A stretch of DNA of 52,622 bases from a virus. Every line of letters starts with the position of its first letter. Within the stretch, counting starts at the first letter, position 1. Below are positions 1-52,622 of the stretch, piece after piece. Made by a program: the position numbers and the translations under genes. Where the stretch lies: positions 1 through 52,622 of the IMG/VR virus record IMGVR_UViG_3300023223_001004; one strand, 5' to 3'. The notes beneath the pieces were generated by a model. The model worked only from the letters and a program-made list of their open reading frames with translations, did not search any database and was not told where the DNA came from.

Positions 1-144
1 GTTACGCGAACATCTGTAGTAAATCCTTGAGGCGCTTTGTTGCCAGTACCCTTAATGATATTACGACCCTCGCCTTCAGCAAAAGCAATATTACCATCAG
101 TTAAGATTTCAGCTTCAACATCAAAGCCAGACATCATTAATAAA
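1..144. repeat. Terminal direct repeat, left copy (assembly overlap)
   Basis: These 144 bases are identical to the last 144 bases of the window (52479-52622). The repeat lies inside the major capsid gene, and the capsid reading frame continues exactly across the join. It is therefore best read as overlap from a circular or circularly permuted assembly, not as a physical terminal repeat. Confidence 0.93.
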
Positions 145-857
145 TCACGGGTTATCGGTACAGTTACCGCTTGACGATGAACAGTTAATTGTTCTGTGCG
201 ATAATTCGATATACTTTCCGATGAGGTTTCACGCTCCCCTTCAAACTGCGCCTGAAGAATAGCGTCCCGCACTGGAATATCTAAAGTTTTACCAGAGATT
301 GTACGCACACGACATACCCCGCGAAGAGGTGATATTTCAACAATTTCGCGCTGCAAGTCATCTTGCTCAGGAGGCATTACTAGAGCGCCCCCTTCACTGT
401 CAGAATCAGTGCGAAGAGTCGCTTTCGTTACACCATTATTAATCCAGTGTTTTAATTCGTGCGGAGTAATATCACCCTTGGCATATGCTGTAAGCTTTTC
501 GTACTCTTCAGTAGACTTCCAGTTAGCTACTGCATTGATATTTCCTTTGCGAGCAATTTCGATTTCCATTTCTTCCATGTGCTCTTGCATTTCTTTCTGC
601 TTCGTTTCAGCTTCAAGAGCAGCAGCAACTGATTGCTGATTTGTTTTTTCGAAGACATCAAGTTTTTTATGAATATCATCGATTTTAGTTTCTTGATCTG
701 CAGTTCGCTTACCGGCTTCTTTCAGTTCGGCAATTGAATCAACTGTTTTGTGCAATTCATCGACTAAGTTTTTAAACTTAGATTCATCGAACTTCCCACC
801 TTCACCTACCGCAGAAGCAATGGCCCTGGGTAGCGTTCTTAATTTAGTTCGTAACAT
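1..857 (-). CDS. Major capsid protein, HK97 family, N-terminal part (cut by window edge)
   Basis: This is the first 285 codons of the HK97-fold capsid protein that forms the icosahedral shell. The gene continues at 52478 after joining the redundant ends, and 240 codons upstream of the methionine at 137 plus 189 codons give 429 residues. Residues 1-105 are highly charged and predicted helical or coiled coil (many K, E and Q). This matches the scaffolding delta domain that the prohead protease removes in this family. The capsid fold begins near residue 110. The ATG at 857 lies 2 nt after the protease stop, giving the order portal, minor head protein, protease, capsid. Family assignment rests on architecture, order and sequence pattern. 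Only the split is unusual, and it is artificial. Confidence 0.9.
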   Translation of the reverse strand, partial: MLRTKLRTLPRAIASAVGEGGKFDESKFKNLVDELHKTVDSIAELKEAGKRTADQETKIDDIHKKLDVFEKTNQQSVAAALEAETKQKEMQEHMEEMEIEIARKGNINAVANWKSTEEYEKLTAYAKGDITPHELKHWINNGVTKATLRTDSDSEGGALVMPPEQDDLQREIVEISPLRGVCRVRTISGKTLDIPVRDAILQAQFEGERETSSESISNYRTEQLTVHRQAVTVPITRDLLMMSGFDVEAEILTDGNIAFAEGEGRNIIKGTGNKAPQGFTTDVRV

Positions 858-859
858 AA

Positions 860-1945
860 CTATTTTCCTGTTAGTTGAGAGTTAATGTTATTCACTACTT
901 CGAGTGCCTTTGTGAAATCAACATCTCGTTGACCTCCAAGATCAACATCTCGTTGCTCCTGTTCCCAGTTCTTAGTAGATTCTACAATAAACTCAGCGCC
1001 TTTACGGGTAAAGCCAACTGAGCGTAAAACTTCTTCCATCTTACGGATAGAGTCGATAGGGCCAAATACGCCCTTAATGTACTCTACATCGAAAGATTTA
1101 GTGAATGGGGACTCAAGCCCCATCTTCTTATAATAAGACTCAACATGATTAATAACGGCTGGTCTATCGGTATCTGGTATGTTAACTCCGCCTCTTGCAC
1201 CTTGTAATGCACCAGCAGCTGCAAATATTCCACGCGGTACGGCTACCATACGACCATCGACTATATCAACAAATGGGAGTTTATAAGATCCAAATTCTTC
1301 TGCATTCTCACGGTCATACCAAAAAAATGCATCTTTATATGAAGCGTTAGGGGATTCAGTCGATCCGGTAAATTCTCGGACTCGACCATCTGCAGCATCA
1401 CTGTCCCATGACATTTCTCTACTGGCTAAAGGTAAGTCCTGAAATGTTGTCGCTGTTTTCATGCCAGTTACTACAGCTAACGGATTAGCAGGAATAGGTA
1501 CTAACGATATTTCCCATAACTTCAGCTTCTCGATTATGCGTCTACCTGCTTCCATTATTTGATCAATAATACTAAAGCCAATAGACATAGCTTTAAGTGA
1601 CCCAATCTTCATTTGAGGGATAACTCTACCTCTCACAAGGTCGTCTGATTTTGGTAACTTTCCTTTAACAAACAAACCTTCAGGGGTTACTTCAAATGAA
1701 ATAAAAATACCGATAGGCTCACTCATATCGTGAACCCATAATAATGGAGGGCTTTCAGATCTGATTTCTGCTATATCAAAAGCGCCTTGCTTAATAATAT
1801 CTCCATCACGATCAACATTACCGAATGTAGAAGCCAACCCTTCAAAGAAGAAAAAATCAGGATCGCTGTCGTCGATTTGCTTTATTTCAAAAGGTATAAC
1901 CTTTTTGCATAAGTGTTGTGGTGATTTAGTGAAATAATTTCGCAT
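860..1945 (-). CDS. HK97-family prohead protease (peptidase S78) with extra C-terminal domain
   Basis: This serine protease cleaves the capsid delta domain and itself during prohead maturation. Residues about 15-190 show the S78 pattern: FEGLASTFGNVDRDGDII, then LLWVHDMSEPIG with the catalytic-type His, then GSLKAMSIGF with the Ser, and WEISLVPIPANP. A second domain (about 200-310) has the pattern YKLPFVDIVDGRMVAVPRG and AVINHVESYYKKMG. It is often fused to phage proteases and has unknown function. I chose the ATG at 1945 because AAAGG lies 8 nt upstream. Upstream in-frame ATGs lack a ribosome site and overlap the previous gene. The C-terminus carries a duplicated QRDVD motif from a 24-bp DNA repeat. 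Confidence 0.88.
   Translation of the reverse strand: MRNYFTKSPQHLCKKVIPFEIKQIDDSDPDFFFFEGLASTFGNVDRDGDIIKQGAFDIAEIRSESPPLLWVHDMSEPIGIFISFEVTPEGLFVKGKLPKSDDLVRGRVIPQMKIGSLKAMSIGFSIIDQIMEAGRRIIEKLKLWEISLVPIPANPLAVVTGMKTATTFQDLPLASREMSWDSDAADGRVREFTGSTESPNASYKDAFFWYDRENAEEFGSYKLPFVDIVDGRMVAVPRGIFAAAGALQGARGGVNIPDTDRPAVINHVESYYKKMGLESPFTKSFDVEYIKGVFGPIDSIRKMEEVLRSVGFTRKGAEFIVESTKNWEQEQRDVDLGGQRDVDFTKALEVVNNINSQLTGK
917..955 (-). repeat. Short tandem duplication in protease 3' end
   Basis: ATCAACATCTCGTTG occurs at 917-931 and again at 941-955 (period 24 bp, frame-preserving). It adds a second QRDVD motif to the protease C-terminus. Confidence 0.8.
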
Positions 1946-1967
1946 AGCAATACCTTTGAAATTTATA

Positions 1968-2732
1968 TTATCCATAATAAGCTGAACACCGACACTTTGC
2001 AACATTGTCAATGGTAGCCCCTTGGCTTGTATCACCTGGGAACATTAATGATTGATTCTGTACTATAAACGGCTTATTAGTTGGTACACGTTGTTTATTA
2101 GCCGCCAAATGTGAGTCACGCTGCTTGCCATCAACAATAGTTGTCCAATCTTTGGTTAATGTAGAAGCCGGCTGATGTACAACACTGACCACAAATGGAA
2201 TTAAACCTCCAACTACTTCGGCCTCTGTTAATTTCGTGACTTCAGCTGAGTTCTGAGTTTCAGTTAATCCAATAGTAACTGCTCTCACGTCAAATCTCTT
2301 TTGTAAAATATTACCGGCAACTAGCGCTATATTGGTTGGGTTAACTTCCACGCCCTCTTCTTGAAGCGATGTCATAGCCCCGCTGACAGCTTTGACCAAT
2401 TGATTTTGATTTGTTTCAGTAATAATCTGAGATTGCTCTAACGCTCTCCGTGTGAACCAAGGAAGAAGTGCGGCATCTATCTCATCGTCAGTTTGATCTT
2501 TCCTAAGACTACGTTTGAATTTATTTGATACCTCAAAATAGTGTGTATTAAGAGCGTCATTAAAATCATCCCGGTAAGATGAAGCTATTATAATGCTATT
2601 GGTCTTGACATATTCTCTTTTGAAATCACGTATCATACCATCGAAGATATTTGACACCGTTCTTTGTAAGGATTTTTCAAGGGTTAGCTTCTTGGCTAAA
2701 TCCTGCCTAGCTTGTTTAATCGGTGTCGTCAT
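1968..2732 (-). CDS. Minor head protein, SPP1 gp7 / Mu gpF-like
   Basis: This is a head morphogenesis protein usually found between portal and protease. It is thought to sit inside the head near the portal and to help DNA delivery. The protein has 254 aa. The C-terminal 60 residues carry the family signature: W-T-x-x-V-D, then RDSHLAANKQRV, PFIVQNQSLMFPGDTSQGA and a final CRCSAYYG. The N-terminal two thirds are helical and less conserved. It overlaps the portal 3' end by 17 bp and is translationally coupled. The assignment is by signature and position. Confidence 0.82.
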   Translation of the reverse strand: MTTPIKQARQDLAKKLTLEKSLQRTVSNIFDGMIRDFKREYVKTNSIIIASSYRDDFNDALNTHYFEVSNKFKRSLRKDQTDDEIDAALLPWFTRRALEQSQIITETNQNQLVKAVSGAMTSLQEEGVEVNPTNIALVAGNILQKRFDVRAVTIGLTETQNSAEVTKLTEAEVVGGLIPFVVSVVHQPASTLTKDWTTIVDGKQRDSHLAANKQRVPTNKPFIVQNQSLMFPGDTSQGATIDNVAKCRCSAYYG

Positions 2733-4023
2733 CGAATACTCTTGGATTAGTTAAATCTTCATCTGAAGCTACCGGTAACATTGTCGCAGGCTTGTAAAGT
2801 GAATCAGCACCTTCTGAAAGTGGCTCTCTACCAAGTAATCCACGTATCTCGTTATCAGTCTCAACATTCAAATCTTTCCTAGTCTTAAGCTGATTGAGGC
2901 GTCTGGTTTGCAATGCTTCAATACTGTCTTCGTCAATACCTAACCTGAACACACTTGGATCAAGACCATATCTTGATATAAGCATTCTACTTAAGTTACC
3001 GTATATTTTTTTAGTTAATGGCAATACAGCATCATCATAGAGGGCTAATTTAGCTTCTGATTTATTATTGAATGTCGAACTTCCTTGATTAGCAAACTCA
3101 AGCGGTACTTTATAGATACCATATATTGATTCTTTACTTAGCATTCTGAGATTGACAAAATCCATATCTTTGTTTGATGTACCGAATTCTTTAAGATCCA
3201 TATCTTCAGCATCTACTACACCAATCTGAGCACCGCTAGTTCCACCAAATTGGGCCATTATTCGATTCTTAATGGTCTGGAAGTCTTCATCTCCAAGTTG
3301 TGTCTTGACGTTAAACACTAGTGATAAACGCCCACCCTTCTCAAGCATGTTGTTGTTATGCTTATGACCTAAAATCTGTTGGCGAATATCATCTGCTGCT
3401 ATACCGAGTAATGATTGACCACGAACTGCTGAATTCTCCCGGGTAGAAAACCCTCTTGCCTGATATAAGTTGGTTAAATTATCCCTTTGGTAGGTGACAG
3501 AGCCTTTAACATTCTTTCTATTATAGTTACCTGACCCTATTACATCTGATATAGATATGCTGGTAGTAAACCCATCACCACCCCTCACTACAGACATATG
3601 GCGAGGACTTAATGGGATTAGTTCAAGTGGTGGCTTTTCTAAACGTCCAATAGCAAGAACATAAAACTCATCTGTAACGAGATAGTTTGTAGCCAGATTC
3701 TTCTTGAAAAGTTGGCTGTCATAATCACGAGAAGGATTATTCAACAGATCAAGAATAGGATGATCTTTAATAATAATATCAACACCATCTTTCTTTTCAA
3801 TCAATACGGGTTCTATCTGAGCAAACTGTTCTGATATTAATTCTATTGGGGATGCTACAGCTGAAGAGTTTTCATAAAAGAAAATAGCTTTACTTGGAGG
3901 AATAGAAGTGCCAGCAAATGATAAAAAAGAGCTTGTGAGCTCATCAAAGTTAACAACTGTGGTGGCGCTCTTAGATTCTTCTGGGGCAAATAGCTTTGCT
4001 ATAGCTTTATGGATTAGATTCAT
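2716..4023 (-). CDS. Portal protein, HK97 gp3-like
   Basis: This protein forms the dodecameric ring at the packaging vertex, through which the terminase loads DNA and to which the tail attaches. Its 435 residues show typical portal-family stretches: LISEQFAQIEPVLIEKKDG near 60-80, PSRDYDSQLFKKNLATNYL near 100, LSKESIYGIYKVPLEFANQG near 295-310, and a helical stem. Length and position between terminase and minor head protein agree. The upstream 45 bp contain a decayed copy of the terL 3' end. An 830-bp plus-strand cassette now separates portal from terL. Confidence 0.88.
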   Translation of the reverse strand: MNLIHKAIAKLFAPEESKSATTVVNFDELTSSFLSFAGTSIPPSKAIFFYENSSAVASPIELISEQFAQIEPVLIEKKDGVDIIIKDHPILDLLNNPSRDYDSQLFKKNLATNYLVTDEFYVLAIGRLEKPPLELIPLSPRHMSVVRGGDGFTTSISISDVIGSGNYNRKNVKGSVTYQRDNLTNLYQARGFSTRENSAVRGQSLLGIAADDIRQQILGHKHNNNMLEKGGRLSLVFNVKTQLGDEDFQTIKNRIMAQFGGTSGAQIGVVDAEDMDLKEFGTSNKDMDFVNLRMLSKESIYGIYKVPLEFANQGSSTFNNKSEAKLALYDDAVLPLTKKIYGNLSRMLISRYGLDPSVFRLGIDEDSIEALQTRRLNQLKTRKDLNVETDNEIRGLLGREPLSEGADSLYKPATMLPVASDEDLTNPRVFDDDTD

Positions 4024-4033
4024 TATGGAGCCC

Positions 4034-4068
4034 GAAATTTATACCAATTTTAAGTTTACCAGATAATT
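4034..4068 (-). repeat. Decayed duplicate of the terL 3' end
   Basis: 35 bases match 4899-4933, the true terL C-terminal codons, at 31 of 35 positions, and all four differences are transitions. On the minus strand in the terL frame it reads LSGKLKIGINF against LSGKLKTGVNF in terL. The frame then runs into the portal start. The simplest reading is that this was the original end of terL, abutting portal, before the cassette at 4070-4890 arrived with a replacement end. Confidence 0.8.
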
Positions 4069-4093
4069 AAACTATTTAAACCATAACAATTCT

Positions 4094-4134
4094 CACTGGT
4101 CTAATCTGTTTATCATAATTTATGTGCAATAGTT
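4094..4134 (+). promoter_or_regulatory. FadR-like box plus -10 element, promoter of the moron cassette
   Basis: CACTGGTCTAATCTGTT at 4094-4110 is followed after 16 bp by TGTGCAATAGTT-type sequence (4127-4134). The whole promoter and leader closely resemble those of the minus-strand gene starting at 18135. Confidence 0.72.
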
Positions 4135-4162
4135 AAATCTCACAAACGAATAGGGAATGAAA

Positions 4163-4552
4163 ATGGACATAAACGATCTAACAATTGGTCAAGCTAAAGA
4201 ATTATCATCAATGTTTGGTGGTCAAAGTCAGTTGGTTTCGGCTGGAATTTTAATAGACGCTATCGGCAAGTATGTAATTGTGCGAAGCAGAAATGAAGGT
4301 ATTAATGCGGGAATATTAAAGGCTGCTGATGATACAGGATGTGTTTTATCTGATGCCAAAAGGGTTTGGTATCATAAGCCAAAGGATAGTAAAACTTCTT
4401 GGTATGAAGGAGTAGCTAAAAGTGGGTTGGATGATAGTTCTAAGATATCTTGCTCTGTGTCTGAAAAATATATCATTGAAGATTACTCGATAACCGTATG
4501 TACTGATGAAGCAAGGGAGTCGATTTGTGGGATGAAGTCTCATGAAAGTTAA
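4163..4552 (+). CDS. Conserved small cassette protein, possibly DUF6948-like
   Basis: This 129-residue soluble protein has no recognised catalytic motif. It opens MDINDLTIGQAKELSSMFGG and contains GKYVIVRSRNEGINAG, then WYHKPKDSKTSWYEGVAKSGL, which I associate from memory with a phage/prophage family of unknown function (DUF6948). The start at 4163 places GGGA 6 nt upstream, as at 22041 and 24990. The ATG at 4157 would be too close. It is the only plus-strand gene in the late region, has its own box promoter, and overlaps the Gly-rich gene by 11 bp. This looks like a moron. The function is unknown. Confidence 0.7.
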   Translation: MDINDLTIGQAKELSSMFGGQSQLVSAGILIDAIGKYVIVRSRNEGINAGILKAADDTGCVLSDAKRVWYHKPKDSKTSWYEGVAKSGLDDSSKISCSVSEKYIIEDYSITVCTDEARESICGMKSHES

Positions 4553-4790
4553 CTCAATAAAGCAAAACTGGAATGGCTATGGCTCTGGCGATGGCGATGG
4601 CTCTGGCTATGGCGATGGCTATGGCTCTGGCTATGGCGATGGCGATGGCGATGGCTCTGGCTATGGCGATGGCTATGGCTCTGGCTATGGCGATGGCTAT
4701 GGCGATGGCTCTGGCTATGGCGATGGCTATGGCTCTGGCTATGGCGATGGCTATGGCTATGGCTATGGCTCTGGCTCTGGCTATGGGTGA
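4542..4790 (+). CDS. Gly/Tyr/Ser/Asp repeat protein encoded by a hexanucleotide minisatellite
   Basis: An 82-residue product has a short head (MKVNSIKQNWN) followed by about 70 residues in which every second residue is Gly, alternating with Tyr, Ser or Asp. It overlaps the 129-aa gene by 11 bp (ATG inside its last codons), so the two are probably coupled. Each 6-nt unit encodes Gly-X, so gain or loss of units keeps the frame. Such sequence is expected to be disordered, sticky or phase-separating. No function is known to me. The same DNA also opens long Ala-Ile and Met-Ala frames, which are artefacts of the repeat. Confidence 0.65.
   Translation: MKVNSIKQNWNGYGSGDGDGSGYGDGYGSGYGDGDGDGSGYGDGYGSGYGDGYGDGSGYGDGYGSGYGDGYGYGYGSGSGYG
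4575..4786 (+). repeat. Hexanucleotide minisatellite GGC(TAT/GAT/TCT)
   Basis: About 35 tandem hexamers of form GGCTAT, GGCGAT or GGCTCT, arranged in higher-order 12-, 18- and 24-bp periods. It is GC-rich relative to the surrounding AT-rich genome and prone to slippage. Confidence 0.95.
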
Positions 4791-4805
4791 ATAAAAAATT
4801 TCTAG

Positions 4806-4821
4806 GCCGAAATAAATCGGC
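4806..4821. other. Small hairpin after the repeat gene
   Basis: GCCGA, a 6-nt loop, then TCGGC. There is no T-run after it on the plus strand, so it is a weak terminator candidate at best. Confidence 0.35.
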
Positions 4822-4854
4822 GTGACTTTCCAGTCCACATAAACACTAAAACAA

Positions 4855-4885
4855 GACGAAAATAACTATTATGGTTATTTTCGTC
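4855..4885. terminator. Perfect 12-bp stem between cassette and terL 3' ends
   Basis: GACGAAAATAAC, loop TATTATG, then GTTATTTTCGTC. It lies between the convergent Gly-rich gene and terL. No strong T-tract follows on either strand, so it may act as a bidirectional barrier or a transcript-end stabiliser rather than a classical terminator. Confidence 0.5.
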
Positions 4886-4886
4886 A

Positions 4887-6143
4887 TTATATGAACTCGA
4901 AGTTTACACCAGTTTTAAGTTTGCCAGATAATTCGAGGAGAGCATACACGCCTGCATCTAATCTATTTGGAGAGTAAGTAGATGTGAGTGGTACATATTC
5001 TTGATATTCCTCTTCTAATTTATCTAGCCCATCGGCATGGCGAACTAATCCCTGTTCGTATAAAGCACTTATCGGTTCTGCACGAGCATATTTCCCTTGC
5101 TTGGCATGAACTTTAATTATTTTACCTTTAAACCCCTTGCCCCGCAAGATGGTCTCTATCATATCACCACCTTGATTGGTTTCAACTACAATCGCGGCGG
5201 CATTATATTCGTCGTATGAGTCCATTGCAATTTGAGCCCATTTGTTTGGACTAGCCACTGCACTAAGGTCTTTATCTACAGAAAGAGACTTATCTTCATA
5301 CCGTGAAGCGACAACAATACCACACTCATCAGAATCTTCATGTGCAGTCGTTGATGGATCAACAGCAACTACCGTCCTAACCCTTGGACCCTTGTTCTCA
5401 ACTAGCTTGCATTGGATTATCATATCATAATCCCAAAGCGCTCCTTCTACGTCAGTCGAAAACTTACCAAGTTTAAATCTTTCTCGTTCTCTTTTTGATA
5501 GCGTGTCTAATAGTTCTTCATAATCTTCTGATATATTTTCCTTGTTGTCTTCTGGATTCATCGTAACGTAAGGAATTTTTTTCTTTAATGGATCCCCATC
5601 TATCGGATTAACGCCCTCGATGAAATATTTATATGTCCAGTGTTTTTTAGATGGTGGATTAAAGTCATACCATAACCGGTTAACTAACCCTGTCTTTTGT
5701 GCCAATCTGGTTTTAAGCATATTGACCGCGGCGAAATCTACCTGGGATGCTTCATTAATATAAATGGTCGCATATTCGTTGCCGAGTATTTTCTCCATTC
5801 TATCTTTTGAATCTATACCACCAAACCAAACTTGAGCGCCATTTGATGCTTCTAAAAACCAATCCTGTTTATTTTCCTTCCATACCAAGTCAGGGTTTAA
5901 CATCTTGGAAACTTTCTTCCAAGTGTCATACCAAACTGATTGTTTTACGTGGTTGAATCTTAATCGAACTATGAGGTGTCTTGAATCAGGTTCTTTTAAT
6001 GCCCGTAGCATGATGGCAAGACAAATGATTGCTGTCTTACCGGAGCGTCCACCACCTAACAAAGCGGCTTCCACTCCCTTGGAAAGTATTTTTATTGCTT
6101 CACGTTGCTTATCTGTCTTTTTGAATGTCCTGGTACATGGCAT
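4887..6143 (-). CDS. terL: Terminase large subunit (ATPase and nuclease)
   Basis: This is the motor that pumps DNA through the portal and cuts it. Its 418 residues carry Walker A GGGRSGKT (30-37), Walker B-like ATIYINEAS with catalytic E131, and a coupling segment near FNPPS (161-165). The RNase H-like nuclease residues are D262 in VAVDPST, E321 in VVETNQGG and D396 in NRLDAGVY. The C-terminus ELSGKLKTGVNFEFI is the segment duplicated at 4034-4068, so the present terL end appears to have come with the inserted cassette. It follows terS and a small gene in the late operon. Confidence 0.93.
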   Translation of the reverse strand: MPCTRTFKKTDKQREAIKILSKGVEAALLGGGRSGKTAIICLAIMLRALKEPDSRHLIVRLRFNHVKQSVWYDTWKKVSKMLNPDLVWKENKQDWFLEASNGAQVWFGGIDSKDRMEKILGNEYATIYINEASQVDFAAVNMLKTRLAQKTGLVNRLWYDFNPPSKKHWTYKYFIEGVNPIDGDPLKKKIPYVTMNPEDNKENISEDYEELLDTLSKRERERFKLGKFSTDVEGALWDYDMIIQCKLVENKGPRVRTVVAVDPSTTAHEDSDECGIVVASRYEDKSLSVDKDLSAVASPNKWAQIAMDSYDEYNAAAIVVETNQGGDMIETILRGKGFKGKIIKVHAKQGKYARAEPISALYEQGLVRHADGLDKLEEEYQEYVPLTSTYSPNRLDAGVYALLELSGKLKTGVNFEFI

Positions 6144-6147
6144 TTTA

Positions 6148-6342
6148 TTATTTAAGTTCTAGCTTACGAGGAGTAGCTAAATGTTTTACGGAAGGAATAT
6201 AAAATCTTTTACAAAAAAACATCACGGCAGGCTCGTTAATTTTAACACTCTCAGTATCAATACAATAAAAAGGGCATTTATCAAGTACTGATTGAACCTT
6301 GGATAACCACTCTGTTTGCTTTTTATTATAAATCTTCTTCAT
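6148..6342 (-). CDS. Small protein between terminase genes, unknown
   Basis: 64 residues beginning MKKIYNKKQTEWL, basic, with two Cys (CPFYC) and a hydrophobic VMFFCKRFYIP stretch. The ATG at 6342 lies 17 bp inside the terS 3' end with AGG just upstream. A longer upstream in-frame extension is terS shadow. It ends 4 nt before terL starts. No homology is recognised. Position suggests a packaging accessory, but that is inference only. Confidence 0.6.
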   Translation of the reverse strand: MKKIYNKKQTEWLSKVQSVLDKCPFYCIDTESVKINEPAVMFFCKRFYIPSVKHLATPRKLELK

Positions 6343-6790
6343 CTTTAGCCTGTACAACTTCCACTGTAGATACTGCGGTTTCTTGTTTATCGACAAGGCC
6401 CAAATCTCTGGCAATGATGTTAGGGTTAAGGAGTCCAGCGCTTGCACCTTCGAACTTCTGAGTTTTGATAACATTCTTAATTTTTTTTATGACACGGGAA
6501 AAATCTTTTCCTTCATCTGTATCTAAATTGAGATCCGATTCAAATTTAGTTAAGTATTCTGGGTGAGTATCAATGAATATACAAAGCCCTGAGATAGTCA
6601 TAGCTCGCATTAAATTCTTTTTACCCGTTACCGCACCTTGAAACACAATTGAGTCTGTGAGCGGGTTATCATGCGCCCATGTGAAGTATTCTGTTGCGGC
6701 ATTCCACATGTCTTCAGCTGTTGCGAATATCTTCTTTCTTCCATGTGTTGCTCTTGCTTCCCAGAACTTATTATTTTTAGGAGCGCCCAA
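6326..6790 (-). CDS. terS: Terminase small subunit, P22 gp3-like
   Basis: This protein recognises the pac site on concatemeric DNA and hands it to TerL. The 154 residues match phage P22 gp3 in recognisable blocks: KFWEARATHGRKK near the start, MWNAATEYFTW, MRAMTISGLCIFIDTHPEYL, and GLLNPNIIARDLGL near 125. P22 gp3 starts headful packaging at a pac site inside its own gene, so a pac site within this gene is plausible. That fits the circularly permuted assembly. The start is TTG (6790) with GAGG upstream. It is the first gene of the late operon. Confidence 0.88.
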   Translation of the reverse strand: MGAPKNNKFWEARATHGRKKIFATAEDMWNAATEYFTWAHDNPLTDSIVFQGAVTGKKNLMRAMTISGLCIFIDTHPEYLTKFESDLNLDTDEGKDFSRVIKKIKNVIKTQKFEGASAGLLNPNIIARDLGLVDKQETAVSTVEVVQAKDEEDL

Positions 6791-6829
6791 TTGAACCTCG
6801 TTGATTAATTAAATTGATATCGTAACGCA

Positions 6830-6858
6830 ACTATACCTTTCTAATCCATAAAAGTAAA
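6830..6858 (-). promoter_or_regulatory. Sigma70-like promoter of the late operon
   Basis: On the minus strand TTTACT, 17 bp, TATAGT, about 40 bp upstream of the terS start. The -35 hexamer overlaps the T-tract of the terminator at 6855-6881. No FadR-like box is present, so late control appears distinct from the early arms. Confidence 0.55.
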
Positions 6859-6881
6859 AAAGCCCCTCTAAATTGAGGGGC
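6855..6881 (-). terminator. Rho-independent terminator ending the left early arm
   Basis: On the minus strand GCCCCTC, 6-nt loop, GAGGGGC, then six Ts. It lies between the last early gene (6974) and the late promoter. Confidence 0.88.
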
Positions 6882-6973
6882 AAACGATGCTTGGGAACAT
6901 CTATATTGTAACACACTTAATATTGGAAACATGTTAACAATAGTTTAACAAATACTATAAATCAAATTATTCG

Positions 6974-7168
6974 TTAATCTATCTTTTCAGCGATGTCTGA
7001 TAAGTTGTTATAAAACCAACCCGCCTTAAATGGTGAATATTCTAATTCAACCATATCACCATTCACAGATGTACAAACTACAATATTGCCCTCAACTAAA
7101 TCAACACCGCTAAAGTACCCTACAAGAGTAGTATCCTTTGTTAGTATCCAATCTCCAAGCGTGTCCAT
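6974..7168 (-). CDS. Small early protein, unknown
   Basis: 64 residues, acidic, rich in beta-strand-forming residues (NIVVCTSVNGDMVELEYSPF), with no membrane segment. It is the last gene of the left early arm before the strong terminator, 16 nt after the YkgJ-like gene. A small SH3-like or regulatory fold is possible. No family recognised. Confidence 0.6.
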   Translation of the reverse strand: MDTLGDWILTKDTTLVGYFSGVDLVEGNIVVCTSVNGDMVELEYSPFKAGWFYNNLSDIAEKID

Positions 7169-7184
7169 AAATAAATTCCTCGTA

Positions 7185-7586
7185 TCATTCAGTAAAATAA
7201 GTACAGTCTATTTTGTATAAGGGCACTTGAGTTTTCCTCATTTCTTCATTGGATTTACCATAGTGAGGGTATTGAGAACACATTCCAGGTCTATTTTCAT
7301 AATCCGAACAACCAACTCCATTGAAGTTTCTACATAGGAAATAAGATTGTTTATTACCAGCTAATTTAACTAAATGAGGATTGATTTTCTTTGCTCTACG
7401 CTTGCTTATCTTAATAAGTAAGTGATGGATACGGTTTTCTTGATGCAATAATTCATCACAGTTTTTGTATCCATACCTTCTGGTGTACGATTGCCACTCT
7501 CGTAATGATTTATCTTCAAGTACAGATAATACTTCGCAACATTTACTGCATCGAGCTCCATTTATTAAGCAGTGTTCTTTACTCAT
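7185..7586 (-). CDS. YkgJ-like cysteine-cluster protein
   Basis: 133 residues with the cysteine layout of the YkgJ/UPF0153 family: C13, C16 and C17 (CSKCC), then C-R-N-F-N-G-V-G-C near 84-92, RPGMCSQYP near 98-106 and a final Cys near 128. The family probably binds an Fe-S cluster or zinc, and its reaction is unknown. Phage copies occur in early regions. The middle of the protein is basic and helical. Family call fairly sure, role not. Confidence 0.7.
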   Translation of the reverse strand: MSKEHCLINGARCSKCCEVLSVLEDKSLREWQSYTRRYGYKNCDELLHQENRIHHLLIKISKRRAKKINPHLVKLAGNKQSYFLCRNFNGVGCSDYENRPGMCSQYPHYGKSNEEMRKTQVPLYKIDCTYFTE

Positions 7587-7590
7587 TATC

Positions 7591-7965
7591 TTACGTTTTA
7601 ACTAGGGTGTAACCTGCATTGGCTAGAACCGCCTTTACACCTCCCCAATCTTCCACAAAGTCTCCAGCCTGAGAACTCCATAGGCGAATCTCAAAACTAT
7701 CCCAGTCCTGAATTTCATCTGTTCCTATCTCTTCAGGCCAGCATGATTTAATTTCTGGCTTGTCTACTACTTGCGTAGACTGTAATTTCTTTTCCAAACA
7801 CTCAATACGTTCACATGCAAATAAAACCATATCTGGACAGCCAGTTAATGCACCTACCTTGAAGTTATTACCTTCAATCATTAACCCATTCGCTGTAGAT
7901 GCGACTGTGGCCATTTGTTGCATTTTTTCTAAGGTGTAATCACCTTCAGCCTTTACGATTTCCAT
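7591..7965 (-). CDS. Early protein, unknown
   Basis: 124 residues. A helical N-terminus (residues 1-70) includes LFACERIECLEKKL, then an acidic C-terminal part with several Trp (CWPEEIG, DWDSFEIRLWSS, DWGGVKAVLANAGY). AGGA precedes the ATG. Layout resembles small phage proteins of unknown function. No motif permits a function. Confidence 0.55.
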   Translation of the reverse strand: MEIVKAEGDYTLEKMQQMATVASTANGLMIEGNNFKVGALTGCPDMVLFACERIECLEKKLQSTQVVDKPEIKSCWPEEIGTDEIQDWDSFEIRLWSSQAGDFVEDWGGVKAVLANAGYTLVKT

Positions 7966-7984
7966 AATTTCTTATTCCTCGTTG

Positions 7985-8245
7985 TTATTTACTGTAATTC
8001 TTTGGACTAACACATATATGTTTCATTGATTCATGGTTAGTGTTATGAATATTCCCAATCGGGCAATCGTCACAATACGTTGAATCAATTTCACTGATTC
8101 GACTATATACACGATCATGAATGCATGTAAATTGACTTTGCTTTAGTATTAATTTTCTCGCAGTCTCTAACGCCTCATTTCTTTCTTGAATCATTTTTAC
8201 TGGTGTAAGCGCGTCATATTCTGACTGAGTTAATATATATTGCAT
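7985..8245 (-). CDS. Small Cys/His-containing early protein
   Basis: 86 residues opening MQYILTQSEYDALTPV, then a helical region and a CDDC-type pair (YCDDCPIG) with further Cys and His (FTCIHDR, HICVSP). This suggests a metal-binding end. The opening resembles widespread small phage proteins of unknown role. GGAAGA lies upstream of the ATG. Confidence 0.6.
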   Translation of the reverse strand: MQYILTQSEYDALTPVKMIQERNEALETARKLILKQSQFTCIHDRVYSRISEIDSTYCDDCPIGNIHNTNHESMKHICVSPKNYSK

Positions 8246-8262
8246 GAATCATATCTTCCTAT

Positions 8263-8478
8263 TTAATTTAACGGTTGGTCCCAAGGCATATACTCACCCT
8301 TTGCAGATTGGTGTAGGCAATAATCTAAAGTGTTACTGATAGTAACCATTCTAGATTTGCAATAGTTTAAAAGATTAATTTGGAAATCGTCTAAATCTAA
8401 CTCTGGATTGATATAGAGTATCCTATCGATTTTATCTTGGCGTTCCCGAGACATTCTAACCCATACAGAATCAATCAT
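8263..8478 (-). CDS. Small early protein, unknown
   Basis: 71 residues, mainly helical, with a basic N-terminus (VRMSRERQDKIDRIL) and acidic middle. A strong GAGGAG ribosome site lies 7-8 nt upstream. No family recognised. Confidence 0.55.
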   Translation of the reverse strand: MIDSVWVRMSRERQDKIDRILYINPELDLDDFQINLLNYCKSRMVTISNTLDYCLHQSAKGEYMPWDQPLN

Positions 8479-8482
8479 TCGC

Positions 8483-8647
8483 TCACTCCTCTACAGTCTT
8501 TGTTTGCTTTGCAACGCTAGGGTATTTGGCCTCAACATCAAATATTTTTTGAATATCCACATGGCATCTTTCAGCTGGAGTATTCCCATTTGCAAATAAA
8601 CTTCTTATGAAAAGTGCTATCGATGTTTTAAGTATTTTTTCCGACAT
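8483..8647 (-). CDS. Small early protein, unknown (54 aa)
   Basis: 54 residues, starting MSEKILKTSIALFIRSLF and ending KQTKTVEE. The ORF fills the gap between the methyltransferase and the 71-aa gene. Its stop codon lies 5 nt before the next start, so it fits the operon. The N-terminal half is amphipathic helix. The ribosome site is weak. Confidence 0.5.
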   Translation of the reverse strand: MSEKILKTSIALFIRSLFANGNTPAERCHVDIQKIFDVEAKYPSVAKQTKTVEE

Positions 8648-8658
8648 CCGTCTTATTC

Positions 8659-9396
8659 CTATGCTACTTTTCCGGCAGTTTGAACGTCATTTAAACGTTG
8701 TTCTGCAGTTAAATATATGGAAGGTGTTTTCTCCATACCAATGAAATCTCGACCAGTTAAATAAGATGCCTCCCCAGTCGAGCCACTACCCATTGTATTA
8801 TCCAAAACTTTCTGACCAGGGACAGTGTATGTCAGGATCATGTTTATCAGTAAATCGATAGGTTTTTGATTTGAGTGTAAACGGTCTTTATTTGGGACAG
8901 GAGCGTAACGAAGAACAGAGCGAGGATGCCTGTCTGTATTCCCACCTCCTGAAGTAACTCTTTCAGCACCACCGTAACATTCACCAGACTTTCGAGTGTA
9001 AAAGCTATTTACTGGCTTATGTCCAGCTGTCTTTTGTGGGTTATATGTTGGTAGTTTTTTATAGAATACACAGATATTTTCGTGTGCTTGTAATGGCATT
9101 TTACTGGCATTTAAATGACCAGTTGCCCGTGACTTTTCCCATATCCAATCATAACGGTACATAGACAAATTACTACAGGCTAACACCTTGTCGAATGGAG
9201 GTTTAGCAAATAGAACTATGGCGCCGCTGTCTTTCACAATGCGATTGTATTGCTTCCACAACTCAGGCATATCAATCACCTTGTCCCATTTCTGGCGAGT
9301 CGTGCCAAAAGGAAGATCAGCAAGCACCATGTCAATACTATTACTTGGTAAATCATCCATTAACTCTAGGCAATTACCTTGCTGCAAATCGATCAC
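8659..9396 (-). CDS. DNA methyltransferase, N6-adenine/N4-cytosine type, beta class
   Basis: This enzyme transfers methyl groups from S-adenosylmethionine to DNA bases, probably to shield phage DNA from restriction. The 245 residues hold catalytic motif IV DLPF (27-30) followed by GTTRQKWD. The SAM-binding motif I variant DNTMGSGSTGEAS lies near 199-211. The order catalytic-then-SAM defines the beta class. The central region carries a likely target-recognition segment (RKSGECYGGAERVTSGGG). The start is GTG at 9396 with GGAA upstream. No partner endonuclease is near, so it is an orphan methylase. Base specificity cannot be read from sequence. Confidence 0.85.
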   Translation of the reverse strand: MIDLQQGNCLELMDDLPSNSIDMVLADLPFGTTRQKWDKVIDMPELWKQYNRIVKDSGAIVLFAKPPFDKVLACSNLSMYRYDWIWEKSRATGHLNASKMPLQAHENICVFYKKLPTYNPQKTAGHKPVNSFYTRKSGECYGGAERVTSGGGNTDRHPRSVLRYAPVPNKDRLHSNQKPIDLLINMILTYTVPGQKVLDNTMGSGSTGEASYLTGRDFIGMEKTPSIYLTAEQRLNDVQTAGKVA

Positions 9397-9433
9397 TTTC
9401 TTATTCCTGTATCACTTAATTAATTTTGAATGT

Positions 9434-9475
9434 TAATTATACATCAGGTTTATTAGTTAAGTGGTCTGATGAGTT
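9434..9475 (-). promoter_or_regulatory. FadR-like box plus -10, promoter for the methyltransferase operon
   Basis: Minus strand AACTCATCAGACCACTT (9459-9475): here the right half-site GACCA is the better conserved one. After 17 bp comes TATAATTA (9434-9441). Confidence 0.55.
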
Positions 9476-9478
9476 AAT

Positions 9479-9736
9479 TCAAGATATGTATCTTGTTGAG
9501 TAAATGCCGAGTAGCAACCCAATTAAGAAACAAAGTGTTGCATAGCTAATAGCATTTCGACCTAACTTTTTAATGAAAACTTGAGAGCTCCACTTGTGAT
9601 CTTCAAAAGACTGGCGCAATGAGTTGTATTCCATTGCTTTCTCATGAAATTTAAACTCCCAAGCATCGTGATTCTTTTTAATAGCTTCGGCTGCTTTTGT
9701 ATTTCGTTTGATAAACAGTGAATCAAAGTTATTCAT
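9479..9736 (-). CDS. Small membrane protein
   Basis: 85 residues: a charged helical cytoplasmic part (1-60) and one C-terminal membrane segment near 64-82 (ISYATLCFLIGLLLGIYS). Tail-anchored topology is likely. It is followed by the box promoter at 9434-9475, so it ends its own transcription unit. Function unknown. Confidence 0.6.
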   Translation of the reverse strand: MNNFDSLFIKRNTKAAEAIKKNHDAWEFKFHEKAMEYNSLRQSFEDHKWSSQVFIKKLGRNAISYATLCFLIGLLLGIYSTRYIS

Positions 9737-9744
9737 CTATAAAA

Positions 9745-9987
9745 TTAACTCACATGTTTTTTAAGAAAATTCTGTTTAAGTACACTTCCAGAAACTGTAG
9801 TAATTTTGGATAGTTGTTCACATTCCGATTCAGTAAGAATAGGGGAATCAAAGACATCTACAACTTGTTCAATTGAAGCACCAATAACCGTGGCTAGTTC
9901 AATAAAACCTTTAGCCCTAATAAAAGCTTGACTATGCGGCTTGGAGCTAAACGATATCGGTTGACGTTGTTCCTTAATAGCTTTCAT
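9745..9987 (-). CDS. Small early protein, unknown
   Basis: 80 residues. The middle (FIELATVIGASIEQVVDVF) reads like a helix-turn-helix or short helical bundle, but no family can be named. Its ATG overlaps the stop of the preceding 46-aa gene (ATGA), showing translational coupling. Confidence 0.6.
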   Translation of the reverse strand: MKAIKEQRQPISFSSKPHSQAFIRAKGFIELATVIGASIEQVVDVFDSPILTESECEQLSKITTVSGSVLKQNFLKKHVS

Positions 9988-10124
9988 AACTTATTCTTAT
10001 GTTTTTTACGTTCGAGAAATTCATTATAGTTATTGGTTCGTCTTTTATCATATATTCCCATAAGACCAATGAGTACTATGATTACCAATATTAGAGGTAT
10101 CCCATAAAGAACTACATTATTCAT
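9984..10124 (-). CDS. 46-aa single-span membrane protein
   Basis: An N-terminal membrane segment (VVLYGIPLILVIIVLIGLMGIY, residues 4-25) precedes a strongly basic cytoplasmic tail (KRR, ERKKHKNK). GGAG lies 6-7 nt upstream, and the gene overlaps the next by 4 bp. Unknown function. Confidence 0.65.
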   Translation of the reverse strand: MNNVVLYGIPLILVIIVLIGLMGIYDKRRTNNYNEFLERKKHKNKL

Positions 10125-10218
10125 CTTTTTTCTCCGTTGCTTTAGGGGAGGTAATTCGAGCTCTGATTTCTTTGCGAAAACTTCTACGTTTCTTTTGCTT
10201 GGTTTTCTTTTTACTCAT
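10117..10218 (-). CDS. 33-aa highly basic microprotein
   Basis: MSKKKTKQKKRRSFRKEIRA and a short Pro/Thr/Lys tail. More than a third of residues are Lys or Arg. It overlaps the 230-aa gene by 8 bp and the next gene's start by a few bases, as expected in a packed operon. It may bind nucleic acid, but that is inference from charge alone. Confidence 0.55.
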   Translation of the reverse strand: MSKKKTKQKKRRSFRKEIRARITSPKATEKKDE

Positions 10219-10903
10219 GCTTGACTTCTTCCTTTTTTGGCAACTGAGGTTCTTTAATTGGCATTACTGCTAAGATACATTCTGGCAAATAGCAGCTTTG
10301 AGAGTGTTCATTGAAACGAAAATAACCTTCACCATCATACCAGCAATGAATTACTTTACCTTTACAGGCAATCCAACAGAAAGATTCAATAGACTTCCAT
10401 TGAAAAGAATTAAGACTTTGCCAGGTTGGTGTTTTCATCGGCTGATTTCGCATTTTATAAGCCATTGAATTAATGTCAGTAAAATTATTATCACGAGTGA
10501 CTATGACTATCGATTCATCATCAATAATAGATTTAAACATGTAACGTGCAATTGGGTTATCATTAAATGTTGACTCATGTTTTTCACCAACACCTTTATG
10601 GTTGAAATCGCCATCTGTCCATAAGTAATCTTCAGTATTACTTATATAGCGTAAATCAACAGCCCAATCTGGTGCGCCTTTGAACAGCCATTCAGTGATA
10701 TTGTGATACCCACAACCTCTCAGACTTACATTGCTTTTAAAATTCTGAAGTACAGGTTGCTCTGAAAAAAACACTAAATCGTGGTGCCAAATTAAACTTT
10801 CTTCAGGAATATCTAATCCGCATACTGCATGCATAGCTTTTAACTGCTCGTGATTCTTAACTTCACTATAATGTATCCAATCACCATCTTTAAAACCGTT
10901 CAT
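10211..10903 (-). CDS. Early protein, unknown (230 aa)
   Basis: First gene behind the box promoter at 10934-10973. It is soluble, rich in Trp, Tyr and His (IWHHDLVFF, DYLWTDGDFNHKG, FCWIACKGKVIHCWYDG), ending in a Lys/Glu-rich tail. The Cys/His pairs do not form a known zinc pattern. No family recognised. ATG is at 10903. Confidence 0.6.
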   Translation of the reverse strand: MNGFKDGDWIHYSEVKNHEQLKAMHAVCGLDIPEESLIWHHDLVFFSEQPVLQNFKSNVSLRGCGYHNITEWLFKGAPDWAVDLRYISNTEDYLWTDGDFNHKGVGEKHESTFNDNPIARYMFKSIIDDESIVIVTRDNNFTDINSMAYKMRNQPMKTPTWQSLNSFQWKSIESFCWIACKGKVIHCWYDGEGYFRFNEHSQSCYLPECILAVMPIKEPQLPKKEEVKHE

Positions 10904-10933
10904 TTCACTGTCTCAATTAATTATTCTACTAAG

Positions 10934-10973
10934 ACAATAACCTGTTTAGTTCGATAAACAGATTAGACCAGTT
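10934..10973 (-). promoter_or_regulatory. FadR-like box plus -10
   Basis: Minus strand AACTGGTCTAATCTGTT (10957-10973), then 16 bp, then TTATTGTC (10933-10940). It lies 54 bp upstream of the 230-aa gene. Confidence 0.65.
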
Positions 10974-10976
10974 GAA

Positions 10977-11261
10977 TTAAATTAAAGAACGACCTTGACC
11001 TACACCTCTAACAAACACAGTAGCTGCACCAACTCCAGTAAGCTCAATATCATCCAGGTCTGCTAATTCAACTTCAAAAGTACCGTCTACCAAATCATCA
11101 TCAGGAAATGGCTGAGTACCTGTCTTAAACTGGAGTGCTGGTGTTACTGTTCCAATCACTTGGATATAATGCGTAAATTCTTTGCTTAAATCATTACCGA
11201 CTTGAGCCTTGACGCTTTTTGTCTCAGTATTGGCCAATGTAAAACTCGCACTGTAACTCAT
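10977..11261 (-). CDS. Small beta-rich, possibly virion protein
   Basis: 94 residues, all predicted beta strand: FTLANTETKSVKAQVG, DGTFEVELADLDDIELTG, TVFVRGVG. The composition resembles decoration or fibre proteins. It overlaps the 92-aa gene by 4 bp and follows the fibre-like 336-aa gene, so the three probably act together. Role by inference only. Confidence 0.5.
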   Translation of the reverse strand: MSYSASFTLANTETKSVKAQVGNDLSKEFTHYIQVIGTVTPALQFKTGTQPFPDDDLVDGTFEVELADLDDIELTGVGAATVFVRGVGQGRSLI

Positions 11262-11536
11262 TCTATAATCTCCGGTGGTTTAAATAAATGCTTGCCTTGT
11301 GACCTTGATAATTGTATAGCAATATTGTTTGAACAATTATTAAATTCAGTGTCTAACTCTGCCTCTGTGAGTCCGTCCTCGCCAAATCCCATTGATTCGA
11401 TATCAATCGCTACTTCTTCTGGGTCACATACTTGACCAAATACATAGACCGTAACACCATCTAGTATGTACGATGCAGGATCTGGAAAGCTGTCTAAATA
11501 TAATTGTGAAGCTGTTTTTTTAAATGCTATGTACAT
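11258..11536 (-). CDS. Small acidic protein of the fibre-like block
   Basis: 92 residues, with FGEDGLTEAELDTEFNNC in the middle. GGAG precedes the ATG. It is tightly coupled to both neighbours (1-bp and 4-bp overlaps), so it belongs to the virion-like block 10977-12546. It may be an assembly factor or small structural protein. No family. Confidence 0.5.
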   Translation of the reverse strand: MYIAFKKTASQLYLDSFPDPASYILDGVTVYVFGQVCDPEEVAIDIESMGFGEDGLTEAELDTEFNNCSNNIAIQLSRSQGKHLFKPPEIIE

Positions 11537-12546
11537 TATGGAAGCTCCAATATTCTTTTAACTGATACACTGCTTATAACTCCATTAAAAGTATCTTCTG
11601 CGAATTGAATCCTTCCGTCAGAAACAGGCTGGTCTATTCCTGAATAACTATCTTGGCTAGATGTTATGTTTTGAACACCAGAATTCCCTATAAAGAAAGC
11701 CATATTTCCAGATGTAACCTTAGAGTTAAGAGACCAAGAATAGATTTGAGTTATTTCTAAAATATTCATCTCTTGTAGCATAATTGCGAAAGCACCAGTG
11801 TAGTCTATATTGTAACTACCAGTTGATGGCTGTGTGACTGCTGCGTTTACAGTATCCCAACCCGCTAGAAGTTGGGGCGCTAATTCTAGCCCAATCCAAT
11901 CACCATCAATAAAAGTAAATTCTTCTCTGTCTGGTACATTTGTAGGTATGTTGTTATAGGTTAGAAGGTTGCTACCTTCTAGAGCCTGTTCGGTGTTACC
12001 GGTTGGTTCTTTGATACGCCAATTAAACGTATTACTTGATGTAGAGTTATCTTGTAATTTAGGGTTAGCAAAAACATTATCAAAAAACAGAGCACCATTA
12101 CTGACAGCTAACGCATCAATGACAAATGAATTCGCAGCTGCTACGGCATCCGTAACCGTATCAATAACAACACCTTCCTCCATGAATTTAAAATCATCAC
12201 CTAGCAACTCTACATCGTATCGTCTAAATTTATTGTCCTTGGTAGTTGCTACTGTTGATGTAACCTGTAAGCCGCCAATGTTAATGCTGGCAAATCCTGT
12301 GCTGAGTATTTGGAAAAAGTTAGCTGCTGAAGCTGATTGGCCTAATATTGTAAAAGTAGTTGCGGCTGTGGGTAGTATTACTTCCGCACCCGCTAAAAAG
12401 TCTCCTGTAGCTGTCCATGTATTCTCAAGCGTGAAAGATGGATTAAGCGTAAGGTCAGTCGTAATAAAAAACCGCTTCAAAATATTTTCAATAGCTTTTG
12501 CTAAAGAACGTTTTATAACTGGTTTAAAGACTCTTCTGATCAGCAT
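11536..12546 (-). CDS. Putative virion fibre or appendage protein
   Basis: 336 residues. The first 30 are basic and helical (RRVFKPVIKRSLAKAIENILKRF). The rest is low-charge, Ser/Thr/Asn-rich beta sequence typical of fibres and carbohydrate-binding jelly rolls (AGAEVILPTAATTFTILGQ, NAAVTQPSTGSYNIDYTG). The C-terminus reads SDGRIQFAEDTFNGVISSVSVKRI, like concanavalin-type surface domains. It is odd among early genes rather than in the late operon. A receptor-binding or decoration role is inferred. Confidence 0.5.
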   Translation of the reverse strand: MLIRRVFKPVIKRSLAKAIENILKRFFITTDLTLNPSFTLENTWTATGDFLAGAEVILPTAATTFTILGQSASAANFFQILSTGFASINIGGLQVTSTVATTKDNKFRRYDVELLGDDFKFMEEGVVIDTVTDAVAAANSFVIDALAVSNGALFFDNVFANPKLQDNSTSSNTFNWRIKEPTGNTEQALEGSNLLTYNNIPTNVPDREEFTFIDGDWIGLELAPQLLAGWDTVNAAVTQPSTGSYNIDYTGAFAIMLQEMNILEITQIYSWSLNSKVTSGNMAFFIGNSGVQNITSSQDSYSGIDQPVSDGRIQFAEDTFNGVISSVSVKRILELP

Positions 12547-12590
12547 AGAGTTATCTTTGAATGATAATGTACATTAATATTAATTGAAAT

Positions 12591-12605
12591 TTGAATGTCA
12601 TTCAA
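12591..12605. promoter_or_regulatory. 15-bp perfect palindrome upstream of the fibre-like gene
   Basis: TTGAATG-T-CATTCAA, with a further TTGAATG half-site about 40 bp closer to the gene. It lies in the 94-bp gap before 12546 and could be an operator for this block. It does not match the FadR-like box. Confidence 0.4.
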
Positions 12606-12640
12606 GCTCACCGTTATTTCGTGCCATGTGTTTATAGATT

Positions 12641-13069
12641 TTAATTATCATGATCTGGCCACAAATGACAGACTCCTTTCGAGCAATCAATTAATCGAAT
12701 ACATTCAGTATGCCCTAAAGTACCATTATGAAGGTCTTCAATTGTGTATCGTTCACCTATAGCGGGATCGTACACTTCGTAATGCACGCCTACTCTTAGA
12801 TCTACAATAATACGATGTAGCATCTTCTTAGCACTAAGAGATGGGACAGTAACCAGATATAAATTACCAGCAAACATTAGTCCACCCTGCTCAAAATGAG
12901 GATAAATAGAATTTTGTACAAGAATTGCTATCTGCTCATTATTTTTATGAGGACCAGTACCGTGATCAACAATCAGCTTCTCCTGATTTACACCAGTAAC
13001 CATACTCAGACAGGCTAAAAGGCAGCACTTTTGCGTAAGTTGTTCCTGGTGCTCGATGTTATTAATCAT
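12641..13069 (-). CDS. Putative C39-like cysteine peptidase
   Basis: 142 residues. QKCCLLACLSMVTG near 13-26 resembles the catalytic-Cys helix of papain-like C39 peptidases. GVHYEVYDPAIGERY near 105-119 supplies the matching His and Asp. Between them lie short strands as in the fold. It directly follows the holin-like gene (overlap 8 bp), so it could serve lysis, virion processing or attack on a host protein. Fold by motif, function by inference. Confidence 0.5.
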   Translation of the reverse strand: MINNIEHQEQLTQKCCLLACLSMVTGVNQEKLIVDHGTGPHKNNEQIAILVQNSIYPHFEQGGLMFAGNLYLVTVPSLSAKKMLHRIIVDLRVGVHYEVYDPAIGERYTIEDLHNGTLGHTECIRLIDCSKGVCHLWPDHDN

Positions 13070-13610
13070 TTTTTATCTTCTTCCATGAATTCTTAATTTT
13101 GCTTCCTAAGCTAGAACCAAAAAAATATTGAATTATAGCACTGATAATTGTTCCCATTAAAAATCCAGTTATGGTATCGACTAATCTCGTATTAGCTTCA
13201 GGTATCTCTAAGAATGAGACAGCAAATATATACATAACTGAACTTACTGACCAGAAAGAAGCAAGGTAGTAAACGAAACGCTTAGAAAAAATATCATCCT
13301 GCTGTAAGGCTGTATTTTGCATATTACGAGCATCTTTTGTATTCTCCAAGGCCATTTCATCGAACTTATGTTTATCAGCCATGACAGCTTTGTGAAGCTC
13401 TAATTGTAACTCCGGATTGCCTTCAATCTCTTGAATTATCATATTATTAGTGCGGGAAAATCCTGGATTTGAACCTAATTTATCTGCTACAACTTTACTG
13501 GCTATTCCAAGTAGAGCCCTTGCAGGCTTCTCATTTTTACTTGTAAAAGCATCTACCACTTCTGGAACATATTTTAGGAGTGACATAGCTCCGGTTATTA
13601 ATCCAATCAT
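13062..13610 (-). CDS. Putative holin, 3-TM gene-transfer-agent type
   Basis: 182 residues. A helical soluble half (LELHKAVMADKHKFDEMALENTKDARN) is followed by two clear membrane segments near 110-132 (FVYYLASFWSVSSVMYIFAVSFL) and 143-165 (ITGFLMGTIISAIIQYFFG), ending in a basic tail. This charged-helix then hydrophobic layout matches the 3TM holin family (PF11351-like). Holins open the inner membrane for lysis. AGGTGA precedes the ATG. Confidence 0.6.
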   Translation of the reverse strand: MIGLITGAMSLLKYVPEVVDAFTSKNEKPARALLGIASKVVADKLGSNPGFSRTNNMIIQEIEGNPELQLELHKAVMADKHKFDEMALENTKDARNMQNTALQQDDIFSKRFVYYLASFWSVSSVMYIFAVSFLEIPEANTRLVDTITGFLMGTIISAIIQYFFGSSLGSKIKNSWKKIKND

Positions 13611-13629
13611 TTTTATTTCACCTGTTAGT

Positions 13630-13907
13630 TTATAGAATCATCTGACAAGTTATATTGCCATGGATACAAAGATATTTACGACCATTTTCATAATTTTGAA
13701 TATGTGATTCAGATCCTTTTAAAAATGATGCTAGTCCATTTATGTTGAACTCACCTTTTTCAGTAATGACTTGTGACCTAATACTATCATTCCGCTGGTA
13801 GGTATTTCAGTCACACTAATAACAAGACCAGCATCTACTGTAGTATATGATTCAGGTTCTGAGCACCCACTTAAAAATAGTATAATTGATATCAATAAAT
13901 ACTTCAC
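13630..13907 (-). pseudogene. Lipoprotein gene with a frame break
   Basis: The start is GTG at 13907, overlapping the previous stop (GTGA), with AGGA upstream. Residues 1-15 form a lipoprotein signal (MKYLLISIILFLSGC, lipobox Cys 15). The first frame stops at 13740 after 55 aa. The -1 frame from near PT at codon 36 continues naturally (TYQRNDSIRSQVITEKG and onward to IHGNITCQMIL) and stops at 13630, giving a 92-aa product. There is no canonical slippery heptamer at the junction. Either a recent indel, an assembly error or unusual recoding is possible. Position before the holin suggests an outer-membrane lysis or exclusion lipoprotein. Confidence 0.55.
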
Positions 13908-14140
13908 TTGTTCCTATCCTTACGTTGTTTGGAAAATTGACGGTAATATGGTTCAGGTTTCTTTCTGAATTCTATTTCATTAAAAAATGGCTTAAGATCA
14001 AGATCGCCCATAGCCATGCCGAAAGCACGCAAAGCTACGCTGGCTTCTTTTACTGAACAACCTAAAGCATTAATCATCTTTGCAGTTATTCGGCTATTAC
14101 CAGCGTAGAAACCACCAATTATAATAACTTCCGACCCCAT
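13904..14140 (-). CDS. Small early protein, unknown
   Basis: 78 residues. The N-terminus is hydrophobic (GSEVIIIGGFYAGNS), the middle reads like a helix-turn-helix (AKMINALGCSVKEASVALRAFG), and the tail is basic (KKPEPYYRQFSKQRKDRNK). I chose the ATG at 14140 because AAGGA sits 6 nt upstream. The ATG at 14146 is too close to it. Confidence 0.55.
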   Translation of the reverse strand: MGSEVIIIGGFYAGNSRITAKMINALGCSVKEASVALRAFGMAMGDLDLKPFFNEIEFRKKPEPYYRQFSKQRKDRNK

Positions 14141-14198
14141 TATCATTCCTTAATATTGTTTATCTATCATTACATTACTGGTTAAGTGAATTGATGTG

Positions 14199-14327
14199 TT
14201 AACCAACACATACAGGCTTCCAGTCATCGCTAGAAGATCCCAACATCCATACTTTTGTAATAATTACGGGTATAGCAATTACTGCTGATACTGAGAATCC
14301 TATAACTAACAAATTTGTAATTTTCAT
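14199..14327 (-). CDS. 42-aa single-span membrane protein
   Basis: Residues 5-24 (NLLVIGFSVSAVIAIPVIIT) form one membrane helix or signal anchor, followed by a short polar tail. AAGGA precedes the ATG by 6 nt. It fills the gap between two annotated genes. Function unknown. Confidence 0.6.
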   Translation of the reverse strand: MKITNLLVIGFSVSAVIAIPVIITKVWMLGSSSDDWKPVCVG

Positions 14328-14399
14328 ATGAGTTCCTTAAAATTTAGTTTGGATTGGTTGATTTTAGATCGGGTATACCCATGAACTTCACACCATTGT

Positions 14400-14431
14400 A
14401 TAAAATTACTAGTTAAGTGGTTTCACCTAAT
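14400..14431 (-). promoter_or_regulatory. Weak FadR-like box candidate
   Basis: Minus strand ATTAGGTGAAACCACTT (14415-14431), then 16 bp, then CAATGGTG. The right half AACCACTT resembles the box at 23475. It overlaps the end of the 77-aa gene and would serve the 42-aa gene. Confidence 0.3.
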
Positions 14432-14646
14432 AAGGCATTATCAGTTTCAGTAAATGCAAACTTAAACAAATCAAGAGCCATATTCATATTTGTCACTTCT
14501 TCGCCAGAAATAGGTTTAAGTAATAGTAAACCATATTCAATTCCATCAATTACAAAAACAGTGCCTTCTGGTAAATCTTGCAACTCACTTTCATCATTCT
14601 TGATAAGAACATTTATTAACTTAAACTTATTCACGTAGAATTTCAT
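14413..14646 (-). CDS. Small early protein, paralogue of 16152-16370
   Basis: 77 residues. The C-terminal half (GTVFVIDGIEYGLLLL, then MALDLFKFAFTETD) mirrors the protein at 16152-16370 (TTFKIESIEYESVNLA, VSLEMFKFGFTEVD). The two are paralogues from a local duplication. It is beta-rich with one conserved F-K-F-x-F-T-E motif. Family and function unknown. Confidence 0.6.
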   Translation of the reverse strand: MKFYVNKFKLINVLIKNDESELQDLPEGTVFVIDGIEYGLLLLKPISGEEVTNMNMALDLFKFAFTETDNALLGETT

Positions 14647-14678
14647 TCACTACTCTCCTATTAGTTATGTGTTGGTGT

Positions 14679-14945
14679 TTAGTTTAACCTTTTAATAAGT
14701 TTTCCATTCTCATCACATGCTTGGTTTTGCTTATTGAAATAAGTCGGCTTCATACCTGAGAATAAGTCTCCAAAGCCAGGATGTTCTAACTGTATCTTAT
14801 ACATATGCTTGAAGCTTACTGGTATAAACAAGAAGTAATCTCTAGACCAAGAGTATGTGAATATTTCAAATACCTTGCCAGCTGCAAAAGTTTTCTTAGT
14901 TGTAGTCCAGTACTTTGTGGTTTTCTTAAACATCTTCATTACCAT
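14679..14945 (-). CDS. Small early protein, unknown (88 aa)
   Basis: Basic and aromatic-rich N-terminal half (FKKTTKYWTTTKKTFAAG, FTYSWSRDYFLFIPVSF). First gene behind the box promoter at 14961-15001. Several in-frame ATGs (codons 1, 3, 5) make the start uncertain and no ribosome site is obvious. No family recognised. Confidence 0.5.
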   Translation of the reverse strand: MVMKMFKKTTKYWTTTKKTFAAGKVFEIFTYSWSRDYFLFIPVSFKHMYKIQLEHPGFGDLFSGMKPTYFNKQNQACDENGKLIKRLN

Positions 14946-14960
14946 TAATTAATTCAAACT

Positions 14961-15001
14961 AATCATTACACATAAATTATGATGAACAGATTAGACCAGT
15001 T
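14961..15001 (-). promoter_or_regulatory. FadR-like box plus -10
   Basis: Minus strand AACTGGTCTAATCTGTT (14985-15001), 16 bp, then TGTG-TAATGATT (14961-14968). It lies directly after a terminator, so it starts a new transcription unit. Confidence 0.75.
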
Positions 15002-15012
15002 GAATTAGGCAC

Positions 15013-15035
15013 AAAAAAACCGCTAACGTGAGCGG
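15013..15035 (-). terminator. Rho-independent terminator
   Basis: Minus strand CCGCT, ACGTT-type loop, AGCGG followed by seven Ts. It ends the unit 17126-15096 just before the next box promoter. Confidence 0.85.
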
Positions 15036-15095
15036 CTACAATGTGAATTAGTTTAAACTTGAAACTGGCATTACACGTATTAAAGTTGATTTGTT

Positions 15096-15290
15096 TTAAC
15101 ATCCCAGTTGCTTAGTGCAAGCTTTAACATCAACATCAGTATCAAAAGGCATGTTATCAGGTATCTCAACAGTTTCACCACACGACAAACAGACTGCCAC
15201 ATCTGAATTTTCAACTGTGTAATCCATTACTCCACCATTCTTACAGTCTTGATGGTATAAACAGTATCTTGGGGTCAGCTTGATAATCAT
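15096..15290 (-). CDS. Small zinc-ribbon-like protein
   Basis: 64 residues with paired cysteines: YCLYHQDC near 9-16, CLSCGETVEI near 34-37, and ACTKQLGC at the end. A zinc or other metal site is likely. Such short ribbons are common in phage early operons and may bind nucleic acid or RNA polymerase. Role unknown. Confidence 0.6.
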   Translation of the reverse strand: MIIKLTPRYCLYHQDCKNGGVMDYTVENSDVAVCLSCGETVEIPDNMPFDTDVDVKACTKQLGC

Positions 15291-15298
15291 TATATAAA

Positions 15299-15460
15299 TT
15301 AATCCAAATAACCTTCTTGCTTGGTAATACCACTACCAGAACCACTACTAATTATTTCTCTGGTAATACCTCCACCGGCACCATGATTTGTACATACATC
15401 ACCGTGACCATGAATAGCTTCTCCGCCACCCTCACCCATCACACCTTCTGAAACTTTCAT
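15299..15460 (-). CDS. 53-aa Gly-rich protein
   Basis: A perfect AGGAGG lies 5-6 nt upstream of the ATG. The product has Gly runs (MGEGGGEAIHGHGD, GAGGGI, SGSGSG) and His. It lies immediately downstream of the structured segment 15482-15619, so its translation could be affected by that structure. No family known. Confidence 0.6.
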   Translation of the reverse strand: MKVSEGVMGEGGGEAIHGHGDVCTNHGAGGGITREIISSGSGSGITKQEGYLD

Positions 15461-15481
15461 AACTACCTCCTAAATAATGTC

Positions 15482-15619
15482 CACCCTCTATTTTTACGCG
15501 CCGAGGGTGACCGGAATTGGCAGTTAGTTTCCGCTACCGGATTAAAGCGCTTTACTATTGGTGAAAGACTCTAACCATACCCGATTGATAAAGCCCTTTA
15601 TTCTTTATCGGCTAGAGCC
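15482..15619 (-). ncRNA. Candidate structured RNA without coding potential
   Basis: Between two genes lies a run of inverted repeats. Stem 15482-15488/15503-15509 is CACCCTC/GAGGGTG. Stem 15519-15523/15534-15538 is flanked by CCGG repeats. A palindrome at 15543-15554 is TAAAGCGCTTTA. Stem 15567-15576/15610-15619 encloses 15587-15593/15603-15609 (GATAAAG/CTTTATC). The 10-bp outer stem pairs fully only in minus-strand RNA through two G-U pairs, which supports transcription on that strand. No ORF longer than about 25 codons with a start is present. It does not look like a tRNA. Confidence 0.5.
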
Positions 15620-15678
15620 CTTCACGAATAATACTTAAACCCCAATCTTTCTCGTTAATAAAATCCCGAATTTCATCT

Positions 15679-15909
15679 CTAATCCTCCTTGAACTGATCT
15701 TTAGCAATCAAAGTATCTATCTTGGTTTCATAATTATTAAGACAGTCGCCGCCCAATGTACGCAGCAACTTATTTTCTAATTCAGTAATGAAAGATTTCA
15801 TTCCATCAATAGTTAAAATACTATGTTCACTTAAATGGTTAATTCTACACCATGCCTTATCAGCTGTGTATTTATGTCTATACAACAATCTAACTTCTGT
15901 CTTTGTCAT
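15679..15909 (-). CDS. Small early protein, unknown (76 aa)
   Basis: A helical, basic N-terminal half (TKTEVRLLYRHKYTADKAWCRI) is followed by an acidic helical half. The ATG at 15909 has AGGAG 6 nt upstream. The one at 15912 is too close. No family recognised. Confidence 0.55.
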   Translation of the reverse strand: MTKTEVRLLYRHKYTADKAWCRINHLSEHSILTIDGMKSFITELENKLLRTLGGDCLNNYETKIDTLIAKDQFKED

Positions 15910-15943
15910 CATTATCTCCTAAATAATACAAAGCTAATTTATT

Positions 15944-16165
15944 TTATATATCTAACTCTAATTTCACTTTATTCACCATCGACATTATTTCTCGATGAGG
16001 GTAATTCATTTCCAATAACTTAAGTAATACTCTCATCCAAGCTGCTATAGCGTCACTACTGTCATAATCTGCTACTTTTTCATAATGCTCCTCAATCTTT
16101 GCCCGAAGAATACCTTTTCGAGTATGACGGTTTAGGGCTTTGAAAAATTGTTTAAGTTTTTTCAT
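15944..16165 (-). CDS. Small helical early protein, unknown
   Basis: 73 residues starting MKKLKQFFKALNRHTRK, a strongly basic amphipathic helix, followed by SSDAIAAWMRVLLKLLEMNYPHREIMSMV. It overlaps the preceding gene by 14 bp. The longer start at 16192 lacks a ribosome site. All helical, unknown function. Confidence 0.5.
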   Translation of the reverse strand: MKKLKQFFKALNRHTRKGILRAKIEEHYEKVADYDSSDAIAAWMRVLLKLLEMNYPHREIMSMVNKVKLELDI

Positions 16166-16370
16166 TGTCATGATCCACTTCAGTAAATCCAAATTTAAAC
16201 ATTTCGAGGCTAACGCTTAATGACACTTGATCTCCTGCAAGATTAACTGATTCATACTCAATACTTTCAATTTTAAAAGTAGTATTGGCTGGTACTTGAA
16301 ACATACAATGTCCTTCTGGTGTCCACCAGATAACCTGATCTATCTTGTGGTTGTTAGTGTAAGTCTTCAT
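16152..16370 (-). CDS. Small early protein, paralogue of 14413-14646
   Basis: 72 residues. It shares the C-terminal pattern IEYE(S)VNLA and VSLEMFKFGFTEVD with the 77-aa protein at 14413-14646. The ATG at 16370 has AAAGGTG upstream and lies just after the previous stop. Unknown function. The pair suggests a duplicated small fold. Confidence 0.6.
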   Translation of the reverse strand: MKTYTNNHKIDQVIWWTPEGHCMFQVPANTTFKIESIEYESVNLAGDQVSLSVSLEMFKFGFTEVDHDNEKT

Positions 16371-16371
16371 C

Positions 16372-16653
16372 TCACCCACCTTTCGCTTTAGCTAGTAATT
16401 TGCAAATTTCATAAGTAACATTATCCAGATCATATTCTGGATGAGATTTACGTATTGCGTCTATTAAGGAAACGGTTCCTTCTAAAGTTTTATACATTTC
16501 ATCAGCTATAATCACGCGAAATTTTAACTCATCACATAAAGCTACAGTCTCAACATCACATTTTTCAGAAGCCATTAAATATTGATAGTCCAATTGAAGT
16601 ATTAAAAATTTAGTATCTTTTAATTTTAATCTTGCTTCTTCTGGTGTGGTCAT
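16372..16653 (-). CDS. Small helical early protein, unknown
   Basis: 93 residues: MTTPEEARLKLKDTKFLILQLDYQYL at the start, mostly helical, with C-terminal DNVTYEICKLLAKAKGG. The ATG at 16653 overlaps the previous stop (ATGA) with AGGTG upstream. No family recognised. Confidence 0.55.
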   Translation of the reverse strand: MTTPEEARLKLKDTKFLILQLDYQYLMASEKCDVETVALCDELKFRVIIADEMYKTLEGTVSLIDAIRKSHPEYDLDNVTYEICKLLAKAKGG

Positions 16654-17126
16654 GATCTGCACCTGCAGTGTTCATTTCCGCACATATAAGAATAATCTCC
16701 GTCATCGTGAGGTTTATCACAAACGAATTCTTCATTAATGCTTATGTATCTACTATCAGGGGTTACAGTATATTTCATATTACTAGCTGAGTTATACACT
16801 ACGTTGCCTTGAACTAATTTACGAGGTGGCGCTTCTAGAACAGACGATTGTTGGTATAGTTTTTTGAATTCCCCTGGAGGTTTACACTCAATACCTCTGA
16901 ATGTTACTGATATTTTATTTTCGTCGTAAAGTTGTTTTTCTGGTAAAGGTATCCACGAAATAATTTCAGAGATAGAGCCTATTATGTTATACCAACGCTT
17001 GAGGTCGTTATACCAGTAAACCTCACAAAAACCTTCTACTGAGTCTGTAAAATCGTTTTTATGTGTACCGTATCCTATAATATGCGTTCCGTCCTTTGGT
17101 GCCGTTTTTATATTTCTAAGCATCAT
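16650..17126 (-). CDS. DUF551-like protein
   Basis: 158 residues. The N-terminal 65 residues fit the DUF551 pattern common in phages: IKTAPKDGTHIIGYG, then CEVYWYNDLKRWYN and ISWIPLPEKQL. The C-terminal part is unrelated and ends in a Cys-rich tail (FVCDKPHDD, YMCGNEHCRCRS) that may bind metal. Function of DUF551 is unknown. Confidence 0.65.
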   Translation of the reverse strand: MMLRNIKTAPKDGTHIIGYGTHKNDFTDSVEGFCEVYWYNDLKRWYNIIGSISEIISWIPLPEKQLYDENKISVTFRGIECKPPGEFKKLYQQSSVLEAPPRKLVQGNVVYNSASNMKYTVTPDSRYISINEEFVCDKPHDDGDYSYMCGNEHCRCRS

Positions 17127-17150
17127 TATTTATTCCTTTATAAGTTCTTG

Positions 17151-17342
17151 TTAAATATCTATCTGTTTATTAATTTCAACTTCCCTGATATCTACAGATG
17201 TACGTCTTTCTCTATATTTATTTTCATATTCCTGTATAGCAATACGCATATCAGTATTATTATCAAAAACTCCTACCAACTTACTTTCACTAGTGCCATA
17301 TTGATCACTTATCTCTACAGTCATTGTCACAATTTTAAGCAT
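17151..17342 (-). CDS. Small early protein, unknown (63 aa)
   Basis: First gene behind the box promoter at 17370-17410. It is a beta-strand N-terminus (MLKIVTMTVEIS) and a charged helix (YENKYRERRTSVDIREVEINK). No family recognised. Confidence 0.55.
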   Translation of the reverse strand: MLKIVTMTVEISDQYGTSESKLVGVFDNNTDMRIAIQEYENKYRERRTSVDIREVEINKQIDI

Positions 17343-17369
17343 TTTAATTATCCGTTGTTTTGATGATGT

Positions 17370-17410
17370 AATGATTACACAAAAATACCGATAGAGTGGA
17401 CAGACCAGTT
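17370..17410 (-). promoter_or_regulatory. FadR-like box plus -10
   Basis: Minus strand AACTGGTCTGTCCACTC (17394-17410), a variant with right half GTCCACTC. After 16 bp comes TGTG-TAATCATT (17370-17377). Confidence 0.68.
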
Positions 17411-17577
17411 ATTTTTGTTCGACTTGATGGCACTTACCAGCATCCCAATTAAACGCGGGACGATAAACCTTTCCTTCGAACCATATACAGCCCATTTTAC
17501 GCCATTGATCCACTTGATTCCTATGCTTGCCTATCGTATCTGCAAATGCTCTTACATTACCGTTTTGTTTTCGGAGA
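17409..17577 (-). pseudogene. Start-less HTH-like gene remnant
   Basis: An open frame reads NGNVRAFADTIGKHRNQVDQ, then WRKMGCIWFEGKVYRPAF, and stops at 17409. This resembles short phage helix-turn-helix proteins of Cro type with a C-terminal YRPAF-like strand. No ATG, GTG or TTG lies between the preceding in-frame stop and the conserved part. The frame overlaps the end of the 192-aa gene. It may be 5'-truncated by an indel or reached by +1 recoding. Confidence 0.45.
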
Positions 17578-18135
17578 CTTTAATTTGTTTAAAGCCGTTA
17601 TAGCCTCAAGGGGAACCATATTGGCTTTTACTTTTGGTTTCGGTATGAACGGGGTGAATATTTTTGTGATTTTTTCTAACTGATTAATCGTTCTAACTGA
17701 TAAAAGAACATCACGTATATTTCTTGAAACTTCTCTTGCTTCAAAAATTATGTTTTTAGCTTTTTCTATTTCAACTTCTAAGTGCTCTTTAATGCCTGAA
17801 GTACCTATATGAGCATAAGCACAAACATAAGTTCGACTTAAATCAACATTTCTTTGGATTGATACAACCTCATGATCTTTAAACGGACACATAACCTTGT
17901 ACCCAGCTTCCCACTTACCATATAGATTGAAGTTCTGAGTTCCTGTTACACTTCCAATTGTTTCCATTTCGTTTTTCAACTTCATCACAGCAGCTGAAAA
18001 CCCGTTATCTTTTTTGGATAAATATTTATCACATTTTTCTTTAATAGTTTGATCAATAGCTGCCATTTCATCCTTAAATTGATCTCTCATCACCGATTCA
18101 AAAAGCTGCGATCTTATTTCTTTATTTAAATTCAT
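17557..18135 (-). CDS. Early protein, possibly Nmad5-like
   Basis: 192 residues. The opening MNLNKEIRSQLFESVMRDQF resembles, from memory, a phage family linked to nucleotide modification (Nmad5). I cannot confirm this. The middle is helical and charged. A Cys pair (MCPFKDHEV, YVCAYAHIG) could bind metal, and the tail is basic. It has its own box promoter (18165-18205), whose leader is nearly copied in the moron cassette at 4094. Confidence 0.55.
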   Translation of the reverse strand: MNLNKEIRSQLFESVMRDQFKDEMAAIDQTIKEKCDKYLSKKDNGFSAAVMKLKNEMETIGSVTGTQNFNLYGKWEAGYKVMCPFKDHEVVSIQRNVDLSRTYVCAYAHIGTSGIKEHLEVEIEKAKNIIFEAREVSRNIRDVLLSVRTINQLEKITKIFTPFIPKPKVKANMVPLEAITALNKLKSPKTKR

Positions 18136-18164
18136 TTTTTCATTTCCATTTATTTGTGAGATTT

Positions 18165-18205
18165 AACTATTGCACAACTTTATTGATTAACAGATTAGAC
18201 CAGTG
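18165..18205 (-). promoter_or_regulatory. FadR-like box plus -10
   Basis: Minus strand CACTGGTCTAATCTGTT (18189-18205), 16 bp, then TGTG-CAATAGTT (18165-18172), followed by a leader nearly identical to that at 4127-4160. Confidence 0.75.
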
Positions 18206-18209
18206 AAAA

Positions 18210-18662
18210 TTAATCAAATACAAAATGTTCGTTAACTAGATCCTCGGTTTCAGGGACTGAACGAAACGACTGCATGTCTGACTTATATCGCTCATCAAGC
18301 TCATTTAACTTCGTTTCTTTCATCACGGACAGAAATGCTCGATAAAATTCTATATCTCGTTCCATGTGGTTTATATGCCTAATTTTCATCATAATTAAGT
18401 TATCAAGTGCTTCTTGTTCTGTTTTAAAGGCAATTCGACTACCTGATTTATGTATTCTGTACACCCTGATATTCATTCGTTTTAGATTTTGAAGAATAGT
18501 TTTTGATTCATCCATAAGCGGATGTGCAAGAAACCCTTTATTAAAACCTTGTATGCAAAAGTGAAAACACTCTGTCTCATGGAATGAATGAAATTTATTG
18601 GTTATTATAGTTAACCCTGTTTCTTCTACGACTATTTTCATTTTGTAAAATATAACTTTCAT
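18210..18662 (-). CDS. Early protein, unknown (150 aa)
   Basis: First gene of the left arm next to the divergent control region. The N-terminal half is beta-rich with His and Cys (FHSFHETECFHFCIQGF). The C-terminal half is a charged helical segment (HINHMERDIEFYRAFLSVMKE). The ATG at 18662 has GGGGAA upstream. An internal ATG at codon 8 is possible. First-expressed left-arm proteins are often host-takeover factors. That is only positional inference. Confidence 0.55.
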   Translation of the reverse strand: MKVIFYKMKIVVEETGLTIITNKFHSFHETECFHFCIQGFNKGFLAHPLMDESKTILQNLKRMNIRVYRIHKSGSRIAFKTEQEALDNLIMMKIRHINHMERDIEFYRAFLSVMKETKLNELDERYKSDMQSFRSVPETEDLVNEHFVFD

Positions 18663-18689
18663 TTTTATTCCCCGATCGTTAAGTCTGAT

Positions 18690-18730
18690 AAGTATTACAC
18701 AGGAATCATTCTAGACAGATTAGACCAGTT
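18690..18730 (-). promoter_or_regulatory. FadR-like box plus -10, leftward side of the control region
   Basis: Minus strand GACAGATTAGACCAGTT on the plus strand at 18714-18730 is the box. After 16 bp comes TGTG-TAATACTT (18690-18697) for the 150-aa gene. Confidence 0.72.
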
Positions 18731-18750
18731 GAATATTGTATAAATATCTA

Positions 18751-18800
18751 GTTGTGTAATAAATCAACTTGAATTGGTTTATTTACTTGTGTATTATAAT
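18751..18800 (+). promoter_or_regulatory. Rightward early promoter(s) lacking the box
   Basis: Two similar extended -10 elements in tandem: TTGTG-TAATAAAT (18752-18764) and CTTGTGTAT-TATAAT (18786-18800). Upstream of the second is TTGGTT or TTGAAT at non-ideal spacing. No FadR-like box precedes them, unlike most other early promoters here. Confidence 0.6.
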
Positions 18801-18826
18801 GCCACAAAATAACTAAAGAGGTTTAC

Positions 18827-19021
18827 ATGAATAAAGAAAAAATGCTGAAAAAACTAAAAGGGTATATTTATTCAGAGTTTGGGAATGCTAAAAAGTACGC
18901 AGAACATAAGGGTATTTCAAGAGCTTTTGTGAGTGCTGTATTGACTGGTAAATCAGAACCCACTGAATCAATGCTATCTGACGCGAGTATATCTAAAGAA
19001 GTGATTTATTCGCAGATATAA
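18827..19021 (+). CDS. Cro/C1-type HTH regulator (64 aa)
   Basis: First rightward gene. Residues 19-45 (NAKKYAEHKGISRAFVSAVLTGKSEPTE) give the helix-turn-helix pattern of small Cro-like repressors. AAGAGG lies 8 nt upstream. It is probably a regulator of the divergent control region 18663-18826. Whether it acts on the TGTG-TAATAAT elements or elsewhere is unknown. Confidence 0.72.
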   Translation: MNKEKMLKKLKGYIYSEFGNAKKYAEHKGISRAFVSAVLTGKSEPTESMLSDASISKEVIYSQI

Positions 19022-19023
19022 AA

Positions 19024-19048
19024 ATGCGCCACGGCTAAGTAGGCGCAT
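19024..19048. terminator. Hairpin between HTH gene and replication initiator
   Basis: ATGCGCC, 11-nt loop, GGCGCAT. Plus-strand RNA has no T-run after it. Minus-strand RNA has TTTTT directly after, so it would terminate leftward read-through or antisense transcription, and act rightward at most as a partial attenuator. Confidence 0.5.
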
Positions 19049-19075
19049 AATCAACAATCAACGAGGTAAGTATAA

Positions 19076-20029
19076 ATGACCAGCAAGAGAAAGTCATTTG
19101 TTTTGCATAAGGACAGCTTAGAGATATTAACTGACCTGACAGATGAGCAGGCGGGAAAGTTAATTAAGGCTATATATGCCTATCAAGCAAATCAAGAAAC
19201 AGAACTAGATCAAATCACAAAAATGGTGTTTCTCCCATTCAAAAACCAGTTTGTTAGGGATAATGAAAAATACTTAGAAACCTGCGAAAAACGCGCAGAA
19301 GCTGGCTCTAAGGGTGGTTCTGTATACGCCAAAGATCCAGGTATCGACAATCATGGTGAACTACAGCTTTATGTTATCAGGCTGTATAACAATGATGAGG
19401 ACTTTATAAAAATAGGAACCACATCCTCAAAAATAAATAGGAGATTTTCAGGCCCTAAAAACATGCCTTACAACTACGAAGTTTTGTATCAGATAATAAA
19501 TCAGGATACCTCACTGGCACTAGAGTCATATTTTCATAATTTACTAGATGAATTTTCATACTCTCCAATCATAAAATTCCCCGGCCATTTAGAGTGCTTC
19601 ACTAAGGAAGCAATCAAAGAACTTCTTTTAAATGAATCGTTTGCACAAGCAAAAGTTAGCAAACCAAAGCAAAGCAAAGCAAAACTAGCAGAGAGTAAAA
19701 GTGTTAGTGATAGTGATAATAAGAGTAATAAAGAACTAACTAATGATCGATTCTCTGAATTTTGGGATATGTACGATAAGAAAAAAGATTCTGTTAAATG
19801 CAAATCCAAGTTTGCAAAACTAACAAAACAAGAAATTGAATTGTTATTTGAAAAACTACCGGCCTACATAAACTCAACACCTGATAAGCAATTTCGTAAA
19901 AACCCATACTCATGGTTAAACGGTAAATGTTGGAATGATGAAATAATACAATCTAGTCTAGAAGATCATATCAATTATAAATCAGGTTTCCAAGATAGAG
20001 ACTATGGCAAGACGGGGGATTCGATATGA
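19076..20029 (+). CDS. Replication initiator-like protein with embedded GIY-YIG-type domain
   Basis: 317 residues in three parts. Residues 1-80 (SFVLHKDSLEILTDLTDEQ to KRAEAGSKGG) match the DUF6291 head of phage replication proteins. Residues about 95-190 read LYVIRLYNNDEDFIKIGTTS, RRF, then LALESYFHNLL and FPGHLECF. This is the T5orf172/MUG113 branch of the GIY-YIG nuclease superfamily, keeping the Arg and Glu typical of the active site. Residues 220-300 (FSEFWDMYDKKKDSVKCKSKF to NPYSWLNGKCWNDE) match the C-terminus of lambda O-like initiators. DnaC-like and DnaB genes follow. GAGGT precedes the ATG. The middle domain looks inserted. Confidence 0.75.
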   Translation: MTSKRKSFVLHKDSLEILTDLTDEQAGKLIKAIYAYQANQETELDQITKMVFLPFKNQFVRDNEKYLETCEKRAEAGSKGGSVYAKDPGIDNHGELQLYVIRLYNNDEDFIKIGTTSSKINRRFSGPKNMPYNYEVLYQIINQDTSLALESYFHNLLDEFSYSPIIKFPGHLECFTKEAIKELLLNESFAQAKVSKPKQSKAKLAESKSVSDSDNKSNKELTNDRFSEFWDMYDKKKDSVKCKSKFAKLTKQEIELLFEKLPAYINSTPDKQFRKNPYSWLNGKCWNDEIIQSSLEDHINYKSGFQDRDYGKTGDSI

Positions 20030-20553
20030 GCCGATTAATGATTACATCCGATTTACATTTGGGTCATAAAAATATTCATAAATTCAGAACTCAATTTTCT
20101 AGCCCTGAAGAACATCATGAAATTATATTTGAAAACCTAGCTACAAACATACACAAAAAAGATTCTGTTTATTTTCTTGGTGATATAGCTTTTACAAATG
20201 AATGGCTGGAAAGAATTGAAAAAATAAATTGCGTAAAGAAAACCTTAATACTTGGTAATCATGATACTGAAAAATTAAAAATGGGTGCAATCATGATGAC
20301 ATTTGATTCTATCCATTCATTGCAAAAAAGAAGAAATTGCTGGCTTAGCCACTGCCCTATACATACCAGTCAATTCAGGGGTAGTAAGCTAAATATACAT
20401 GGCCACTTGCATAATGATAAGGTTTTAGCTTTAAGTCCAATATGGGGTGATATGCGTCCAGATTTAACGTACTTCAATGCATGCGTAGAGCATACTGATT
20501 ATAAACCCATTAGTTTTTCTGAGATTATTGAAAGGAGAAATTCTTATGAGTAG
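20026..20553 (+). CDS. Calcineurin-like metallophosphoesterase
   Basis: 175 residues with the metal-ligand motifs of the family in order: SDLHLGH (8-14), YFLGDIAF (near 48-55), LILGNHDTEKL (near 74-84), WLSHCPIH (near 106-113) and NIHGHLHND (near 122-130). It hydrolyses phosphomono- or diesters with two metal ions, with nucleic acid or nucleotide substrates possible. Its start overlaps the initiator stop (ATGA), so it is in the replication operon. The specific role is unknown. Confidence 0.88.
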   Translation: MSRLMITSDLHLGHKNIHKFRTQFSSPEEHHEIIFENLATNIHKKDSVYFLGDIAFTNEWLERIEKINCVKKTLILGNHDTEKLKMGAIMMTFDSIHSLQKRRNCWLSHCPIHTSQFRGSKLNIHGHLHNDKVLALSPIWGDMRPDLTYFNACVEHTDYKPISFSEIIERRNSYE

Positions 20554-21046
20554 GTATGCAACCGTTAAATTCGATGATTACAATGTTGAATGTGAAGGTC
20601 AGAAAGTCGCCCTGCAAACCTGCAAGAACCTTAAACACAATGCCATTATGACTGGAAGTTACGGAACCGGCAAAACAATGCTGGCTAACTGTATCGCTAA
20701 CCAGAGTGATAAATACAATAAACCGATAGTTACCACCCTGGCTAAAATTGGCAGACAGTTCCGTTCAGCTTTCAAGTGTGATGATTTTACCGAAACAGAG
20801 TTGATGGATGATATTTCAACAACAGAATTACTTGTTATTGATGAAATCGGTGTGTCAAGAATTGGCGATTTCGAATACCGGTACTTAAATGAAATAATTG
20901 ATAATCGTTATGACAATAGATTACCAACAATAATCATATCAAATCTGACAATTGATCAACTTAAAACCGCCATAGGAGATAGGTTGATTGATCGATTAAA
21001 AGAAGATGGCGTGAGTATTACCTTTAAATGGGACAGTTACAGATGA
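20546..21046 (+). CDS. DnaC-like AAA+ helicase loader
   Basis: 166 residues. Walker A GSYGTGKTM (near 37-45), Walker B ELLVIDEIG (near 93-101), sensor 1-like IIISNLTI and arginine-finger region GDRLIDRLKEDG. It loads the replicative helicase on DNA. The ATG at 20546 has AAGGAG 7-8 nt upstream. A TTG at 20528 is rejected. Compared with E. coli DnaC it lacks most of the N-terminal helicase-binding domain, so it is the compact phage/DnaI-type core. DnaB is 2.5 kb downstream. Confidence 0.82.
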   Translation: MSRYATVKFDDYNVECEGQKVALQTCKNLKHNAIMTGSYGTGKTMLANCIANQSDKYNKPIVTTLAKIGRQFRSAFKCDDFTETELMDDISTTELLVIDEIGVSRIGDFEYRYLNEIIDNRYDNRLPTIIISNLTIDQLKTAIGDRLIDRLKEDGVSITFKWDSYR

Positions 21047-21279
21047 TACACGCTAAAAATCAAACACAACTTGAGGTGTGGATTGTAAACTATATATCTA
21101 CATATGTAGTTGGTGAACAATTACCACCAGAGCGTGAATTATCATACATGTTTGGCGCTGGCAGACAAAAAATTCGAGAGGTAATGATAAAGCTTTGTGT
21201 TAAAGATATTGTTGCTAAATCACACGGCAAACCTAGCGTCCTTACAAAAGATATATTTGAATCAGAAGAGCATTTTTAA
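21043..21279 (+). CDS. Mini-FadR: stand-alone GntR-family winged-helix domain
   Basis: 78 residues, starting at ATG 21043, which overlaps the loader stop (ATGA). The sequence LPPERELSYMFGAGRQKIRE followed by a wing SHGKPSVL matches the FadR DNA-binding domain ([28 protein letters not shown]). Phage R31, R41, R45, H61, G62 and K63 align without gaps to FadR R35, R45, R49, H65, G66 and K67, the DNA-contact set. The C-terminal acyl-CoA-binding domain (about 160 aa) is absent, so it cannot sense fatty acids the same way. Boxes resembling FadR operators precede most early operons. Likely a phage regulator of them. Confidence 0.8.
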   Translation: MIHAKNQTQLEVWIVNYISTYVVGEQLPPERELSYMFGAGRQKIREVMIKLCVKDIVAKSHGKPSVLTKDIFESEEHF

Positions 21280-21287
21280 TTTATTCT

Positions 21288-21328
21288 GACTGGTCTAATC
21301 TGTTTTCTACCAATTATAAATTATAGTT
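21288..21328 (+). promoter_or_regulatory. FadR-like box plus -10
   Basis: GACTGGTCTAATCTGTT (21288-21304), 16 bp, then TTATAGTT (21321-21328). It lies 9 bp after the mini-FadR gene and starts the next unit. Confidence 0.72.
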
Positions 21329-21350
21329 TACTAAAAACTAGGAGAATTAA

Positions 21351-21758
21351 ATGTCAATAGTATATAGCGATACTCAGGATGATTGGTCAAATCAATACAA
21401 ATCAAAAGAAGATGCGGCAACGATGGTTCTTGAGATTATGGATGATGAAGAATTTCAAAAATGCAAAACAGTAGAAATATATCAGGGCGAAATGTCAAGA
21501 CAGGTTATAACTGACTTTTTTGATATCACACGAATCATTGAAACAATATCAGATGCAGCATATGAAAATTGTGATGATTATCTTGAAGAATATTTAACTG
21601 ATATTGGCAACGAAGATATCGTATTGCTTAAAACCTTAGTTGAATCTCAATTAATAAAGTGGGCCAATGAAACAGGAAATCAACCAAATACATACAAAGT
21701 AAAAGATGTAAGGCCTGTTTGTTTTAATGTTTCAGAACTCAAAAAGGAATTATTATGA
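21351..21758 (+). CDS. Acidic early protein, unknown (135 aa)
   Basis: Very acidic (MVLEIMDDEEF, NCDDYLEEYLTDIGNED), helical, without membrane segments. GGAG lies 7 nt upstream. Acidic small early proteins may be DNA mimics or host-enzyme inhibitors, but nothing specific is visible. It overlaps the next gene by 4 bp. Confidence 0.6.
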   Translation: MSIVYSDTQDDWSNQYKSKEDAATMVLEIMDDEEFQKCKTVEIYQGEMSRQVITDFFDITRIIETISDAAYENCDDYLEEYLTDIGNEDIVLLKTLVESQLIKWANETGNQPNTYKVKDVRPVCFNVSELKKELL

Positions 21759-21973
21759 ACAACGATTTTGTATATAACCAAGTGTACAAGGGTTCAATTA
21801 AAAAAGGTGCGAGTCAGGCTGAATCCACTAACGCAGCCGTAAAAGCGGTTGATGATTATAAAAAGAACAAATTCAAAGGTAAGGTTTTCAACTTAATAGA
21901 ATCGGCCATAAAAGAAGCTGTAAAAATATCTAAAGTATACAATAAAACACGTTCTAAATTCAAAAGATGGTGA
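21755..21973 (+). CDS. Basic early protein, unknown (72 aa)
   Basis: Basic and helical: KKGASQAESTNAAVKAVDDY, then KKNKFKGKVF and a C-terminal KTRSKFKRW. Coupled to the acidic 135-aa gene by a 4-bp overlap. The acidic/basic pair could interact. Its stop overlaps the following box. Confidence 0.6.
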   Translation: MNNDFVYNQVYKGSIKKGASQAESTNAAVKAVDDYKKNKFKGKVFNLIESAIKEAVKISKVYNKTRSKFKRW

Positions 21974-22012
21974 CTGGTCTAATCACTTAAATCAACATTG
22001 TTTGTTAAGGTT
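21972..22012 (+). promoter_or_regulatory. FadR-like box, weaker -10
   Basis: GACTGGTCTAATCACTT (21972-21988), then a weak TTAAGGTT (22005-22012). ATAACT or ATAGTT slightly downstream may serve instead. Confidence 0.5.
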
Positions 22013-22040
22013 ATAACTCATAGTTAATTAGGGGAATGAT

Positions 22041-22253
22041 ATGGAAAACAGATTAGAGAAATTCGCAGCAACTTGGAAGATGGAAACTACTATTTCAGAG
22101 TCTACTTCTGAACAATGTTACTCCACAGATGCAGTTGAAAACTTGAAAGCCGTAACAAGCAACTTCATGCACTACATGAGTCTGCAAGATGGCGGTGTTG
22201 AATGGCTTGAAGAAAGATTAATTTCAGCTAAAAAGTTAGCTCAATCATCTTAA
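22041..22253 (+). CDS. Small early protein, unknown (70 aa)
   Basis: Helical, mildly acidic (MENRLEKFAATWKMETTI, GGVEWLEERLISAKKLAQ). GGGGA lies 6 nt upstream, the same leader form as at 4163 and 24990. No family recognised. Confidence 0.6.
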   Translation: MENRLEKFAATWKMETTISESTSEQCYSTDAVENLKAVTSNFMHYMSLQDGGVEWLEERLISAKKLAQSS

Positions 22254-22256
22254 CCC

Positions 22257-22430
22257 ATGAATCAACTTAACCTTTTTCCTCACCCTGACTATTACGGACT
22301 AATCAATTACTTGGCTACATGTTGCGGGATGAAAAACGGAAAAGCTGAAACATTTATAAATCAATATTTGGAGGGTGATTGGTTTTTCGATCCCAATTAT
22401 CAACCCGTTACATACGAGAATGAGTTATGA
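22257..22430 (+). CDS. 57-aa early protein, unknown
   Basis: Starts 4 nt after the previous stop and overlaps the YopX start (ATGA), so it fits the operon. Aromatic-rich (FPHPDYYGLINYLATCCGMK, GDWFFDPNYQPVTY). No family recognised. Confidence 0.6.
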   Translation: MNQLNLFPHPDYYGLINYLATCCGMKNGKAETFINQYLEGDWFFDPNYQPVTYENEL

Positions 22431-22915
22431 GTAGAGAGATAAAGTTTAGAGGGATTAGCGAAGAAACAGGCGAATTCGTTTTCGGCTTCTTCCGTATATC
22501 AGGTTCAGGCAATTGCATTATTGATGAACTACATAATACGCCTAGAACTATGCAAGACCCTTGCGGTGATTGTGTATCGATAGCAAACGTTGTTAAGTAT
22601 GAATCAGTGGGCCAATACACCGGACTCAAAGACAAGAGCGGCGTAGAGATTTTCGAGGGGGATAAATTCAACACTCAAGTCTGCATTTCGCCTGACGGCA
22701 TTTCATCTGCTCATAATAATTTTCATTGGATAGATGTTGGATGTGTTGTTGTTTTTGAAAATGGTTCATTTTGGGGTGAGTGGAAGCTAGAAAATCACTC
22801 AAATCATAAATACACATTCAATAGATCTGGAAAGGTCAGAGTCTGTGATGAGTGCAACGAAGTCATAGGCAGCACTCACTCTAACCCTGAATTACTCAAT
22901 AAGGATGTAGCGTAA
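22427..22915 (+). CDS. YopX family protein
   Basis: 162 residues with the family pattern IKFRGISEETGEFVFGFF near 5-22, VGQYTGLKDKSGVEIFEGD near 61-79, and a beta-barrel C-terminus (VVVFENGSFWGEW). YopX proteins occur in many phages and their role is unknown. Internal Cys pairs (CDEC) near 143-146 are unusual and may bind metal. Confidence 0.82.
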   Translation: MSREIKFRGISEETGEFVFGFFRISGSGNCIIDELHNTPRTMQDPCGDCVSIANVVKYESVGQYTGLKDKSGVEIFEGDKFNTQVCISPDGISSAHNNFHWIDVGCVVVFENGSFWGEWKLENHSNHKYTFNRSGKVRVCDECNEVIGSTHSNPELLNKDVA

Positions 22916-23091
22916 TGGATGATAGCTTCACACCAAAGCAAGCTTACTGCCCAAAATGCAACGCAAAGCATAAGTTTGGCATGAATAACATATCAATAGA
23001 TTGCTATCGATGCTTCACGGAGTTTGAGCCAAGAATTCACGAAAAGAGCAAGTATTTGGAGTTGGATGATAACGGAAAAGTTAAGGAGTGA
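22915..23091 (+). CDS. 58-aa zinc-ribbon protein
   Basis: CPKC near 12-15 and CYRC near 31-34 form a four-Cys zinc ribbon, followed by a charged tail. It overlaps the YopX stop by one base. Probably nucleic-acid or protein binding. Confidence 0.65.
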   Translation: MDDSFTPKQAYCPKCNAKHKFGMNNISIDCYRCFTEFEPRIHEKSKYLELDDNGKVKE

Positions 23092-23097
23092 AGCATA

Positions 23098-23469
23098 GTG
23101 ACCTATCCAAGATGCCCTTACTGCTCAAACTTTTCTGATTTTGTAACGGGTAAAGAGATATACCCGCATCGTTCAGATTTATTCAACCTTAACTTCTACA
23201 GATGCGAACCATGTAAAGCATATGTAGGAACACATAAAGGCACCACGCAGCCATTAGGTAGATTAGCCAATGCAGAACTACGAAAAGCAAAGAGCGAAGC
23301 ACATAGAGCTTTTGATCCTTTGTGGAGAAATAAAACGATTAGTCGCACCAAGGCTTATAAATGGCTAGCGAAAAAATTAGATATGCCAGTGAAGGATTGT
23401 CACATAGGTATGTTTAATGTTGATCAATGCAGAGGTGTACTCGAAATCATGAAATCCGGATACACCTAA
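23098..23469 (+). CDS. DUF3268 zinc-finger protein
   Basis: 123 residues from GTG 23098. CPYC near 6-9 and CEPC near 37-40 make a zinc site. The following AYVGTHKGTTQPLGRLANAE, AHRAFDPLWR and AYKWLAKKLDM with DCHIGMFN match the DUF3268 phage family. Function unknown, often near replication genes, as here before DnaB. Confidence 0.78.
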   Translation: MTYPRCPYCSNFSDFVTGKEIYPHRSDLFNLNFYRCEPCKAYVGTHKGTTQPLGRLANAELRKAKSEAHRAFDPLWRNKTISRTKAYKWLAKKLDMPVKDCHIGMFNVDQCRGVLEIMKSGYT

Positions 23470-23474
23470 CAATC

Positions 23475-23517
23475 ATCTGGTCAAACCACTAATAACTAGT
23501 TTTTGAATTATTATACT
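23475..23517 (+). promoter_or_regulatory. FadR-like box plus -10, upstream of the helicase gene
   Basis: ATCTGGTCAAACCACTA (23475-23491): both half-sites are recognisable here (CTGGTC and ACCA). TATACT follows at 23512-23517. Confidence 0.62.
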
Positions 23518-23543
23518 AAAACAAAAATAACAAGGGCTTATGA

Positions 23544-24920
23544 ATGGAACATCAGAGAATACCGCCTCATGATGATTATGCTGAACAAGGCGTTTTAGGT
23601 TCAGCAATAATAGATCACAGATGTGTTGATGATATTTTAGAGCGAGTCAAGCCTGAATATTTCTATAACCACAATCACAAAACTGTATTTGAGGCTATTC
23701 AAAGTTTATTCAGAAAGAAAATGCCTATTGATATTATTACAATGGAAATTGAATTAAACGAATCTAACCTGGATGATGAAAATATATTTAGATTTGTTGC
23801 TGATTTAGCCAAAAAAACTCCCTCTTCTGCTAATTATTCCACTTACATAGAGATAGTTAAGTCAGATTACCTCGCCAGAGAAGCTATATATCACACACAG
23901 GACGCGCAAAACGATTTATATACAAAGCCAAGGGAAGAAAGAATAAGTTCGGCCATGACCCATTTAAGTACTATTGGCGATAGTATTGATGATGTTGTAA
24001 AAAAAGATATTCGTGTTAAGGCTGGACTTCAAAGATATGTTGAAAAAACAGAGCAACTTCTAAAAAGTAAAACAGGAATATCAGGAATAAGAACAGGGTT
24101 AAGAGACCTAGACAAAAAAATAGGTGGATTCGAAAAATCTGATTTGATTATTGAGGCTGGTCGTCCATCTATGGGTAAAACAACTCTGGCATTAAAGCAT
24201 GTAGTCACAGAGGCATTAAGCGGTGGCTACCCGTTTGTGTTTAGTATGGAAATGCCAGAAGAGCAATTATATAGAAAAGCAATATCTATAGTTGGCAGGA
24301 TAGATGGCAATAGGTTAAAGAATCCAAATAATCCAGACAACCCGATGACTGAAGAAGATTGGACAAATCACACTAATGCAGTTGGTAAATTGATAAGTAC
24401 GAATCTTGCGATAGATGATAGATCTAATCTGTCTCCAATGGAAATGCGTATTGCCATTAAAAAATACAAACGTGATCATGGTCATTTACCCACTTTAATC
24501 ATGGTTGATTATCTTCAGCTTATGAAATCAAGTAACAAAGAAAATAGAACTCAACAAATCAGTGAAATTAGCATGGGGTTAAAAGCCATAGCCAAGGATT
24601 TTGAAGTGCCTGTTATTGCATTGTCTCAGTTAAATAGAAGCCTGGAGAACCGCGCAGATAAGCGACCTATCTGTTCTGACTTACGTGAGTCTGGTCAGTT
24701 AGAGCAAGATGCAGATATTATTATATTTATTTACCGGGATGAGGTTTATAACGAGAATACGCCAAATAAAGGGTTGGCTGAGATTATTGTAGGCAAGCAA
24801 CGTAACGGGCCTCTTGGAATGATAGGTTCAGTATTTATGGGTCAGTATTCAGATTTTGGTGACATGTCTCATAGAGTATTTATGGAAGACGAGCAGCCAG
24901 GTAAAAAACCAAATTGGTAA
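23544..24920 (+). CDS. dnaB: Replicative DNA helicase, DnaB type
   Basis: 458 residues. The N-terminal domain (1-150) begins RIPPHDDYAEQGVLGSAI as in DnaB. A linker precedes the RecA-like ATPase with Walker A GRPSMGKT (206-213), SMEMPEEQL (234-242), Walker B LIMVDYLQLM (318-327), SQLNR (361-365) and DLRESGQLEQDADIII (379-394). It unwinds the fork as a hexamer and is loaded by the DnaC-like protein. Length is typical. It stands alone behind its own box promoter. Confidence 0.95.
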   Translation: MEHQRIPPHDDYAEQGVLGSAIIDHRCVDDILERVKPEYFYNHNHKTVFEAIQSLFRKKMPIDIITMEIELNESNLDDENIFRFVADLAKKTPSSANYSTYIEIVKSDYLAREAIYHTQDAQNDLYTKPREERISSAMTHLSTIGDSIDDVVKKDIRVKAGLQRYVEKTEQLLKSKTGISGIRTGLRDLDKKIGGFEKSDLIIEAGRPSMGKTTLALKHVVTEALSGGYPFVFSMEMPEEQLYRKAISIVGRIDGNRLKNPNNPDNPMTEEDWTNHTNAVGKLISTNLAIDDRSNLSPMEMRIAIKKYKRDHGHLPTLIMVDYLQLMKSSNKENRTQQISEISMGLKAIAKDFEVPVIALSQLNRSLENRADKRPICSDLRESGQLEQDADIIIFIYRDEVYNENTPNKGLAEIIVGKQRNGPLGMIGSVFMGQYSDFGDMSHRVFMEDEQPGKKPNW

Positions 24921-24922
24921 CT

Positions 24923-24963
24923 GACTGGTCAGAGCAGTGAATAGTTAAAACTGAGTTATAGTG
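24923..24963 (+). promoter_or_regulatory. FadR-like box plus -10
   Basis: GACTGGTCAGAGCAGTG (24923-24939) has a right half close to GACCAGTT. After 16 bp comes TTATAGTG (24956-24963). Confidence 0.65.
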
Positions 24964-24989
24964 AATAAAAATATTAATTGGGAATGATT

Positions 24990-25517
24990 GTGAATTTTAA
25001 ATATTCAATAAACCATTTTGGTGGATTATGGCCTAGCGTGTTTGATTACATGTATTTCGATTCTCATAATGATGAGTTTGTTTTTGAAGAAGAGATTACG
25101 CCTAATCCTAGTGTATTAATATGCACTCGTAATGATTTTGAATCTGAAGTTGCGATTCAAAAAAAATTGTTAAATATATGGGATGGAAAAGATATACCAC
25201 CAATTTCTGTTGAATGTGAATACATGGTTGGTGGTGGTATTAATTGGTTTAAGTGCAAAGTCATAGCCCATGAAGATAACCTTATCTGGATAAATAATTT
25301 AGATACTGGTTCAAAGCCATTAAAAAGAATAACAGAAGTTAAATTCAGACAACTTAATCATAATAAAGATCGTGATGAGTGGGTTGAAAAGGCGTTACTT
25401 CTGGATGTGTACACGGATAGTCTCAATAATGGCGGTATGATGTCTAGAACAGATTACACAAAAGCCATTTATGACGCCCAAAAATCAGGCGAATTACCAC
25501 AAGTTAAGCAGGAATAA
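24990..25517 (+). CDS. Early protein, unknown (175 aa)
   Basis: Start chosen as GTG 24990 because GGGA lies 6 nt upstream, the same leader layout as at 4163 and 22041. Alternatives are 24984 and 24978. The middle (ISVECEYMVGGGINWFKCKVIAHEDNLIWI) resembles a small beta-barrel seen in several phage proteins. The C-terminus (NNGGMMSRTDYTKAIYDAQKSGELP) is helical. No function known. Confidence 0.6.
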   Translation: MNFKYSINHFGGLWPSVFDYMYFDSHNDEFVFEEEITPNPSVLICTRNDFESEVAIQKKLLNIWDGKDIPPISVECEYMVGGGINWFKCKVIAHEDNLIWINNLDTGSKPLKRITEVKFRQLNHNKDRDEWVEKALLLDVYTDSLNNGGMMSRTDYTKAIYDAQKSGELPQVKQE

Positions 25518-25523
25518 AATGTT

Positions 25524-25835
25524 ATGAGAAAATACAATTTAAAGCCATGCCCTTTTTGCGGTGGTAAAGCAGAGGTTATTGAAACTGAGGGTTGTGATAC
25601 TCTTGCTGTCTGCACGAAATGCGATGTTAGTTGCGGTTTTAATTTTGGCGGAGACGAAAATGCATCTTCTGAAGCTTGGAATAAAAGAGTTGAAAAACCT
25701 TTGCCCGATTATGAAGGGGTGAGTAGCCTTGCATATTCAGCAAACAATGCCAATGGTTTATTCATGATTGTTCATGTGAAATTCATCAAAGACTTAATTA
25801 AATTACTAAGAAGAAAACGAGAAACTTCCTTATAA
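25524..25835 (+). CDS. Lar-like restriction alleviation protein
   Basis: 103 residues. The N-terminal zinc ribbon LKPCPFCGGKAEVIETEG with CTKCDVSCGF and SEAWNKR is the Lar/zinc-ribbon signature. Lar proteins modulate type I restriction-modification. The C-terminal 45 residues are an extension with FMIVHVKFIKDLIKLLRRKR. Together with the methyltransferase it suggests defence against host restriction. Confidence 0.75.
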   Translation: MRKYNLKPCPFCGGKAEVIETEGCDTLAVCTKCDVSCGFNFGGDENASSEAWNKRVEKPLPDYEGVSSLAYSANNANGLFMIVHVKFIKDLIKLLRRKRETSL

Positions 25836-25838
25836 CTC

Positions 25839-25879
25839 AACTGGTCTAATCTGTTTTTATGTATTTCACATATATACTC
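25839..25879 (+). promoter_or_regulatory. FadR-like box plus -10
   Basis: AACTGGTCTAATCTGTT (25839-25855) with TATACT at 25873-25878. Confidence 0.72.
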
Positions 25880-25906
25880 ACCTTACTTGATAAAGGAGAC
25901 ATAAAA

Positions 25907-26248
25907 ATGATTATTCCAAATAATACAATATTTCTTGATTCATACATAGAAAAAGAAAAGTATATTGAATGTGCAATTACCAAAGCCAGGGAATGCTTAG
26001 AAAACGGTGAAGAATATAAATTTGAATACGCTGAAAAACAGGAAGTTAAAATATCTCTTGATAATATGGACGCCTGTATAGGTTTCTATCTTAGCAATAA
26101 TCATAATGATAGCCTATCACAGAGAATAAACGGGATTGTCTCTGCTAAAAATGACACCGAAATTTTAATTTTATCAAAAAATCTTAAGGACTGGTTCATC
26201 CAGTTAATCTCCGAAGAAATAGCTAATTTAGAATGGTTAGCTCAGTGA
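25907..26248 (+). CDS. Early protein, unknown (113 aa)
   Basis: Starts at ATG 25907 with GGAG upstream. A longer frame from 25859 would run through the promoter and is rejected. Helical, acidic, two Cys. No family recognised. Confidence 0.6.
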   Translation: MIIPNNTIFLDSYIEKEKYIECAITKARECLENGEEYKFEYAEKQEVKISLDNMDACIGFYLSNNHNDSLSQRINGIVSAKNDTEILILSKNLKDWFIQLISEEIANLEWLAQ

Positions 26249-26547
26249 CTGATATAAGCGATTATTTCTCTATGGAGCAGAGAATATTAGAGCTTGAATC
26301 TGAAAACGAAAAACTGACAAAGATAAACTTAAATCTTTATAAGAATAACTCAAAATGGAAAATGAAATACAAAAAACTCTGCAAGCCAACAAGGAAAGAA
26401 ACAAGGACAAAACAGGCTACTATTGAAGTTCAAAACTGGATAGATGGAAAATCAAATAAAACATTTAGGAAAATTGCAGAAGAATGTTTTTTAAGCCGAG
26501 AAACAATTAAAAATATATCTTATAGATTGAGGCATAAAAATGATTAA
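26245..26547 (+). CDS. Coiled-coil plus HTH protein
   Basis: 100 residues. Residues 8-50 form a charged coiled coil (RILELESENEKLTKINLNLY). Residues 60-98 read IEVQNWIDGKSNKTFRKIAE and CFLSRETIKNISYRLRHK, a plausible helix-turn-helix. GTG 26245 overlaps the previous stop. ATG 26233 is possible. It may be a DNA-binding regulator or replication accessory. Confidence 0.55.
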   Translation: MTDISDYFSMEQRILELESENEKLTKINLNLYKNNSKWKMKYKKLCKPTRKETRTKQATIEVQNWIDGKSNKTFRKIAEECFLSRETIKNISYRLRHKND

Positions 26548-26758
26548 CTTCCATACTGATGGTTTAGAAAAAGATGTTGTGTTTAAGAATTGGAACTTCC
26601 AGGCTTGTGTATTGGCTCAGTTTCACAAGTACCGTGAACAGTACGGGGTTAAACATGGCGTTTATCGGGCAATTTGTTATTATCCTGATAATCAAGATTA
26701 CTATGTGAAAATCAGGCAGACAAAGAATAATATTATTGTGGAGTTAAAATTATTATGA
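26540..26758 (+). CDS. Small early protein, unknown (72 aa)
   Basis: Aromatic and basic: FKNWNFQACVLAQFHKYREQ, then a beta strand YYVKIRQTKNNIIVELKLL. Overlaps both neighbours by a few bases. No family recognised. Confidence 0.55.
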   Translation: MINFHTDGLEKDVVFKNWNFQACVLAQFHKYREQYGVKHGVYRAICYYPDNQDYYVKIRQTKNNIIVELKLL

Positions 26759-27075
26759 ATGAATATCAAAATGCATTAAAAGTATTTGAAGAGGAGCTTG
26801 GGGAAATAGCAATAGAGCTTCTTTTGCTCCAGCAGAATGTATCCAAAGCTATTCGGTTTGGCATTGATGAGCAAAGAGATTTACCAACAAGCAATAAAGA
26901 AAGAATTGAGTTAGAGTGGAATGACTTGCTTGGCAGCTTAGAAAACTTAAGGCGTGTTGGGATTGATTTAAAACCAAACGTTGAAATGATTGATAAGAAA
27001 ATGTCTAAGATAAGTAAATATACAGATTATAGTAAAAAATTAGGCATGGTAACGGTTAAGTTTGAAGGCGTCTAA
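26755..27075 (+). CDS. MazG-like all-alpha NTP pyrophosphohydrolase
   Basis: 106 residues, all helical. EELGEIAIELLLLQQNVSKA followed by IRFGID, a spacer and ELEWNDLLGSLENL reproduces the E-x-x-E, RFG and E-x-x-D metal-binding pattern of the phage MazG-like family. Such enzymes cleave NTPs or alarmones. Replacement of some acidic residues makes activity uncertain. A bidirectional terminator follows. Confidence 0.6.
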   Translation: MNEYQNALKVFEEELGEIAIELLLLQQNVSKAIRFGIDEQRDLPTSNKERIELEWNDLLGSLENLRRVGIDLKPNVEMIDKKMSKISKYTDYSKKLGMVTVKFEGV

Positions 27076-27087
27076 TTCCAGCATTAA

Positions 27088-27109
27088 AGCCCTGTTATTT
27101 ATCAGGGCT
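27088..27109. terminator. Bidirectional terminator between convergent units
   Basis: AGCCCTG, 8-nt loop, CAGGGCT. It separates the rightward MazG-like gene from the leftward HNH gene. T-tracts are short on both sides. Confidence 0.65.
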
Positions 27110-27680
27110 GTGTTACATGCTTCCATCTTTTTTTTGTTTTTATCCCACTAACGGTAGATGCAGCTATATCATAATCTGAAGCGATTAATTTATGTTTTCT
27201 TTTGTCATTAAATATAGATTTTACTTGGTCTTTAGTAAGTTTTGACAGGGGTGAATCTTCACCTTTTCGACTTACGTGACGGTTTCTATTTACCATATCA
27301 TTTGAATTATCTTGATTGGTTCCAGCGTATAAATGGTCTGGATTAATGCATTTTCTGTTATCGCACTTATGCAAAACAAGAAGTTCGTTTTTTATTTCAC
27401 CTTTAAAGTGTTGGAAACTTAATCTGTGAGCACGGATTACTTTACCTTTGTAGCAAGCCATCCCGTACCCATCAACATTAATTACGCCAGCCCACTCCCA
27501 ACAACCAGAGTTTGAGATATTGTAATCAGATAAAACCTCACTTGCTGGTCTGCACTTGGCTGGCTTCCTTGGTATTAATCTACATTGTTTACAGTATGGG
27601 AATAATTTATCTTTTCTTAGGCTATCTTTGTGAAATTCTGATCTTGATTTTTTCTCGTTGCATTTTATGCAATGTTTCAT
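27102..27680 (-). CDS. HNH homing-type endonuclease
   Basis: 192 residues. The N-terminal CIKC and CKQC zinc ribbon is followed by the HNH_3-like core GCWEWAGVINVDGYG, then RAHRLSFQHFKG, LVLHKCDNRKCINPDHLYAG and TNQDNSNDM. The C-terminal KLTKDQVKSIFND to AASTVSGIKTKKRWKH is the intron-encoded-nuclease repeat/HTH. It cuts DNA at a specific site, commonly as a selfish element. It ends the leftward island. Confidence 0.85.
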   Translation of the reverse strand: MKHCIKCNEKKSRSEFHKDSLRKDKLFPYCKQCRLIPRKPAKCRPASEVLSDYNISNSGCWEWAGVINVDGYGMACYKGKVIRAHRLSFQHFKGEIKNELLVLHKCDNRKCINPDHLYAGTNQDNSNDMVNRNRHVSRKGEDSPLSKLTKDQVKSIFNDKRKHKLIASDYDIAASTVSGIKTKKRWKHVTQP

Positions 27681-27767
27681 GGTAAACCTCGTTAAAGTTT
27701 ATCGTTACTGAATTTGACGCCCAGGTAAGGTAACGAATCTTACTCTTCCCCCGCTAAAGGTAGGGCG

Positions 27768-28334
27768 CTATGTTATTATAGTAGTTTGATTTTTTAGTTC
27801 AAGTTCTTTGTGTAGTTGTTGATATTTCTTGCCAATATTTATGATTTCATGAAGGTGTAATTTATCTCCACCTTGAAAGCATTCTAAATATTCAACCATA
27901 TCAAGTCCTATTTTTTTAATAAGTCGAACTCGATATCTAACTAAGTTACCCGATCGGTGATTGTTGCATGTCGAACATTGCTTGTGGATATTGTTTTCAT
28001 CGAACCTTAATTGAGGATGCCCGCCTTTTGACATGTAATGTCCTGCATGATACTGACCTTTATGGTGACGGCCACAGCTAATACATGGTTTAGCATCATC
28101 TCTTAATCGTATGTATTTGTTGCACCATTTCTCAGTTATCTTTAATTGATGACTTCTATCATTTATAAAAAACTCAGACTTCCTTTTTTGATGCTTCTGA
28201 TTAGCCTTTTTTTGCTCCTTCTTTTTAGCATAAGCGATCATGCAGGAATATTTTTTACAAACCTTCTGGAACGATTGAAACGGTGTGAAGTCTTCCTTAC
28301 AAGAATCGCATTTTTTTGGCTTTATGGTTTTCAC
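27768..28334 (-). CDS. ninG: NinG-like recombination protein (Rap)
   Basis: 188 residues matching lambda NinG: an N-terminal CDSCKEDF with CKKYSC zinc site, a Lys-rich helix, CISCGRHHKGQYHAGHY, then FDENNIHKQCSTCNNHRSGN. NinG is a structure-specific nuclease that helps RecA-independent recombination. It fits with RecT 2.5 kb away. The GTG start overlaps the AP2 gene's stop. Confidence 0.85.
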   Translation of the reverse strand: MKTIKPKKCDSCKEDFTPFQSFQKVCKKYSCMIAYAKKKEQKKANQKHQKRKSEFFINDRSHQLKITEKWCNKYIRLRDDAKPCISCGRHHKGQYHAGHYMSKGGHPQLRFDENNIHKQCSTCNNHRSGNLVRYRVRLIKKIGLDMVEYLECFQGGDKLHLHEIINIGKKYQQLHKELELKNQTTIIT

Positions 28335-28591
28335 ATCCCATCCCCAAAATAAACTTGATCTGGCACAAAAGAATAACCAGTAAAAATAAGTTTTAGCATA
28401 GACTCATCAAACAAGCCAAGACGCTCATTTGTTCTGAACTCAGTACCATACACTTCAACAGCCTTTCTATCAAAAGCCCTGGCTGCGTCAACAGGTGAGC
28501 TATAAACACCAATGTGATAAGACTGCAAACCAACCATTAAGGTAGCATCATAAACATCATCATTTTTAGTAACACCTTTGAACTTTTTCAT
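28331..28591 (-). CDS. Stand-alone AP2-like DNA-binding protein
   Basis: 86 residues. The stretch YDATLMVGLQSYHIGVYSSP, DAARAFDRKAVEVYG and FRTNE follows the AP2/ERF pattern (strand, LG-x-Y/F, AA-x-A-x-D, helix). Phage AP2 domains normally accompany HNH endonucleases. Here it lies between NinB and NinG, so it may be a leftover of a homing enzyme or a small regulator. Confidence 0.7.
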   Translation of the reverse strand: MKKFKGVTKNDDVYDATLMVGLQSYHIGVYSSPVDAARAFDRKAVEVYGTEFRTNERLGLFDESMLKLIFTGYSFVPDQVYFGDGM

Positions 28592-28592
28592 G

Positions 28593-28694
28593 CTATATAT
28601 TTCCTTTGTTCCTGTTGGAGTTGCACGATCTCCAGACTTCTATTGTAAGTTGAGCTCTTAACCTTTTATTCCTGAATATTTCCCATTCTATCAC
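28593..28694 (-). CDS. Possible 33-aa basic peptide
   Basis: GTG start at 28694, product IEWEIFRNKRLRAQLTIEVW plus a short polar tail. It lies in the 127-bp gap between NinB and AP2 genes. No clear ribosome site, so doubtful. Confidence 0.3.
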   Translation of the reverse strand: MIEWEIFRNKRLRAQLTIEVWRSCNSNRNKGNI

Positions 28695-28718
28695 GGCTGT
28701 GTTTAGTTACCTAAATGC

Positions 28719-29168
28719 TCACCCTTCTTGTTTAATCATTAACGCATCAAAGTATAAATCTGATGGTTGAGTGAATATGCAATTGTATTTTTCAACAGCC
28801 CAAATTTCATACTTTGCTAGAAGCTTAGAGAATTTTTTAATTCCCATTTTTTTAGTTTCGGCCCTCATAACAACAGCTTTACCTGATATGGTTGCAACCT
28901 CTTCAGGTTCTAATTCACTAATAACGTAATTGTGAATAACTGTAGAGTTATAAACCTGCCCAGTGCTGTTATATATATGGTTTCCAAGCTCACCGTGCCA
29001 TTTAAATAATAATCTGTTTTGGGCTAAATTACGGCCATCTTCCAATATCTCAATGGTAACTTTTATATTTTTATCAGTGGATTCGTAAAGCTTATTTACC
29101 GTATTCATCACCTCATCGGCATCTTGCCTTGGGTTGGCTCTTTTAATTAGCCTTACTGTTTTAGTCAT
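28719..29168 (-). CDS. ninB: NinB-like recombination mediator
   Basis: 149 residues starting at ATG 29168 with GGGAGG upstream. KVTIEILEDGRNLAQNRLLF resembles the NinB core (RSLAQN...W). The protein is alpha/beta with a C-terminal EIWAVEKYNCIFTQPSDLYF. Lambda NinB (Orf) is a RecFOR-type mediator binding SSB and single-stranded DNA. It pairs with NinG in the same leftward operon. Family moderately sure. Confidence 0.68.
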   Translation of the reverse strand: MTKTVRLIKRANPRQDADEVMNTVNKLYESTDKNIKVTIEILEDGRNLAQNRLLFKWHGELGNHIYNSTGQVYNSTVIHNYVISELEPEEVATISGKAVVMRAETKKMGIKKFSKLLAKYEIWAVEKYNCIFTQPSDLYFDALMIKQEG

Positions 29169-29358
29169 TTTCGCCCTCCCGTATGAATTCGCTAACCACA
29201 ACCCCATAAAATGAAGCCATCCCCTCAAGGTGTCTTGGGCTATTATCCCTCAACAATTTAGATAGATAAACGTTGGTTATTGATAAATGGTCTGCCAAAT
29301 CCCTCATTTCAAACCCCTTTCTAATATTCATAATCTTAACTGACTTCTTGATATTCAC
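29161..29358 (-). CDS. Small HTH repressor of the Nin island
   Basis: 65 residues from GTG 29358, with AGGAT upstream. Residues 12-45 (IRKGFEMRDLADHLSITNVYLSKLLRDNSPR) form a helix-turn-helix. First gene of the leftward island, beside the divergent promoter pair at 29376-29424, so autoregulation is likely. It overlaps NinB by 8 bp. Confidence 0.65.
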   Translation of the reverse strand: MNIKKSVKIMNIRKGFEMRDLADHLSITNVYLSKLLRDNSPRHLEGMASFYGVVVSEFIREGEND

Positions 29359-29375
29359 TGATTATCCTATGTATA

Positions 29376-29424
29376 TTTACTATTTATCTTTTTTCAGTAT
29401 ACTAACTAATGTGATTTAAGTAAA
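29376..29424. promoter_or_regulatory. Overlapping divergent promoters sharing a palindromic -10
   Basis: Rightward: TTTACT (29376-29381), 16 bp, TATACT (29398-29403). Leftward: TTTACT (29419-29424 complement), 17 bp, TATACT (29396-29401 complement). Both -10s lie within the palindrome AGTATACT. Only one polymerase can occupy it at a time. Confidence 0.62.
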
Positions 29425-29437
29425 TAAGGTATCAGTA

Positions 29438-29941
29438 ATGCTTACTCAGGCAATGGTTAAAGAGTTATTCTCATACAACCCCGATACAGGCGTTGTCATA
29501 GAAAAAACAAGAAGAAGAGGGTGCTGGAAAAATATCGGGGATGAGACTGGTTATGCGCATGTTGATGGCAACACCATGTATTTGAGGGTTAGGGTAAATG
29601 GTAAACAATACTCGTTGCACAGATTAATTTGGCTGTACATGACAGGGAGATTACCCAATATCACTGACCATATTGACGGCAATGGCCTAAATAATAAGTG
29701 GGAAAACTTAAGAAGCACAGACCATTCTGGAAATGGCAAAAATAGAATGAAAAACTCAAACAATACCACTGGTATATGTGGAGTTACATGGCATAAGAAA
29801 TGTAAAAAGTATCAAGCACAAGCAGTGGTAAATAAGAAAACCATCTATCTTGGACTCTTTATTGATTTCTTTGAGGCTTGCTGTGCTAGAAAATCCGCTG
29901 AACTTAAATATAATTTTCACCCGAATCACGGGAAGAGATAA
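29438..29941 (+). CDS. HNH endonuclease with C-terminal AP2 domain
   Basis: 167 residues. The HNH part reads RVNGKQYSLHRLIWLYMTGR, ITDHIDGNGLNNKWENLR and STDHSGNGKN. The AP2 part reads TTGICGVTWHKKCKKYQAQ, KTIYLGLFIDFFEACCARK and AELKYN. This is the classic free-standing phage homing endonuclease. It diverges from the Nin island, and the second HNH enzyme lies at the other end of that island. Confidence 0.85.
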   Translation: MLTQAMVKELFSYNPDTGVVIEKTRRRGCWKNIGDETGYAHVDGNTMYLRVRVNGKQYSLHRLIWLYMTGRLPNITDHIDGNGLNNKWENLRSTDHSGNGKNRMKNSNNTTGICGVTWHKKCKKYQAQAVVNKKTIYLGLFIDFFEACCARKSAELKYNFHPNHGKR

Positions 29942-29980
29942 CTGGTCTAATCTGTTAATTAATATTCTTGTGTAATAATT
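29940..29980 (+). promoter_or_regulatory. FadR-like box plus -10
   Basis: AACTGGTCTAATCTGTT (29940-29956), 16 bp, then TGTG-TAATAATT (29973-29980). The box overlaps the stop codon of the HNH-AP2 gene. Confidence 0.75.
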
Positions 29981-30008
29981 AATTCACATTAAAAAACAGA
30001 GAATTAAA

Positions 30009-30638
30009 ATGAATGGTTTTTATTTAAGAAGTCGCCACGGTGATTGTGGTGATAATGTAATGTTTCACAATAAAAATGGTCATGGATACGGCACTGATTT
30101 GGATAAATTGCACGTATTTTCTTTAAAGGAAGCACAGAAGCAATTAGATTGGGATATAGGAAATCTTCCGCTTTTAAAGTCTGCCGTTGATAATGCGTCA
30201 ATTAGAGCTATTAACCATCAATATCTGGATAAAAATGAAAACAAAAAATATGAAGGGGATGAATATATTGTCCAAATAAAAGGTTTTCACAATGGTAATG
30301 ATATAGCTTTTATTGTTTTGGGAGGTAAAACTTTTAATTACTCTGAAGCCACAATACTTTCAAAAATAGAAACTGGGTCATTTCCAGATAGTACCCACTT
30401 TATAATTTGGAATAAATTATATTTGGATACATTATCAAGGCGTACATTCCAACCTGAAAATATCAATACTAGAAAAATGATTACATCTCCCGGGATTAAA
30501 TATAAAAAACCAAGAAATCGAGAAACAACCGGGAAAGTTAGATGGAATTGCCATTGTTGCGGAAAGATTAATTGGCAGTTCAACCCTTATGATTTCGAAG
30601 GGTGTGTTGACATATATTGTGATGAATACAGATATTAA
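30009..30638 (+). CDS. Early protein with C-terminal zinc ribbon, unknown
   Basis: 209 residues. The N-terminal half is Gly/His/Asn-rich (HGDCGDNVMFHNKNGHGYGT). The C-terminus has CHCC and a later Cys pair (GCVDIYCDEY) that could complete a metal site. It starts the RecT unit. No family recognised. Confidence 0.55.
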   Translation: MNGFYLRSRHGDCGDNVMFHNKNGHGYGTDLDKLHVFSLKEAQKQLDWDIGNLPLLKSAVDNASIRAINHQYLDKNENKKYEGDEYIVQIKGFHNGNDIAFIVLGGKTFNYSEATILSKIETGSFPDSTHFIIWNKLYLDTLSRRTFQPENINTRKMITSPGIKYKKPRNRETTGKVRWNCHCCGKINWQFNPYDFEGCVDIYCDEYRY

Positions 30639-30656
30639 ATTTTAAGGAGAATGAAG

Positions 30657-30851
30657 ATGATTAATTACACCGGTGTACGGGAAGCTTATATTGAAGCGCA
30701 AAGGCAAATTGCCATTATTGAAGAGCAAGCAACCCAAATTGGAAAGCTTGCAAAATCCGATGCGATACTTAGAAGTATGCCAAGTTATATTTTAGCTGAG
30801 TTAAAAAAGAAGCTTAAAGATTACAACTCACATACTGGAGTATGGAAATGA
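30657..30851 (+). CDS. Small helical protein before RecT, unknown
   Basis: 64 residues, helical (GVREAYIEAQRQIAIIEEQA). The ATG at 30657 has AAGGAG 7 nt upstream. The ATG at 30651 is too near. Its stop overlaps the RecT start (ATGA). Confidence 0.6.
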   Translation: MINYTGVREAYIEAQRQIAIIEEQATQIGKLAKSDAILRSMPSYILAELKKKLKDYNSHTGVWK

Positions 30852-31855
30852 TCAACCAAATAGCAATAACAGAAGACACACCAGAAATAGAAGGCAGTAT
30901 TCTTGCCGTGATGCCTCGGGCAGTTAATTTGTCTGTTGTTCATGGCGCTATAGATATTAATGCAGAGCAAAACTACGCAATACAACAATTATATAAAAGC
31001 GAATTTGCCGCAAATATCGCAAGGAAAAATCCAACCAGCGTTCAGAATGCAATATTAAATCTTGCGGCAATTGGTATCAGCCTAAATCCAGCCACCAAAC
31101 ACGCCTATCTAGTCCCTAGAGACGATATGATATGTCTTGATATATCCTATATGGGTTTAATGCATTTGGCGCAGCAGGTTGGCTCTATCGAATGGGGTCA
31201 GGCTAAAATCGTTTATGCAAATGATACCTATGAAAACCAAGGGCTAACCAAAGAGCCGCTGCACAAGTTTGATGCTTTCGGTAACAGAGGTGAAAAGGTC
31301 GGCGTTTTCTGCACTGTCAAGCTTCCATCAGGTGATTTTCTGACGGAAGAGATGAGCAAAGAGAAAGTCATGGAAATCAAGGAGTCATCAAAATCTAAAA
31401 ACTCAAGTTACAGCCCGTGGAATACCTTCGAAGAGGAAATGTGGCGCAAGTCTGTTGTTAAGCGTGCAAGCAAGTATTGGCCTAAATCTAATAATAATCG
31501 TTTTGATACTGCCGTACATACGATTAATCAGCATGAAGGAATAGTTAATGATGACGCTGAAAAATCTGATGCAGTTAAAAAGCTTACTCACTATACTGAA
31601 GATGGGACAGATATAGAATTATTTGGGTTCCTTCAATCTCACAGGCGTAAAAATGAGGACTTTTACCTGTGGCTATATACTCAATTTCCAAGCGGAAAAA
31701 AAGTTTCTGGTAAACAAAAATCAAAAGATGGTCAAGACAAAGTTTTTGAGTATATTGAAATTTTTAAAAATGGTGATGAATCCGAAATAAACGAAGCCAA
31801 GGAAGAGTTAACTGAACTTGAATATAAAATAATTCAAATAGAAATAGCTGATTAA
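30848..31855 (+). CDS. recT: RecT-family single-strand annealing protein
   Basis: 335 residues. The core reads NPTSVQNAILNLAAIGISLN, ATKHAYLVPRD, DISYMGLMHLAQQVGSIEWG, then EEEMWRKSVVKRASKYWP, the RecT signature. It anneals complementary single strands during phage recombination and concatemer formation. No partner exonuclease (RecE, YqaJ or lambda Exo) is visible in the window, so a host or unrecognised nuclease must supply strands. C-terminal 80 residues are a variable extension. Confidence 0.88.
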   Translation: MINQIAITEDTPEIEGSILAVMPRAVNLSVVHGAIDINAEQNYAIQQLYKSEFAANIARKNPTSVQNAILNLAAIGISLNPATKHAYLVPRDDMICLDISYMGLMHLAQQVGSIEWGQAKIVYANDTYENQGLTKEPLHKFDAFGNRGEKVGVFCTVKLPSGDFLTEEMSKEKVMEIKESSKSKNSSYSPWNTFEEEMWRKSVVKRASKYWPKSNNNRFDTAVHTINQHEGIVNDDAEKSDAVKKLTHYTEDGTDIELFGFLQSHRRKNEDFYLWLYTQFPSGKKVSGKQKSKDGQDKVFEYIEIFKNGDESEINEAKEELTELEYKIIQIEIAD

Positions 31856-32172
31856 TGTATTCAAACGAATATCAAGATAATCTAGTCAGGAGTGCAATCA
31901 ATCTAATAAAAAAGCACCCTGGATGGATTATGAAACGCATAGCTTTAGAGTTAAGTATTGATTATAATTTCTTGTATCGTGAATTTGGCAAGAGAAATAT
32001 AAAGATGAGTGATATTCGTAAAACAAAGAAGCAGGGTAATTATCAGAAATTTGAAAGCCAAACAAAGAGGGGTTTAATTAAAATCCTACACCGTAACGAT
32101 AGAAACCGGGGAGACATTTACAGTGATCACGCCGGAGTCTATTTATCTGAGAATGCAAACAGAAGTGACTAA
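31855..32172 (+). CDS. Small basic protein, possible HTH
   Basis: 105 residues. KKHPGWIMKRIALELSIDYN and FLYREFGKRNIKMSDIRKTK suggest a helix-turn-helix in the first half. The second half is basic and disordered. Start overlaps the RecT stop by one base. Role unknown. Confidence 0.55.
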   Translation: MYSNEYQDNLVRSAINLIKKHPGWIMKRIALELSIDYNFLYREFGKRNIKMSDIRKTKKQGNYQKFESQTKRGLIKILHRNDRNRGDIYSDHAGVYLSENANRSD

Positions 32173-32195
32173 AATTAAAATATTAGGGGGAGCAG

Positions 32196-32420
32196 ATGAC
32201 TAAAGAAAATAGGAAGATATTTACTATTGAGTCAGGTATCGATGATAAAATTGAATTGATATCTGACGGTGAAAAATTAATTGTTTGTGTAGAAAATGAA
32301 TGGGCTGGAGATACAGAAACTGGATTTGGTGAATCGGGAAATATAACTCTAAAGTTAGAGCAGGTAATGATGATTGCTGATTTTATAGATGAACATATAA
32401 AAATCAATAGATCAAACTAA
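32196..32420 (+). CDS. Small acidic protein, end of the right early arm
   Basis: 74 residues, beta-rich and acidic (ESGIDDKIELISDGEKLIVC, ENEWAGDTETGFGESGNI). AGGGGG upstream. The last rightward gene before the convergent late operon end. No family recognised. Confidence 0.6.
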   Translation: MTKENRKIFTIESGIDDKIELISDGEKLIVCVENEWAGDTETGFGESGNITLKLEQVMMIADFIDEHIKINRSN

Positions 32421-32430
32421 CGCACTGTAG

Positions 32431-32453
32431 AAAACGCAGGTTTAACCGCCTGC
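32431..32453 (-). terminator. Terminator at the end of the late operon
   Basis: On the minus strand GCAGG, loop, CCTGC followed by GTTTTCT. It includes the stop codon of the last late gene and lies between convergent early and late units. Confidence 0.55.
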
Positions 32454-32846
32454 TGAAAACTTAAACGCTAACGCACTGATCATTACAATACCTATTAATG
32501 TTCCAATTAATGGCAATACAACTTTTGAGAATGACTGTCTAAAGTTATCAGTGAGTGCAGCTATTTTTTCAACTATTGATAAGCGTTTACGCAGGTCAAT
32601 ATTTTCTTGTTCAAGAGAATTCATGCGTTTATCAGCGACATCATCAATAATTACTCGTTCTGTCATACTTTGAGCAAGGGTTGATACCCCCCTTGCCATT
32701 TCCTTCATTCCTTCAGCGACTTTATCAAACGTTTTAACCATGTCTGCACTATTCTTCTCAAGGGCTTTTTCAAGGTGTTCGTGAGATTTCTCCAGGCTCG
32801 CCACAGCTATGACAAGTGAATCTAGTTTTTCCTTGTCCACGGTCAC
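32442..32846 (-). CDS. Coiled-coil protein with C-terminal membrane anchor (lysis-related?)
   Basis: 134 residues: a long coiled coil (1-105) and one C-terminal membrane span near 110-130 (VVLPLIGTLIGIVMISALAF). The layout resembles XhlA-type lysis accessories and tail-anchored inhibitors. It is the last late gene, after the transglycosylase-like and multi-span genes, so a lysis role is likely but unproven. Confidence 0.5.
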   Translation of the reverse strand: MTVDKEKLDSLVIAVASLEKSHEHLEKALEKNSADMVKTFDKVAEGMKEMARGVSTLAQSMTERVIIDDVADKRMNSLEQENIDLRKRLSIVEKIAALTDNFRQSFSKVVLPLIGTLIGIVMISALAFKFSAGG

Positions 32847-32979
32847 GTACCCCCTCTGCTATCTCTGCTTGAACCTTCTGAAACTTTATAGATTCCCAAA
32901 TGTAATATCCTGCCAGACCACTGACTAAAAAAAGCGTGACCACGACTAATCCCACCAAGATGTCCAGTACCTCGCACAT
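32770..32979 (-). CDS. Small membrane protein overlapping both neighbours
   Basis: 69 residues. An N-terminal membrane anchor near 5-27 (LDILVGLVVVTLFLVSGLAGYYIW) is followed by a charged helix (KFQKVQAEIAEGVRDRGQGK), i-spanin-like topology. It overlaps the upstream frame by about 137 bp and the downstream gene by 77 bp. The tail after QGK may be an overlap by-product. Confidence 0.45.
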   Translation of the reverse strand: MCEVLDILVGLVVVTLFLVSGLAGYYIWESIKFQKVQAEIAEGVRDRGQGKTRFTCHSCGEPGEISRTP

Positions 32980-33361
32980 AATAAAATCCTTTATTGATCA
33001 AAATTAATTCCATAATGGTTGACACCCTGCCAAGCATTAAATAATAGGAATTATCGATCATTCCATAGGCTTTAATGAAATCAAGTAACATAGTACTGAT
33101 TAGTAAAACCCAAAAGAAAAAGTATAATTTCAAGTTATCTTGATCTGAAGCACAAGCAATACCTAGAAGCGTAGAAATAACGCATCCTCTAGCTATATTA
33201 TGGATATAATATTCGAAACCAGATAAGCTGGTGTAATAAAAGATTAGGGTAATACTGAAATTGATACAAGAAATGTAACATAGAGAAGAACCTTTGTAAT
33301 AAAGTCTTCTTAAACAAGTTAATAGGACTATTACTAGCCCTATCCAAACATCAACTATCAT
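32843..33361 (-). CDS. Multi-span membrane protein, possible holin
   Basis: 172 residues. About four membrane helices in residues 1-125 (VDVWIGLVIVLLTCL, LCYISCINFSITLIFYYTSL, CVISTLLGIACAS, LYFFFWVLLISTMLL). The remaining 45 residues are polar and overlap the next gene. A 24-aa gene overlaps its start. Holin or holin-like in context, but the family is not recognised. Confidence 0.5.
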   Translation of the reverse strand: MIVDVWIGLVIVLLTCLRRLYYKGSSLCYISCINFSITLIFYYTSLSGFEYYIHNIARGCVISTLLGIACASDQDNLKLYFFFWVLLISTMLLDFIKAYGMIDNSYYLMLGRVSTIMELILINKGFYYVRGTGHLGGISRGHAFFSQWSGRILHLGIYKVSEGSSRDSRGGT

Positions 33362-33425
33362 CTTGATTCGTTGGTTCTTGACTTTGAGGTGGGATTGGAT
33401 CGTCTTTTACTGGTGTACCTGGCAT
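33351..33425 (-). CDS. 24-aa Pro/Asp-rich microprotein
   Basis: MPGTPVKDDPIPPQSQEPTN then an acidic end. GGAG sits 7 nt upstream of the ATG, and its stop overlaps the start of the multi-span gene. The strong ribosome site suggests it is translated, possibly as a leader coupling the next gene. Confidence 0.5.
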   Translation of the reverse strand: MPGTPVKDDPIPPQSQEPTNQDDS

Positions 33426-33453
33426 AATATTCTCCGATATAGTTAAAATAAAA

Positions 33454-33467
33454 TCTCTAAAAAGAGA
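33454..33467 (-). terminator. Weak terminator-like hairpin
   Basis: On the minus strand TCTCT, TTTT loop, AGAGA then TTTTATTTT. Only 5 bp of stem. It may give partial termination between tail and lysis genes. Confidence 0.4.
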
Positions 33468-33508
33468 CTTTGATTATATACCACATATTTTAGATTTAAA
33501 AATGTTAT

Positions 33509-33943
33509 TTATGTAGACCATTCCATATAATCATTAAGATATTCCTCAGGTGAAGCTTCACCTCCAGCATTCCAATATTCTTTGAGATACACTGACATAT
33601 CTTGAGCGTTTGTCGGTAAAGGGTTTATATCCATTAATAGTCTTTGTCTGGCCATGAAAATGTTATATTCAAGAGATCTAGTTAATTGCTTTTTATTACG
33701 AACAATTCCCAATCTAGCTGCATTGTTTAGTATGTTATCTGCATTTTGCCAAACAGAATCATGAACCCATTCCTCCATTTGAATAACGCCTCTAGCAGGT
33801 CCATTAGGATATTGCCACAAATATTGACAACCTTTACTTTCGTGAGCAACTATCATACATATCGCCATAACAGCATCATGGCTGAATGCATGCATATCTG
33901 ACAGAACTTCTTCAACTAATCTTTTAAATTGTCTATAAATCAT
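33509..33943 (-). CDS. Lysozyme/transglycosylase-like protein (endolysin candidate)
   Basis: 144 residues. ICMIVAHESKGCQYLWQYPN places a Glu in the AHES motif typical of SLT-type catalytic acids. GPARGVIQMEEW matches the following G-x-x-Q-M block. YNIFMARQRLL and YLKEYWNAGG resemble the C-terminal half of the fold. No signal peptide. Between tail genes and membrane genes, so it is either the endolysin or a virion muralytic enzyme. Confidence 0.58.
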   Translation of the reverse strand: MIYRQFKRLVEEVLSDMHAFSHDAVMAICMIVAHESKGCQYLWQYPNGPARGVIQMEEWVHDSVWQNADNILNNAARLGIVRNKKQLTRSLEYNIFMARQRLLMDINPLPTNAQDMSVYLKEYWNAGGEASPEEYLNDYMEWST

Positions 33944-34407
33944 ATTACCTCTGGTAGGTGAGAATCGAATTCCAAAAATGAGGGATCCATAGCAACTCGA
34001 TAGCCTTTATTAATACGCTCAAGCCCACGATTTAATCTATTAACGTCGATTTTATAGTTACCAGTAGTTTCAAAGTTACAATTGAGAATTAATTTAAGTC
34101 CATCACCGATATCAGCGATTTCTGCAATCATTCTAATATCATCACCCGCCGATATATCATCTACCAATCTTTCAGCCATTACCATAAGTTTTGAGACTGT
34201 ACCATCCGTTAGGATAAGACCGCTTGAGTCAGTATCAGTAATATCAGCTGAAATTACAAAATCAGTGTTTTTAGGTATCCAGTATATATCACCAACCTTT
34301 TCAGCTACAGTTATTCCTATATTAGTGATAGCGTAATTCGGCAGCACTGCAGGTACAATACCTGCTTCAAAAGCTATAGCATGCCTGCCTATTTTTTTAA
34401 TTTCCAT
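33940..34407 (-). CDS. Tail-region protein, unknown (155 aa)
   Basis: Beta-rich with few charges in the first 100 residues (NYAITNIGITVAEKVGDIYW, ADITDTDSSGLILTDGT), then a helical end (DVNRLNRGLERINKGYRVA). Overlaps the transglycosylase-like gene by 4 bp. Likely a small tail fibre or fibre-associated protein. No family recognised. Confidence 0.5.
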   Translation of the reverse strand: MEIKKIGRHAIAFEAGIVPAVLPNYAITNIGITVAEKVGDIYWIPKNTDFVISADITDTDSSGLILTDGTVSKLMVMAERLVDDISAGDDIRMIAEIADIGDGLKLILNCNFETTGNYKIDVNRLNRGLERINKGYRVAMDPSFLEFDSHLPEVI

Positions 34408-34409
34408 AA

Positions 34410-36473
34410 TTATTTCTCCAATAGAACTCTAGCACTGACCGTTATATTTTGTGCGGAAGCAACGTCTTTGGTGTTTCTAGCCTTAATAATTAGTGACTTC
34501 TTAAAAGGCTGCTCGGGCAAGTCTCTTACCATTACAGAGGCATTACTAGTGCCAACTAGCATCACAAAAGTTGCTGCCCCTGTTTTTGTTTCATCTCTTT
34601 GGAACGCTACCAATTCACCATCAATTATTAAATCATAATCAGGAACATTAGTACTTGCTGTGGCATTTTCTAAAGAGCAGTAATCTAGTATTCCTGAACC
34701 TTTTATATTCAAGAACTCGCTTGTTGGGCTAAGCCCGGTAAGGGATAAAGTTTTAGAAAATAAACCGCTAGGGTTGTCAGTACTTAAATCTAAAATCCAA
34801 CCAAATTCTACTAAATCAACTAAGAAACAATCACTTCTATTTGGGTATTCACTGATAGACTCAAACTCAGGTAAATTTTCCGCTATAACTGATGCAGTTA
34901 TTGCTCTGTTTTCAGATACCACTAGGTTTTTATTATCTGTAGAGGTTATCTTTCCATTGAGTGATCCTACTACATATGGTGTAGTAGGTGAGGTGCCATG
35001 ACTTCTTAGCCTAGAATCAAGAAGTACAGTGCCATCGATGGCGCCTTTAGCTATTGCAGCGTCTGCAATACCTATTGGCATCAAAGCGCCAGCACTAAGA
35101 AATTCTTCAGGCTGGAGAATTATAGCACCGGCAGCCTGTGAGTTATCACTATACATAAATCTATTGTCAGCTATTGGAACAACAGTTGATAGCGATGTGC
35201 TAGCTGCGTCATACGTAGAACCGCTAAACGATTGAGCGGGTTGGCTAATAGAATCATGCCGCTTATCAACACCTGTCCTGATAAGAGCTACCACGCGAGT
35301 ACCAAAGTTGACGCTGACCGTATGAACAATACCATTATACGATATATTGAAATTACCATTTGCATCTTTCAATATATGTATGGGTGTATTCCCTTGGAGT
35401 TGTTCAGAAATTATAGGGTCTAATTTTAACGGAGTTCCTATAGTTAAGGAAGTGTAAGCTGGCTGTACGACAGTGACAGCATAAATTCCAAGAACCTCAC
35501 CACTAGAAGAATCCACGGGATTTGTGACGCCTGAAAATCCAACTTGGTCTTGATCAAAATCCCAACCTGATACAGCAACAACCAACAATTCAGTAGACGA
35601 TTCAGCTAATACCCCTATAGGTTTTCTCCCTGAATTACCTCTAAATACATCTAAACTTGTGCCACTTAAACTGGCGGTTTCACTCATGAAATGTATATTA
35701 TGGAACCCTCCATCTAAATTAGGCACACTGACCGCTACTGAGAATCCATCTTGCATCCTATCTGCCGGAGTTTGAGAACTATTAGCTCTGGCACTAGTTG
35801 CTGCTGAGTCGAATAGGTTACCAGAAACTGCTGTATTAGAACCTGTAGCATTTGTAAAAGTATAGTTCTTAATGTTAACAGTAGTATCATTAGACTTACC
35901 AATTACACTGACCACATTATTAGGTCCATTTATACCTAAATCTACAATAGAAGGTCTAACAACTGAACCACCGCTAGTTGCGTGTCTTACTGTAGTGCCT
36001 ATGGAGAAAGATATACCATTGTAATCACCAAATCTTATCTCTGGGCCTTCAATTCCAACACTTCTATCGTTTACGGCAGCAAATTGATCTGTGCCACTTG
36101 CTATGGGTGTTATATCGAATCCTTTGAAATCTATAGTTTCTACTGAGGCATCCCAGATAATCTCTTCAACATCATTGTTAGTTATCACATCTATAGCCAA
36201 AGTAGAGCCATATACAAGTCCATCTACAGCACCAATGAATGTAGAGCCACCAACAGTTACTAGGTTATCCGTACTCACCTCTACAGTTTTAAATGGAAAA
36301 GAGTCTGTATATGATGTGGCACCTGTATTGAGTAAAGTGCCGCTACTGAACTCAGAAGGATATATTTTACTATCTTCACCAAGTTTAACATTTTCCTTGT
36401 CTGATATAGCTAATCCAGCTGTAAAATCAGCACTACCTAAAGCGCCTCCACCACCACCCACTAGTTCAGTCAT
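34410..36473 (-). CDS. Tail fibre / receptor-binding protein candidate (687 aa)
   Basis: Long, Ser/Thr/Gly/Asn-rich, beta-dominated protein with no catalytic motif. It starts MTELVGGGGGALGSADFTAG, a flexible N-terminus typical of attached fibres. Repeated patterns such as SGNLFDSAATSARANSS and GSTYDAASTSLSTVVPIA suggest trimeric fibre or beta-helix shafts. Directly downstream of the shorter fibre protein and baseplate genes, so host recognition is the probable role. Confidence 0.6.
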   Translation of the reverse strand: MTELVGGGGGALGSADFTAGLAISDKENVKLGEDSKIYPSEFSSGTLLNTGATSYTDSFPFKTVEVSTDNLVTVGGSTFIGAVDGLVYGSTLAIDVITNNDVEEIIWDASVETIDFKGFDITPIASGTDQFAAVNDRSVGIEGPEIRFGDYNGISFSIGTTVRHATSGGSVVRPSIVDLGINGPNNVVSVIGKSNDTTVNIKNYTFTNATGSNTAVSGNLFDSAATSARANSSQTPADRMQDGFSVAVSVPNLDGGFHNIHFMSETASLSGTSLDVFRGNSGRKPIGVLAESSTELLVVAVSGWDFDQDQVGFSGVTNPVDSSSGEVLGIYAVTVVQPAYTSLTIGTPLKLDPIISEQLQGNTPIHILKDANGNFNISYNGIVHTVSVNFGTRVVALIRTGVDKRHDSISQPAQSFSGSTYDAASTSLSTVVPIADNRFMYSDNSQAAGAIILQPEEFLSAGALMPIGIADAAIAKGAIDGTVLLDSRLRSHGTSPTTPYVVGSLNGKITSTDNKNLVVSENRAITASVIAENLPEFESISEYPNRSDCFLVDLVEFGWILDLSTDNPSGLFSKTLSLTGLSPTSEFLNIKGSGILDYCSLENATASTNVPDYDLIIDGELVAFQRDETKTGAATFVMLVGTSNASVMVRDLPEQPFKKSLIIKARNTKDVASAQNITVSARVLLEK

Positions 36474-37238
36474 TTAGAAAGTCCACCCGTCAATACCATT
36501 TGATTTAAAGCGCAAAAATAAACTAACGCCCCCAACAACTTGCAAAACTGGTGAACTCGATTCACCGTTTATTGTTTGTAACGCGGCAGGATTTATAATA
36601 GGCGTCACATCTTTAAAAAGTTTTTCTATTTCAACAATAACATACTGTCCTGATGGCACTAGAGATGCATCGGGTAATACGTAAGTTAATGAATCTTCTA
36701 TTTGATTTATTCTGTCAGCCACTAAAACTGCACCCCCACCAGTAACAGTATTGACTGTTAGAAAAGCACTTATTCTGGCATTGCTGGCTCCGTCACCTCT
36801 TGATATCTCAAAATTATTATTACTTTGAGAAAATCGTAGGGTCAAATATTCATTTGCTACAATATCTCCGTTAACTAAAGGCGTTTGCGCTGCAGTTACT
36901 ATCGCGACTACACCGATACCGTTTGCGTTTACTGTGGCTGCTAGAGTATTAGAAAAAGGTGCCTTGAATATTACTCGCTGCTTATCTATATAAGCTGTGG
37001 GTACTCTGAGTGCACCTAAACTAGTTAGTACATAAGCGTTTGATGCACCGGCTGATGAATAGAAATCACCCTGAGCTACATAAGTGCCGATTGATCGGGC
37101 TATCTGGAATAAATCGGCACCACTTAAGCTAATACCTGCAGCCAGCATGATATTTTGGAGTTCGTTAGCAAACGAATTATACTCCGCCGCCGGCAAGACA
37201 TCGATATCATCAATTTTAGGTAAATCTAGATTCTGCAT
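36474..37238 (-). CDS. Tail fibre protein, baseplate-attaching (254 aa)
   Basis: The N-terminus LPAAEYNSFANELQNIMLAA followed by GISLSGADLFQIARSIGTYV is a common baseplate-attachment helix in prophage fibres. Then comes a beta-rich region (YVLTSLGALRVPTAYIDKQRV) and a jelly-roll-like C-terminus. It immediately follows the gp48-like gene, as in Mu, where fibre gene S follows 48. Confidence 0.72.
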   Translation of the reverse strand: MQNLDLPKIDDIDVLPAAEYNSFANELQNIMLAAGISLSGADLFQIARSIGTYVAQGDFYSSAGASNAYVLTSLGALRVPTAYIDKQRVIFKAPFSNTLAATVNANGIGVVAIVTAAQTPLVNGDIVANEYLTLRFSQSNNNFEISRGDGASNARISAFLTVNTVTGGGAVLVADRINQIEDSLTYVLPDASLVPSGQYVIVEIEKLFKDVTPIINPAALQTINGESSSPVLQVVGGVSLFLRFKSNGIDGWTF

Positions 37239-37241
37239 ATC

Positions 37242-37835
37242 TTATCCTGTAAAAACAAATTTAACATCGACGTTACCAGGCACCAGCTGTAATAATACAC
37301 ATAATACCGTACCTAGCCCCAAGTCACTAGTAAAAGGAATTGCAAACGGTAAAGGGAATACCACTTGAGGTATTGGTAAGTCGATTACGATTGAATACTT
37401 TGCTGTTTTGGTATCCGGAAAAGTTCCAGGGTTCAATTGTTCAAAATCGAAACCAGGGACAGCAGTTGCGGTAAGTCCAAAAAAATCAATAACATTTTGA
37501 ATATCCTGTAAAAGTGTAGTTCCAGGAAACCTAGCAAGCTTCGCCACAACATTATCACGTCTTGTTTGAATATCGAAATTAGTACCAATGCATTGATCAG
37601 GAATGCCTACTGATACTTCCCATTCAGTTATAAGTAAGGTGGTTTGAAGAATGTCAATTTCTGTAAGTTTTAAATCAATTTGTTGCTGAAATCTAACGAG
37701 CTCACCACTTAAGCCTAATACCAGCTTATATAAATTCGCCTCTTCTATATTTTTACTTTCCCAAGCTGCACCATCAGGAAGATACGCGGCTAATATATCT
37801 CTTTCTTCTAGTTGAGTGTTAGCTTCAAAAATCAT
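37242..37835 (-). CDS. Baseplate protein, Mu gp48/YmfQ-like
   Basis: 197 residues. DILAAYLPDGAAWESKNIEE at the start is the family hallmark (LLPPG-x-x-W), followed by TLLITEWEVSVGIPDQC and RRDNVVAKLARFPGTT. In Mu this protein completes the baseplate wedge with gp47. One-base overlap with gp47 shows coupling. Confidence 0.85.
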   Translation of the reverse strand: MIFEANTQLEERDILAAYLPDGAAWESKNIEEANLYKLVLGLSGELVRFQQQIDLKLTEIDILQTTLLITEWEVSVGIPDQCIGTNFDIQTRRDNVVAKLARFPGTTLLQDIQNVIDFFGLTATAVPGFDFEQLNPGTFPDTKTAKYSIVIDLPIPQVVFPLPFAIPFTSDLGLGTVLCVLLQLVPGNVDVKFVFTG

Positions 37836-39154
37836 TAGAAAGTCACCAGACCAAGAGTTACAATACCGTCAAGACCAGGATCTATATCAGTTGTAGGGTC
37901 AGTTAAGGTAAAGCTTGCTAATTGAGTTCCGGTATCATCTTGAGTTAAAGTTATCGCAGTTCTGTATTGATCTTCAGTTACTATCTGTTCGAAGGTAACT
38001 GAGTCAGCAAAGAATGCTTGAAGGTTGGCAGTTATGTTAGCTCGCATAGAAGAATTGTCTGGTGATATCGCAGAAAATGTAAAAGCTTGAGCAGTCGGAA
38101 TTGGTGCCTTAACAAATAATTGGCTAGTCCCTGTATTTGCTGGAAGTAATTCATCCTCTATAAATGTTCTTACGTCTGCAATTTCGCTTGCATCAGGAAT
38201 TATATCAGAATCATTATCTCGTAAAAAAAATACAGATACATCACCTACTGATGTTGACTGAAGATCAGCATCATAAACTCGTTTTACAAATACTCTGGTA
38301 ACGCCATCAACATTTTCGATTACTTCTTTTATGATAGTTGGTGGATTAAAAGGTGTGCCAGGATTGGCGCGAAGTCCTAACAATCTTGCTACAGCGTCTG
38401 CTTCAGTTTCATCATCAGTACCACCTGTTATTGCTTCAGGTCTAACAAAGGCTGCTGAATCGATTCCAGCTATAACTGGTGCAGCATTTACTTGAGCGCC
38501 AGCCAATAAATTTTGGTCAGCTCCGGTGTCTTGTGATTCGACTTCAACTACTGCACTGTCCAGCGTGGCAGTGATAGTGCCAGTTGCAGGAGTCGTAGGA
38601 CTACCAACTATTTCATATTGAAATATTAAATTCGTGGAAGCAATGATAGGAAATGTACCATTGTATTCTGCTTGATCAGCTCCAGCTATTGTTGGGCTAT
38701 TCCCTGTAGCTAACCCATGATCGCTAGAAGCTGTTGCTGTAACAGTAGTGCCTACTCTAATCAAAGTTACAGAAACCACACTAGTTTGAATGGTGACTTC
38801 TGCTTGAGTGATCAATGAAACGTCACCGGTCACAAATACACTCGAAATAGGTAAAACAGTAGTTGGTGTACCCGTAACTGTTAATGGTCCACTTGATTCT
38901 GTTGCTGTCAATCTTGCTGTATCTTGGTACTGTAACCACCTATCAAGGAATTCATCCATAGCTGTTTGTGGAAATTGCTGATCAACTGATTGCTGGTCAT
39001 AAAGATATAAATCAAATACTCGCGCACCTAAGCTTTGAGCAAGAGCAAGGGCCCATTGCTCACTAATAGATGGGTCCAAATCAATTAAAGCAGTAGCTAT
39101 ATCAGAAGTTATCCGCTCTACAATTTGATCAAGTGTCGGTATTGGTAACGGCAA
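37835..39154 (-). CDS. Baseplate J-like protein, Mu gp47-type, with inserted beta domain
   Basis: 439 residues; wedge component of the contractile-tail baseplate. Conserved blocks are FLDRWLQYQDTARLTATESS near 72-90, AVEVESQDTGADQNLLAGAQ, then FVRPEAITGGTDDETEADAV and ARLLGLRANPGTPF. Between residues about 125-200 lies an extra module (SSDHGLATGNSPTIAGADQA, EYNGTFPIIASTNLIFQYEI) also seen in the protein at 47527-48639. Flanked by gp46 and gp48 homologues. Confidence 0.9.
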   Translation of the reverse strand: MPLPIPTLDQIVERITSDIATALIDLDPSISEQWALALAQSLGARVFDLYLYDQQSVDQQFPQTAMDEFLDRWLQYQDTARLTATESSGPLTVTGTPTTVLPISSVFVTGDVSLITQAEVTIQTSVVSVTLIRVGTTVTATASSDHGLATGNSPTIAGADQAEYNGTFPIIASTNLIFQYEIVGSPTTPATGTITATLDSAVVEVESQDTGADQNLLAGAQVNAAPVIAGIDSAAFVRPEAITGGTDDETEADAVARLLGLRANPGTPFNPPTIIKEVIENVDGVTRVFVKRVYDADLQSTSVGDVSVFFLRDNDSDIIPDASEIADVRTFIEDELLPANTGTSQLFVKAPIPTAQAFTFSAISPDNSSMRANITANLQAFFADSVTFEQIVTEDQYRTAITLTQDDTGTQLASFTLTDPTTDIDPGLDGIVTLGLVTF

Positions 39155-39578
39155 GTGTCTTCTCCCAAAGATTTACAGCTAAATTTAAAGACGGCCCACG
39201 CGGTATATCGACAACTCCAACAAGGGCTATACCTTGCTGAACCACTTCACCCTCAAAAGAAACTGATAAAGCTAGATTATTTTCGACCATCCATTGTAAC
39301 GATTCTTCAGCAAAACTAGCAGCCAATCTTGCATTTTCAGTTGTAGCTCTAGCCTGTTCTAATGTCCACAATAACGATCCAGCTTGAGTTTCTTTCACCA
39401 GGTCGATGATCCATCCTCTATTCTTTAACGGGTCAATTCGTTGTTGTGATTCACGCTTATCAGTGAATAATGAGAAAATAATCGAAGTAAAAAGCGAATC
39501 ATCTTTTACAATAGATCCATCAACGATTTCAAAATCATAATAACCTTTCTCATTATTTAATAATATATCGTCAGCCAT
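39129..39578 (-). CDS. Baseplate protein, Mu gp46-like
   Basis: 149 residues: NNEKGYYDFEIVDGSIVKDD, SLFTDKRE and RGWIIDLVKETQAGSLLWTL match phage GP46 proteins. It lies between spike and wedge genes as in Mu. It probably bridges hub and wedge, like T4 gp25. Confidence 0.87.
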   Translation of the reverse strand: MADDILLNNEKGYYDFEIVDGSIVKDDSLFTSIIFSLFTDKRESQQRIDPLKNRGWIIDLVKETQAGSLLWTLEQARATTENARLAASFAEESLQWMVENNLALSVSFEGEVVQQGIALVGVVDIPRGPSLNLAVNLWEKTLAVTNTDT

Positions 39579-40201
39579 TATGCAGGTCCAGCTGTTGGTC
39601 CAGGTGCTGAAGAACCACTATTAATAACGTGTGTATGAGTACTATGGTTGACCCCATTAATAACAGCCTCTGGTGTAGTAATTGTATCATTAAAGTTCAC
39701 CGCTCCAGTAACATCCCAACTAGCTGCACTCAAAGTAGCTGCGCCTGTAACAGTGAAATCAAAAGTTCCACTGATAGTTGTAGTCATGTTACCTGTTACA
39801 TTAACAGTGGCGTCACCACCAATGTTTATTATACTGTCTTTTTTAACGGTCACAAGCAAGTCACCATTTTCACCAGATGTTGTTAAGTCTACATCACCGT
39901 TTTCCTTGAAGATAACCACACTCTTTGTGATCACGTTACCTATAGCAACTTCACCGGCCTTTAAATTCTTGAAACGTTCGCGAGGTGTCTGCTCAATACC
40001 AAATTTAGTTGATTCCTGCCCTTGATTCGAGAACATAAGTACAAATGCATCTTGAGGTGCGTTAGAAAACAAACCATAAGGCGTCATTATCACGTATTGA
40101 GTAGGTTTCCCATTATATTCACACTTACCTAAAGGCCAAGGAGTGGTATCGTCTAATACAATACGTTTGACTGCTCCTTTAATCCACTTACGAAAAGACA
40201 T
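39578..40201 (-). CDS. Tail spike / baseplate assembly protein, Mu gp45-like
   Basis: 207 residues. The N-terminal OB-like domain is followed by a triple-beta-helix region of alternating V/T strands (NIGGDATVNVTGNMTTTISG). The tip motif NHSTHTHV has the H-x-H arrangement known to hold iron at membrane-piercing spike tips. A short disordered tail (SSAPGPTAGPA) follows. It punctures the outer membrane on contraction. Confidence 0.86.
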   Translation of the reverse strand: MSFRKWIKGAVKRIVLDDTTPWPLGKCEYNGKPTQYVIMTPYGLFSNAPQDAFVLMFSNQGQESTKFGIEQTPRERFKNLKAGEVAIGNVITKSVVIFKENGDVDLTTSGENGDLLVTVKKDSIINIGGDATVNVTGNMTTTISGTFDFTVTGAATLSAASWDVTGAVNFNDTITTPEAVINGVNHSTHTHVINSGSSAPGPTAGPA

Positions 40202-41255
40202 CTAGTATACTCGACTTGGTGGTTAAACTTAGAGTAGGATCTAACGAATAAGCATCAGGAGGAGCGACTTTCAATGTTGTAGTGCTACCAGTTGTATTGC
40301 TGAACTTAAATCTTACCGACTCAATTAACATCTCGCTATCGATTGAAAGGAATTCATCTTTTACATAAACTAATTCATTGGGTATCCATACCTTACCATT
40401 AGCTGAATGCATAGGAACTGTTATATTGGCCGTATCACTTCTAGCCCGCCTAATATTCGATTCCCAATCAACCCTGTCTTGAAGTTGCTCAGAATTTAAA
40501 CTTTCTTCAGCATTAAACTCTAGCTTTCTGATAGTTCTAATATCACTATCTGTTGCTAAGGCAAGTGGTGATACTACAGTCTCTGGAGATTCATCGAATA
40601 CAGCTGCAGCAGGATTTAATTGAGAACGAGCAGTATATTTATTAAAACGCTCTCTTGTAGATACACTACCTGACGCAGCTATAATATTATTAGTTTTATT
40701 ATTTTTTACATTCTTTAAATTATTTGGATTAAGTGTGGTACCAGTTCTAGTAATTACTATCTGGCCAAGACCATTTGTTGTTAAAAGAACTTGGGCTTTT
40801 TTAGCGTAGCTATTTATAAAGTTAAAAATAGTCTGGCCAATATCACCACTGACTAATTCACCTTCCTTGAATTCTTTTATTGCACCTACTTCGTTAATTA
40901 CTTCAAGTCCCGTCACTTGCCTTACAACTTCCTCGAATGTAATAGGTGTTTGAAGCTCTTTAATATCGCCAAGAGTTGAATCTATGATATCACCGGTCAA
41001 ATCTCGACCTGAAAAAGTTATATTATGACTTGTGCCACTATAAGAAACATTGACAACTTCTACAAATCCAGTGAGAAAAATTTCACCATCTACAAGGATA
41101 GATATATCATCACCTGTTTTAACCGGGTAAGGTTCATCGGGTCTGGCTGGAGTCATAATGCTAAAACCGCCAGCAATACTTGTCATTGACCGTTCAACAG
41201 ATGCTTCAGTGAATCCTGCAAGGGTAGAGTTATTCAACTGAATAGCAATTGTCAT
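40188..41255 (-). CDS. Baseplate hub protein, Mu gpP (gp44)-like
   Basis: 355 residues. DDISILVDGEIFLTGFVEVV near 48-66 and ISFSGRD-type LTGDIIDST near 80 are typical of hub proteins (T4 gp27 relatives). Further LLTTNGLGQIVITRTG and SDIRTIRKLEFNAEESLN follow. It overlaps the spike gene by 14 bp. It forms the central hub that carries the spike. Confidence 0.82.
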   Translation of the reverse strand: MTIAIQLNNSTLAGFTEASVERSMTSIAGGFSIMTPARPDEPYPVKTGDDISILVDGEIFLTGFVEVVNVSYSGTSHNITFSGRDLTGDIIDSTLGDIKELQTPITFEEVVRQVTGLEVINEVGAIKEFKEGELVSGDIGQTIFNFINSYAKKAQVLLTTNGLGQIVITRTGTTLNPNNLKNVKNNKTNNIIAASGSVSTRERFNKYTARSQLNPAAAVFDESPETVVSPLALATDSDIRTIRKLEFNAEESLNSEQLQDRVDWESNIRRARSDTANITVPMHSANGKVWIPNELVYVKDEFLSIDSEMLIESVRFKFSNTTGSTTTLKVAPPDAYSLDPTLSLTTKSSILDVFS

Positions 41256-41509
41256 TCAGTAACCACTTCGAGAGAACCGGTAAGGCGTGATATATTCTGA
41301 CCAGTATTTAACTTCGCTACAGTAGCTGCATTATCGATATCCCCATAAAGTTGATATGACAATCTAGCAGCACCCAGCTTTCTTTTTAAGTCGATGATAT
41401 TAACTTGTGGTGTAGCTTGTTCTTTTTGAGCTAAGATTTCTTCTGCTGCAACTTGAACATCATACATGTCACTTTTTAAATCATTGCCAATATCACCGAT
41501 AATACTCAC
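41252..41509 (-). CDS. Small tail protein between gpN and gpP homologues
   Basis: 85 residues: helical N-terminus (NDLKSDMYDVQVAAEEILAQ) and a short conserved-looking DIDNAATVAKLNTGQNISRL end. Overlaps both neighbours by 4 bp. It may be a LysM-less hub adaptor or a split part of the circulation protein. Family not recognised. Confidence 0.6.
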   Translation of the reverse strand: MSIIGDIGNDLKSDMYDVQVAAEEILAQKEQATPQVNIIDLKRKLGAARLSYQLYGDIDNAATVAKLNTGQNISRLTGSLEVVTE

Positions 41510-42441
41510 GCGAAAAAGCTCCTATTTATTACTCGATCAAAAGAAGTATTAATTTTGTCACTAGTTTCACTTAATTCTGAAGTGGTTTCAAATGTTCTTG
41601 CAGTAGCTTGTTCATATAAACCAACAGCACTGAAAGATTGAACCACGTCATCTATAAGAGTTAAGTTAACCACTCTGGATCTTCTATCTCTTGTGGTAGG
41701 AGAAATAAACGTATCACCATCACCAAAAATAGTAAGAGAGTTTAGTGAATCTATGGAAGTAGTCAAAGCGGATAAATTATCATAGTTGGTGATCATAATA
41801 TCTGAGAATTCATCAGGATTAGTGGCAAAGAAACCTACATTGGTTTCCATATTTTTAAGGTCGCGTGTAATATTAGTTCTTATTTGATCTGAACCTGTCG
41901 AATTAGTGAGTACATCAGTGAAACCGGTTACAAACCCCAGTATTTTTAATTCAATACTGTCCTGGCTAGCGGAAGAAATAATAGGTTGAAATAAACTAGT
42001 GTATTTTGACCCGATATTAGTTCTACTTATCCTCGACTTACTCTGAAGATTATTTACAGAACCTGATAACTCAGTCAAAAAAGAACTTTCGTCACTGACT
42101 AAAAAAGTCATCTCAAAAAGAACTTGACCCTTTTCAGTGTCTCTTGTTGATATTATATATGGTGCAACACTTACATCAATCACACCGTAGTAAGGATGAG
42201 ATAGTCTATTCTGATTTTTATTTTTTAGAGCGTTACGTAAAGAGTCACGCAATGTAATCACATTAGATCCATGAACCAATGCTTGTATTTCGAAACGTGG
42301 TGGAATAGTACCGATTCTTTCAACAAATCGACTATCTGAATTAACGAATTCATGAATGGCAATACGTGGACCTTCTGTATTTCTTTCACTCCGCATAAGA
42401 AACGGCACATCGTTAAATGAGCCAGCAAGTAAAGAAATCAT
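41506..42441 (-). CDS. DNA circulation / tail protein, Mu gpN (gp43)-like
   Basis: 311 residues. The N-terminal block SFNDVPFLMRSERNTEGPRI, AIHEFVNSD and RLSHPYYGVIDVSV is the signature of DNA-circulation N-domain proteins. In Mu this is a tail/baseplate protein between tape measure and hub. The C-terminal half is helical. Order matches Mu exactly. Confidence 0.85.
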   Translation of the reverse strand: MISLLAGSFNDVPFLMRSERNTEGPRIAIHEFVNSDSRFVERIGTIPPRFEIQALVHGSNVITLRDSLRNALKNKNQNRLSHPYYGVIDVSVAPYIISTRDTEKGQVLFEMTFLVSDESSFLTELSGSVNNLQSKSRISRTNIGSKYTSLFQPIISSASQDSIELKILGFVTGFTDVLTNSTGSDQIRTNITRDLKNMETNVGFFATNPDEFSDIMITNYDNLSALTTSIDSLNSLTIFGDGDTFISPTTRDRRSRVVNLTLIDDVVQSFSAVGLYEQATARTFETTSELSETSDKINTSFDRVINRSFFA

Positions 42442-44780
42442 TCTATATTCACTCCTAAATTACCAAAGTCAGAAGTAAATGCAGCCTCTTGTATTTGTGA
42501 ATTCTGTGTGGCGCCAACTGTGATGTTACCGCTTAGGCTCATTTGTTGTTTAGCTATAACAGGTGAAAGTGCTTCAGGTGTTTTGTTAACGGTGGGTGCC
42601 GGTAGAGATGTACCAAGAGCACCACCTGTCAATGCGCCAAGACCTATACTGCCTTTCTCTACAAGAAATGATGCAACACTTTTTAAGCTTTCGAAGGATG
42701 GTAATAATCCGGCTATCTTATCCTGCAAAGCAGTAATAAGCTTCAATGGTCCAGAGAATATACCAATCAACATATCTCCGAACTGTGATAAAATTGGAAA
42801 CTTCTCAACCAAGTCAGCGACGAAACCACCCATTGAAGATCCAATTGAACCAAGCATACCCAAGAAAGGTGCTGCAAATGCTTTGGCTATATTGAAATAC
42901 TCAACAGTTTTTTGCTTTATTAAATCCCAGTTTTCTATTAATAACCCCAATCCAACCAATAAAGCACCGATACCAGTGGCTATCAATAACCCCCTAACAG
43001 CGAATTTAGCTATGTTAGCAGCTATTGACATTGCGTTAAGGCCCAGAGCAGCAGCGCCACCTGTGACACCAAGCATTCTGAAATTAATAGCTGTAGCAAG
43101 AACACCACCTCTTAATGCAGCCATTGCTGGAGTTAATACCAACACATCAAGTTTTAAAAACTTAAGGACGGACTCACCTTGCAAGAGAGCTATTTTAAAT
43201 TGATTAAAAGTAAACATTGTTGCTATTGTTGCGAGTCTAAAAGCTATCAATCCACCAACTGTTAACATTATTGCATTTACTACAGCTGGATTTGCTTCGG
43301 AGAAACTAGCAAAATTACTAGTCATTCCAGCTAATACTATTGACCCCTCAACAATAGAAGGAAGCAATCCAGTCGTTAAATTAATAGCTGCAATATTAAA
43401 CTCAGCACTTAGTCTAGCTAATGCTTTACCGGTAGTTTTTTGTCTAATTTCATATTCTTTTGTGACAGAATTTGCAAACTTTGTTTTATTAGATACTTTA
43501 TCAAGAGTTTTATTTAAAAGATCTAAGTTACCAACTGCTTTAAGAACAAATTTTCCTGCTTCAGCACCGAAAAGATCAATAATTACTTTGAATTTTTTTT
43601 CTTCACCAAGCTTATCTAGCTGGGTTAGTAGTTTTATTATTGTTTTTTGTGGTGCTTTTAATAAACTTGGCAATACAGAAGCTAATTCCTTTCTTTTTGC
43701 TATTGCAATAAACATCTGGTTCAACCCTGACGCTGCTAATTCTTGAGTAGTCTCAACTTGAGCAGCAAAAGCGGCAAACCCCACTGCTGCATCTTTTGGC
43801 ATTTTAACTGCTGACATAGCACCGGAAACACGACTAAGAATATTAATCATGCTAGGGGCTTTTGCTGCTGTCGTATTTGACAAGTGATTGATAGCATCAG
43901 CAACACTTTCTATATTTTTAATAGGGATTTTCATTCTATTTGAAATATTAGCCAAAGCATCTGCTGCAACTCCTGGTAACATATCAAAAGCAATTGCAGC
44001 TTTTGCGACAGTTAATGCAAAATCAGGTAATTCAGGAACATTTATTCCCAATTGCCCACCAGCAGTTACAATATCAGCCATACCTTTGGCACCGATACTA
44101 GTATCAATTCCTAATTGTTTAATGGTTTTCTGCATTTCAGCGAATTGTGCAGGTGTTTTAAAATCAACAACTTTTCTAACATCAGCCATAGCTGATTCGA
44201 AATCAATAGCAGACTTAATTGGTCGAGTAAATATAAAGGCGGCGGCGGCGGTGTCAAATAATTGACCCCGTAGTGAATCAGCCTGGCTTCTAGCCCGGCT
44301 TAATGCACTTGTAAGTTTATTGACTTGAGCAGTTACAGGCGCGAAAGAGGTTGTTTTAAGAGGCAAGCCAGTCGCCTTGATCATAGTTAACTGCCTTCTC
44401 ATATTAGCTAACTGATCGTTTGTTCTGGAAACTGATGCAGCCATTGCAGCTGATCGTTTACTAAGGGATATTAAGTTTTGGCCTTTAGGAGTATTCCTGA
44501 TAGCCCTGTTCATTTTTTCAAGTTTATCAGCACCAATACTAGTTGCAGCGTTTAGTTTCTTTGCTGCTTGTGCGGATAGATTAAAGTTACCAGCTAATTT
44601 TTGAACCTGGACTTTATTTATTGTTTTTGAAACTCTACCTAAATTTTTATCCAGCATTCTAGACGAACTAGATAATTTATTAATGGCTTTCTCTGCCTTC
44701 AATGCTCCAGCAGTTATTTTCTTTATCTGTGGAGAAAACTTATCTATGATTTCATATAAATAAGAGACATTAAAAGCCAT
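42438..44780 (-). CDS. Tail tape measure protein
   Basis: 780 residues, setting tail length and ejected with DNA. The N-terminal 180 residues are helical and basic. Residues about 195-420 match the TP901-type tape-measure core (VVDFKTPAQFAEMQKTIKQL, DTSIGAKGMADIVTAGGQLG, KIPIKNIESVADAINHLSNT). Hydrophobic stretches follow (PAVVNAIMLTVGGLIAFRLA, LIATGIGALLVGLGLLIENW) that may insert in the host membrane. For Mu-like tails, about 0.15 nm of tail per residue predicts roughly 115 nm. Confidence 0.93.
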   Translation of the reverse strand: MAFNVSYLYEIIDKFSPQIKKITAGALKAEKAINKLSSSSRMLDKNLGRVSKTINKVQVQKLAGNFNLSAQAAKKLNAATSIGADKLEKMNRAIRNTPKGQNLISLSKRSAAMAASVSRTNDQLANMRRQLTMIKATGLPLKTTSFAPVTAQVNKLTSALSRARSQADSLRGQLFDTAAAAFIFTRPIKSAIDFESAMADVRKVVDFKTPAQFAEMQKTIKQLGIDTSIGAKGMADIVTAGGQLGINVPELPDFALTVAKAAIAFDMLPGVAADALANISNRMKIPIKNIESVADAINHLSNTTAAKAPSMINILSRVSGAMSAVKMPKDAAVGFAAFAAQVETTQELAASGLNQMFIAIAKRKELASVLPSLLKAPQKTIIKLLTQLDKLGEEKKFKVIIDLFGAEAGKFVLKAVGNLDLLNKTLDKVSNKTKFANSVTKEYEIRQKTTGKALARLSAEFNIAAINLTTGLLPSIVEGSIVLAGMTSNFASFSEANPAVVNAIMLTVGGLIAFRLATIATMFTFNQFKIALLQGESVLKFLKLDVLVLTPAMAALRGGVLATAINFRMLGVTGGAAALGLNAMSIAANIAKFAVRGLLIATGIGALLVGLGLLIENWDLIKQKTVEYFNIAKAFAAPFLGMLGSIGSSMGGFVADLVEKFPILSQFGDMLIGIFSGPLKLITALQDKIAGLLPSFESLKSVASFLVEKGSIGLGALTGGALGTSLPAPTVNKTPEALSPVIAKQQMSLSGNITVGATQNSQIQEAAFTSDFGNLGVNIE

Positions 44781-44782
44781 TG

Positions 44783-44944
44783 CTATTTTACCTTCTGTAT
44801 ATACTTGACCTGATAGTTTCTGAGCTTATTTAGCTCTGTATACGGTAAAGATTGGGCCTCCGAATAAGATAGCCCACCTTCGTAGAACTTTATTAGGTCA
44901 TGAATTAAGGCTTCCCAACTTTCTCCGTTTGGGAGTCTAAAGTA
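44783..44944 (-). other. -1 frameshift extension of the tail assembly chaperone
   Basis: An open frame without its own start, reading NGESWEALIHDLIKFYEGGL, YSEAQSLPYTELNKL and so on to a TAG 3 nt before the tape-measure ATG. It is reached by -1 slippage at 44944-44950, adding 53 residues to the first 139 of the chaperone (192 aa total). This is the Mu gp42 / lambda T-like part. Position and layout match the conserved G/GT frameshift. Confidence 0.82.
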
Positions 44945-45360
44945 AAATTTACAATCCACGTACCTATAATCATTTCCCAGTCATCAGCATCAATCTGCTT
45001 TGACAGGGTAGCGTTCAACGGAATGTCTTTATCCACAATAATAAATGGTAGAAGTTCTGTTTCCATCTTCTCGCAGAAATCGCCAAAGTCAAGAATACTA
45101 GGATCGCAAGAACCTAGGATCGCCATTATCTCTTCACCAGTAGGCATTTTTCCTTCATCACCAGGTTTAGGCTCTTCTTGCTTACCACCCATTTGAGCTA
45201 CTGCATTAGTTAGACCGCGCGAAACACGCTGCTTTAATTTCCTGCAAAATTTCCGATCATCACGAGAAGGAGCAATAAGCTCCAGCTCGAACGTCTTGTG
45301 GTTTGGCTCGCCTTTCTTGTCATACTTAAGCTCATTAGATAACTTAACAATAATAGTCAT
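44905..45360 (-). CDS. Tail assembly chaperone, short form (Mu gp41-like)
   Basis: 151 residues. The charged N-terminal domain (KTFELELIAPSRDDRKFCRK) and acidic central part (DPSILDFGDFCEKMETELLP) fit G-type chaperones lying between tube and tape measure. They bind the tape measure during tail assembly and are absent from virions. The last 12 residues (TLDSQTEKVGKP) are replaced in the frameshifted form. Confidence 0.82.
   Translation of the reverse strand: MTIIVKLSNELKYDKKGEPNHKTFELELIAPSRDDRKFCRKLKQRVSRGLTNAVAQMGGKQEEPKPGDEGKMPTGEEIMAILGSCDPSILDFGDFCEKMETELLPFIIVDKDIPLNATLSKQIDADDWEMIIGTWIVNFTLDSQTEKVGKP
44944..44950 (-). promoter_or_regulatory. Slippery heptamer A AAT TTT for -1 frameshifting
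   Basis: In the chaperone frame the codons GTA AAT TTT give the canonical X XXY YYZ heptamer. About 9 nt downstream CTCC-CAAAC-GGAG forms a hairpin whose loop can pair with GTTGGG further on, a possible H-type pseudoknot. Confidence 0.8.
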
Positions 45361-45761
45361 GCTACAGGCTCTCCGTGGAATTCAACTTCAAATTCTCCAT
45401 CTTGAGAAAAAGCAATTTCAGAATCGGTTTTATTGAACATGTTACGGAAACTTCTTGTGAAATTTACCGCATCAGGATCGGTAGCACTAATCGCTACTCC
45501 AGTTAAATCATCAGTTAAGCGTTTCCACTCTTCATATAGATTAACATTTGAAGCAGTAGAAATAAGAGTAAACATAACTTTAGATACTTTCGATTCTGTA
45601 TCATTGGTTACCACATTTTCTGTTGATCTACCGCCAGCAGATTGAGCTCTAATGTTGATTTCACCAATACCGCCTACGTATTTAAACGAATTGGGCTTGA
45701 TAGAGATCAGTTCATTATTGACCTGTATTTGCGGGGTAGCTAAACCTTTGCTAGTCGCCAT
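45357..45761 (-). CDS. Tail tube protein, Mu gpM (gp40)-like
   Basis: 134 residues. KPNSFKYVGGIGEINIRAQS near 20-40, then VVTNDTESKVSKVMFTLIST and DGEFEVEFHGEPVA at the end follow the Mu-type tube pattern. It forms the inner tube polymer. It sits directly after the sheath gene and overlaps the chaperone by 4 bp. Confidence 0.87.
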   Translation of the reverse strand: MATSKGLATPQIQVNNELISIKPNSFKYVGGIGEINIRAQSAGGRSTENVVTNDTESKVSKVMFTLISTASNVNLYEEWKRLTDDLTGVAISATDPDAVNFTRSFRNMFNKTDSEIAFSQDGEFEVEFHGEPVA

Positions 45762-45765
45762 CTGA

Positions 45766-47292
45766 TTAACCTCCTAGATTAACTTGGATTGTACCAAGTA
45801 TGGTTCTAATCTGGCCCACTTGGAGAGGCGCAGCATTAATAGTAACCTTACCGTTAGGTACATCTGTCGTAACAACAAGATTCGTTTTAAAGTCTTCGAC
45901 TGCAGCAGTACCTGACTGAGTTACCGCAATGTCTGAAAGCTCTTTATAAAGTTCAACCTGGAAACCTCTGATAGAAGCCTCGTTCTCCATTGAGAATCCA
46001 GCAACTAAATCTCCGTCAGTCAAACGACTTTGAGCGTAACGAGTTTGATTGTTGACAAAGAAGAACTCTCTAATAACTCCTGATGAGTCTCGAACGTTCA
46101 GGAACTTAAATGTCGTGTCAGGGTTACCTGCTGCATCTGTAAGTGCCGTGGTAACTGTTTCACCAAAGATGTAATCTGAGTTGGCTTTATTATTACCATC
46201 TGTGGCTATACCATTTTCATTCAATTCTTTTTCATCAGTGAATGAGAACATATCAGCTGGATTAGGTAATTCAACACTAGCTATTAAAGTGTTGAAATAA
46301 GGCAACGTTGACGTCCCAGGTCCGCCAAAAGCGTCATTCGGAGCAGCTGCACTTAAAATACTAGCTATCGGCGCATCTTGAGTTAGTCGTAACGCTCGAA
46401 GAGCTCCAACCTTGGCGCTGAGTACATCAGGGAACTCTATAACCGCTGCACCCTTATGAGTGGCAGTATCTTTTGGTTTAGTTCCTGACAATACAATATT
46501 TTCAGTATTGAGAGCTAACGACTCTGCTTTCAAGTTCGCTAAAGTATCTACTGAGCGAGTAAATCCAACACCGTCTAAAACATCATCGGTTACATTAAAC
46601 CTAGCATCGAGTTCAGCCTTGAGCACTGCATCATCAAAACTGTCTGGCCAGATAATTGTCTGGTAACGGATATTAGCAATTGCATCAAACAATGTGGTTA
46701 ATACTGGGTCAGTTGCACCACCAGTCCAACCTGTTAATACTGGCGCTGTAACGCCGGCAACTATTCCTGAAGTCGTAATGGTGTATGAATTAGATAGCGA
46801 ACCGCCGTTTGAAGCGGTAATAGTAACTGTACCGGTAACGTTTGCCGCTGTGAAAGGCGCTTTGGTATCAGCTGTGATTGCAGCAACCAGAGCATCTGCG
46901 ATAGTTGTAATGGCAACGTCAGTATCCGCTACAGCTATCTCAAAGGTGTGATTAGTACCAGATCCTATTTTAAAGGTTAAAGTACCCGCTTCAGTAGCAG
47001 TACCAGCAAATACGACAACAGCTGTTCCTGCAGTCGCTCCACCATCGTCAGCTAAACCAATTGCATCAAGGCGTGTTTCTTCATTGACTGAACGGGCACC
47101 ACGTATCATGTAAGCTAGGTGAGCGCGAGCACCGAATAAGGTGTCTTCTTCTCCATTAGTTCCAATTTCAGTAACTAAATCACCGGACGTACCGCTAAGC
47201 AGTTGACCGATCACAAGGATCTTATGGTCTGTCAATCCGGCTAGTTGCTGTGCTGGAACAATCGAAAATGTAACTCTCGGATTGTTAGGCAT
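45766..47292 (-). CDS. Contractile tail sheath, Mu gpL-like
   Basis: 508 residues. N-terminal RVTFSIVPAQQLAGLTDHKI, LVIGQLLSGTSGDLVTEI, then LFGARAHLAYMIRGARSVNE are typical of Mu-type sheaths. An additional Ala/Thr-rich beta insert (about 85-190) and the C-terminal block EASIRGFQVELYKELSDIAV, NGKVTINAAPLQVGQIRTIL complete the family. Its presence makes this phage a myovirus. Confidence 0.92.
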   Translation of the reverse strand: MPNNPRVTFSIVPAQQLAGLTDHKILVIGQLLSGTSGDLVTEIGTNGEEDTLFGARAHLAYMIRGARSVNEETRLDAIGLADDGGATAGTAVVVFAGTATEAGTLTFKIGSGTNHTFEIAVADTDVAITTIADALVAAITADTKAPFTAANVTGTVTITASNGGSLSNSYTITTSGIVAGVTAPVLTGWTGGATDPVLTTLFDAIANIRYQTIIWPDSFDDAVLKAELDARFNVTDDVLDGVGFTRSVDTLANLKAESLALNTENIVLSGTKPKDTATHKGAAVIEFPDVLSAKVGALRALRLTQDAPIASILSAAAPNDAFGGPGTSTLPYFNTLIASVELPNPADMFSFTDEKELNENGIATDGNNKANSDYIFGETVTTALTDAAGNPDTTFKFLNVRDSSGVIREFFFVNNQTRYAQSRLTDGDLVAGFSMENEASIRGFQVELYKELSDIAVTQSGTAAVEDFKTNLVVTTDVPNGKVTINAAPLQVGQIRTILGTIQVNLGG

Positions 47293-47488
47293 TATCTTTT
47301 ACCTCAGTTTGTGTCTTTTTAGCAGTAGTCCTTTTTACCAGTTCAATGCAATTATCCGTTTTCGCATCATTGAATCTATCGCGCCAGTACTTTTCTACTG
47401 GAACACCATTCTCACATTCTAGTGAAATAGTTGATCCAACCGGCTTATTTTGTAGTGGAGAATTAAGTTTAAATGTGAGTTTTTTCAT
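47285..47488 (-). CDS. Small tail protein, DUF2635 / Mu gp38-like
   Basis: 67 residues: TFKLNSPLQNKPVGSTISLE and NGVPVEKYWRDRFNDAKTDN match the DUF2635 pattern (V-P-x-x-x-Y-W-x-R-R-x-x-D). The ATG at 47488 has AAAGG upstream. A longer start at 47530 overlaps the previous stop (ATGA) and is possible. Positioned before the sheath as in Mu. Confidence 0.72.
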   Translation of the reverse strand: MKKLTFKLNSPLQNKPVGSTISLECENGVPVEKYWRDRFNDAKTDNCIELVKRTTAKKTQTEVKDNA

Positions 47489-47526
47489 CTCATAACCTTT
47501 AATTATTTTGTTCTCATAACCACTGA

Positions 47527-48639
47527 TCATGGCTCGTCGTCCAAATTAATGTCAAATTCCATTGGTATATCATATAGTAGTTCACCATCGATGTCACGGA
47601 AGGCGCGGCTATCAAATGGCTCAACTTTATCACAGTCTGTAATGTCATAAACAGACTCAAATCTGTACTGGTGAGCATAATATGCTCTGTTGGTCGGGAA
47701 TTGTCCATGACCAACAAAATTAACTTGAAATTTATTCTGTTCTGTAACTGGTGTTGGCAGCTTTAACCCAAACAAAGTTCGTAATAAAGGAAGAATTAAT
47801 CCATCCCTGGCTATATCGAGAGCTTCAAGAGCACCTATATTATTCTGTCTACCAGTGGATCCAGTGGTTGGTATAAAAACATAAAATGAGAACGGATCAA
47901 TAAAGCGAGTTCTTGAATCATCTCCTGCCACAATAGAAGCTGTAGCATCTGAGTTGAGTGCACGATCTTTCGAAGCCAAGACATCCTCTGGCACTACGAA
48001 CCCCCATAAATCATTAACACCTTGAGATGAGTATTGCTCTGCAACTGCTTCAATACTGTCAATCGCTGTTATTCTCACTTGCGTATGCACATCACCGGCA
48101 GTAGTAGTATCTGGAACACTTGGAATGGCTGTATAAGTAAAAGTAGTTGTTGATGGAACACTAGCCACCTTGAATAACCCATTAAACCCAAACGGTAACA
48201 CTACATCCATTGTTTCAGATGAATTCAGTGTAGGTAATGTGGTTGCTGTATTCTTAACTATTATTATGCGTCTGCTGGGTACTTCCAGCACTTCAAAAGA
48301 ACCGTTCCAGTCTGTATCAGTAAAACCTGATAGGACAATAAAGGGAACATTGGTATCGCGTACATTTCTAGTCTGGTTATGATCGAGACCTGAAGCTATC
48401 TCAACCCTGAAAGTTTTTAAATCTGCATCTTCAATAGTCACAGAAACAATGGGCAAAGGAGTGACAATATTTTGAGCAGTAATAGCATCACTTGTTGTTA
48501 ACCCGTGAGCTGTAGGACTAGTATCAACGGTTACTGTATTGGAAACGCTGGTAAAAGTCGCAGCCAATTGAGCACTGAATAAATCAGTATATTTAGGCAA
48601 AACTCTTAGCATACGCGCTACTATGTCAGAAGGTTTCAA
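47527..48639 (-). CDS. Tail terminator-like protein with inserted beta domains
   Basis: 370 residues from a TTG start with AGGG upstream. Residues about 25-165 hold modules with TSPTAHGLTTSDAITAQNIV and GFTDTDWNGSFEVLEVPSRR, the HGL...YNG-type fold also inserted in the baseplate J protein. The C-terminal 130 residues (EALDIARDGLILPLLRTLFG, DCDKVEPFDSRAFRDIDGEL) look like a tail terminator (Mu gp37 position). It would cap the tail and join it to the head. Confidence 0.62.
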   Translation of the reverse strand: MKPSDIVARMLRVLPKYTDLFSAQLAATFTSVSNTVTVDTSPTAHGLTTSDAITAQNIVTPLPIVSVTIEDADLKTFRVEIASGLDHNQTRNVRDTNVPFIVLSGFTDTDWNGSFEVLEVPSRRIIIVKNTATTLPTLNSSETMDVVLPFGFNGLFKVASVPSTTTFTYTAIPSVPDTTTAGDVHTQVRITAIDSIEAVAEQYSSQGVNDLWGFVVPEDVLASKDRALNSDATASIVAGDDSRTRFIDPFSFYVFIPTTGSTGRQNNIGALEALDIARDGLILPLLRTLFGLKLPTPVTEQNKFQVNFVGHGQFPTNRAYYAHQYRFESVYDITDCDKVEPFDSRAFRDIDGELLYDIPMEFDINLDDEP

Positions 48640-49057
48640 CGTTAGCCCTTAGATATGTCAAAGCATTTCTCCAATTCTTTTGAATCGATCTAAGCAAAAA
48701 TCTTCTGTGTTTCATTTTCCTAGTACCAACTTCAAGGAACTTAGCATATTCAGCATCATTGCCAAATTCCATAAATCTAAACCCCTGAACTTCATAACGA
48801 TGCTTCTTGATCAGATTACCAGAACGATTAGCTGGTGCCTCACCAGGAGCAGATGCTTGATGTCTAACTCTTCTTCCGCTAATTGTGACTCTTGATACTG
48901 TTCCCGTCTTTGGGCCTTGTCTTATTGACTGAATTGAATCTCTAACTAATTGCTTACCTAACCCATGCATTCCAGCATGAATACTGTTCTTATGACCAAT
49001 TCCAGATCTTTTAATCTGTCCCATAGTCTTTTTAACATTAGGCAAGGATTTTAACAT
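48626..49057 (-). CDS. Tail completion / neck protein, HK97 gp10-like
   Basis: 143 residues. RRVRHQASAPGEAPANRSGN near 63-82, FGNDAEYAKFLEVGTRKMKH near 98-117, and a final RRFLLRSIQKNW give the HK97 gp10/Mu G-like pattern (APGE-PA-x-x-x-G-x-L, YA-x-x-x-E-x-G-T-x-x-x-x-x-RPFL). It joins head connector and tail. Confidence 0.87.
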   Translation of the reverse strand: MLKSLPNVKKTMGQIKRSGIGHKNSIHAGMHGLGKQLVRDSIQSIRQGPKTGTVSRVTISGRRVRHQASAPGEAPANRSGNLIKKHRYEVQGFRFMEFGNDAEYAKFLEVGTRKMKHRRFLLRSIQKNWRNALTYLRANVETF

Positions 49058-49836
49058 TAAATTTTCCGTAAAATCATATTGTAGTTAACCTCAACTAACG
49101 TATTGTTCGAACCAGACCTGACAGCAAACCAGACATCAGAAAAAGACTGAATAACTAATGGTGTAATACTAAAGTCTAAAATAGTAGGATTATCAATACC
49201 TCCAAAAATACCAAGTACTAGTAGCGGCGAATTGGCTACTTTATTATCTCTTGACATTAGGAAAACTTTAGCATTAGCGTTTACATCAACCGTTGCCGCT
49301 ACAGATGTTATATATCCTCTAAATCCTGTCGGTATTGTTCTGTGAGAATTAAAAAGCTGACCTGAAGGGATGTTATCAGTAAAATCAATCTGCCCAAGAA
49401 GAAGAGATTCACCATCATGGTTGATAGTAATAACTCCTATATTAGCACCAGCTATTGATGATACGGTAGTTCCCGATGAAGTTACCACTGCATTGTCAAC
49501 TCTAAAGAATAAATTAGTAGTCTGAACCGTACTTACTCCGTTCATTGCAACTGTTTCAATTAATCGAACACCATTAATATCACAACCGAATACGGTAACA
49601 GTTCTTGCACCTGTACCGTCTATAGTGTCATTTACATCATCAGAAGCAATATTTATAACTGATGCAGTGGTAGGAAAGAACATTTGAGCTTGGGTGCTTC
49701 CTGGTACCCAAAGATCGGTAGTAACATTCATTGAGAAGCTTGGAACTATACCAAGTACTTTTTCGTCAAACTGGGTAACAAGTACATCAGAAGCTGTAAT
49801 GACTGGATCTATTTGGGGTCTATCTAACATACTCAT
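49057..49836 (-). CDS. Structural protein, neck or collar fibre candidate (259 aa)
   Basis: Beta-rich with the recurring block ASDDVNDTIDGTGARTVTVF and GCDINGVRLIETVAMNGVST, seen in many phage structural proteins near necks and tails. The C-terminus (FLMSRDNKVANSPLLVLGIF) is strand-rich. Position between connector and neck proteins suggests a whisker or collar. AAGGGGTG precedes the ATG. Confidence 0.6.
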   Translation of the reverse strand: MSMLDRPQIDPVITASDVLVTQFDEKVLGIVPSFSMNVTTDLWVPGSTQAQMFFPTTASVINIASDDVNDTIDGTGARTVTVFGCDINGVRLIETVAMNGVSTVQTTNLFFRVDNAVVTSSGTTVSSIAGANIGVITINHDGESLLLGQIDFTDNIPSGQLFNSHRTIPTGFRGYITSVAATVDVNANAKVFLMSRDNKVANSPLLVLGIFGGIDNPTILDFSITPLVIQSFSDVWFAVRSGSNNTLVEVNYNMILRKI

Positions 49837-50189
49837 AGTGCACCCCTTGAGATGATAATTATTTCTCTTTCTGCTACTTCATCACTGAGCATGTGGAGTT
49901 GTATAAATCGAATACTGCTAAGATCGTCAGGGCTTAAACATGTATAGCCGTTTGCTTTAAACGCAACCTCCATTTCAAGACCTGTATCATTCATGCACTC
50001 GAAAAAATTAACGCCATCTATAGAGCCGTGGATTGTCATACTGGTGCTTGTCATATCTGCAGGGAACAAAAATCCAACTGCTACAGTACCGTGGAGATCA
50101 ACACCATTTGATACTTTAGTTCCAATTGGAACTGTTGCCTTACTGTCAAATGTCAATCTTGGAGTAAACTGTTTTGCCTGAAGCGCCAT
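49833..50189 (-). CDS. Small structural protein of the neck region
   Basis: 118 residues, beta-sandwich pattern: GVDLHGTVAVGFLFPADMTS, TSMTIHGSIDGVNFFECMND, IRFIQLHMLSDEVAEREIII. This resembles discoidin/carbohydrate-binding type domains in phage fibres. ATG 50189 has AAGGA 7 nt upstream. Overlaps the 259-aa gene by 4 bp, so the two probably form one appendage. Confidence 0.58.
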   Translation of the reverse strand: MALQAKQFTPRLTFDSKATVPIGTKVSNGVDLHGTVAVGFLFPADMTSTSMTIHGSIDGVNFFECMNDTGLEMEVAFKANGYTCLSPDDLSSIRFIQLHMLSDEVAEREIIIISRGAL

Positions 50190-50199
50190 TTCCATGTCC

Positions 50200-50589
50200 T
50201 TACTGCGTTGAATCTAAAGTCTTATCGCCTTTCTCACCGCATTCCAGAAGCAAGAAAAGATCCCGTTCTTCAAAATTGTTTATTCTTAATATTGCAAAAA
50301 AATTACCTTTAAATTCTACAACATGCTCTGTAGTTATGGCAAGACCTTCATCCCTAATTGTAAAAGCATGTGTTTTAACGCCCAGTAAGTTTGTGCCTTG
50401 GAAAATTTCAACTCCTGCAAATGTATCTGTTTTGGCAAAGCAAGATTGAGGATCAGTGAATACTTGACGATGAGATTCTGTGTCAAATAAAGGTGGAGCA
50501 ATATCACGAGCAGATATGATTATTTCATCACGCATATCACCGACTTGCGGTTTACGGAGCTTCCTTCTTTGAACGACTCGCTTGCTCAT
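50200..50589 (-). CDS. Head closure protein, SPP1 gp16 / HK97 gp7-like
   Basis: 129 residues. The basic start (RRKLRKPQVGDMRDEIIISA) with ARDIAPP, then CFAKTDTFAGVEIFQGTN and HVVEFKGNFFAILRINNFEE follow the head-tail adaptor pattern. It closes the head after packaging and precedes tail attachment. Confidence 0.75.
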   Translation of the reverse strand: MSKRVVQRRKLRKPQVGDMRDEIIISARDIAPPLFDTESHRQVFTDPQSCFAKTDTFAGVEIFQGTNLLGVKTHAFTIRDEGLAITTEHVVEFKGNFFAILRINNFEERDLFLLLECGEKGDKTLDSTQ

Positions 50590-51152
50590 ATTCTTACTAT
50601 TTTATTAAGATCGTATAAAGCCTTGATCTCTGGAGTCAATGAAAGGTCATCAACTGCAACTACATCGCCTCTATTCTCAAACAGGAATAAAAAATGTCCT
50701 TTTATAGCTTGGAGTAATGTTGGAGGTACTGTGGCAAAACCTGTAACAATGATAGCTGTTATCTGATTCATCTGAGCCAGTACATCAGTGGGAAAATCTT
50801 GATCTACTTGTTCAAGAATTCCTGAAATCTGTTTACCTTTTACTAGGTAATAAACAGTATTGGCTACAGTAGTTTCAACATTGTCTTCGTTGAAATATTT
50901 GACTGAAGTAATCGATACTACAGGATTTTTTCTGATGCATTCAAGGTCAGTAAACTCCGAACCGACACATTTCCATGTGTTTTGACTAAGCTCACGATTG
51001 GTGTATAACTCAGCGAAGTCTAATATAGAATCAAGTAAATCTTGATTAATTACATCTTCAGTAGTGGATTTTATACGAGCCCAACTTTTAGCTTTAGCTA
51101 AGTCAATTGGACGTGTACCAATTGCTGTTCGAGTATAAAGTAACTCAGCCAT
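50586..51152 (-). CDS. Head-tail connector, HK97 gp6-like
   Basis: 188 residues. LAKAKSWARIKSTTEDVINQ, then LLDSILDFAELYTNRELSQN and TWKCVG match gp6-type connectors. The C-terminal LLQAIKGHFLFLFENRGDVV helix is typical too. It forms the ring under the portal. Confidence 0.85.
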   Translation of the reverse strand: MAELLYTRTAIGTRPIDLAKAKSWARIKSTTEDVINQDLLDSILDFAELYTNRELSQNTWKCVGSEFTDLECIRKNPVVSITSVKYFNEDNVETTVANTVYYLVKGKQISGILEQVDQDFPTDVLAQMNQITAIIVTGFATVPPTLLQAIKGHFLFLFENRGDVVAVDDLSLTPEIKALYDLNKIVRI

Positions 51153-51567
51153 TTAAGATTTCATCCGCTGACTTTTCACCAATACCAGGAAGGGCAATCA
51201 TATCTTCACGAGACATTGCTTTCAATTCCTCGATACTCTTACCGCTTTTATTGATAGCTTTCATGGTTGATTTAGAAAATTGATCTACGGGAGTTTCTTT
51301 TTCTGTGGTTCCTTCGCTTGAATCACCACCTGAAGAAGTGCTATCAGAACTATTGTCGTCAGAACTGCCATCACCAGTATCCTCACTATCACTGTGAGAA
51401 CTGTCGTCAGAAGGATCATGAATTGAGTCAACAACTCTCTCAGCTCCATATCTGTCTATAGCAGTTTGTGCCACTCCATCTGGCCAATCGGTTACTTCAT
51501 CAACTTCTACTTCAGTACGAACATGATTAACACAATAAGCATGTTCTTTCGCGTGTTTGATTAACAT
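51145..51567 (-). CDS. Head-region protein with Ser/Asp linker and helix-hairpin-helix
   Basis: 140 residues. The N-terminal 50 residues (MLIKHAKEHAYCVNHVRTEV then DWPDGVAQTAIDRYGAERVV) are followed by a linker of about 40 Ser, Asp and Gly. The C-terminus is FSKSTMKAINKSGKSIEELK, MSREDMIALPGIGEKSADEI, a helix-hairpin-helix of the LPGIG-x-x-x-A type that binds DNA non-specifically. ATG 51567 has AGGAG upstream. A DNA-touching internal head protein is plausible. Confidence 0.65.
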   Translation of the reverse strand: MLIKHAKEHAYCVNHVRTEVEVDEVTDWPDGVAQTAIDRYGAERVVDSIHDPSDDSSHSDSEDTGDGSSDDNSSDSTSSGGDSSEGTTEKETPVDQFSKSTMKAINKSGKSIEELKAMSREDMIALPGIGEKSADEILNG

Positions 51568-51582
51568 ACTAAACTCCTGAAG

Positions 51583-51601
51583 GAAGGGGGACAAGCCCCC
51601 T
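51583..51601 (-). terminator. Strong hairpin after the decoration gene
   Basis: Minus strand AAGGGGG, CTTGT loop, CCCCCTT. No T-run follows, so it may partly terminate or stabilise the 3' end of abundant capsid/decoration mRNA. Confidence 0.5.
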
Positions 51602-51606
51602 TAATA

Positions 51607-52035
51607 TTATGGTTGAGTACCGTCTTGTTCAGCTACTGGCTGATGTTTCGCCATGATCTGAATAGCAGTGGCAGAGAAAGCACCACCTGTAGTAACACCT
51701 GTTGATACGACAGATAAACGAACAAACCGTTTATTACCAACGTAACCAACACGACTAGCAGTGTCATCATCGGTTAAGATGAATCGAGGATTATTCCCCA
51801 AGAGATCATCACCGGCAACGGTTGTTGCACCACTCAAACCAGAGTCATCACTATCTTCAAGAAGAACAGTGTAAACACCGTCCGTAATCGTAGCTGAAGA
51901 TAACGTAAACTCAAGACCTTCCAACCCTTCAGTATCGATAATAGCACCTACTGTGGTGGTATTAGTAACGATGGATTGGGCCAATAAAGCGACCGCTACA
52001 TTCATGTCGCTGTGAATATCATATGCTGCTGACAT
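51607..52035 (-). CDS. Head decoration / small head protein candidate
   Basis: 142 residues immediately after the capsid gene. Beta-rich: MSAAYDIHSDMNVAVALLAQ, TEGLEGLEFTLSSATITDGV, ADDLLGNNPRFILTDDDTAS, GNKRFVRLSVVSTGVTTGGA. Pattern matches small capsid-associated proteins found at this position in many HK97-type phages. It may decorate the shell or fold as a fibre head. Exact family unsure. Confidence 0.65.
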   Translation of the reverse strand: MSAAYDIHSDMNVAVALLAQSIVTNTTTVGAIIDTEGLEGLEFTLSSATITDGVYTVLLEDSDDSGLSGATTVAGDDLLGNNPRFILTDDDTASRVGYVGNKRFVRLSVVSTGVTTGGAFSATAIQIMAKHQPVAEQDGTQP

Positions 52036-52045
52036 AACAGTCTCC

Positions 52046-52622
52046 TTATAGGATTTTAAGCAGTTTGATTGCTTCAGGGATTGTAACCTGACCAGTCAAC
52101 CAACGCATTAGTTCAAATTCGACGATAGCCTCTTTCTTACGAGTGATTTCGTCACGAATTACCGCCATACCAGTACGATCTACGATCGTATAACCTCTAC
52201 GGAAGTCAGCAAATGCAATTGGAAATGCATCAGTAGCTATATCATCCATATCGTTAGCAATCAAGTAAGGTGAGCCAGCCAATGTATTTGCTACAACACC
52301 GTTTAAACCAGGTTGCCACAAAAAATCACCAGTGGTTGATTTTAAGGTACGAATGAAAGCTAAAGTCCGACGATTCAACGTATAGATTGGTGAGTAACCA
52401 GTCTTTAAATCACCTGTCAAAAGCAAAACATCAGTTGCCGTAAGGGTATTTGAAGATTCTGATATACGTGCAGCAGCAGTTACGCGAACATCTGTAGTAA
52501 ATCCTTGAGGCGCTTTGTTGCCAGTACCCTTAATGATATTACGACCCTCGCCTTCAGCAAAAGCAATATTACCATCAGTTAAGATTTCAGCTTCAACATC
52601 AAAGCCAGACATCATTAATAAA
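52046..52622 (-). CDS. Major capsid protein, HK97 family, C-terminal part
   Basis: The continuation of the capsid gene from 1-857. This part encodes residues from about 239 to 429. MMSGFDVEAEILTDGNIAFA, EGRNIIKGTGNKAPQGF, PIYTLNRRTLAFIRTLKSTT, GDFLWQPGL and the FADFRRGYTIVDRTGMAVIR end are characteristic of the HK97 capsid P and A domains. The repeated 144 bp (52479-52622) carry the same codons as 1-144. Confidence 0.92.
   Translation of the reverse strand, partial: LLMMSGFDVEAEILTDGNIAFAEGEGRNIIKGTGNKAPQGFTTDVRVTAAARISESSNTLTATDVLLLTGDLKTGYSPIYTLNRRTLAFIRTLKSTTGDFLWQPGLNGVVANTLAGSPYLIANDMDDIATDAFPIAFADFRRGYTIVDRTGMAVIRDEITRKKEAIVEFELMRWLTGQVTIPEAIKLLKIL
52479..52622. repeat. Terminal direct repeat, right copy
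   Basis: Identical to bases 1-144. See the left copy. Together they show the contig closes into a circle of 52,478 bp. Confidence 0.93.

Follow-up and report, generated by a model that had tools for sequence, protein, structure and literature searches.

Gene neighborhood of the gap

The window analyzed here is the whole 52,622 bp stretch of the virus record IMGVR_UViG_3300023223_001004, positions 1 to 52,622, and belongs to a contractile-tailed phage. It codes for a tail sheath, a baseplate hub and wedge, a portal, a DnaB-like helicase, and a RecT-like protein, and NinB and NinG are also encoded. The coding fraction of the genome is ~91%. A gene-free gap, 15461–15678, occurs in a leftward series of small ORFs in which all neighboring genes are on the minus strand. 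The boundaries of the gap were set by the flanking ORFs only; both are on the same strand, and no terminator lies between them. The genes and signals around the gap are:

15679–15912, minus strand: ORF of 77 aa, upstream of the gap
15635–15676, minus strand: putative 13-codon ORF, MKFGILLTRKIGV, with a Shine-Dalgarno sequence AAGGAGG at 15690–15684 (7-nt spacing) and a stop just 5' of the main hairpin
15299–15460, minus strand: Gly-rich ORF of 53 aa, downstream of the gap, with a Shine-Dalgarno sequence AGGAGG at 15471–15466
15096–15290, minus strand: Cys-rich ORF of 64 aa, the final gene ahead of the terminator
15018–15037, minus strand: intrinsic terminator AGCCGCTCACGTTAGCGGTT-TTTTTG, which follows the Cys-rich ORF and ends the leftward transcription unit

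Family and homolog searches found nothing for the 77-aa ORF (15912–15679). The Gly-rich ORF likewise has no identified family or homolog, and its codon score of 19.4 is strong given its length. A ATTATTTAGGAG string stands ahead of the start codons of both ORFs (15461–15480 and 15910–15930, minus strand); it has three near matches in the window, a number that is not unusual by chance. The terminator at 15037–15018 is 0.5 kb downstream of the hairpin described below, which is ~3 kb into the operon when counted from the divergent gap at 18663–18826. Elsewhere in the window, a strong intrinsic terminator (GCCCCTC-AATTTA-GAGGGGC, then TTTTTT) is found on the minus strand at 6862–6881, upstream of a 154-aa ORF that precedes the terminase gene.

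Predicted fold of the main hairpin

A sequence-only reading of this DNA had pointed to five inverted repeats in the 138 bp from 15482 to 15619, and all are present. One of them, a 10-bp stem with two G-U pairs that can form on the minus strand only, is as described. The gap is predicted to form a real and unusually strong orphan hairpin in the mRNA that is larger than that reading had seen. Its parts, with two of the repeats, are:

15554–15632, minus strand: main hairpin of 6 bp, a C-C mismatch, and 16 bp, with arms 15632–15610 and 15576–15554
15619–15610 with 15576–15567, minus strand: the 10-bp stem, with G-U pairs 15618–15568 and 15612–15574
15609–15603/15593–15587, minus strand: apical 7-bp hairpin on the main helix, with a 9-nt loop; these arms are the inverted repeat GATAAAG/CTTTATC
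15586–15577, minus strand: one-sided 10-nt bulge of the main hairpin
15540–15647, minus strand: possible outer extension, a G-U-rich 9-bp helix (15647–15639/15548–15540) that encloses the main hairpin and overlaps the end of the 13-codon ORF
within 15482–15619: inverted repeat AAAGCGCTTT

Pairing in the arms of the main helix covers 22 of 23 positions, including four G-U pairs, and is interrupted by the single C-C mismatch. The complete main hairpin has 16 A-U, 9 G-C, and 4 G-U pairs and a minimum free energy (MFE) of −30.9 kcal/mol. All four G-U pairs are possible in minus-strand RNA only. The outer extension appears in a longer fold (−41.1 kcal/mol) and is weakly supported.

Stability of the fold relative to chance

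The 15482–15619 slice, which had been called highly structured, is unremarkable when taken alone (z = −1.37 on the minus strand, with 20 of 200 shuffles equally stable, and −0.99 on the plus strand) because the slice stops on the right inside the main helix. The description does hold once its right edge is moved 13 bases to 15632: the 79 nt of 15632–15554 have a z of −6.32 on the minus strand, with none of 200 shuffles as stable, and −4.24 on the plus strand. For the whole gap, z is −4.23 on the minus strand (0/1,000 shuffles as stable) and −1.07 on the plus strand (136/1,000), in agreement with the proposal that the feature belongs to minus-strand RNA. The 3' part of the gap (15461–15553) is not significantly structured by itself, with z between −1.0 and −1.5.

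Of the 23 gaps that span 70 nt or more, just one other, the 4791–4886 gap with a terminator-like hairpin, lies beyond a z of −4. The hairpin there, at 4855–4885, has a near-perfect 15-bp stem, lies between convergent genes where the terminase gene ends, and resembles a terminator on the minus strand. A scan of the two strands in 84-nt segments, from which a hexanucleotide repeat was left out, identified 15549–15632 as the top composition-corrected fold of the minus strand in the window (−5.29). This value is beyond the extremes of all 14 shuffled strands, which range from −3.97 to −4.97. The omitted repeat array (4573–4786, ~36 units) is part of a plus-strand ORF at 4542–4790 that encodes a Gly-(Tyr/Ser/Asp) repeat peptide, and at about −62 kcal/mol per 100 nt its plus strand has by far the strongest fold in the window.

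An uninterrupted run of at least 17 pairs also occurs in 9 of 60 shuffled strands, and the whole-window significance of the hairpin is therefore modest, about 1 in 15 or better. The case for an element is a joint one, made by the helix and its extension together with the gap and the strand bias.

Coding potential, known RNA families, and relatives

None of the reading frames in the gap shows clear codon evidence of coding, and comparison of the gap frames to Pfam and PHROGs produced no convincing match. A hidden gene was rejected on the codon score and on the family searches of the frames; a conserved ORF across the region, named earlier as the finding that would speak against an RNA element, was not seen in either. 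The description of the segment as lacking a gene is accurate for ordinary ORFs, but it overlooks the putative 13-codon ORF at 15676–15635. A frame that overlaps this ORF (15707–15615, minus strand, ending ..RDEIRDFINEKDWGLSIIREGL*) is protein-like with a borderline codon score, and it may reflect a one-base assembly error or a lost gene.

ARAGORN found no tRNA or tmRNA, and no Rfam 15 family, tRNA included, reached its gathering score. Sub-threshold Rfam matches on the element are to eukaryotic microRNA hairpin models and to a coronavirus element at an E value of 2. Eukaryotic microRNA hairpin models are drawn to any long hairpin. On the plus strand, 15499–15522 (GCCGAGGGTGACCGGAATTGGCAG) is similar to the 5' part of bacterial tRNA-Leu. 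This likeness is probably due to chance, with no tRNA support from ARAGORN or Rfam. No intrinsic terminator was called within 15461–15678, and the hairpin was rejected as one: it has no U tract, and the helix is followed by AAAGCGC. A repeated or mobile element was also rejected, as a model of the hairpin detected no further copy, either in the window or in the records for four distantly related loci.

Relatives of the element were searched for in several ways. No relative was found by blastn against phages, plasmids, and E. coli, by scanning viral contigs for matches to five proteins encoded in this arm or nearby, or in the genome contigs scanned, and direct searches for the helix pattern found no homolog. 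Six arm proteins were tested, and none has a relative in the phage records, IMG/VR viral contigs, and genome contigs searched. A scan of viral contigs guided by the terminase yielded three relatives with 41%–46% identity, of which two lie in contigs of 5 kb. Synechococcus phage Ssp-JY42 gave the best match to the terminase, at 40%, but it is not close kin, and the hairpin model found no match in its record.

These results bear on whether the hairpin has any present function. It could have arisen by chance or be a relic of a gene or insertion lost from the gap. The failure to find relatives, the modest genome-wide significance with a run length matched in shuffled strands, and the borderline codon score of the frame that overlaps the 5' arm of the hairpin are all consistent with this. 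Against it, no shuffle of the gap was as stable, the strand asymmetry is strong, and the gap lies in a densely coding genome with strong Shine-Dalgarno starts on both sides. We consider an absence of function unlikely.

Small RNA and antitermination as possible roles

Four roles were proposed in the sequence-only reading: a small RNA, a transcript-processing site, an antitermination element, and a translation switch. A trans-acting small RNA could be produced from the hairpin region either independently or by excision from the mRNA. The hairpin is compact, stable, and located in a gap, and phages are known to encode small RNAs that are processed from mRNAs, such as DicF (cited in PMC12197685). 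However, the sequence immediately upstream has no credible promoter, the 3' end has no intrinsic terminator, and no perfect complementarity of at least 12 nt occurs elsewhere in the window. Lacking both a promoter and a terminator of its own, a small RNA here is decidedly unlikely.

An antitermination RNA like put of phage HK022 would allow polymerase to read through the downstream terminator. The put RNAs are ~70 nt long, have two stem-loops, and occur just after or within ~270 nt of early promoters (PMC9378689). The locus resembles HK022 put in having tandem stem-loops in a phage early-type transcript, with neighboring stem-loops upstream of the intrinsic terminator at 15037–15018. It differs in size, fold, and position, as the main hairpin measures 79 nt, is accompanied by further stems, and lies far into the operon. 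It also has no Rfam hit and no sequence match. There is no sigma-70-like promoter near the element, and the terminator in question stands at the natural end of the operon. The features checked for antitermination are absent, and we give this role very little weight.

Short ORF and the predicted Shine-Dalgarno lock

The two ORFs on either side of the main hairpin share a strong Shine-Dalgarno sequence. AGGAGG is depleted in the window (six occurrences on both strands versus 13 expected), and only three are 4–9 nt ahead of an ATG. The mean expected by chance for such spacing is 1.8, so three is not unusual; the notable point is that the element is flanked by two of these three AGGAGG-ATG starts. 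The starts and the structures predicted between them and the main hairpin are:

AGGAGG-ATG starts (n = 3): the 13-codon ORF, the Gly-rich ORF, and a 134-aa gene next to the tail sheath gene, with its start at 45761
15511–15540, minus strand: small hairpin A, CCGG/CCGG (15540–15537 with 15514–15511) with an inner UAGCGG..CUGCC, not significant alone
15482–15509, minus strand: hairpin CACCCUC/GAGGGUG with a 14-nt loop and arms 15509–15503/15488–15482, just upstream of the Gly-rich ORF Shine-Dalgarno sequence, in a 3' domain with a z of about −1
15460–15526, minus strand: predicted Shine-Dalgarno lock, in which 15526–15519 and 15515–15513 pair with 15470–15460

In the full transcript, the Shine-Dalgarno sequence of the Gly-rich ORF has a pairing probability of ~0.9–1.0, with 15526–15513 as its partner. 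This anti-Shine-Dalgarno segment can instead pair with 15540–15537, which makes hairpin A and the lock mutually exclusive, and hairpin A is predicted to form first during transcription.

This arrangement suggests a leader-peptide translation attenuator, in which ribosomes on the 13-codon ORF would steer refolding so that 15526–15513 is held either in hairpin A (ON) or on the Gly-rich Shine-Dalgarno sequence (OFF). As in erm-type attenuators, there is a short ORF with a strong Shine-Dalgarno sequence, then stem-loops, and then a second gene with a paired Shine-Dalgarno sequence. The short ORF, with its own ribosome-binding site, is directly 5' of the hairpin, although its translation is putative. 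The flanking AGGAGG-ATG starts and the exclusive alternative fold also favor attenuation. Unlike the erm type, the modeled lock ignores the leader ribosome: it persists with a ribosome on the stop of the 13-codon ORF, so that no stall-dependent sequestration was obtained, and it also remains when the main hairpin is deleted from the model. Opening the Gly-rich Shine-Dalgarno sequence costs 3.1 kcal/mol, an ordinary value (18th among 49 genes). The stability of the 3' domain is unexceptional, and the 13-codon peptide has no run of a single amino acid that could act as a sensor motif. We regard attenuation of this kind as unlikely.

A translation switch driven by the main hairpin was rejected as modeled, given the ordinary opening cost and a lock that is independent of this hairpin. 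The earlier suggestion of a switch for the Gly-rich gene agrees with the predicted pairing of its Shine-Dalgarno sequence but not with these two results, and such a switch is possible but unsupported. It is more doubtful still that the locus represents an undescribed phage RNA regulator outside the known attenuator and riboswitch families. In such a module, strong translation of the 13-codon leader would combine with the long hairpin and a bistable lock on the Shine-Dalgarno sequence to control the Gly-rich protein.

A candidate processing or stability site

The long helix is predicted to lie between two cistrons, and a transcript-processing site, as also proposed from the sequence, therefore fits best of the four roles. 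The predicted anatomy is that of a processing or stability site: a long helix between same-strand cistrons, without a U tract, and followed by the last two genes and their terminator. We tentatively favor a cis-acting intercistronic hairpin of the leftward polycistronic transcript, most likely an RNase III-type processing or stability site. The hairpin is probably of a known kind, and its most likely role, as predicted from the fold, is that of a cutting or stabilizing signal in the message.

The predicted helix of 22 bp with one mismatch is long enough for such a site. In a model substrate, E. coli RNase III is reported to need no more than 12 bp, and it is structure, not sequence, that decides which targets the enzyme picks (PMC8708148). 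Transcripts of lambda, T7, and T3 are known RNase III substrates (PMC5371410). Similar to the T7 R sites (e.g., R1.1) and the lambda sites, the element would be a long, imperfect, non-terminator hairpin located between the cistrons of a polycistronic phage message. Its layout departs from that of T7 R1.1, with a 22-bp helix that has a single mismatch and, close to the tip, a bulge on one side, and its cleavage is putative. RNase III targets cannot be predicted from sequence, so cleavage of this hairpin is a guess from its shape.

As a processing or stability site, the element would act as follows. Leftward transcription would run through the gap, and the helix of ~22 bp would serve as an RNase III-type site for processing or stability. 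Cutting or blocking at the hairpin would split the upstream small-gene message from the Gly-rich 53-aa and Cys-rich 64-aa genes. The downstream pair may in this way gain its own 5' end and expression level, aided by the strong Shine-Dalgarno sequence.

As an orphan sequence, the element would extend the list of examples without introducing a new principle, unless the leader ORF does turn out to work as a switch. If it is functional, this uncultured phage would set unequal gene levels within one transcript by means of RNA structure rather than a promoter.
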